Assembly (NCBI GenBank): GCA_023268675.1
Contig: JALQTV010000005.1
Span: 1 to 37,744, forward strand
From: Saprospiraceae bacterium
GTDB lineage: Bacteria; Bacteroidota; Bacteroidia; Chitinophagales; Saprospiraceae
DNA length: 37,744 bases
Direction of reading: 5' to 3'
Shown piece by piece: positions 1 through 37,744 of the stretch. Within the stretch, counting starts at the first letter, position 1. Each line of letters starts with the position of its first letter. A program made the translations under genes and the position numbers. The notes under the pieces were generated by a model. That model searched no databases and had not been told where the DNA came from. It was given only the letters and a program-made list of their open reading frames with translations.

Positions 1-2
1 TC

Positions 3-449
3 AAGGAATTTGAAAATCCTCCCGTAGCACAGGCTGACGTAAAATGCACCCTGACCCTCGACAAAAAACAGGATATCATTGTGCTGTTTTTTGATTTCGA
101 AGGAACTGTAGATACAACCTGCGATCGCTGTCTGGCAGATATCCACCTGCCAATTTCAGGTCAGGAAAGGTTGTTGGTAAAATACAGTGAGACGGAAGAG
201 GCTTCCGATGATCCTGAAATCCTCTTCGTACACCCTGAAAGTTCAAAAATTGATGTGTCAGGGCTTGTGTATGAATTCATTTGCCTGGCCATCCCAATGG
301 TTAAGGTATATGATTGCGAATTGGATGAGGATCCCCCGTGCAACCAGGAAATGCTGGATTACCTGGATGCACCCAATGACCCTGATGAGGACTTGCCTGA
401 TGACAATCCTTTTTCAGAAGTACTAAAGAAGATCAATCCATCTAAGTGA
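3..449 (+). CDS. DUF177 (YceD-family) protein, 5'-truncated by the window edge
   Basis: The open frame continues upstream of the listed Met81 (KEFENPPVAQADVKCTLTLDKKQDIIVLFF...). Contains the CDRCL motif and acidic C-terminus typical of DUF177, and lies directly upstream of rpmF. Confidence 0.85.
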   Translation, partial: KEFENPPVAQADVKCTLTLDKKQDIIVLFFDFEGTVDTTCDRCLADIHLPISGQERLLVKYSETEEASDDPEILFVHPESSKIDVSGLVYEFICLAIPMVKVYDCELDEDPPCNQEMLDYLDAPNDPDEDLPDDNPFSEVLKKINPSK

Positions 450-488
450 GATAAAAGTTTTTGTAAGACCAGGTTAAATTAACAGAAA

Positions 489-683
489 ATGGCACATCCT
501 AAGAGTAGAATTTCAAAGCAACGCAAACGCAAACGCAGAACGCATAAGAAAGCGGCTATGCCCAATGTTTCTATCTGTCCCACAACGGGAGAGAGCCATC
601 TTTTCCATAGGGCTTATTCAGATGCAGAAGGCAATTTGTTTTATCGCGGCAAATTGTTGGTGAAGGCTCTGGAAGAAGAATAG
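489..683 (+). CDS. rpmF: 50S ribosomal protein L32
   Basis: MAHPKSRISKQRKRKRRTHKKA... typical L32 start; 64 aa. Confidence 0.97.
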   Translation: MAHPKSRISKQRKRKRRTHKKAAMPNVSICPTTGESHLFHRAYSDAEGNLFYRGKLLVKALEEE

Positions 684-785
684 TCAGGCCTATCCTTCCG
701 GAAATGATAACAAAGAACAGGCTCCCTTCTCAATTGCGTGATGTGGAGCTTTTCGTATTTGGTTTAGTTTAAATTGCACCGCTTT

Positions 786-1169
786 ATGGCAAAGTCAATC
801 ATTTATACGGCTGATGCACCCAATCCCGTAGGGCCCTACAGCCAGGCCGTAATGGCCAACGATACCCTCTATGCATCCGGTCAGATTGCCCTGAACCCCT
901 CAACAGGTACCCTGGTCAATGACTCTATCGAAGCAGAAACTACCCAGGTAATGGAAAACCTGAAAGCAGTCCTGCACGCCGCCGGCATGACATTCGAAAA
1001 TGTGGTAAGTTGCTCGGTTTTTGTCGCAGACATCAATCAATACGACAAAATCAATGCCATCTATGGCAAATACTTCGATGAGGCTACCGCTCCTGCACGC
1101 GCTCTGGTTCAGGTCGCTAATTTGCCCAAATTCGTTAACGTAGAAGTTTCACTGATCGCGGTCCGCTAA
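786..1169 (+). CDS. ridA: RidA family reactive intermediate/imine deaminase
   Basis: NPVGPYSQAV...YASGQI...PARALVQVANLPKFVNVEVSLIAV are RidA/YjgF motifs. ATG at 786 preferred over the TTG at 774. Confidence 0.93.
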   Translation: MAKSIIYTADAPNPVGPYSQAVMANDTLYASGQIALNPSTGTLVNDSIEAETTQVMENLKAVLHAAGMTFENVVSCSVFVADINQYDKINAIYGKYFDEATAPARALVQVANLPKFVNVEVSLIAVR

Positions 1170-1198
1170 GGCCTGCTATCTACCGCTATTTTTTGATT

Positions 1199-2209
1199 AT
1201 GGAGTCCAGAAAACAAGTTCTTTCCTGCATCCAACCTACAGGGGACATGCACTTCGGAAATTATTTCGGAGCCGTCACCAATTGGGTTGAACTTCAAAAT
1301 TCCTACGATTGTGTTTATGGCATTGTAGATTACCACGCAATGACCATGCCTTTCAAACCGGCTAAATTGAGAGAAAATACCTGGGAACTGGTATTCAACC
1401 TACTCGCAACCGGTATAGAAGCAAAGAATATTTTCATCCAGTCACTGGTACCCGAACATGCGGAGCTTTGCTGGATATTTAATTGCTTTACGTCTTATGG
1501 CCAGCTTAGCCGTATGACACAGTTTAAAGATAAAAGCAATCAGGCTGGAGAAGATGCTGATGGCTTCATTTCTGCCGGTTTGCTGGACTATCCTGTACTG
1601 CAGGCAGCCGATATCCTGGTGTACCGCGCAGATTATGTACCGGTAGGCAAGGACCAGGAACAACACCTGGAGTTGACAAGGAATATTGCTACCCGCTTCA
1701 ACCTGGTAGTGGGCAAAGAATATTTTACACTTCCGGAGCCACTCTATACAGAGGTTCCCAAAGTAATGTCCACCGCCGATCCCAGTAGAAAAATGAGTAA
1801 AAGCGCCGGCGCAAAGCATTATATCAATGTGTTTGCAGATGAACAAACCATACGCAAACAAATCAAATCTGCCGTTACAGATACCGGTGAAACCAAAGCC
1901 GGAGAAATGAGCGCCGGGGTAAGCAATTTGTTTGAATTGCTCAAAGCAAGTGGCAAAAAAGAAGCCTGGGAAAGCCTGATGGATGATTACCGCAACAATG
2001 CCCTCAAATATGTAGATCTCAAGGAAGCTGTTGCAGAAGGCCTCGTGGAAATAAGCACGCAAATCCGAAACAACAAAGCCGCCATCGTCGCTGATAAAAA
2101 ACAGGTAAAAGAAATCATTAAAGCAAGCAGCGCAGACATCCGAAAAAAAGCACATCAAACCATTACTGATGTCAAGGAATTGACTGGCCTGCTCAATGTC
2201 AAACTTTAA
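1199..2209 (+). CDS. trpS: Tryptophanyl-tRNA synthetase
   Basis: SCIQPTGDMHFGNYFGA (HIGH-like) and KMSKSAGA (KMSKS) class I motifs; 'VPVGKDQEQHLELTR'. ATG at 1199 preferred over the TTG at 1193. Confidence 0.96.
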   Translation: MESRKQVLSCIQPTGDMHFGNYFGAVTNWVELQNSYDCVYGIVDYHAMTMPFKPAKLRENTWELVFNLLATGIEAKNIFIQSLVPEHAELCWIFNCFTSYGQLSRMTQFKDKSNQAGEDADGFISAGLLDYPVLQAADILVYRADYVPVGKDQEQHLELTRNIATRFNLVVGKEYFTLPEPLYTEVPKVMSTADPSRKMSKSAGAKHYINVFADEQTIRKQIKSAVTDTGETKAGEMSAGVSNLFELLKASGKKEAWESLMDDYRNNALKYVDLKEAVAEGLVEISTQIRNNKAAIVADKKQVKEIIKASSADIRKKAHQTITDVKELTGLLNVKL

Positions 2210-2217
2210 TCCGAACC

Positions 2218-2838
2218 ATGAAAATCATTTGTATCGGACGAAATTATGCAGAACATGCGAAGGAATTGAACAATGCAGTTCCCGAAGATCCCATCGTGTT
2301 TCTGAAGCCTCCTTCGGCCTTGCTAATCAACAACAAACCTCTGTACTACCCCGAATTTACTCAAGACATTCACTACGAACTGGAAGTCGTGCTGAAAATA
2401 GGAAAAAACGGCAGGTATGTACAACCGGAATTCGCCTCTGAATACTACAACCAGGTAAGCCTGGGCATAGATTTTACTGCAAGAGACCTACAGGCAAAGT
2501 GCAAAAAAAACGGGCATCCCTGGGAAATCGCCAAAGGCTTTGACGGTTCGGCAGCTCTGGGCCCCTTTATAGCGCTGGATAAAGTAAACCCCGAAGGAAT
2601 ACAGTTCCAACTGCATAAAAACGGAGCCGTCGTACAAGACGGAAACACCCGCGACATGATCTTCTCTTTCAATGACATCATCGTCTATGTTTCCCGTTTC
2701 TTTAAACTACAAATGGGTGACCTGATCTTTACCGGTACTCCGGCAGGGGTTGGCCCGGTTGCCATAGGAGACAAACTGGAAGGAAGTATTCTGACAAATA
2801 CAGGCTGGCAATCCCTCCTGGAATGCGATATAAAATAA
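2218..2838 (+). CDS. Fumarylacetoacetate hydrolase family protein
   Basis: IGRNYAEHAKEL...HYELEVVL...GDLIFTGTPAGVGP, typical FAH-family motifs. Confidence 0.93.
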   Translation: MKIICIGRNYAEHAKELNNAVPEDPIVFLKPPSALLINNKPLYYPEFTQDIHYELEVVLKIGKNGRYVQPEFASEYYNQVSLGIDFTARDLQAKCKKNGHPWEIAKGFDGSAALGPFIALDKVNPEGIQFQLHKNGAVVQDGNTRDMIFSFNDIIVYVSRFFKLQMGDLIFTGTPAGVGPVAIGDKLEGSILTNTGWQSLLECDIK

Positions 2839-2915
2839 ACAGAATTGCTATTTTTACACGCGGTATCTAATCCGGGACAAAACCCCTATTGATCAACTAA
2901 AAAACATCCTTAATT

Positions 2916-4169
2916 ATGTCATATCTTTTCACTTCCGAATCCGTTTCCGAAGGACACCCCGATAAAGTAGCCGATCAGATTTCAGATGCACTGGTTGACC
3001 ATTTCATCGCTTTCGATCCCAAATCCAAAGTAGCCTGCGAAACACTGGTGACAACCGGACAGGTAGTGCTGGCAGGGGAAGTCAAATCCGAGGTGTACCT
3101 GGATGTACAGCAAATCGCCAGAAACGTAATCAAAAATATTGGCTATACCCGTTCCGAATATATGTTCGAAGCCAACTCCTGCGGCATTCTCTCCGCTATC
3201 CACGAACAGTCTCCGGATATCAATCAAGGGGTAGAACGCCAAAATCCTGAAGATCAGGGCGCCGGCGACCAGGGAATGATGTTTGGTTATGCCACCAACG
3301 AAACCGAAAACTACATGCCCCTGGCACTGGATCTTTCTCACCGAATCCTACTCGAACTGGCAGCCATCCGCAAAGGAGGGGAAGTGATGACCTACCTCCG
3401 ACCGGACTCCAAATCACAGGTTACCATAGAATACGATGACAACCACAAACCCGTCAGAATAGATACCATTGTGGTTTCTACCCAGCATGATCCCTTCGAC
3501 GAAGATGAAAAAATGCTGGCAACCATCAAGAAAGATGTCATCGAACTGGTAATACCCAAAGTAAAAGCACAACTTCCGGCTCACCTGCAGGAACTATTCA
3601 ATGACAACATCATCTACCACGTCAACCCAACCGGCAAATTCGTTATCGGTGGTCCACATGGAGATACCGGCCTCACCGGCCGAAAAATCATCGTAGATAC
3701 CTACGGCGGAAAAGGTGCTCACGGTGGTGGAGCGTTCTCAGGCAAAGATCCCTCAAAAGTTGACAGATCAGGTGCTTACGCTACCCGCCATATAGCCAAA
3801 AACCTGGTAGCAGCAGGAGTATGCGACGAAGTACTGGTACAGGTGTCTTATGCCATCGGCGTAGCCAAACCTACCAATATCTACATCCAGACTTATGGCA
3901 CCAGCAAGGTAAATATGACCGACGGCGAAATTGCTGCCATTGTGAGCCAGCTTTTTGATATGAGACCCTACGCCATCGAAACCCGCCTGAAGTTGCGTAC
4001 CCCTATTTATTCGGAAACCGCAGCTTATGGTCACATGGGCAGAACACCGGAAAAGAAAATGGTAACGTTTACCAGTGGCTCAGGAGAAACCAAAAAAATG
4101 GAAGTGGAAACCTTTACCTGGGAAAAATTGGATATGGTGGATGCCGTAAAAGCTGCTTTCAAACTTTAA
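2916..4169 (+). CDS. metK: S-adenosylmethionine synthetase
   Basis: [52 protein letters not shown]. Confidence 0.98.
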
Positions 4170-4192
4170 GCCTAAAACCGCGCTCCTAACAT

Positions 4193-4231
4193 AAAAAAGC
4201 TGTCCTGTTAGCATTATGGGGCAGCTTTTTT
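4193..4231 (+). terminator. Intrinsic terminator after metK (probably bidirectional)
   Basis: AAAAAAGCTGtCC...GGgGCAGCTTTTTT stem flanked by A and T tracts, between convergent genes. Confidence 0.8.
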
Positions 4232-5651
4232 ATTTGCCCTTGCCCTGCAATAAAACCAACAAGGTGTAAAACATAATCTTAAAGTCCAGCGACAAGGACA
4301 TGTTTTCAATGTATAAAATGTCAAATTTAAGACGTTGCAACATTTGATCTACATTGGAAGCATAGCCATATTTCACCTGCCCCCAGGAAGTAATGCCCGG
4401 ACGGACCTTCAACAAGTGTTTGTAGTGCGGATCCCTTTCCGTAATCAGATCAATGAAGTATTGCCGCTCCGGTCTGGGTCCGACCAGAGACATATCCCCC
4501 TTCAATACATTCCAAAACTGCGGCAACTCATCCAGCCGCCATTTGCGCATCACCGCTCCCCAGGGAGTAACCCGTGTATCTCCCTCGTGAGACAGCCTGG
4601 GGCCATCTTTTTCGGCATCCAGCCGCATAGATCGAAACTTGTAAATATAAAAGGGCTTCCAGTTGAGCCCGATGCGTTCTTGTTTGAAGAAAACAGGCCC
4701 GGGAGATGAAAGACGTACGCGGATTGCAATGTACAACAACAAAGGAAACAACAGCAACAACATCACTCCGGACACCAGCACGTCTATTCCACGCTTAAAC
4801 AATCGCTGCCATTTCGGCATCAAATCCTGCTTGATTTCTATCAAAACAGCACCGTAAACCTGGTTCATTTTTACATTGCCAAGCAAAATATCGTACATAT
4901 CAGGAATGATTTTCACCAATACCTGGTCTGCATAGTCAAACAGATGGTTGAGAATTTCTCTCAGGCGATCGTGTTCCGATGTTTCTATGGCAATGATAAC
5001 TTCTTCTATTTCCTGTGTACGAATGACTTCCGGCAAATCTTTTATTTCGCCCAGCCTGGGCAAAAAACGTTGCAACTCAGTTCTGTTTTCCGGATTTCCT
5101 GCCGATACGAAACCGAGAAAATTATATCCCAGACGTTGTTTCCTTCCTGTGACATCCTGGTACAACTCAAGTGCATTCGCATTGCTCCCTACAATCAGGG
5201 TATTATAACTGACCAGTCCCTTTTTCAACCTTTGGTTCGCACGGTTGAGCAATATCATCCGAAAAAAAACAGTCAGGGTAAAGTGAATAGAAAACAATGC
5301 TATGAAAGAAACATAGTAAGTCCTGTAGTTGGTAACCAGATCATCCAGAATCAGGGTAAAGAAAAGGAACAATGCACCAAAAAAACTAAGAAAAAGGGTT
5401 CTCGCAAAAGTGGCAAGCCTGGAAAGCCTGTAAATATCATGGTACTGGTCAAAAATCCCGTAAAAAAGCGACCAACCTAAGGGAACCACCAGGATGCCTG
5501 ACCAGAAATTTTGATCATTAAACAGCCCCGCTCCCAGACTCCCGGATTCTATCCATTGCCGGAAAGCAAAAAAACAGGCCCAACTGAGCATCGCGGTCAG
5601 GAAATCTGCCAATTTATATACAAAGGTATCCCACTGTCGTTTGCGCTTCAT
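4230..5651 (-). CDS. Exopolysaccharide biosynthesis polyprenyl-phosphate sugar-1-phosphate transferase (WbaP/WcaJ-like)
   Basis: N-terminal TM helices; C-terminal catalytic domain 'KRGIDVLVSGVMLLLLFPLLLYIAI...YKFRSMRLDAE...WRLDELPQFWNVLKGDMSLVGPRPE'. Confidence 0.95.
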   Translation of the reverse strand: MKRKRQWDTFVYKLADFLTAMLSWACFFAFRQWIESGSLGAGLFNDQNFWSGILVVPLGWSLFYGIFDQYHDIYRLSRLATFARTLFLSFFGALFLFFTLILDDLVTNYRTYYVSFIALFSIHFTLTVFFRMILLNRANQRLKKGLVSYNTLIVGSNANALELYQDVTGRKQRLGYNFLGFVSAGNPENRTELQRFLPRLGEIKDLPEVIRTQEIEEVIIAIETSEHDRLREILNHLFDYADQVLVKIIPDMYDILLGNVKMNQVYGAVLIEIKQDLMPKWQRLFKRGIDVLVSGVMLLLLFPLLLYIAIRVRLSSPGPVFFKQERIGLNWKPFYIYKFRSMRLDAEKDGPRLSHEGDTRVTPWGAVMRKWRLDELPQFWNVLKGDMSLVGPRPERQYFIDLITERDPHYKHLLKVRPGITSWGQVKYGYASNVDQMLQRLKFDILYIENMSLSLDFKIMFYTLLVLLQGKGK

Positions 5652-5670
5652 ATTTTTTGTTCAAAGCAGC

Positions 5671-6552
5671 CTAAAAAAATACCAGTTTGAAGTTGTCAAA
5701 CCAAACCCCGGCTTCCCCTCGTTCAGATCCTTCCAAAGCTGTCCGCAATACCAATTGGTATTCATCAAACACGGAAGGATCAGCCAGCGACGAAAAATTA
5801 AAGTAAATTTTTTGCCACTCCTCCGAAGGGTAGAACCCCGGATTAAGCAAAACGCTGCCCTGGGTAGAACCAATACCTGAATATCCTATCAACCCAAAAA
5901 CTACAGGAATATCAGCTTTGTAATTTAATTCCAGATAAACAAAAGGACTTTTGACCCCCAATTCCTGCATCCTGTTCAGCGATGCCAACTCGATCAAAGG
6001 TTGATCCTCGGTGAGGCTTATTTTCAGCGCTGACCTGCCTTCAAAAACTTCGTCCTGGTCCAAAGTAAGCATCCCTACATCCCCTATTTTGACATCTCTC
6101 ATCAGGTGGTTTGTCTGTTCAAAAGGTTCGATCAGTGCAAATCGGATACTTTCGACATAAGTGGTTACCGGCTTTAAGGTATCTGTTTTTCCAGGCTCCA
6201 GGGCAACCTGAAAAGTAACAGGTTCATAAAATGGATAAATTTCAGGAGTAGCATGAATGCCATTGTCCCGGATCCCTGCATCCAGTCTTACCAAGGCAGA
6301 CCCTGTCTCCAAAACGGGAATCAGCGCCGGCAGTTCATAGGCACCCAGGAACTGCTCCCCCACTGTAAGCCATACATCTGTAATATTACTGGAAGAAGTA
6401 CCTTCTCGGTTTTCTGCAAGAACAGAAAAAGAGGGTATATATAAGTATGCAGGTATGGGCTCCTCACCCCTGTCAGGCAAACAGCCTGAGAACGACCCCA
6501 CAATCAAAAGAAAGTAAAGCAATTTCCAATGTGGCCTCCGGATAAGGTGCAT
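5671..6552 (-). CDS. Conserved hypothetical lipoprotein
   Basis: Signal peptide plus lipobox-like 'LLIVGSFSGCLPD'; no catalytic motif recognised. Start overlaps the stop of the upstream oxidoreductase gene. Confidence 0.75.
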   Translation of the reverse strand: MHLIRRPHWKLLYFLLIVGSFSGCLPDRGEEPIPAYLYIPSFSVLAENREGTSSSNITDVWLTVGEQFLGAYELPALIPVLETGSALVRLDAGIRDNGIHATPEIYPFYEPVTFQVALEPGKTDTLKPVTTYVESIRFALIEPFEQTNHLMRDVKIGDVGMLTLDQDEVFEGRSALKISLTEDQPLIELASLNRMQELGVKSPFVYLELNYKADIPVVFGLIGYSGIGSTQGSVLLNPGFYPSEEWQKIYFNFSSLADPSVFDEYQLVLRTALEGSERGEAGVWFDNFKLVFF

Positions 6553-7553
6553 CAGAGACTGGATTGGTGTTGGCGGCTTCGCTCTTCAATTTTGTCAGCG
6601 ATCTGCTGAGCCAGTAACAGCGCCTCGTATCCTTCCTCTATACTCACCTTTGGGCGGGTTCCCGACCGAATGCTCTCCGCGAAGGCCTCCAATTCCATTT
6701 TTATGGCATTCACCGGTTCTATAGGCGGCATTTCTAGTTGCATCCACTTTTGCCCACTATCGGTATTCAACTCCAACCAGTTATCGCTACTGCTGTCCGA
6801 AGGGTCTTTGGAATCGTGAAGCCGCACGATCTCTGCTTTTTTGTCCAAAAAATCCAGGCTGATATACGCATCCTCCTGGAAAATACGCACTTTCCGCATC
6901 TGCTTCATGCTGATACGGCTTGCTGTAAGGTTGGCCACACAACCATTGTCAAATTCTATTCTGGCATTGGCAATATCCGGCGTACGACTCACAATGGATA
7001 CCCCGCTCGCAGAAATACTGCTGACCTTCGAAGGTACCAGACTGAGAAGTATATCAAGGTCGTGTATCATCAAATCCAGCACAACTGAAACATCTGTGCC
7101 ACGTGGATTGAACACGGCAAGGCGATGCCCCTCAATAAACATAGGATTGAGTTGCTTGCCGCCCAATGCAAGCAAAGCAGGATTGAAACGCTCTACATGA
7201 CCAACCTGTACCTGGACCTTTTTCTGCGCAGCCAAATCAACCAGGTGGCGTGCCTCTGATACGGTATGTGTCAATGGCTTTTCGATGAAAAGGTGCTTAC
7301 CTGCCTCCATGATCCGAATCGCCAGTTCGTAGTGCGTGGAAGTTGGCGTCACAACATCCAGCACATCACAAGCCGCTATCAATTCATCCAGATCATCAAA
7401 CCTGCGAGCACCAGTATTTGCAATCGCTTCTCCTGCAATGCGATCATCAGGATCGTAAAAACCAACCAACTCGAAATGCTCCGAAGCCAGCAGGATGCAC
7501 TTTAAATGAATTTTACCCAAATGTCCGGCACCTAACAAACCTATTTTCAACAT
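6552..7553 (-). CDS. Gfo/Idh/MocA family oxidoreductase
   Basis: N-terminal Rossmann 'IGLLGAGHLGKIHLKC', 'EKPLTHT', and a C-terminal dehydrogenase domain. Confidence 0.93.
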   Translation of the reverse strand: MLKIGLLGAGHLGKIHLKCILLASEHFELVGFYDPDDRIAGEAIANTGARRFDDLDELIAACDVLDVVTPTSTHYELAIRIMEAGKHLFIEKPLTHTVSEARHLVDLAAQKKVQVQVGHVERFNPALLALGGKQLNPMFIEGHRLAVFNPRGTDVSVVLDLMIHDLDILLSLVPSKVSSISASGVSIVSRTPDIANARIEFDNGCVANLTASRISMKQMRKVRIFQEDAYISLDFLDKKAEIVRLHDSKDPSDSSSDNWLELNTDSGQKWMQLEMPPIEPVNAIKMELEAFAESIRSGTRPKVSIEEGYEALLLAQQIADKIEERSRQHQSSL

Positions 7554-7584
7554 ATCTTGGCATTTTTTCGCATAAGCGGCTCCC

Positions 7585-7887
7585 CTACCTGAAATACATC
7601 AGAATCGCGCCAAAGAGCGTGATCAATGCAATCAAAACGGTAGCCATTCTGATGGAAAAACGCAAATGTCTGACGAATGTTTCGATCTCGCTCTGCATTT
7701 GGGGGTATCTGACAAACACTTCTTTTCTCATTTTTTCCCGGTTGAACACATGCGAGGCATTGAACTCCACCCGATTTTGAACCAGCTTTTTATAACTGGC
7801 AAAGACCTTTACCCTAAAATACACATTGAGAAAGAGCATGGCCACAAAAAGAGCAATCACAATTGTCAGCAGCAGTCCTGCCATCAT
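7585..7887 (-). CDS. Small membrane protein of unknown function
   Basis: 100 aa with N- and C-terminal TM segments; sits between alaS and the oxidoreductase on the same strand. Confidence 0.6.
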   Translation of the reverse strand: MMAGLLLTIVIALFVAMLFLNVYFRVKVFASYKKLVQNRVEFNASHVFNREKMRKEVFVRYPQMQSEIETFVRHLRFSIRMATVLIALITLFGAILMYFR

Positions 7888-7923
7888 TTTTCCTTTTCTA
7901 TGGTTTGCGCCTTTCGGCGAAAA

Positions 7924-10569
7924 TTATTTTTGATCGGCCAGTGCTTCCGTCAACAAATCCGGAGCCATGGCAACAGCTTTTTCCAATCCGGAAGCGTCGC
8001 TGCCTCCTGCTGTTGCAAAAAACGGTTGACCTCCACCTCCGCCATTGATCGCAGAAGCGAGGGTTCTGACCATCTGCCCGGCATTGAGCTTGCCTGATTT
8101 TTCAGCTACGGATTTGTGCACAGAAACCATCAGCTGAGGCTTTTCATTGATAACAGCTCCCAGTATTACCACTCCTTTTTCCAGAGCCTGATCCAACTGG
8201 AAAGCAAGATTTTTCAAAGCATTTACATCGTCAAGCGCTACCGTCGCATGAATTAGCTGCAATCCTCCTATATTTTTGGCGGAAGCCAGCAAATCTGCCT
8301 TCAGTGTGAGTGCTTTTTCCATCATCAGCTGCTCAACCCTGCGTCTGAGTTCCTTATTCTCCTGCTGCATGGCGTGAATGCTTTGCAACACATCTTTTGG
8401 ATTTTTTAGCGCATCTCTGATATCATCGAGTTGTCCCAATGCTTCTTGCACATATTGACGAGCCGTATCGGCAGTGATGGCTTCTATCCTGCGAATACCC
8501 GCCGCTACCGCGCTTTCACTGACAATTTTAAACAAGCCCAATGCCCCTGTTGCTGGCACGTGTGTACCGCCACAGAGTTCGCGCGAAAATTCAGGATCAA
8601 AAGTAATCATGCGCACCAGGTCACCGTACTTTTCACCGAAGAGCATGACTGCACCCTCCTCTCTTGCCTGCTCAATAGGAAGGTTTCTGTTTTCTTCCAA
8701 TGGGATATTGGCACTGATTTTTTCGTTGACCATAGCCTCTATCGCCGTCAGTTCTTCCGGATTGACTTTTTGGAAGTGCGCAAAGTCGAAACGCAAGCGC
8801 CTGTTGTCCAGGTCCTGTCCTTTTTGCAAAGCATGTTCTCCCAGGACTCGGTGCAAAGCTGAGTGCAACAGGTGTGCAGCAGTATGATTTTTTGAAGTGG
8901 CAGTACGCTTGTCTTCATCCACTACCGCCCGAACGGAAGCCTTGGGATTAACAGGCATTTCTTCCAACAAATGTATCGTCAGGTCATTCTCTTTTTGTGT
9001 GTCCTTCACCCCTATTGCCTGCGCACCAAACCACAAAATACCTGTATCGCCATGCTGGCCACCGCTTTCCCCATAGAATGGTGTCTCGGCAAGTACCAGC
9101 TGAACTTGCGTATCCTTTTTCACTTGCACCTCCCGGTATTTCAGTACCCGGGTTTCCGCAACTTCCAGATGATCGTAGCCTACAAAAATGGACTCTCCTT
9201 CATTCACTAACACCCAGTCGCCTACTTCTTTCTTAGCATCAGCTCTGGAGCGCTCTTTTTGCGCTGCTAATGCCTTTTCAAAACCTTTCTCATCTACCTC
9301 AAAACCTTTCTCTGAAGCAATCAGTCTGGTAAGATCAATAGGAAAACCAAAAGTATCATACAATTCAAAAGCATCATTGCCTGAAATCACCGTGTCCTTT
9401 ATTTCAAGCTGATCGAAGCGCTTCAACCCGTTTTCGAGCGTATGGAGGAAGGCTTTTTCTTCTCCCTCGACGACTCTCGCTACTTGAGTAGTCTGTGCTT
9501 TCAATTCCGGAAAGACATCGCCGAAATTTTCCGCCAACAGCGGGATCAGCTTGTGCAAAAAGGGCGTTTTGATATCCAGGAAGGAGTAATAATACCTGAC
9601 GGCTCTTCTCAGAATTCGGCGGATAACGTAACCTGCTCCGGAGTTGCCAGGCAACAAACCATCTGCCACAGCAAAAGCAACAGCCCGAATATGGTCAGCA
9701 ACCACGCGCATGGCTATATCAGACTTGGCACTTTCCTCGTACCTGGAAGTATATTTAATGCCTGAAGCAGATTCAATAAAGCGAATGAAGGGAGAAAATA
9801 CATCTGTGTCGTAGTTCGATTCCTTTCCCTGAATGGCCATGCTGAGTCGCTCGAAACCCATCCCTGTGTCCACATGCTTCTCCGGAAGCTCTTCCAATTG
9901 TCCGTCTGCTTTTCGGTTAAACTGAATGAATACCAGGTTCCAGATTTCAATTACCTGGGGGTGGTCCCGGTTGACCAATCCCACACCCGGAATAGCAAGC
10001 CTGTCTTTTTCGGGGCGCAAGTCTATGTGTATTTCAGAACAGGGACCGCAAGGGCCGGTATCTCCCATTTCCCAAAAATTGTCCTTTTTATCGAAGTACA
10101 GGATGCGATCTTCAGACACCCACTTCTTCCAGAAATCTGCTGCTTCCTCATCAGCAGGCAGGTTGTCGCCGGCATCGCCTTTGAAAACTGAAACGTAAAT
10201 TCTATCCTTGGGCAACTTGTACACCTCTGTCAGCAATTCCCAAGCCCAGGCAATGGCCTCCTCCTTAAAATAGTCCCCAAAAGACCAGTTGCCCAGCATT
10301 TCGAACATAGTCTGGTGGTAACTGTCTCGACCCACTTCTTCCAGGTCATTGTGCTTGCCTGATACGCGAAGACATTTTTGGGTGTCTGCAATCCGCCTGC
10401 TATCAGGTACCTGGTTGCCAAGGAAGTAATCCTTGAACTGATTCATCCCCGCATTGGTAAACATCAGGGTAGGGTCAGATTTGTTGACTATGGGTGCAGA
10501 GGCAACAATTTTATGCCCTTTATTTTTGAAAAAATCTAGAAACGTCTGTCTGATTTCTCTGGAGGTCAT
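7924..10569 (-). CDS. alaS: Alanyl-tRNA synthetase
   Basis: MTSREIRQTFLDFFKNKGHKIV..., editing-domain HTAAHLLHSALH, CGGTHV. Start set at Met10569 because the longer ORF overlaps a TAnnTTTG promoter box. Confidence 0.97.
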   Translation of the reverse strand: MTSREIRQTFLDFFKNKGHKIVASAPIVNKSDPTLMFTNAGMNQFKDYFLGNQVPDSRRIADTQKCLRVSGKHNDLEEVGRDSYHQTMFEMLGNWSFGDYFKEEAIAWAWELLTEVYKLPKDRIYVSVFKGDAGDNLPADEEAADFWKKWVSEDRILYFDKKDNFWEMGDTGPCGPCSEIHIDLRPEKDRLAIPGVGLVNRDHPQVIEIWNLVFIQFNRKADGQLEELPEKHVDTGMGFERLSMAIQGKESNYDTDVFSPFIRFIESASGIKYTSRYEESAKSDIAMRVVADHIRAVAFAVADGLLPGNSGAGYVIRRILRRAVRYYYSFLDIKTPFLHKLIPLLAENFGDVFPELKAQTTQVARVVEGEEKAFLHTLENGLKRFDQLEIKDTVISGNDAFELYDTFGFPIDLTRLIASEKGFEVDEKGFEKALAAQKERSRADAKKEVGDWVLVNEGESIFVGYDHLEVAETRVLKYREVQVKKDTQVQLVLAETPFYGESGGQHGDTGILWFGAQAIGVKDTQKENDLTIHLLEEMPVNPKASVRAVVDEDKRTATSKNHTAAHLLHSALHRVLGEHALQKGQDLDNRRLRFDFAHFQKVNPEELTAIEAMVNEKISANIPLEENRNLPIEQAREEGAVMLFGEKYGDLVRMITFDPEFSRELCGGTHVPATGALGLFKIVSESAVAAGIRRIEAITADTARQYVQEALGQLDDIRDALKNPKDVLQSIHAMQQENKELRRRVEQLMMEKALTLKADLLASAKNIGGLQLIHATVALDDVNALKNLAFQLDQALEKGVVILGAVINEKPQLMVSVHKSVAEKSGKLNAGQMVRTLASAINGGGGGQPFFATAGGSDASGLEKAVAMAPDLLTEALADQK

Positions 10570-10603
10570 AGGGTTAAATTTTCTGGATGTTTCTTTTGAG
10601 TCG

Positions 10604-10611
10604 CAAAAATA
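10604..10611 (-). promoter_or_regulatory. Candidate alaS -7 box (TATTTTTG)
   Basis: Plus-strand CAAAAATA reads TATTTTTG on the minus strand, matching the Bacteroidota consensus TAnnTTTG; 35 nt upstream of the alaS ATG. No clear -33 TTG. Confidence 0.5.
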
Positions 10612-10721
10612 CAATTAAATCAATGAAGTCTTTGCAGGAGAATTATTTTTAGTTGTACGCGGACAGGAAATATTTGATTTTTTACAATGAATTAAATATT
10701 TAAAAAAAACTTATGTTTTAA

Positions 10722-10808
10722 TTTTTTTGGAATCAAAAAAGTTAAAACCATTAAAAAAAGTAATTTTTGGAATCAAAAAAAAGAATAATTGAACTTTTGA
10801 AATCAAAA
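10722..10808. repeat. Three TTTTG-N4-CAAAA dyad sites
   Basis: 10722-10740 TTTTTTTGGAATCAAAAAA; 10764-10780 TTTTTGGAATCAAAAAA; 10795-10808 TTTTGAAATCAAAA. Centre spacings are 40 and 30 bp. Confidence 0.7.
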
Positions 10809-10843
10809 TAGTGTCATAAAATGGATTAATTTTTGCCAAAATT

Positions 10844-10873
10844 TTGATTTTAGTGATTACGGAGCTAAATTTG
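10844..10873 (+). promoter_or_regulatory. Candidate Bacteroidota promoter for the M23 peptidase gene
   Basis: TTG (10844-10846), 19 nt, TAAATTTG (10866-10873); consistent with the TTG / TAnnTTTG consensus. Confidence 0.65.
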
Positions 10874-10989
10874 TGAACAGCCATGAACATGAATTATCCG
10901 ATCGCAAAAACACCAGTGTTAAACTAAAAAGCCTGTAAATTTAAAAGCATCAAACTAGTTTAGCACGATATTGGCTAACATTACACACC

Positions 10990-11985
10990 ATGAGAAAAGA
11001 GAAGTTTGTCTACAACACACAAACGCTTCGCTATGAAAAAGTAGTAGAGCCCTTAAAGACAAAAGCTTTACGGCTTTTTGGCTATGCCTGCGCAGTGGCT
11101 TTCTCCGCATTTATTCTTACCATTGTCCAGCACAAATACTTTCCTTCTCCCAAAGAAAAGGCGCTCGAACGCGAAATCACTGCCATGAAAGCAGAATATC
11201 AGGAGCTTAATCAAGCGCTGTCTTTGCTTGGCAATACCCTGGACAACCTCAAAGAAAGAGATGCCTATGCCCACCGTATGATCTTTGGCATGGATCCAAT
11301 CGATGACGGTATCTGGGAAGGGGGTGTCGGTGGCCACGACCAATTTCGCGAATTCATGCAATTCAAAAATTCAGGGACCTTAATGGCTTCCTTGAACCAA
11401 AAGGTTCAAAAACTAAAGAGACAAATGGTCATCCAATCCAAATCACTGGATTCCATCATCTACCTGGCCACTGAAAAAGAAGATTTTCTGGCTGCTACTC
11501 CTTCTATCAAACCCATTCGTTCCGATAACTTGAAAAGAGACATCAAATTGCTTTCCGGTTTTGGCATGCGTATCCACCCTATCCTCAAGGTTCCTAAAAT
11601 GCACTACGGCATCGACTTTACAGCTCCAAGTGGAACGCCTGTACATGCAACAGCTGATGGCAAAGTGGTACGTGCAGAGTACAACCGCACTTTCGGCAAT
11701 CTGGTCGTTGTGGATCATGGTTTCGGCTATGAGACTTATTACGCTCATCTTAAATCAATTGAAACCAAAAAAGGTCAAACAGTTACTCGTGGTCAACTTA
11801 TCGGAAAAGTAGGAAATACAGGTCGTTCAACAGCACCGCACTGCCACTATGAAGTACACTACAAAGGCAAACCGGTCAACCCTAAATACTACTGTCTCGA
11901 TGGACTTACACCCGAAGAATACCAACAATTTGTAGAAGCTGCAGAATCGCCCAATATGTCACTGGATTACACAGCTGGCGAATAA
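10990..11985 (+). CDS. M23 family metallopeptidase (peptidoglycan DD-metalloendopeptidase)
   Basis: N-terminal TM plus coiled coil; 'GFGMRIHPILKVPKMHYGIDFTAPSGTPVHATADGKV...GNLVVVDHGFGYETYYAHL...GNTGRSTAPHCHYEV' LytM motifs. Confidence 0.95.
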   Translation: MRKEKFVYNTQTLRYEKVVEPLKTKALRLFGYACAVAFSAFILTIVQHKYFPSPKEKALEREITAMKAEYQELNQALSLLGNTLDNLKERDAYAHRMIFGMDPIDDGIWEGGVGGHDQFREFMQFKNSGTLMASLNQKVQKLKRQMVIQSKSLDSIIYLATEKEDFLAATPSIKPIRSDNLKRDIKLLSGFGMRIHPILKVPKMHYGIDFTAPSGTPVHATADGKVVRAEYNRTFGNLVVVDHGFGYETYYAHLKSIETKKGQTVTRGQLIGKVGNTGRSTAPHCHYEVHYKGKPVNPKYYCLDGLTPEEYQQFVEAAESPNMSLDYTAGE

Positions 11986-12012
11986 ACAGCACCATTTCTA
12001 AGTGTTGGGTGT

Positions 12013-12049
12013 AAAAAAGCGGGACAAGGATGTTTGCCCCGCTTTTTTT
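12013..12049 (+). terminator. Intrinsic terminator after the M23 peptidase
   Basis: AAAAAAGCGGGaca...GCCCCGCTTTTTTT stem-loop with T tract. Confidence 0.8.
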
Positions 12050-12068
12050 ATACCCCTAAATTCAGTCT

Positions 12069-13160
12069 ATGTCGGAAGCTAAAGAAAGAGTCAATTACTG
12101 CCAAAACTGCGACACACGCCTGCCCCAACAAGCTGTTTTTTGCCCCAAATGCAGTCAGCGCCATAGAAAAGGTAAAATCAGTGTGTGGGAAATGTTATGG
12201 GAGTTTCTCGAAACCTTGTTTAATCTGGACAATAAAATCTTCCGCACACTGGGCTACTTGCTGATACCCGGCAAACTCACTCTTGCCTTCATCCAAGGTA
12301 AGCAAGTACGGTTTATACACCCGATGCGACTCTTTATCGTGTCAGCTGTCCTCTTCTTCTCTGTAATCAGTTTTTTAATCTTCCGCTATGAAGATCGGCA
12401 AATCCAGGAGTTGAGTGAAGAACTCATCCTGAAAGATGGTTATAAAGCAGCATTTTTGGATGAATTGGACAAGGCTAAACTCAGTATGATCGATAGCTTC
12501 TCCGTAGCTGATACTGCTTGCACCGCTGTCGTGCTGGATACTTTTCTTACCAGAATACCTGACCCCAGGCTGGATTCGCTGAGCCTGACCTATCTGGACT
12601 GGAGCCGAGACAGCAGCTTTACCTTCCAGTCCGTAAAAGTATCTAAAAGAGATTTGTTTGAAATACCCACAGATCAGTTGCCGGAAAAATATGGAATTAC
12701 CAGCCTCCTGGGATATACCATCGTAAAACAACTGGTAAAATTGCAGCTCAAACTTGGCCAGTTTATAGGCTTTGCTGTCAGTCAGACCGTATGGACTTTC
12801 TTAATTCTCATGCCCTTACTTGCCTTTGTACTTAAATTCCTCTACATACGCCACAATATATATTACCTCGAACACCTGGTGTTCTCCTTCCACTTCCACG
12901 CTTTTGTATTCTTGTTTACCGGACTGGTGCTATTGGGAGTTTATGGCTTCAACCAACTGTCTGCAGAAAGTGAACCCGGCTCTGTTCTTGGAAGCTTGTT
13001 TTTGATTGGCCTGGTATACCTTTGGCTTTCCATGAAACGAATTTATGGTCAGAAATCACTGAAAACCAGCTTTAAATTCACACTTTTCAGTTTCAGCTAT
13101 TTGATTTTGTTTTCACTTTGCCTTATATTATCTCTTTTGTTGGCTACTATTCTTTTTTAA
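12069..13160 (+). CDS. DUF3667 domain-containing membrane protein
   Basis: N-terminal zinc ribbon CxxC...CPKC, 'RHRKGKISVWEMLWEFLETLFNLDNKIFRTL' and 'RFIHPMRLFIVSAVLFF', then C-terminal TM helices. Confidence 0.85.
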   Translation: MSEAKERVNYCQNCDTRLPQQAVFCPKCSQRHRKGKISVWEMLWEFLETLFNLDNKIFRTLGYLLIPGKLTLAFIQGKQVRFIHPMRLFIVSAVLFFSVISFLIFRYEDRQIQELSEELILKDGYKAAFLDELDKAKLSMIDSFSVADTACTAVVLDTFLTRIPDPRLDSLSLTYLDWSRDSSFTFQSVKVSKRDLFEIPTDQLPEKYGITSLLGYTIVKQLVKLQLKLGQFIGFAVSQTVWTFLILMPLLAFVLKFLYIRHNIYYLEHLVFSFHFHAFVFLFTGLVLLGVYGFNQLSAESEPGSVLGSLFLIGLVYLWLSMKRIYGQKSLKTSFKFTLFSFSYLILFSLCLILSLLLATILF

Positions 13161-13178
13161 CCCAAAAAACAGCTTGTC

Positions 13179-13517
13179 ATGTCAGGTGAAGAAGGGCATT
13201 CTCCCCTGAAAAGATATTATACCATAGCCGAAGTATCAAAAATACTGGATGTTTCCAAATCCCTCATAAGGTTCTGGGAGTCCCGTTTCCCTCAGCTAAG
13301 ACCCCACAAAACCAGTCGGGGAGATCGCAGATTCACTAAAGAAAACCTGGAACTGCTGAAGGAAATCCATCAATTGGTTAAAGGAAGAGGATTCACCCTG
13401 GAAGGAGCACAGCAGGAATTGATGCAAAGCAAAGCTCGCAGGGAAGAGAAAGCAGCGTGGATCAAACAAATGAAAGATTTGCGTGATTTTCTGAGCGAAT
13501 GGAGAGAACAGCTCTAG
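13179..13517 (+). CDS. MerR family transcriptional regulator
   Basis: YYTIAEVSKILDVSKSLIRFWESRFPQLRPHKTSRGDRRFTKENLELL: MerR winged-helix HTH. Confidence 0.93.
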   Translation: MSGEEGHSPLKRYYTIAEVSKILDVSKSLIRFWESRFPQLRPHKTSRGDRRFTKENLELLKEIHQLVKGRGFTLEGAQQELMQSKARREEKAAWIKQMKDLRDFLSEWREQL

Positions 13518-14143
13518 CGCATGGCTCCCTTATAATCCGAAATATTCAACTGGCGCTCACACCACTGAAAATCCCGCTCTTCATTGGAAGCTACAATAAG
13601 TGTACGCTCGCCTCTATAGCGATTAAGCAAACTCAGATACCACTCATGACTTGCATGATCGAGATTGGTTCCTGGTTCGTCCAATAACAATAAAGTCGAG
13701 TTTGTCATAATAGCCAATGCCAGCTTTACCCTTTGCTTCATACCCGAAGAAAAGTGCCGGATCTGCTTATCGCCAGCTTTGGAGAGGCCAATATTATCCA
13801 TTATCTCCAACATAGAGAGTTGGTCAACTGCATGCTTGAAAGTAAAGTGAAAGGCAACCATTTCCTTTAGGGTAAACTCTTCTATGAGTTCTGTGTAGGG
13901 TGCTGCAAAAGTCAGGTATTGAAAGACTTCATTGCGGGGGATGCTTTTTCCATCCCTTTCATAAGCGATTTTTCCCTCTGAAGGAGTCAGATACCCTGAA
14001 ACAACCTTAAGCAGAGTGGATTTTCCGGAACCGTTGGGTCCGTACACAGCCAATCCCTCTCCGGATTCGAGTGCGAACTCCATGTCCCGGAAAATCCACT
14101 CCCAGCGAAAGCGCTTGCCAAGGCTAGTCAATTGTATTTTCAT
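13514..14143 (-). CDS. Stand-alone ABC transporter ATP-binding protein
   Basis: Walker A GPNGSGKST, signature FSSGMKQRVKLALAI, Walker B LLLLDEP. Met at 14143 (MKIQLTSLGKRF) preferred over the listed 14239 start. Confidence 0.9.
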   Translation of the reverse strand: MKIQLTSLGKRFRWEWIFRDMEFALESGEGLAVYGPNGSGKSTLLKVVSGYLTPSEGKIAYERDGKSIPRNEVFQYLTFAAPYTELIEEFTLKEMVAFHFTFKHAVDQLSMLEIMDNIGLSKAGDKQIRHFSSGMKQRVKLALAIMTNSTLLLLDEPGTNLDHASHEWYLSLLNRYRGERTLIVASNEERDFQWCERQLNISDYKGAMR

Positions 14144-14951
14144 CCACTTTGCTTCCGTTAATGGTCTGGAAACCGCGCATGATACCGGGGTCGGCCGCTT
14201 TGATGAAATGCAGGATATTTTCACGCTCTTCTGTTTCACTAAGCGTAGTTTCGATGATCTCTATGGCATGAGAGACATTGTAACCCTTAACAAAAACAAA
14301 GCGATAAATCTCCTGAATCTGGTTGATCTGTTCGGTAGAAAAATTGCGCCGGCGAAGTCCTACAGTATTGACACCCGCATAGGACAGTGGTTCGCGGGCG
14401 GCTTTCACATACGGGGGCACATTTTTACGAACCAACGAACCACCTGCAATGAAACTATGCATGCCGATTTTAATGAACTGTTGCACTGCCACCAAACCTT
14501 CCAGGATGGCCCAGTCTTCAATTTCAACGTGACCGGCCAGATTGACGTTATTGGCCAGAATTACATGGTCACCAATGATGCAATCGTGAGCCACATGCAC
14601 ATACGCCATCAGGAGACAATGACTTCCAATGGCTGTTTTTTGGGCGTAAGCCGTACCTCTGTTGACCGTGACGTATTCTCTGATCGTTGTATGATCGCCG
14701 ATGAAAACTTCAGAAGGCTCTCCTTTGAATTTAAGATCCTGAGGAATTCCCCCGATAACTGCGCCCGGAAATATCCGGCAATCCGAACCGATGCGCGAGC
14801 CCTCGAAAATGGTTACATTAGGGCCTATCCAGGAGTTGTCACCTATCGTGACATTTTTGTCTATATAAGTGAAAGGACCTATCGTGACATTTTTGCCGAT
14901 ACGAGCCTCCGGATGGACGATGAAATTACCTTTGCTATTGAAAAAATCCAT
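14124..14951 (-). CDS. lpxA: UDP-N-acetylglucosamine acyltransferase
   Basis: Left-handed beta-helix hexapeptide repeats; '[19 protein letters not shown]', 'VTVNRGT', 'HVAHDCIIGDHVILANNVNLAGHVEI'. Confidence 0.95.
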   Translation of the reverse strand: MDFFNSKGNFIVHPEARIGKNVTIGPFTYIDKNVTIGDNSWIGPNVTIFEGSRIGSDCRIFPGAVIGGIPQDLKFKGEPSEVFIGDHTTIREYVTVNRGTAYAQKTAIGSHCLLMAYVHVAHDCIIGDHVILANNVNLAGHVEIEDWAILEGLVAVQQFIKIGMHSFIAGGSLVRKNVPPYVKAAREPLSYAGVNTVGLRRRNFSTEQINQIQEIYRFVFVKGYNVSHAIEIIETTLSETEERENILHFIKAADPGIMRGFQTINGSKVDENTID

Positions 14952-14952
14952 G

Positions 14953-16341
14953 TTAGTTACGCTTGACTATTTGAGCGGTTAATTCGGCTTCCGAAACAAT
15001 TTTATTGCCAACATAAGCTGTTGCATACATCTGGCAGATTCCTCTGCGTATAGGTGCCATCAGCTCCATCTTGAATAGTATCGTATCACCGGGAGTTACT
15101 TTATGCTTGAATTTTGCATTTTCAATTTTCAGGAAATAAGTATCCCAGTTACCGGGATCTTCGACAGTTGACAAGGCCAGAATTCCTCCGGTTTGAGCCA
15201 TTGCTTCGATTTGCAACACACCGGGCATCACCGGATTACCGGGAAAGTGCCCCTGGAAAAACGACTCATTAAAACTTACGTTCTTAACCCCAACAACATG
15301 ATTGGGAGAGAGTTCAATGATTTTGTCAATCAATAGAAAGGGATACCTGTGAGGAAGCCATTCGGCAATTCTTACCGTATTGAAAAGCGGTGTCTCATCA
15401 GGATTGTAATTCGGTTTTCCTTTCAATTTACGCTGCTCCTGGTATTTTCGCTTGAGCAGTCTCGTAAACTCTACATTTACTGTATGTCCCGGCTTTGTTG
15501 CCACAATCCTCCCCTTGATGCGTCTTCCAAGCAGGGAAACGTCACCAATGATATCGAGTAATTTGTGCCGCGCAGGCTCGTTTTTGAATTTGAGGTCTAT
15601 GGTATTGAGTATGCCCTCTTTGTCCACTTCTACCCGCTCTCTGCCCAATTTTACAGCCAGCGCATCCAGTCTGTCCTGACTAACTGCCTGGTCAGCAATT
15701 ACAATCGCATTGTTTAAATCTCCTCCTTTGATCAAATTGTTTTCAAACAAGACTTCTAGTTCATGCAAAAAAACGAAGGTGCGGCAGGGAGCTATTTCCG
15801 TTTCATACTTTACATCCGGACCAAAACTCGCATATTGCTGTCCCAGTACCGGAGAATTGAAATCTATCATGGAAATCACCTCAAAGTCATCAGCAGGTAT
15901 AGCCATCAACTCTGAACCCGTTTTTTCATCAAAATAAGTGAGCGGCTCTGTAATTTCGAAGTATTCTCTTTCCTCTTCCTGCGACTCTATACCCGCTTCA
16001 TTCAACAAAGTAACAAAAGCCAGAGCACTGCCATCCATGATGGGAATTTCAGGGCCATCCAGTTCCATCAAAACATTGTCGATACCCAAACCGGACAAAG
16101 CTGACAAAACGTGCTCTATCGTACTGATACTCGCATCGCCATTTTTCAAAGTAGTTCCCCGGTTGGTTGATACCACCTGATTGACATCTGCATGTACAAT
16201 TGGTTCTCCTTCCAGATCAATTCTTTTGAATTTATAACCATGATTTTCCGGCGCGGGGTGAAAAACCAGCTGCACGTTAGCTCCTGTATGCAAGCCGACG
16301 CCTGCTATAGAAACTGATTTTCCGATAGTACACTGTTTCAT
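14953..16341 (-). CDS. lpxC/fabZ: Bifunctional UDP-3-O-acyl-N-acetylglucosamine deacetylase / 3-hydroxyacyl-ACP dehydratase
   Basis: LpxC N-terminal part ([26 protein letters not shown]) fused to FabZ ([31 protein letters not shown]). Confidence 0.96.
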
Positions 16342-16409
16342 TGTAATCAGCTAAAATTTAGTACAAAGTTAATTTTTTAATTTCAAAACGAAGGGTGCCT
16401 CACGACAGC

Positions 16410-17471
16410 TTACTCCTTATTATTTTGATTTTCATCCATTTTTGTAAGTCTGGAGACTTTTTTGGTTAGCTGGTTGAGCTCTTTGTCTAGTTGGGAAAGG
16501 CGTTTGAAAACACCATAGGATTTGATATAATCTTTCCACTTTATGGCAGGAGTTCCAAACCAGGCCTGACCGGGTTCCTTAATAGAACTGGCCACACCTG
16601 TCTGCGCCTGAATCCGGGTGCCGTCAGCAATAGTTATGTGTCCTACAAAACCCACCTGGCCACCGATCATACAGGAAGAACCGATTTTGGTACTGCCTGC
16701 GATGCCGGTTTGTGCAGCAATCACAGTATTGGCCCCCACTTCGGCATTATGAGCGATCTGGATGAGGTTGTCCAACTTGACCCCCGAACGAATGATGGTA
16801 GAACCCATAGTCGCTCTGTCAATACACGTATTGGCTCCTACTTCAACATGATCTTCCAAGACAACATTTCCAATTTGCGCAATCTTCTTGTACCTGCCAT
16901 CCTCCTGTGGCGCAAATCCAAAGCCATCACTGCCAATCACCACATTAGCATGAAGGATACAATGATCACCAATAACACATTGGTCCATGATTCTTACTCC
17001 GGGGTAAAGGGTAACATGGCTTCCTATGGTCACATTTTTTCCTATGTATACCTGAGGATAAATTCGGCTGTGGTTGCCAATCTCTGCCTCCGCTTCAACT
17101 ACGGCAAAACTACCGACTGAAACCCCCTCTCCTACTTTCGCACTTTCATCAACAAATGCATTGGAGGCTATTTCCGGAGGAGCCGTATTGCTAGGTTGAA
17201 ACTTCTCTAACAACAAAGCGATTGCCGAATAGACATCCTCCACGCGGATCAGCGTTGCCTGGATTGCTTCTTTCGGAACAAAGTCTTTGTTTACCAGCAC
17301 AATAGATGCATTTGTGCTGTATAGGTGAGATTCGTACTTCAGGTTGCCCAAAAAAGTAATGGTACCCGGACGTCCTTCTTCGATTTTACTGGGGTTACTT
17401 ACCTCAACTTCCGGATCACCTTCTACCTGACCGTTGAGTAACAGTGCTAATTCCTTGGCCTTTACCTGCAT
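16410..17471 (-). CDS. lpxD: UDP-3-O-(3-hydroxymyristoyl)glucosamine N-acyltransferase
   Basis: LpxD N-terminal domain plus LbH repeats; '[13 protein letters not shown]', '[16 protein letters not shown]', '[20 protein letters not shown]'. Confidence 0.96.
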
Positions 17472-17475
17472 CCGG

Positions 17476-17483
17476 CAAAGGTA
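17476..17483 (-). promoter_or_regulatory. Candidate lpxD -7 box (TACCTTTG)
   Basis: Minus strand CTACCTTTGCCGG ends only a few nt before the lpxD ATG (17471). No clear -33 TTG. Confidence 0.5.
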
Positions 17484-17537
17484 GAAAAAATGATTGATTT
17501 AGCGACAGGAGATTGTACCTCAAAATTTGTTTTACCC

Positions 17538-17545
17538 TATCTTTG
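17538..17545 (+). promoter_or_regulatory. Candidate -7 box (TATCTTTG) for the HemC-like gene
   Basis: CTATCTTTGCCGG, the near mirror image of the lpxD box; TTG at 17513-17515, 22 nt upstream. Confidence 0.55.
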
Positions 17546-17597
17546 CCGGAAAAAATTGAGCAACAAAACCGTCCCCTCCGGTAAAGAAGCAGAAAAT

Positions 17598-18353
17598 ATG
17601 ACCCCTTTAATCAAGGATTGGGAACAAGCGAAGGATCTGCTATCACAGGAAAAAACAAGTACCGTCTTGGTGCCTCTGGCAAAAATCCCCCTCGAGCTTG
17701 ACGAACAATTGGCAATCGCCGCTTTGTCAGAAAGAACAGATCCCGGCTACAAACTGATCATCCATCCGGATTTCTTTGAAAAGAAAGCCATATTCAAATT
17801 AAAAACAGCAGCACTGGTAGTCACAGACACTGTGCTGGCAAGCTCCCAGCTCAATCACTTCAGACCGGATCTGGCAGTTGAGGTAAGCGACAAACCCGCC
17901 GCAACACTCTATCACGGCCTGATCGACGGCAGCTGGGCCGGCCTTTTGCTCCCCGCGGAAAGTCTGGACGACATGCCGGAACTTCCAGAGGGCTTTAGCA
18001 TGCTTTCTTTGCATCCTAAAGAATTCATACCCTGCCCCGGACAAGGAGTCAATGCATGGCTGGCCCGAACGACTGACAAGGTTACCAGAAAAACCCTGCT
18101 TCAGAGACATCATCATGCAGCAACAGCTGAAAACACCAATATAGAGCGCAAAACCTGGAAATTGCTCCCTGAAAGTGCCCGGCCACTAACGGGTATTTAC
18201 AGCACAAAAGATGAGTCAGGTTACTACCATGCTGCAGCAGTTAGGATCAACCCTCAAAATAAACATTGTCGTTTTTTTCGGATTTCTTCAAGCACTAATT
18301 TCGGACTGGCAGAAAAAATTATTGAAGGGCTGGAATCATCCGATACCGCATAA
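17598..18353 (+). CDS. Divergent, N-terminally shortened hydroxymethylbilane synthase (HemC)-like protein, probably non-catalytic
   Basis: 'LELDEQLAIAALSERTDP', 'LNHFRPDLAVEVSDKPAATLYHGLIDGSWAGLLLPAESL' and 'FIPCPGQGVNAWLARTTDKVTRKTLLQRHHHAATAENTNIERKTWKLL' align collinearly with HemC. Start at 17598 preferred because the listed 17490 start precedes the promoter box. Confidence 0.7.
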   Translation: MTPLIKDWEQAKDLLSQEKTSTVLVPLAKIPLELDEQLAIAALSERTDPGYKLIIHPDFFEKKAIFKLKTAALVVTDTVLASSQLNHFRPDLAVEVSDKPAATLYHGLIDGSWAGLLLPAESLDDMPELPEGFSMLSLHPKEFIPCPGQGVNAWLARTTDKVTRKTLLQRHHHAATAENTNIERKTWKLLPESARPLTGIYSTKDESGYYHAAAVRINPQNKHCRFFRISSSTNFGLAEKIIEGLESSDTA

Positions 18354-18370
18354 AAATTGTTATAAATAAA

Positions 18371-18397
18371 ATGGCTCCGGGAAAACCCAGGAGCCAT
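18371..18397. other. Intergenic hairpin (ATGGCTCC / GGAGCCAT)
   Basis: Perfect 8-bp arms around GGGAAAACCCA, 18 nt after the HemC-like stop. The T-rich flank is on the minus strand. Confidence 0.6.
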
Positions 18398-18491
18398 GCG
18401 TGTGTACTTTAATCGGAATAAAGTCCAAATATAAACTTTACACAGGCAATTTCTCTTTGTCCGGCACTTTTTATCGTTTAAACCGAATATC

Positions 18492-19103
18492 ATGCAAAGT
18501 TCATTCTCCGCTTTTCTACAACTCGGCTTCGAACACATTTCTGACCTGAATGGATACGATCACATCTTATTCATAGTTGCACTCTGTGCTGTCTATCAGT
18601 TATCCGAATGGAAAAAAGTCGCCATACTCGTGACTGCCTTTACCATCGGGCATTCTCTCACACTGGCACTGGCAGCGCTGGACATTGTTAGATTTCCGGG
18701 AGCATGGATTGAGTTCTTGATCCCGGTAACCATCCTGAGTACCGCTCTTTTCAATGTATTGCGAAAAGAGAGCAAAGGAACGGGGACAGCCCTTTTCAAC
18801 CGAAAAATCAACATCAACTACGGATTTGCACTCTTATTCGGACTCATCCACGGCATGGGCTTTTCCAATTTCTTTCGCGCCTCCCTCATGCCGGGTGAAG
18901 AAAATACTTTCCTCAGCCAATTGCTGGCCTTTAATATAGGTGTCGAACTTGGGCAATTGTTGATTGTAGCTTTTATCCTGATGAGTGCCTTTGTGGGCAT
19001 GCAGGTACTGAAAATTCAAAAACGCGAATGGAACCTGTTTGTTTCCGGTGCAGCAGCAGGGCTTTCCATGATCATGGCACTCGAAAGAATTCCCTGGGCC
19101 TGA
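18492..19103 (+). CDS. HupE/UreJ family membrane protein
   Basis: FEHISDLNGYDHILFIVALCAVY...FTIGHSLTLALAAL...FGLIHGMGFSNF: HupE/UreJ_2-type motifs. Confidence 0.88.
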   Translation: MQSSFSAFLQLGFEHISDLNGYDHILFIVALCAVYQLSEWKKVAILVTAFTIGHSLTLALAALDIVRFPGAWIEFLIPVTILSTALFNVLRKESKGTGTALFNRKININYGFALLFGLIHGMGFSNFFRASLMPGEENTFLSQLLAFNIGVELGQLLIVAFILMSAFVGMQVLKIQKREWNLFVSGAAAGLSMIMALERIPWA

Positions 19104-19118
19104 CAAAATCAAACTCCA

Positions 19119-19646
19119 ATGAAATTACTCCTCATTTCCTTTTTAATGCTCGTCCTGCCTTCATCCAAGGCAGATACCGCTATCCCGGCAATGCATGAAT
19201 TTCACCTCAGCAAATGCCTGATTGAATACAACGAAGCAGAACAAGCGCTGCAGATCAGCATGCATTTGTTTGTAGATGACCTGGAAGATGCTCTGAGGCT
19301 ACAAGGCAAAGACAAACTACAGATAGGAACCCCTAAAGAAGATCCTAAAGCCGATGAGTACGTGGAAAATTACCTGGCAGATCATTTCAGGCTGATCGTC
19401 AACGGAAACGAAGTTAAGCACAACTTCCTTGGAAAAGAACCCGGCGAAGACCCCCTCTCTCTATGGTGTTATATTGAAATTACAGGCATCAACAAACTCG
19501 GATCACTACAAATCAAAAACAGCCTGCTCATCGAAACCTTTGAAGATCAGAAAAACCTCGTCAGCGTAATTGGCCCCGACAAGGTCAAAGGCTATTTTAT
19601 CCTCGAAAAAGACAAAGAAACCAGCGATATCTTGGAATTCAACTAA
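19119..19646 (+). CDS. DUF6702 family secreted protein
   Basis: Signal peptide, then '[35 protein letters not shown]'; downstream of the HupE/UreJ gene. Confidence 0.75.
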
Positions 19647-19654
19647 ACTTCAAC

Positions 19655-19906
19655 ATGAATAAAATCCTGAAATCTATCATCATCCTTCCCATAAGGTTTT
19701 ATCAGCTGGCTATCTCCCCCTTGTTGGGAAGCAACAAATGCAGGTATCAGCCTACTTGCTCACACTACATGGTAGGAGCCATAGAAGAGTGGGGCGTATT
19801 CAAGGGAGTATGGCTGGGAATCAAACGCATAGGGAGATGTCACCCCTGGGGAGGCCATGGATACGATCCGGTACCGGAAAATCCGGCTAAAAAACAAAAC
19901 CCGTAG
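19655..19906 (+). CDS. yidD: Membrane protein insertion efficiency factor
   Basis: [37 protein letters not shown]...[17 protein letters not shown]. Confidence 0.97.
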
Positions 19907-19935
19907 AAGCCATCAGAAGATTGGCTTCTACGGGT
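19899..19935 (-). terminator. Hairpin terminator between convergent yidD and sigma factor genes
   Basis: Perfect 14-bp stem ACCCGTAGAAGCCA/TGGCTTCTACGGGT. On the minus strand it is followed by TTTGTTTTTT; the left arm contains the yidD stop codon. Confidence 0.75.
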
Positions 19936-19953
19936 CAGGTAGCTACAGGGAAT

Positions 19954-20520
19954 TTACTGTAAAACCACCTCTTTTTCTTCCACCATTTTGCGGATATTGA
20001 TCAAAGCATAGCGCATGCGACCCAGGGCAGTATTGATGCTGACACGGGTCAATTTTGCAATTTCCTTGAAACTCATATCTGCATAGTGGCGCAAAATAAC
20101 CACTTCTCTCTGCTCCGGCGGCAACTGATCTACCAAGCTGCGAATTTTGTCGTGGGTCTGAGACCTGATCATAAATTGCTCCGCATTGTCATCTGTGACC
20201 TGCAATACGTCAAAGATGTCAAACGTTTCTGTCGGAGAAATCTTGGGACGGCGCTTGGAGCGACGGAAGTGATCTACACACATATTGTAGGCAATACGCA
20301 TGGCCCACTGTAAAAATTTACCCTCGTGGTTGTATTTGCCTTTTCGCAAAGTGTCAATGATCTTGATGAACACTTCCTGGAAAATGTCTTCGGCAAGGCT
20401 CTGCTCTTTGACAAACAAATAAATGGAAGTATAAATTTTTTGCTGATGGCGGTTGAGGAGCTCTTCGAATGCTTTTTCTTCTCCGTTCAAATAAAGAGAA
20501 ATAAGCTCTTGATCGTTCAT
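19954..20520 (-). CDS. RNA polymerase sigma-70 factor, ECF subfamily
   Basis: 'LAEDIFQEVFIKI', 'WAMRIAYNMCVDHFRRSKR', 'LPPEQREVVILRHYADMSFKEIAKLTRVSINTALGRMRYAL'. Confidence 0.95.
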   Translation of the reverse strand: MNDQELISLYLNGEEKAFEELLNRHQQKIYTSIYLFVKEQSLAEDIFQEVFIKIIDTLRKGKYNHEGKFLQWAMRIAYNMCVDHFRRSKRRPKISPTETFDIFDVLQVTDDNAEQFMIRSQTHDKIRSLVDQLPPEQREVVILRHYADMSFKEIAKLTRVSINTALGRMRYALINIRKMVEEKEVVLQ

Positions 20521-20895
20521 TTTAGTAACTTGCATAACTAAATAATTTGATATACTTATGGGATTTGCAAATGAATGCTGTCTAGTATGTTTATTTAGTG
20601 TAGAAGTTACTTTCTATAGATTAGCTTTTTTGTGAACGATTTTTTAACAGCTCAAATATAGGAGCTAAATCTTTTCCAATCTAATTTTTTCCTTTTTTTT
20701 TGAAAATTTTATGATTTCAAACTCAAAAAAACATTAAAAAATAACTAATTTTTAAGATTATAAAAATTTGACAATCAATTTTTTAAACAAAAATCAAGTC
20801 TGATTTTTTCACAATATGCCGGGGATGAAATCACAAAATAAGCCCAAACAAGGTGTTGCCGTAAAAGACAATCCTTCCGGTTCGGATTTAAACCA

Positions 20896-20903
20896 TAGTT
20901 TTG
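20896..20903 (+). promoter_or_regulatory. Candidate uvrA -7 box (TAGTTTTG)
   Basis: Matches TAnnTTTG about 60 nt upstream of the uvrA ATG; no convincing -33 TTG. Confidence 0.4.
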
Positions 20904-20964
20904 CGGGAATGTTTGACATCATACTTGCGGGGAGTATCCCCTGAAGGCAGAACCCAAGTTCATC

Positions 20965-23811
20965 ATGAGGAAAGAACAACTTACCAGCAAACTGGAGCAC
21001 CTGGAAAAAAATGATCTGAAGCGAGGCATCTTCATCAAAGGTGCTCGTGGCAACAACCTCAAAAATATTGACTTGTTTATTCCCAAAAACAAGCTGGTTG
21101 TCGTCACCGGCCTTTCAGGTTCAGGCAAGTCATCACTGACGATCGACACCCTTTATGCCGAAGGTCAGCGAAGGTATGTAGAGAGCCTTTCATCTTATGC
21201 CCGCCAGTTTCTGGGACGCATGAAAAAACCGGAGGTGGATTTCATCAAGGGCATTTGTCCTGCCATTGCTATCGAACAAAAAGTGAGTACCCGCAATGCC
21301 AGATCTACTGTCGGTACCCTGACAGAAATTTACGACTTCCTGCGGCTCCTTTTTTCCCGGATAGGGAAAACCTATTCCCCCATCTCCGGTCAACTGGTCC
21401 GGCGCCATGAAGTTACAGACGTGGTAGATTTCCTACTCACACTGGAAGAAAGTACCCGAATCCAACTGCTGGCTCCCCTCCCTTCCAAATACCACGATCG
21501 CAAATTATCGAAAGAACTGGACCTTCTGATGCAAAAAGGCTATACCCGGATTGCATGGAAAAATGAACTATACCGGATAGAAGAATTTGCCGAGGCTTTT
21601 CCAGAATGGCAGGACAAAACCCTCGGCGACTTGCCCAAGAACACCCTGTACATTCTGATAGACCGTTTTGCCGCTACCAGAGAAACAGAAAACATACAGC
21701 GGATTGCAGATTCCGTACAGACCGCTTTTCAGGAAGGAGAAGGGGATTGCCTCGTTGATGTCGTCAATGGGAATAAAATACCCTTCAACAACCGCTTCGA
21801 ACTCGACGGACTGACCTTCCTGGATCCCACTCCACAGTTGTTTAATTACAACAACCCCTACGGCGCCTGCCCCCAATGCGAAGGCTTTGGTCAGGTCATG
21901 GGGATCGATGAAGACAAGGTAGTTCCCAATAAATCCCTTTCCCTGTATGAAGGAGCCATCGCTCCCTGGCGAGGCGAAAAATTTGGCGAATGGCTAAATG
22001 CCTTTCTGGAAGCCGCTCACCAATTCGACTTCCCCGTTCACAAACCCTATCGGGAGCTAAGCAAAGATCAGCGAAGATTGCTGTGGAAAGGCAACGCTAC
22101 CTTCCAGGGAGTATATGATTTTTTCAGAGAGTTGGAAGAAAAGACTTATAAAATCCAGAACCGGGTAATGCTCGCACGTTACAGAGGCCGAACCACCTGC
22201 CCTTCTTGTGAAGGTGGCAGATTGCGACCGGAAGCCCGTTATGTAAAAATCAATGACCATTCACTGGATCAATTGGTTGAAATGAATGTAAAAGGCTTGC
22301 TTTCCTTTTTTCAAACGCTGCAACTCGATGACCACGATGCCCATATCGCCCGCAGATTGGTGCTGGAAGTCACCAACCGCCTACAGTTTATGGAAAAATT
22401 GGGTCTCGAATACCTGACTCTCAACCGACTTTCCTCTACCCTCAGCGGAGGGGAAACCCAGCGGATCAACCTTACCCGAACCCTGGGCAGCAACCTCACC
22501 AGCTCTATGTACATTCTCGACGAACCCAGCATAGGGCTGCACCCACGCGATACCAACAGACTGGTGAGCGTACTCCGCTCCCTCCGCGATCTGGGCAATA
22601 CTGTAGTAGTCGTAGAACATGAAGAAGACATCATCCGCAATGCAGATTACCTTATCGACATAGGCCCCGGAGCTGGAATCCACGGTGGAGAGGTCGTCTT
22701 TAACGGCCCCTATCAAGAGATTTACTCCGAAGCCGCCAACAGCCTTACCACCGGATACATGAGCGGCAAACTGAGCATCCCTGTGCCCAAAAAACGAAGA
22801 CCGGTAAAAAAAAGCATCTGGATCCGAGGAGCTGCACAGCACAACCTCAAAAATATTGATGTGCAGATCCCACTCAACACCCTTTGTGTAGTGAGCGGTG
22901 TATCCGGCTCAGGAAAAACAACCCTCGTCAAACAAATTCTTCATCCCGCATTGGAAGCTCAAATCACAGACAGCTCTTCCAATGCACCAGGCGAATACCG
23001 CGCACTGGAAGGAGACCTAAAACACATCAAGCAAATCGAACTGGTCAATCAAAACCCAATAGGTAAATCTTCCCGATCCAATCCGGTCACCTATGTCAAA
23101 GCCTATGATGCCATCCGCAACCTCATGGCAGGGCAGCAATTGTCTAAAGTACGGGGGTTCAAACCCGGTCACTTCTCGTTCAACGTAGAGGGTGGCAGAT
23201 GTGAGACCTGCAAAGGGGAGGGCGAACAAATAGTAGAAATGCAATTCCTCGCAGACGTCAGATTGGAATGTGAGGATTGTAAAGGCCAGCGTTTCAAACA
23301 GGAAATCCTGGATGTGCGATACAAAGAGCTCAACATATACCAGATCCTCCAACTCAGCATCGAAGAAGCCATGGATTTTTTCAGCAGTGAAAAAGATATC
23401 GTGACCAAGCTGAAACCACTGATGGATGTAGGATTGGGGTATGTAAAACTAGGGCAGTCTTCCAATACCCTTTCCGGAGGAGAAGCACAACGCGTCAAAC
23501 TGGCCTCTTTCCTATCCAAAGACCAAAGCAACAATCCCATATTTTTTATTTTCGACGAACCTACCACAGGGTTGCATTTCCACGATATCAGAAAATTGCT
23601 GGATTCGCTCAACGCACTCGTGGACAAAGGACATACTGTATTGGTGGTAGAACACAATCTGGAAGTTATCAAAACTGCTGACTGGATCATTGATCTAGGG
23701 CCGGAAGGTGGAGAAAAAGGCGGACAACTGCTTTTCCAGGGCACTCCTGAAGACATGGTCAGTTCAGCAGATACCCCGACCTCCCTTTACTTAAAGGAAA
23801 AACTCCCTTAA
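20965..23811 (+). CDS. uvrA: Excinuclease ABC subunit A
   Basis: Two ABC ATPase halves ([47 protein letters not shown]), zinc-finger CxxC pairs, LSGGETQRI / [12 protein letters not shown]. Confidence 0.98.
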
Positions 23812-23887
23812 TTGGCGCCTTTATCCCGATCATAAGCAGGGAAATATTTACCTTCGCGTATTATCTGGCAATAAAATATGCGAAAAA

Positions 23888-24634
23888 ATGGATCTTCTAA
23901 AAGGTAAAGTCGCCATCATTACGGGAGGTTCCCGCGGAATTGGTCAGGCCATCGTAAGAAAATACGTTGCAGAGGGAGCTTCAGTTGCCTTTACGTATCA
24001 CTCCTCCGAAGCCATAGCCAATGCGCTGGCCGACGAGTTGAGCACTCCCGAAATCAAAGTCAAAGGCTATAAATCTGATGCCAGTTCTTTTGCGGACGCA
24101 GAAGCACTCGTCAGTCAGGTCATGGAAGATTTCGGCCAAATTGATATCGTAATCAACAACGCAGGAGTAACCCGCGACACCCTGCTCCTGAGAATGACCG
24201 AAGCCATGTGGGATGAAGTACTCACAACCAACCTGAAATCTATCTTCAACCTAAGCAAGCACGTGCTCAAACCCATGCTCAAAGCAAGAGCGGGCTCTAT
24301 CATCAATATCAGTTCTATCGTCGGTCTGACAGGCAATCCCGGACAGGCTAATTACGCAGCTTCCAAAGCAGGTATCTTTGGTTTTACAAAGTCCCTCGCC
24401 AAAGAAGCAGGATCTAGAGGAGTGCGTTGCAATGCCATCGCTCCCGGTTTCATTGAAACAGACATGACCGAAAAACTGGACGACAAGGTAAAAGAAGCTT
24501 ATTTGAAAAACATACCACTGGGCAGACTGGGCTCAGCAGCAGAAGTCGCAGACTTGTGCGTATTCCTGGGGTCTGATCAATCTTCTTACATTACCGGACA
24601 GACCATCAGCATTTGCGGCGGACTGTACGATTAG
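23888..24634 (+). CDS. fabG: 3-oxoacyl-[acyl-carrier-protein] reductase
   Basis: SDR fold: GGSRGIGQAI, NNAGVTRD, YAASKAG, GFIETDMTEKL; 248 aa. Confidence 0.93.
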   Translation: MDLLKGKVAIITGGSRGIGQAIVRKYVAEGASVAFTYHSSEAIANALADELSTPEIKVKGYKSDASSFADAEALVSQVMEDFGQIDIVINNAGVTRDTLLLRMTEAMWDEVLTTNLKSIFNLSKHVLKPMLKARAGSIINISSIVGLTGNPGQANYAASKAGIFGFTKSLAKEAGSRGVRCNAIAPGFIETDMTEKLDDKVKEAYLKNIPLGRLGSAAEVADLCVFLGSDQSSYITGQTISICGGLYD

Positions 24635-24652
24635 ATTTGACGCAAACCTGCT

Positions 24653-25000
24653 TCAGGAAATAACCTCTACCTCATATCCTGGCCCGAAAGACCCGACACG
24701 ATTGGCAAATCCGGCAATTCTGGCCAGGTATATTTCATCCAGGACAAACACAGCTCCTGAGAGCTCTTCCAATTCCTGGACAATCCCCTGATCAACAAGA
24801 AGATGCATTTGCTCTTCGAGCAAAAACTTCTCAATACCGGTTTGTACAATCAAATCTGAAAGGGAGGATATGCCGTGGAGGCGCAGTGATTCGATGATGA
24901 GCATACTTGACTCATCACAAATGACTTCCAAAAGGGCTTGAACCTGACTTATTTTTCTATAGTCAGGCCTTGTTATAGTGTTCCTAGTGTTCATGGGCAA
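24653..25000 (-). CDS. Hypothetical protein with winged-helix/ArsR-like pattern
   Basis: 'DESSMLIIESLRLHGISSLSDLIVQTGIEKFLLEEQMHLLVDQGIVQEL' resembles an HTH plus wing; no closer family recognised. Confidence 0.5.
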   Translation of the reverse strand: MPMNTRNTITRPDYRKISQVQALLEVICDESSMLIIESLRLHGISSLSDLIVQTGIEKFLLEEQMHLLVDQGIVQELEELSGAVFVLDEIYLARIAGFANRVGSFGPGYEVEVIS

Positions 25001-25148
25001 GGGTTTACCCAGTTAACAATATATTTAAAGGCTTAATAAAACAAATATAGCAACTTATCGCAATCCACCAAAGAATAGCAGGCGTCAAATTAAAGAAAAC
25101 TAAAATATATTTTACCGCTTCGATGGCAACAGGATGATGCTGCTTTTG

Positions 25149-25156
25149 TAAATTTG
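25149..25156 (+). promoter_or_regulatory. Candidate -7 box (TAAATTTG) for the D-threonine aldolase-like gene
   Basis: Perfect TAnnTTTG, 35 nt upstream of the ATG at 25192; no clear -33 TTG. Confidence 0.4.
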
Positions 25157-25191
25157 AAGCACACCTTAAAAAGGAATCAAAACAAAACGAC

Positions 25192-26307
25192 ATGCTTTTA
25201 AAAAACATAGAAAAACCGACACTTTTACTCGATCCCAAAAAATGCCTGTCCAATATTGCAGCCATGGCTACCCGTGCTAAAAATGCAGGAGTACATCTAC
25301 GCCCACACTTCAAAACACATCAGTCTCACGAAATAGGCAACTGGTTCCGGGATTACGGGGTAGACCGCATCGCTGTTTCCTCGCTAAGGATGGCTGCTTA
25401 TTTTGCAGCGGATAGCTGGCGTGACATCACGGTCGCTGTCCCCGTAAACCTGAGAGAAATCAAACTGATTAATGAGCTATCGCAAAAAACAACCCTTAAT
25501 CTGGTAGCAGAAAGCATCGAAGCCCTCCAATACCTTGAAAAGTACCTGGACAGGTGTGTCAATATCATGATAGAAGTAGATCCCGGCTACCACAGGACGG
25601 GCCTGGAATGGGAACAAGCGGACATAGTAGATGCCATGATCAATTTAATCGAAAAATCCGACAAACTTCGCTTCGAAGGCTTGCTAAGTCATGCCGGCCA
25701 TAGTTATCATGCACAAGGCAGCGCTGAAATCATGAACATACACAGGGAAAGTGCCGGCCTTTTCGAGCGTTTTGTCAACCGATACAAGGCTCAGTTTCCG
25801 GAGATGTGCACCTCTCTTGGCGACACTCCAACTTGCAGTACAGCTGAAGCTTTTCCAGGAGCAACTGAAATTCGCCCGGGCAATTTTGTTTTCTATGACC
25901 TCACTCAGCATCATATAGGATCTTGCCAAAAAGAAGAGATCGCCGTAGCCATGGCCTGCCCGGTTTTGGCAAAGCACCCATCCAGAAACCAGCTCGTGAT
26001 TTATGGTGGAGGCATCCATTTTTCCAAAGATCGGCTCCAGCTACCCAATGGGCAACTTTCTTACGGAGAAGTGGTAAAGCTCTTGCCGGATGGCAGTTGG
26101 CACCCCATGGATACTCCCTTTCAGGTAATTTCCCTTTCTCAGGAACACGGTGTCGTTCAAGTCGATACCGAATGGATCGAAAAAATCCAACCCGGAGACC
26201 TGATCGGTGTGCTTCCAGTCCATTCCTGCATGACAGCAGATTGCATGAAGAGCTACCTGTCGCTTGAAGGCAAGAAAGTAGATATGTGTAAAATTTACGA
26301 GTGGTAG
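25192..26307 (+). CDS. D-threonine aldolase / D-serine dehydratase-like PLP-dependent enzyme (alanine racemase N-terminal fold)
   Basis: 'KPTLLLDPKKCLSNIAAMATRAKNAGVHLRPHFKTHQ', 'GLLSHAGHSY', C-terminal 'PVHSCMTADCM' metal-site pattern. Confidence 0.87.
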   Translation: MLLKNIEKPTLLLDPKKCLSNIAAMATRAKNAGVHLRPHFKTHQSHEIGNWFRDYGVDRIAVSSLRMAAYFAADSWRDITVAVPVNLREIKLINELSQKTTLNLVAESIEALQYLEKYLDRCVNIMIEVDPGYHRTGLEWEQADIVDAMINLIEKSDKLRFEGLLSHAGHSYHAQGSAEIMNIHRESAGLFERFVNRYKAQFPEMCTSLGDTPTCSTAEAFPGATEIRPGNFVFYDLTQHHIGSCQKEEIAVAMACPVLAKHPSRNQLVIYGGGIHFSKDRLQLPNGQLSYGEVVKLLPDGSWHPMDTPFQVISLSQEHGVVQVDTEWIEKIQPGDLIGVLPVHSCMTADCMKSYLSLEGKKVDMCKIYEW

Positions 26308-26319
26308 CAATCTACCTTG

Positions 26320-27165
26320 TCATAGCAAGGTCTTGGCCGGAAAAACCAAGATGGGAACCTTCGTATGATAAGACAAAGTCTTGGCTTTGCTGTAATTGAA
26401 CAATTCCTGGAAGAAATTGCGCTCGTGGCTCACCATACTCAGGATATCTATCTTATGCAGATCCAGGTACTCGGTAATTCCCTGCATGATGTCTGAGCGA
26501 TCCATGATTTCCATAGAAAGGCCATGTAGTGCATCAAACTTTTCCAACCATTTTTCTCCCTGATGGCTGTATTTGGCTATATGGGCCGTATCAATATTGA
26601 TGCAATGTACCTTGGCAGCAAAGGGCTCGGAAAAAGCAATGGTCTCCTCCAAAGCACGAGCCTCTTCCTCCGTAAAATTGGTTGTAAAAGCCACCTGATC
26701 AATGTTTCCGTCAAAAACAGCTTTCTCCGGTACCACCAAAACCGGGCAGGATGCATATTCCAGCACTTCCCCTGCAACCGAACCCAGTACGATGCCCTTG
26801 AGACCACCGGCTCCAGTCGTTCCCATGACGATCATGTCGATCTCGTCTCTTTTTGCCACATCAAGAATGGTTCCGACAGTAGGACCTTCCATCAGTACAT
26901 GCTTGATTTCGATGTAATCAAAGCCATTATCAATTGCCAATTGTTTCAACACAGGAATTTCATCCTGGTAGTTCTTAAACTGAAACTCGTCAATCGATTT
27001 GTAAAAATTTTCGAGTTCTGGCGCCAGTCCGGTTCCGGCGACAGCCGGGAGCTGGTAAACATGAAGCAAGACAATGGAGGCATTCCACTTGTCTGCTACC
27101 TGAAGGGCATATATGAAGGCATTGTGCGCTGCTGCGGAAAAATCAGTGGGAAACAATATTTTCAT
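26320..27165 (-). CDS. Universal stress protein (two tandem Usp domains)
   Basis: MKILFPTDFSAAAHNAFIYALQVA...DMIVMGTTGAGGLKGIVLGSVAGEVLEYASCPVLVVPE, followed by a second degenerate Usp domain. Confidence 0.92.
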   Translation of the reverse strand: MKILFPTDFSAAAHNAFIYALQVADKWNASIVLLHVYQLPAVAGTGLAPELENFYKSIDEFQFKNYQDEIPVLKQLAIDNGFDYIEIKHVLMEGPTVGTILDVAKRDEIDMIVMGTTGAGGLKGIVLGSVAGEVLEYASCPVLVVPEKAVFDGNIDQVAFTTNFTEEEARALEETIAFSEPFAAKVHCINIDTAHIAKYSHQGEKWLEKFDALHGLSMEIMDRSDIMQGITEYLDLHKIDILSMVSHERNFFQELFNYSKAKTLSYHTKVPILVFPAKTLL

Positions 27166-27282
27166 GAAACTCAATTTTGGTCTGTTCAATTCTTCCCCCT
27201 AATATACAAGGATTTTGCCGGATGAAAATGCGGCATTGCGCATTAAACGATAAATTAATATAGACCTACCTGACTAAAATAC

Positions 27283-27317
27283 AACGAGGCCCTGAGTTTT
27301 GAACCCAGCGCCTCGTT
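27283..27317 (-). terminator. Hairpin downstream of the rhodopsin gene
   Basis: AACGAGGC/GCCTCGTT arms with further inner pairing (CTGAGTT/AACCCAG); moderately T-rich minus-strand flank. Confidence 0.5.
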
Positions 27318-27346
27318 TTTCCTACAATTCAGTTTAGGGAATAAAA

Positions 27347-28087
27347 TCAGGCAGCAGCCTGCGTTTTGGAAATGGCCAGAGAATAAATCACCAAACCAAA
27401 ACCAATCTTGTTGACTGCATCACCTATGTTGTAGATGATATCCATCGCATTACCGGGGATTGCACCTGCCAGCCAACCAGTTTCTATGGTCATATAACCA
27501 ATCGGATAGATGGCCCAGCCTGCGAAGATAAACCAACCAAGGGTTGAAAAAGCTTTTTGCAAAACAGGATCGTTGGAACCACTGGCCAATTTTTTGGCAG
27601 AGCCAAACCATACCTCATACGCAATCAATACGTACCCTATGGTAGAAATCATACCCCAAAGTGGTGAACTGTCGCGATAAACAGTCTCTCCCAGGTAGCC
27701 TGCAACCAACATGAGCAGGGAGTAGAAAATCATTTTCCACAACAAACCTGCTTTTGCACCAAATGCACGAAGGATCAGGTAAAATTCAACGCACATCAAA
27801 GGAACAGTCAAAATCCAGTCGATGTAACGGAATTCTGTTGGAGAAGCCTGGTTCTCAGCCCAGAAATCACGCATGTAAAAATAATGAACCGCAGCGATGA
27901 AGGTAATCAAACCAGATACCAACATGGAATCCTTCCATTTGCCGGATACCTGTCCCATCTGGACAAAAAAGAATACCGTCGCAGCAGCCATTGCCATGGA
28001 GCCAATAAAGAAGGTGAAACCAACATAGTCACCTGATTGCAAAGTGGCTAGAAACAGCCCATCAAAGTTGTTTAGTAATACATCCAT
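27347..28087 (-). CDS. Proteorhodopsin/xanthorhodopsin-type light-driven proton pump
   Basis: Helix C RYIDWILTVPLMCVEFYLIL (D/T/E at GPR D97/T101/E108), helix B AAVHYFYMR (H75 equivalent), helix G NIGDAVNKIGFG (retinal Lys). Start at MDVLLNNFDG preferred. Confidence 0.96.
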   Translation of the reverse strand: MDVLLNNFDGLFLATLQSGDYVGFTFFIGSMAMAAATVFFFVQMGQVSGKWKDSMLVSGLITFIAAVHYFYMRDFWAENQASPTEFRYIDWILTVPLMCVEFYLILRAFGAKAGLLWKMIFYSLLMLVAGYLGETVYRDSSPLWGMISTIGYVLIAYEVWFGSAKKLASGSNDPVLQKAFSTLGWFIFAGWAIYPIGYMTIETGWLAGAIPGNAMDIIYNIGDAVNKIGFGLVIYSLAISKTQAAA

Positions 28088-28147
28088 TTTTTGTGATTTA
28101 GTTAAATTACAGTTAAAGTGTCGGTAAAACTTGACTAATAACAAAGA

Positions 28148-29074
28148 TCATTTTGAATTGTTTAAATTTTCATAAAGCTTTTCCATTAAAATCATGTGAG
28201 GAAGCGTCAGCACCGCGATAAAGACAAACAATGAAGCCAGATTCCCCTCCATGAGATCGCTGTATTGCCAGAAAACAAAGGCACCAAGACCCAATAAGGC
28301 AAGAATGGTCATGGGCAAAATTTGACGCAAGTAGTGACCCCAGCGGTATTTTGGACGGTCTCCGGAGAAAAACGCCACCTGATCCTGCATGGAACCCAGA
28401 GAATGCCAAAGGGTAAAATATACTGCGAAGGACAATAGTAAGGGTAAAACAAAAAAGGACAACTCCAGTAATGCCAAATGTAAGACCTCGCGCAGAAAAT
28501 CATTCCTATTGATCCATCCCCGGAAACGCAAATACAAGACCATACTCAGATTTACTAACAGCAATAGTCCTGCCCACAACGACGTATTTCCCGATATTTC
28601 AACAGGGCTCCCTACAATCTGAGAGACGATAGCAAGACTCGTTTCCGAATGAAATAGTAAGGGTGTGAAAATCACCCACAAGCCCCAGATCAGGCTGACA
28701 ACAAATTGAGCTTTTTTCCTAGGCAGAGGCATGAATGACCAGTTTGCCTGGCCAAAATGATACGCACTCATCAACAGAAAAAGAACCAAAGAAAAAACAG
28801 GAAATTGCCACCAGCCCAGAGCATACAGGCCCATTAAACCCAAATAAGCCAGAAAAAATAAGCTCCATTTGACCCGGCCCCATTGGCGGAGGCTTAAGCG
28901 GGAAAAAATCAAATGGTCAGTGGCACCATGGGGGATCCCCACAAATAAAATCAACACAACAGCGACTATCCAGGCGTGCTGTGACCAAAAATGCGGCATC
29001 AGCACCCCCGATAACAGCAGCAACAGTGTTAAGGATAGAATTACTGCGTATAAAAAGGGATATCTAATAATCAT
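28148..29074 (-). CDS. blh: Brp/Blh family beta-carotene 15,15'-dioxygenase
   Basis: Polytopic; His motifs FVGIPHGATDHLIF, AYHFGQANW, LWHSLGSMQDQ, LPHMILMEKLY; between crtY and rhodopsin. Confidence 0.93.
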   Translation of the reverse strand: MIIRYPFLYAVILSLTLLLLLSGVLMPHFWSQHAWIVAVVLILFVGIPHGATDHLIFSRLSLRQWGRVKWSLFFLAYLGLMGLYALGWWQFPVFSLVLFLLMSAYHFGQANWSFMPLPRKKAQFVVSLIWGLWVIFTPLLFHSETSLAIVSQIVGSPVEISGNTSLWAGLLLLVNLSMVLYLRFRGWINRNDFLREVLHLALLELSFFVLPLLLSFAVYFTLWHSLGSMQDQVAFFSGDRPKYRWGHYLRQILPMTILALLGLGAFVFWQYSDLMEGNLASLFVFIAVLTLPHMILMEKLYENLNNSK

Positions 29075-30281
29075 AGCGATACCTGATTTTTAACTTTTTC
29101 CGATATTTCTTTGTAAGTCCTGAGAATCCCGGCAGGTACACCCTCCGTAATGCCCTCAAAAACACTCCCACAGGTAACCTGGAAAAAATGCGTACCTCCG
29201 CAGGAATACGACTGCGTTCTTCCAAAAATCTCAGAATATGATCCATGCGGTTCCGTTGAAACAAAGACAAGAAAATGCTTCCTGCATGATGGCTCTCCTC
29301 GTTCAGAATGTTCAACAACAGCTTGTCGTAAAACCTAAATCGTTTCCTCTCACGATAGATGAATCCAGGATCCTTGCCCAGAGCAAGAGCTTCGGCCAAA
29401 GCACAACTGCGATCAAGCGTGCGTGTAAATGCATAACCGGTACTTGGCTTAACCCAACCTCCTGCCGTGCCAATATTCAGAATATTTTCCCCATGATAAG
29501 GGGAGAATCGGCGATCTGTCATAGGAATGGCCCCTTGTTCCACTTCTTTAACCTTCCACTGCTTTAGTCCAAGCTTAGTCCGGATATATCCATCCAGCTT
29601 TTCATCGTACACTGCATCGGCTAAAAGGCGGGGAGAGAAGACAGTGTATTCAATCAAAGCACTGCGCTCATCAAAGGGCAATACATAAAAAAATCGGGCT
29701 TCAGGTGCGGCTGTCCCTTCGAAAAAATCCATCAATACCGGTACCTCAGGGTCAAAAACAGCTTTCTCGCTTTCTACCACCCATCCCCTGAAATGCTGCC
29801 ACAAAAAAGTGGATCCAGGTACCGATTTGGATACAAGTGCAAGGGAGGGTACGCTGTTCAAAATCATATCTGCCTCGTATTCAGAACTATCCAAAAGCGA
29901 CACACAAGCTTTTTCACCATTACTCCTGATGCTCGCAACAGATGCTTGCGACCACTGGAAACGACCGTCTTTTTGAAGTGCATTCTTGATAAACTGATAA
30001 TAATCCCGGCTCCTGATGAGGCGATATCCCGGTCCGGAAATAGCGTCCTGGGTCCTAAATTCCCCACAGGCAAAGGATAGTTGGTGCCAGGTCTTACTGA
30101 CCAGAGGCTCGAAATCTGAGGGAATCTCTGACCAGAAACACCAGGTTCTGTCATTGCCTTCCTTTTCCTCCTTGTCTATGATCAAAGCCGATTTGAAAGA
30201 ATGCCGGCTAAGGGACAAAAAGTAAGCTGTCGTTAATCCCGACAAGCCCCCACCTGTGAATATGAAATCAAATTTTTTCAA
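29064..30281 (-). CDS. crtY: Lycopene beta-cyclase
   Basis: FIFTGGGLSGLTTAYFL, NDRTWCFW, IGTAGGWVKPSTGYAFTRTLDRS; overlaps the blh start by 11 nt. Confidence 0.93.
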   Translation of the reverse strand: MKKFDFIFTGGGLSGLTTAYFLSLSRHSFKSALIIDKEEKEGNDRTWCFWSEIPSDFEPLVSKTWHQLSFACGEFRTQDAISGPGYRLIRSRDYYQFIKNALQKDGRFQWSQASVASIRSNGEKACVSLLDSSEYEADMILNSVPSLALVSKSVPGSTFLWQHFRGWVVESEKAVFDPEVPVLMDFFEGTAAPEARFFYVLPFDERSALIEYTVFSPRLLADAVYDEKLDGYIRTKLGLKQWKVKEVEQGAIPMTDRRFSPYHGENILNIGTAGGWVKPSTGYAFTRTLDRSCALAEALALGKDPGFIYRERKRFRFYDKLLLNILNEESHHAGSIFLSLFQRNRMDHILRFLEERSRIPAEVRIFSRLPVGVFLRALRRVYLPGFSGLTKKYRKKLKIRYRYDY

Positions 30282-30327
30282 TTGACTTATTTGCCGTAAA
30301 TAATCAAAATAAATAAATCATACGACA

Positions 30328-30346
30328 AACAAAATTTCAATTTGTT
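30328..30346. repeat. Near-perfect dyad AACAAAATTTCAATTTGTT upstream of crtY
   Basis: Left arm AACAAAATT, right arm AATTTGTT; lies between the predicted crtY promoter and the crtY start. Confidence 0.5.
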
Positions 30347-30373
30347 CAAACAACCGAGAATAAATCAGCGAAA

Positions 30374-30402
30374 CAAATTTAGCGCTCATCCTATTCCTGC
30401 AA
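30374..30402 (-). promoter_or_regulatory. Candidate promoter of the crtY-blh-rhodopsin operon
   Basis: Minus strand TTG (30402-30400), 18 nt, TAAATTTG (30381-30374): full match to the Bacteroidota -33/-7 pattern. Confidence 0.65.
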
Positions 30403-32517
30403 TCAGTCTGCTTTTATCAAGTTAGATAGCAACTTAGGTGGTTTGAACCGGGGGCCGTGAACCGACTCGAAATGGGCGCATCTCGACAAGAAAGCACTGA
30501 CCCCGTAATCATGTACAAATTGAATGACTCCTCCCTTAAAAGCCGGAAAACCCCAGCCATAGATGCTTCCCAGGTTGGCCTCGGCTTCTGTACGGATGAC
30601 TCCTTCCTGCAAGCACCAAAAGGCTTCAATGACCTGAACGAAAAGAAAGCGCTCGAAAATTATTTCTGGAGTTTCTTGTACTTCAGGACTGCCTTCGAGG
30701 GAATAATCTTGCTTCCAGAGCCATTTTTCTTCTCCTTCATAGGTGTAAAATCCTTCTTTAGCAGTTTTACCCGGACGATTCCATTCGCCCAACATGCCTT
30801 TGAGAGTATTGACGGCAGGGTGCTTAATGTAGCGCACACCGTAGTGTTCTGCTGCCTGTTGCTCATACTTCAGGACTATCTCAAGGCCGAGATCGTCAGC
30901 AAGTTCTAATGGTCCGCGTGGCATACCGGATTGGCGACTCATATTTTCTATCAGCACAGGAGCAAGCCCTTCCTGCAGCATCGCAATGCCTTCCAGAATA
31001 TAGGTATTTTGCACACGAGCAGCATAAAAACCCCAGACGTCCTTGACCACAATGGGAATTTTTCGCATGCTTCTTACAAAATCAAAAGCCCGGGCAATGG
31101 CTTCGTCCGAACTCTCTTTTCCACGCACAATTTCTACCAACGGAACCTCTTCTACCGGTGGAAAAAAATGCAATCCAACATAATTTTCAGGCCTCTGACA
31201 CGCGGCTGCCAAGGTAGATATGGGAATAGAAATAGAGTTGCTCCCAAAAAGGCTGTATTCGTCCAAAAAAGATTCTGCCTCTCGGGTCACCTTGTACTTG
31301 AGCGAATAATTTTCAAAAACTGCCTCCACCACAATATCGCAATGCTCAAAATCAGCCGCCTGATCTGTTACCTTAATCCGACCCAACAAAGCCTTGCTTT
31401 CACTGTCATTGATGCTGCCCTTTTGTTCCAGCTCTGACAACTTTCCTTCGATATAAGCAATCGCATTGGCTGCAATCAGACGCGATACGTCTTTGATGAC
31501 TACAGACATCCCGTTGAGCAAACACGATAAGGCAATGCCTGATCCCATTTTCCCTGCACCAATAATGCCTACCATTTTGGGGCGAAACTTTCCAAATCCT
31601 TTGGGACGTGCTTCGCCTCGCTCTATGGCTTTCCTGTCAAGCCAAAAAGCTTTTATCATGTTTTTTGTGGCTGCTCCCTTCAACAATTTGGTGTAATACC
31701 TGCTTTCTATGCGGCAAGCGGTATCAAAATCCACTCTCGATCCCTCGTACAATACGTGGACAATGGCCTGCGCTGCAGAAAAATAAGAGGGCTTGGTGGC
31801 TGTAATTTCCACACTCTTCTCCCGCAAAAAACGAAGGTTAGCCGGATTGGAAGCGTCTCCGCCGGGTATTGCACAAGCTTCTTTGTCCCAGGGTCGTCGC
31901 GCTTCTCCTTGTTGCAAAAGCCAGGACTTCGCCATTTCCATCATAGCTCTGTTTCCGGGAGCCAATTCGTCGACCAATCCCGCCTTGAAAGCTTCCCGTG
32001 GAGTATACCCAAATTCACTGTTCAGTACCTGGAAAGCCTGTTGTATGCCCAACAGCCACATCAACCTCACTGTCCCACCACTACCGGGAATCAAGCCCAT
32101 TCCCGCTTCGGGCAAACCCAGCGTGATGGTGGGTTTGTCAAGGACAATTCTGTGATGACAAGCCAGTGCAAGTTCGAAACCTATGCCCTGGGCATCGCCA
32201 TTGATGGCCGCAACAACCGGCACTCCCGGGCTTTCGATTTCCCGCAAGAAAAATTTGAGTTGCTCGCTGAAAGCAAAAATTTCCGCTGCATCATCCGCAT
32301 GATACAGGTAATCCAGGTCTCCACCAGACAAAAAAGTACTCTTGGCAGAACTTATGATGACCCCACGAAGCAAACCCCTTGCTTTTTCTGCTTTCAAATG
32401 ACGAACAACCGGGATAAAGGCATTGCCAATCTCGTGATTGATTACATTATTTTGCCGCCCTCCCATATCCAGGATAAGCGTGACAATATTATCGGTATCT
32501 TTTTGGTATTTTATCAT
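30403..32517 (-). CDS. Enoyl-CoA hydratase / 3-hydroxyacyl-CoA dehydrogenase fusion (FadB/FadJ-like)
   Basis: Crotonase domain with both Glu (GIGFELALAC, GLPEAGMGLIPGSGG), Rossmann VGIIGAGKMGSGIALSC, and GLHFFPPVEEVPLVEIVRG. Confidence 0.93.
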   Translation of the reverse strand: MIKYQKDTDNIVTLILDMGGRQNNVINHEIGNAFIPVVRHLKAEKARGLLRGVIISSAKSTFLSGGDLDYLYHADDAAEIFAFSEQLKFFLREIESPGVPVVAAINGDAQGIGFELALACHHRIVLDKPTITLGLPEAGMGLIPGSGGTVRLMWLLGIQQAFQVLNSEFGYTPREAFKAGLVDELAPGNRAMMEMAKSWLLQQGEARRPWDKEACAIPGGDASNPANLRFLREKSVEITATKPSYFSAAQAIVHVLYEGSRVDFDTACRIESRYYTKLLKGAATKNMIKAFWLDRKAIERGEARPKGFGKFRPKMVGIIGAGKMGSGIALSCLLNGMSVVIKDVSRLIAANAIAYIEGKLSELEQKGSINDSESKALLGRIKVTDQAADFEHCDIVVEAVFENYSLKYKVTREAESFLDEYSLFGSNSISIPISTLAAACQRPENYVGLHFFPPVEEVPLVEIVRGKESSDEAIARAFDFVRSMRKIPIVVKDVWGFYAARVQNTYILEGIAMLQEGLAPVLIENMSRQSGMPRGPLELADDLGLEIVLKYEQQAAEHYGVRYIKHPAVNTLKGMLGEWNRPGKTAKEGFYTYEGEEKWLWKQDYSLEGSPEVQETPEIIFERFLFVQVIEAFWCLQEGVIRTEAEANLGSIYGWGFPAFKGGVIQFVHDYGVSAFLSRCAHFESVHGPRFKPPKLLSNLIKAD

Positions 32518-32544
32518 GAGGCGCGGGCTTAAAAATTTGCGATA

Positions 32545-33726
32545 TCAGAGATTTTCGATGATCATGGCGGCACAGCTACCCGAACGATCACCCAGCACGA
32601 GCATACCCCGTCCGGCTCCCTTGTTTTTCAGGTCTTCCAGCAACCGAACCAGCAATAGTGCGCCATTCGCACCGGCTGGTCTGCCAAAAGCCAGGTTGCC
32701 TCCCCCTGCATTGATTTTTTCCGGAGGAAGAGTCATTTCCTTCTGAAAAGCCAGTGCGATTCCGGCAAAAGGCTCGTCGCAGGTCCACAAGTCTATGTCC
32801 TCCTTCGTCAAGGAAGCTTGTTGCAATGCTTTTTTAGCGACAGCCGGCATCCCTGAGAAAGGGAGCCCGGTAGTACTTTCTTCCAGAGAGTAGGCCAAAA
32901 TACGCGCCAGCGCAGTCCCCTCTTCTCCGGCAGAAGCATCGCCAAGCATCAACATGGCCATCCCATCGACCTCCGAAGCAGTTGTAAAACCACTATGCAC
33001 CGGGGGGAAATGTTCCAGTGAAGTAAAATGCTTTTGAATCAACGGCAAATAGCACTGATACACCTCCCTGGTTAGCAGCGGGGTTTCGCCTTCGGCAAAA
33101 AAATCAGCAGCACCGGACAGTTGATCCTCGGCCAGTAACACCAGTTTGTTTTCATCGTAGAGGTGTTTCAGGAAAGAAACGCCGGAAGAAACGTTTTCCC
33201 GACAGCGCCTGCGAGATGCTTCCGCATATTCAAAAAGTTCGGAAGCAGAAATCTCCCAAAGGTGGGCCTGGAGGTCCGCGGAAAAAACAGCCGGCACATT
33301 GGCAGGCAAAATGGCCAGATCGGGATCATCTGTCCAGGGGCCACGGTCCTGTCCCGGTTCCAGACGGCTTTGCAACTCCATACCACCCGCAATGATGCGC
33401 TGTTGGAAACCTGCTGCAATTTTGGCGGCAGCCAGCCCGATAGCGTCAAGACCACTGAGATCAAAACGGTTGATCTGAATACCTGAAGTGTACAATTGTC
33501 CTGCGTGCAGAAGCCCTGCACGTGCAATATTTTGACCCATATCTCCCAAAGGAGTGGTACAACCGAGAATGAGATCCTGAGCTGGCAAACCTATTGGATT
33601 TCGCTCTGCTATAGTCAACAAACATTGACGGAGCAAGTCCACAGGCCTCAATTCGTAATAAGCACCTCCCTGCCCGCTTTTCGCCAAAGGCGTACGCAAG
33701 GCATCGTAAATGTAAACCGGATTCAT
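32545..33726 (-). CDS. Thiolase-superfamily protein lacking catalytic residues (pseudo-thiolase)
   Basis: 'YDALRTPLAKSGQGG', 'GQNIARAGLLHAG', 'INRFDLSGLDAIGLAAAKIAAG', 'IIAGGMELQSR', 'CDEPFAG', 'NAGGGNLAFGRPAGANGA' align with thiolase motifs, with the active-site residues substituted. Confidence 0.88.
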   Translation of the reverse strand: MNPVYIYDALRTPLAKSGQGGAYYELRPVDLLRQCLLTIAERNPIGLPAQDLILGCTTPLGDMGQNIARAGLLHAGQLYTSGIQINRFDLSGLDAIGLAAAKIAAGFQQRIIAGGMELQSRLEPGQDRGPWTDDPDLAILPANVPAVFSADLQAHLWEISASELFEYAEASRRRCRENVSSGVSFLKHLYDENKLVLLAEDQLSGAADFFAEGETPLLTREVYQCYLPLIQKHFTSLEHFPPVHSGFTTASEVDGMAMLMLGDASAGEEGTALARILAYSLEESTTGLPFSGMPAVAKKALQQASLTKEDIDLWTCDEPFAGIALAFQKEMTLPPEKINAGGGNLAFGRPAGANGALLLVRLLEDLKNKGAGRGMLVLGDRSGSCAAMIIENL

Positions 33727-33881
33727 AGGCTAAGGATATTTGGTCTGAACGCGGGGTTCGTTTGCTTCAAATTTGCAGATAATTATCAGGAAAAGCGCAA
33801 CAAAAGACCACTCTTTTCCACTTTTCATCCCGAAAAGCGAAAGTCCGGTAGATTAGCCATGATTCCTTTTCGGGAGAGACT

Positions 33882-33889
33882 TATATTTG
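33882..33889 (+). promoter_or_regulatory. Candidate -7 box (TATATTTG)
   Basis: Perfect TAnnTTTG ending 12 nt before the ATG at 33902; no clear -33 TTG. Confidence 0.4.
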
Positions 33890-33901
33890 CAAATAAAAAT
33901 C

Positions 33902-34234
33902 ATGGCCAGAAAAATAAAATTGACCGTTTTTTCCAGATTCCTCATCGTAATGCTTTTCCTTGGCCCTCTCGCATATATGGGAGCCTCTTACTACAACGGC
34001 GAAGACGGCCTGGCAAACCTTAAAAATTTGTTGGGCATAGAAACTACCTCCGGTACAAATCCAGACAATCAGACCACTACCGAGGAAGACATCCCCGCAG
34101 ATACACCTGTCAGAACAGACGCTGAATTGCTGCGACTGGAACAGGAAAACCTGGCATTGAAAAAGCAATTGCTTTCTAAGGACGAAGAAATATTGCAGCT
34201 GAAAAAAGAAATTGCAGAACTAAAATCACGGTAA
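33902..34234 (+). CDS. Small single-TM protein with C-terminal coiled coil
   Basis: MARKIKLTVFSRFLIVMLFLGPLAYMGASYYN (TM), acidic/Thr-rich linker, heptad 'LLRLEQENLALKKQLLSKDEEILQLKKEIAELKSR'. Start at 33902 preferred. Confidence 0.65.
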   Translation: MARKIKLTVFSRFLIVMLFLGPLAYMGASYYNGEDGLANLKNLLGIETTSGTNPDNQTTTEEDIPADTPVRTDAELLRLEQENLALKKQLLSKDEEILQLKKEIAELKSR

Positions 34235-34255
34235 TTTTTTGGCCTGGCCACTCCC

Positions 34256-35377
34256 CTACAACAGGTTTTCGTACAAACGCATCAACTGGTCTGTAAGCAA
34301 TTCGCTGTCGAATCGCTGCACATACTGATACCCCTCTTCTATTGCCTGCTTCCTGAAAGTCTCATCGCTCAAAAGGAGGCTTATTCCTGCAGCAATTTCT
34401 TCGCTACTGGCAGGATCCACCAAAACGGAGGAAGGACCCGCTGCCTCAGGCATAGACGATACTTTGGACGAAATTACCGGTGTCTTGCTGTAAAGTGCCT
34501 CTATCACGGGTATTCCAAATCCCTCATAAAAAGAAGGATAGATAAACAAAGAAGCCCGTTGGTACAAAGCCGGAAGTTCGGCGAAGTTGATTTGTACAAA
34601 AAACACCCGGTCACTCAAACCTGCTTTGTGCAGGTATTCCTGTACCGTTTTTTTGTATTGCCTGCCGTTTCCCACCACTACCAGCGGTATCTTTTCAGAC
34701 TCGGGCAATAGTTCCATAGCCTGAACTACCTTCAGAAGGTTTTTCCGGGGAATAATGGACCCCACAAACAACATGAAGGTCTCCGGCAATCGGTATTTTT
34801 GCAGCACTTGAGCAATGGTCCTATCCGATAAATCCTGTTTGAAAGAATCATGACAGGATTGGTAAATGACCTCGATCTTTTCAGGAGCTATGTCGTAATA
34901 ATCGATGATGTCCTCTCGGGTCGATTCACTGATTGCAATGATGCGATCTGCATGTTCGCAGGCATACCTAAATTTCCAATCGTACATTTTCCTGTCAAAA
35001 GTACTGTAGTAACCCGGATATTTCTTAAATACCAGATCGTGTATGGTAACTACCGTTTTGAGCGGTAATTTATCGATGCCAAAAGGAATCTCATGGCTTA
35101 AGCCATGATAAATATCGATCTTGTTTTTGGTGAGTGTTTTTTTTACGCCCAGACTTCGCCAAAAAGGCCTGTCCCAGGTTCCTGGCTGAACGACCTGAAA
35201 CTGGGGGTTGCTGAGAAAAAATTGCGTCTCTGCATGTACCTTTACCCCCGGAGTGTACAAAAAAAGAGGATTCTCCGGATAATGCTCGGCAAAGTTTTTC
35301 ACCAGGGTGCGGCTGTAATTGCCTAGTCCGGTAAAGTTGTTGAACAAACGCTTCGCGTCGAAACCTATCCTCAACAT
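34256..35377 (-). CDS. Glycosyltransferase family 4 protein
   Basis: GLGNYSRTL, 'VGSIIPRKNLLKVVQAMELL', 'YPSFYEGFGIPVIEALYSKTPVISSKVSSMPEAAG' GT-B motifs. Confidence 0.94.
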   Translation of the reverse strand: MLRIGFDAKRLFNNFTGLGNYSRTLVKNFAEHYPENPLFLYTPGVKVHAETQFFLSNPQFQVVQPGTWDRPFWRSLGVKKTLTKNKIDIYHGLSHEIPFGIDKLPLKTVVTIHDLVFKKYPGYYSTFDRKMYDWKFRYACEHADRIIAISESTREDIIDYYDIAPEKIEVIYQSCHDSFKQDLSDRTIAQVLQKYRLPETFMLFVGSIIPRKNLLKVVQAMELLPESEKIPLVVVGNGRQYKKTVQEYLHKAGLSDRVFFVQINFAELPALYQRASLFIYPSFYEGFGIPVIEALYSKTPVISSKVSSMPEAAGPSSVLVDPASSEEIAAGISLLLSDETFRKQAIEEGYQYVQRFDSELLTDQLMRLYENLL

Positions 35378-35447
35378 TTCCCGGATAATTTCTTGGTAAC
35401 AGGAGCAGTACTCGATTCGTCGTCCATCTCAGTTGTTTTAAGATACC

Positions 35448-35774
35448 TCATACAGAGAAACTTTCTCCGCAGGCACAGGTACGGGAAGCATTGGGATTGT
35501 TGAAATGAAAACCCTTGCCATTCAAACCTTCTGAAAACTCCAGTGTGGTGTTGAAAAGGTAGAGAAAACTTCTAAGGTCTGTCACTACTTTTACCCCGTT
35601 GTCTTCGAATTCCTGGTCATCTTTTTTTAATTCCTGGTCAAAATCCAGGTTATAGGTAAGGCCGGAACAGCCTCCACTGGTCACCGAAACGCGTATGAAA
35701 TAGCTGTCGTCATAACCTTCCGTTGTCCTGATTTCGCTGATCCGCTGTCTGGCACTTTCTGATACGTAAATCAT
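35448..35774 (-). CDS. HesB/IscA-family iron-sulfur cluster assembly accessory protein
   Basis: A-type carrier Cys motifs SGGCSGLTYNL and CACGESF; next to the cysteine desulfurase gene. Confidence 0.93.
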   Translation of the reverse strand: MIYVSESARQRISEIRTTEGYDDSYFIRVSVTSGGCSGLTYNLDFDQELKKDDQEFEDNGVKVVTDLRSFLYLFNTTLEFSEGLNGKGFHFNNPNASRTCACGESFSV

Positions 35775-35856
35775 ACGATGTTAATTTTCTTAATTAAACA
35801 TAAAAACTAAAAAAGAAAAGAACAAGTTCACAGCCAAATTATCTGTGTGGAAAGTT

Positions 35857-37065
35857 TTAGACCATATCCCATCCAAGGCCACGGAGATCCGTTCCCTCCA
35901 AAAACATTTCCCAGAGCGGACTCTGTGACCTGAGTTGATTGACAGCCCCTTCTACGGCAATAGCTGTTGATTCAACTTCTTCTTTTACATTAAATTTCCC
36001 CAAGCTGAAACGGAGAGAAGCTTTTGCCATATTGGAACTATTGCCCATGGCTGCCAGCACATGGGAAGGATCGAGGGATCCGGAGGTACAGGCAGAACCC
36101 GAACTTACCGCAACGGTATTGCCGAGGCGTGCCAGCAGGGCATTGCCGTCGGTAAAGCGAAAAGCCAGATTGCTGACATGAGGCAGTCGGGGCGCACCCC
36201 CGCCATTGACATATACTTCCGGTATTTTATGCAGTAAGCTGCTTTCAAGCTCGTTTCGCCAAAGCTGTAATTGTCGCCCGGTCTCTGCCGCGCTTTTCGC
36301 TGCCAGTTGAGCAGCCGCACCAAGCCCCACAATTCCAGGTACATTCAGGGTTCCCGAGCGCATCCCTTGTTCATGCCCTCCACCGTGGATCTGAGCCGCC
36401 AAGCGTATCGCAGGTCTTCTTTTTTGGACGTAAAGTCCGCCCACTCCTTTTGGACCATACATTTTGTGCCCACTGAAAGCCATCAGATGAATCCCCACCC
36501 CGGCTGGATTTACCTCAATTTTACCCAATGCCTGGGTCGCATCACTCATGCAAAGCACCCCTTTTTCAGCACATATCCTCCCAATAGCATCCATAGGCTG
36601 AATAACCCCCGTCTCGTTATTGGCCCACATGATACACACCAAAATAGTGTCTTCTTCAAGTAATTCAGACAACTGTTCCAAATCAATCAACCCATCCCGG
36701 TCCACCTCTACATAGCTTATCCGGGCTCCTTTTCTCCGCAACCAGTCGCAGGAATCCAGTACAGCCTTGTGCTCAATTCGGGTGGTGATGATGTGTTTGC
36801 CCTTATTTTGATAAGTTTCCCAGACACCTTTTATCGCAAGATTGATAGCTTCGGTGGCTCCGGAAGTGAAGACAATCTCCGCCGGGTCTGCGCCGACCAG
36901 CGAGGCAACCTGCTCCCGGGATGTTTCCACAGCTGCTTCCGCCTGCCAGCCAAAACGATGATGTCTGCTCGCCGCGTTGCCAAAATAAGTAGTAAAATAA
37001 GGGAGCATGGCATCCATTACTTCCGGATCTACCGGTGTAGTCGCACAATAATCCATATAAATCAT
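35857..37065 (-). CDS. Cysteine desulfurase (NifS/IscS-like)
   Basis: MIYMDYCATTPVDPEVMDAM, PLP Lys motif FSGHKMYGPKGVGGLYV, catalytic Cys loop SSGSACTSGSLDPSHVL. Confidence 0.96.
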   Translation of the reverse strand: MIYMDYCATTPVDPEVMDAMLPYFTTYFGNAASRHHRFGWQAEAAVETSREQVASLVGADPAEIVFTSGATEAINLAIKGVWETYQNKGKHIITTRIEHKAVLDSCDWLRRKGARISYVEVDRDGLIDLEQLSELLEEDTILVCIMWANNETGVIQPMDAIGRICAEKGVLCMSDATQALGKIEVNPAGVGIHLMAFSGHKMYGPKGVGGLYVQKRRPAIRLAAQIHGGGHEQGMRSGTLNVPGIVGLGAAAQLAAKSAAETGRQLQLWRNELESSLLHKIPEVYVNGGGAPRLPHVSNLAFRFTDGNALLARLGNTVAVSSGSACTSGSLDPSHVLAAMGNSSNMAKASLRFSLGKFNVKEEVESTAIAVEGAVNQLRSQSPLWEMFLEGTDLRGLGWDMV

Positions 37066-37184
37066 GGCATCAAACTATTTTTTTCAGCAAACGTTTAAAA
37101 TTGCATAGGTCTGACAAAGGAGGGTCTTATCGACCAAAAATCAAAAGTATTCTCTTATTTTTAAAGCTCGAAACTTATTTGCCA

Positions 37185-37744
37185 ATGCCAGTACCACCTC
37201 ATTCTTTGTTTTCCAGTTTCCCAACGGTTTCTTTCGAAGCGTGGGAAGCAAAGGTAGCTGCCGAATTGCGCGGGAAGTCTTTCGAGTCGCTGTTTTTCCA
37301 AAACGTACCCGGTTTATCTGCCAGCCCATACATTCACCCCGAACGATTCAGCGGAGAGGCAGCAGGCCCGATAAAGCAGGAAGAACCGGGGAACTCCTGG
37401 AAAATTACCGAAAAAATAACGGTTGATACGCCTCTGATAGCCAATAAAATAGCTCTAGAAGCATTGAATGGTGGTGCAGAAGCACTGATTATCGCCCCTC
37501 CGTCTGTTTGGAAAGCCCAGGATTGGGTGGTCTTCATGGAAGGTATCTTCCCTGAAATGATCCAGTTGCAAGGCGTCTTCAATGGGGAGGCCCCGGATCA
37601 GCATCTGGCAGTTCAGGCCTTTCACCAATTTCTTTCTGACAAATACAATACGCAGCGTTTAGATATTTCCCTTGCCGTTGATGCCCCGGCCTGGTTGCAT
37701 GCAGACATGACCGACAAACTGAAAGCATGCTGCGACAGTATGAG
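37185..37744 (+). CDS. Methylmalonyl-CoA mutase small (MutA-type) subunit, N-terminal part, truncated by the window end
   Basis: MPVPPHSLFSSFPTVSFEAWEAKVAAELRGKSFESLFFQNVPGLSASPYIHPERF...; open to the window end, so absent from the supplied ORF list. Confidence 0.75.
   Translation, partial: MPVPPHSLFSSFPTVSFEAWEAKVAAELRGKSFESLFFQNVPGLSASPYIHPERFSGEAAGPIKQEEPGNSWKITEKITVDTPLIANKIALEALNGGAEALIIAPPSVWKAQDWVVFMEGIFPEMIQLQGVFNGEAPDQHLAVQAFHQFLSDKYNTQRLDISLAVDAPAWLHADMTDKLKACCDSM

Follow-up and report, generated by a model that had tools for sequence, protein, structure and literature searches.

A non-catalytic TFE beta-type thiolase subunit, probably a structural core component, and recurrent loss of thiolase catalytic residues in Saprospiraceae

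The gene at positions 32545-33726 (minus strand) of the analysed window, a 37,744-nucleotide stretch forming part of a Saprospiraceae genome (contig JALQTV010000005.1), encoded a pseudo-thiolase of 393 aa related to the beta subunits of trifunctional enzymes (TFE), and the residues at all four of its catalytic positions were replaced. This protein, hereafter the window beta, is probably a non-catalytic pseudoenzyme of an MtTFE-type complex, its dimer serving as the core of an alpha2beta2 hydratase-dehydrogenase while thiolysis would be left to other thiolases. The original prediction described an intact reading frame with every catalytic motif replaced, and this was borne out by the DNA reading, by alignments and by structural modelling; its coordinates were right, while the minus strand had been left unstated.

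The reading frame was uninterrupted and its product scored above the Pfam cut-offs for both Thiolase_N and Thiolase_C, while none of the 25 NCBIfam models among the matches listed reached its cut-off. Among solved structures, the best phmmer match was the MtTFE beta subunit FadA (Rv0859, E 3e-59), with residues 4-392 of the window beta aligned on residues 5-402 of Rv0859. An AlphaFold2 model, based on a 53-sequence alignment, displayed a full-length thiolase fold (mean pLDDT 89.8, pTM 0.92). In Foldseek, the model matched MtTFE beta chains best among PDB entries, with TM ~0.9 and an rmsd of 2.2 A at the lowest, and the top 26 matches were MtTFE chains without exception. Rv0859 ranked first by sequence as well as by structure, most other thiolases scoring far lower, and the window beta is evidently a TFE beta by descent and not another type of thiolase. 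The observation is far beyond chance, because both Pfam domains passed their cut-offs and a relative from the same genus carries Asp, DEPF and GRP at 55% identity.

Thiolases operate through a nucleophilic Cys, an oxyanion hole formed by His and Asn, and a second Cys acting as base. In MtFadA numbering, this quartet consists of Cys92, Asn327, His359 and Cys389. The window beta displayed Asp89 (GAT, 33460-33462) at the position of the nucleophile, Asp317 within CDEPF (32776-32778) at that of the Asn of NEAF, Arg349 (AGA, 32680-32682) within FGRP at that of the His of GHP, and Gly379 within LGDRSG (32590-32592) at that of the second catalytic Cys of CxGGG (CIGGG), all on the minus strand. The minus-strand DNA reads ATC AAC CGT TTT GAT CTC AGT GGT (INRFDLSG) around Asp89 and GGC AAC CTG GCT TTT GGC AGA CCA (GNLAFGRP) around Arg349, which confirmed the two codons initially reported. 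The predicted changes of NEAF to DEPF and of the C-terminal Cys to Gly were likewise recovered, the quartet columns being identical in the phmmer alignment with Rv0859 and in an alignment of more than 100 homologues. Mis-registered motifs were ruled out by the full-length alignments together with the AlphaFold2/Foldseek match. The original prediction had allowed for a true active-site Cys or His lying elsewhere; neither the full-length nor the >100-homologue alignments placed an alternative Cys or His in the four catalytic columns of the window beta.

Thiolysis by the window beta should be impossible, because the whole quartet on which the established mechanism depends is replaced. That some thiolase activity persists through other pocket residues is extremely improbable: the fold was fully kept, but the nucleophile, the base and both oxyanion-hole side chains had changed together and no replacement Cys occurred in those columns. 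The conserved loop HTxGNSSGxxDG was also altered, reading HSGFTTASEVDG, with its Asn and Ser gone, and this loss makes ordinary handling of CoA substrates seem less likely in the window lineage.

Conservation within the genus was assessed on two genomes only, that of the window (G000) and G001, a Saprospiraceae MAG carrying locus L058; the genome_contigs scan returned this other genome of the genus as its sole match. Gene order was conserved between the two loci from the cysteine desulfurase gene through the rhodopsin and universal-stress genes. The betas were 55% identical and the alphas, encoded by the adjacent gene, 77%. L058 displayed Asp, DEPF and GRP, with Ala at the fourth position, so that Cys and His were not retained in the orthologue either. 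The substitutions Asp/Asp/Arg appear to be neither an artefact nor local decay, because they recur in this other genome at 55% identity and with synteny conserved. A sequencing or assembly artefact was rejected, as two separately assembled genomes carry the same substitutions at such a distance. A decaying pseudogene was disfavoured too: both genomes lacked stops, pN between their betas was 0.32 against a pS of 0.76 (dS was saturated and omega not estimable), and omega was about 0.1 in other clades of catalytically dead betas. The corresponding pN of the alphas was 0.14. The four catalytic loops were more conserved between the two betas than the remainder of the protein, with 30 of 37 positions identical against 180 of 348 elsewhere (Fisher p 0.0008).

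The neighbouring gene (30403-32517, minus strand) started 27 bp downstream of the beta gene on the same strand and encoded a TFE alpha-type subunit combining enoyl-CoA hydratase and 3-hydroxyacyl-CoA dehydrogenase. Its product matched the MtTFE alpha subunit FadB (Rv0860) at E 3e-157 and contained the Pfam domains ECH_1, 3HCDH_N and 3HCDH. Equivalents of E119/E141 (the hydratase glutamates), GxGxxG (the NAD motif) and H462/E474 (the dehydrogenase His-Glu pair) were all kept. The window pair therefore resembles MtTFE (FadA Rv0859/FadB Rv0860; PDB 4b3h, 7o4q) in the full-length homology of both subunits, in the retained catalytic residues of alpha and in the predicted fold of beta (TM ~0.9). It differs by displaying Asp, Asp, Arg and Gly in place of Cys92, Asn327, His359 and Cys389, by its changed GNSSG loop, and in the surroundings of the KAT225 loop, which lines the HAD-to-KAT path in MtTFE and near which the window beta is diverged and carries short deletions. 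The ECH and HAD residues of a functional trifunctional enzyme are thus present in the window alpha, whereas the KAT residues are missing from the window beta. A retained non-catalytic protein, possibly the structural mate of the FadB-like partner, had been proposed at the outset, and this gains support from the homology of both genes, throughout their length, to the subunits of one complex.

Beta-type matches at E <= 1e-48 were encountered in 162 of the 398 family genomes searched. The quartet was read in 101 proteins, namely those of 100 fetched loci and the window, nearly all from Saprospiraceae; one fetched locus (G050) belonged to another family of the order. Cys/Asn/His/Cys was kept in 64 of the 101 and altered in 37, of which 33 lacked the nucleophile. 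The intact Saprospiraceae betas, unlike the window beta in their quartet, were 30-40% identical to it and were accompanied by an alpha neighbour where the flank reached. Altered quartets were characteristic of particular genera. All 20 species of genus g7 displayed Asn/Asn/Glu/Asp, seven species of genus g87 displayed Gln/Asn/Glu-or-Asp/Ala-or-Ser, and the window genus displayed Asp/Asp/Arg/Gly-or-Ala. Singletons without the nucleophilic Cys comprised Asp/Gln/His/Gly, Arg/Ser/Phe/Ala, Glu/Tyr/Ala/Pro and Ser/Asn/His/Cys; those with it comprised Cys/Gly/Tyr/Ser, Cys/Asn/Gln/Cys, Cys/Asn/His/Pro and Cys/Asn/His/Ser. In other families of the class, all 30 beta loci were intact, a sample biased by consisting of the best matches to an intact query. 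Within g7 (L060, L098, L100, L106 and 16 more loci), 75-89% of catalytic-loop positions were invariant, compared with 48% overall. Complete alphas beside altered betas all kept Glu/Glu, GxGxxG and His/Glu; in a few altered loci alpha was truncated by a contig end or missing from the flank retrieved. The original prediction had correctly recognised a dead thiolase beside a FadB-like gene, while it missed both the recurrence across the family and the MtTFE type of the partner.

Parsimony on the alpha tree called for at least four changes for loss of the Cys and at least six for any alteration. A single ancient loss was rejected, as grouping all Cys-less loci together was incompatible with the alpha tree (p-AU 4.9e-10); one loss common to the window genus and g7 was also rejected (p 0.002), but a loss shared by the window genus, L089 and L062 was not (p 0.60). 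Catalysis appears to have been lost several times, because the alpha tree rejects the grouping of all Cys-less loci, on the assumption, suggested by their adjacency, that alpha and beta have a common history. The beta tree placed the long dead branches together, a grouping that may reflect long-branch attraction, and the alpha tree was therefore chosen for counting losses.

Among close pairs, the median omega of betas was 0.09 in g7 and 0.11 in g87; intact betas had a value of 0.04 and alphas 0.03-0.07. Where it could be measured, that is in g7 and g87, dead betas are by this measure constrained, although less tightly than live ones. Two expectations of a retained non-catalytic protein were thereby checked: the orthologue in the window genus kept Asp, DEPF and GRP, and equivalent losses beside an intact alpha recurred elsewhere in the family, with the dead betas of g7 and g87 under purifying selection. 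When identities to a reference panel of intact loci were compared, the difference beta minus alpha averaged +0.05 in intact loci and ranged from -0.07 to -0.24 in lineages that had three or four of the residues replaced; the alphas of dead and intact lineages were similarly close to the panel, and dead betas evidently diverge faster than their alphas. This faster divergence, together with the long beta branches, would be expected of a relaxed, dispensable beta in slow decay, its thiolase function having moved elsewhere. Such a course is very unlikely and already disfavoured: the reading frame was intact in both species of the window genus, full-length dead betas were kept under purifying selection in the 20 and seven species of the two other genera, and the new residues were conserved within genera, the catalytic loops showing higher conservation than other parts of the protein.

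Retention of a dead beta for the sake of assembly appears the simplest reading, because the beta2 dimer forms the core of the tetramer in solved TFEs, with the alpha chains sitting on it (PMC11301753), because truncating variants in either gene of human TFP lower both subunits (PMC11385086), and because an MtTFE variant carrying beta C92A was crystallised with alpha and beta chains (PDB 7o1g). A role as scaffold holding the complex together is, judging by the sequences, most likely. The beta dimer would still form the core on which two alpha subunits assemble, and its retained task would be the assembly and stability of the alpha2beta2 complex of hydratase and dehydrogenase. The residues that now fill the emptied active site probably stabilise the closed core; Asp89 and Arg349, replacing the Cys-His pair, could form a buried salt bridge. 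The 3-ketoacyl-CoA would be released and cleaved in trans by a separate canonical thiolase of the genome, or used otherwise. Other full-length thiolases with an intact quartet numbered two in G000 and three in G001. Acyl-CoA dehydrogenase-family matches numbered six in each of these genomes, and six or seven across G000, G001 and G007. A beta-oxidation cycle in which thiolysis takes place away from the complex would be plausible, because such intact thiolases and acyl-CoA dehydrogenases are present. A search found no second alpha-type enzyme in G000 (88.5% complete), G001 or G007.

What speaks against a pure scaffold is the conservation of the remodelled loops, which was higher than elsewhere in the protein in both the window genus and g7. 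Such conservation need not occur in a pure scaffold, yet those loops are also structural. A remodelled pocket with new catalysis, acting on 3-ketoacyl-CoA or another CoA ester delivered by alpha (through hydrolysis, decarboxylation, or a retro-aldol or retro-Claisen reaction), would account for loops exceeding background conservation in the window genus and for the near-invariant loops and fixed Asn/Asn/Glu/Asp of the 20 g7 species; the aldolases Ltp2/Sal, moreover, arose from the thiolase fold using other residues (PMC12329534). It is nevertheless rather unlikely, as almost every lineage had its own replacement for the Cys (Asp, Asn, Gln, Arg, Glu, Ser) with no single new motif, the GNSSG loop was lost in the window genus, the neighbour is not a DUF35 protein such as partners the characterised Ltp2/Sal aldolases, and beta evolves faster than alpha. 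A beta that senses CoA esters and regulates alpha allosterically, instead of being a passive scaffold, would fit the retention of fold and partner and the constraint on the pocket loops; it is nonetheless quite improbable given that the Asn and Ser of GNSSG were lost in the window lineage and that no positive sign of a ligand was encountered. The most far-reaching proposal is that Saprospiraceae several times independently swapped thiolysis for sensing of the channelled 3-ketoacyl-CoA or for a different last reaction on it, with a new active or ligand-binding site at Asp/Asp/Arg in the window genus and, still more so, at the fixed Asn/Asn/Glu/Asp in g7. This is speculative and on the whole unlikely. 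From its sequences, the g7 clade would be the best candidate for a new ligand or reaction.

Ltp2/Sal steroid aldolases (PMC12329534) resemble the window beta in combining a thiolase fold with a rebuilt active site, but they belong to the SCP2-thiolase branch, have a DUF35 partner and carry a YDHF/YDCY motif, whereas the window beta belongs to the TFE beta branch and has a FadB-type partner. An Ltp2/Sal aldolase identity was rejected on these grounds: the nearest relatives were TFE betas, the partner was of FadB type, and no YDHF/YDCY-type motif occurred at the CDEPF region. BbsCD, according to its citation in PMC10818641, is a heterotetrameric dehydrogenase that contains pseudoenzyme subunits devoid of activity (von Horsten et al. 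2021). As described there, it likewise keeps a dead subunit in an enzyme of a beta-oxidation-type pathway, but it is a short-chain dehydrogenase, while the dead subunit of the window belongs to a different enzyme, as its thiolase partner. Precedents thus exist both for inactive subunits of beta-oxidation-type enzymes (BbsCD) and for thiolase folds turned aldolase. No pseudo-thiolase TFE beta subunit was found described in the open-access literature searched, although this does not prove that no description exists.

Repeated abolition of the third TFE site, with both the subunit and its partner retained, amounts to a natural experiment separating the structure of the thiolase dimer from its catalysis. 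The recurrent loss in beta also questions how essential HAD-to-KAT channelling is. For about one third of the examined loci, automatic annotation as acetyl-CoA acyltransferase would be incorrect.

In the window alpha, Ile took the place of the active-site Ser of the dehydrogenase (SNTS in MtFadB), and most family alphas had Ile, Val or Leu there. This replacement is not linked to the loss of beta catalysis, because it was seen beside intact betas as well as dead ones; it suggests a change in HAD kinetics or specificity. The alphas of L145 and L157, both beside intact betas, each lacked one of the two hydratase glutamates (Gly and Gln in its place, respectively), and partial loss in the complex may thus also run in the opposite direction, with alpha losing residues.

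Promoter and terminator scans over 26200-34300 yielded hits at chance level only. Co-directional genes downstream of alpha (27347-30281, minus strand), assigned by Pfam and regarded as context only, encoded a lycopene cyclase, a beta-carotene dioxygenase (Blh) and a rhodopsin. Their order was shared with L058 (10838-13858) and hence by both genomes of the genus. The lycopene cyclase gene crtY was also found directly downstream of alpha in five other Saprospiraceae loci, all with an intact beta (L092, L103, L112, L128 and L143); overall, crtY lay directly 3' of alpha in six of the 71 loci having enough flank.
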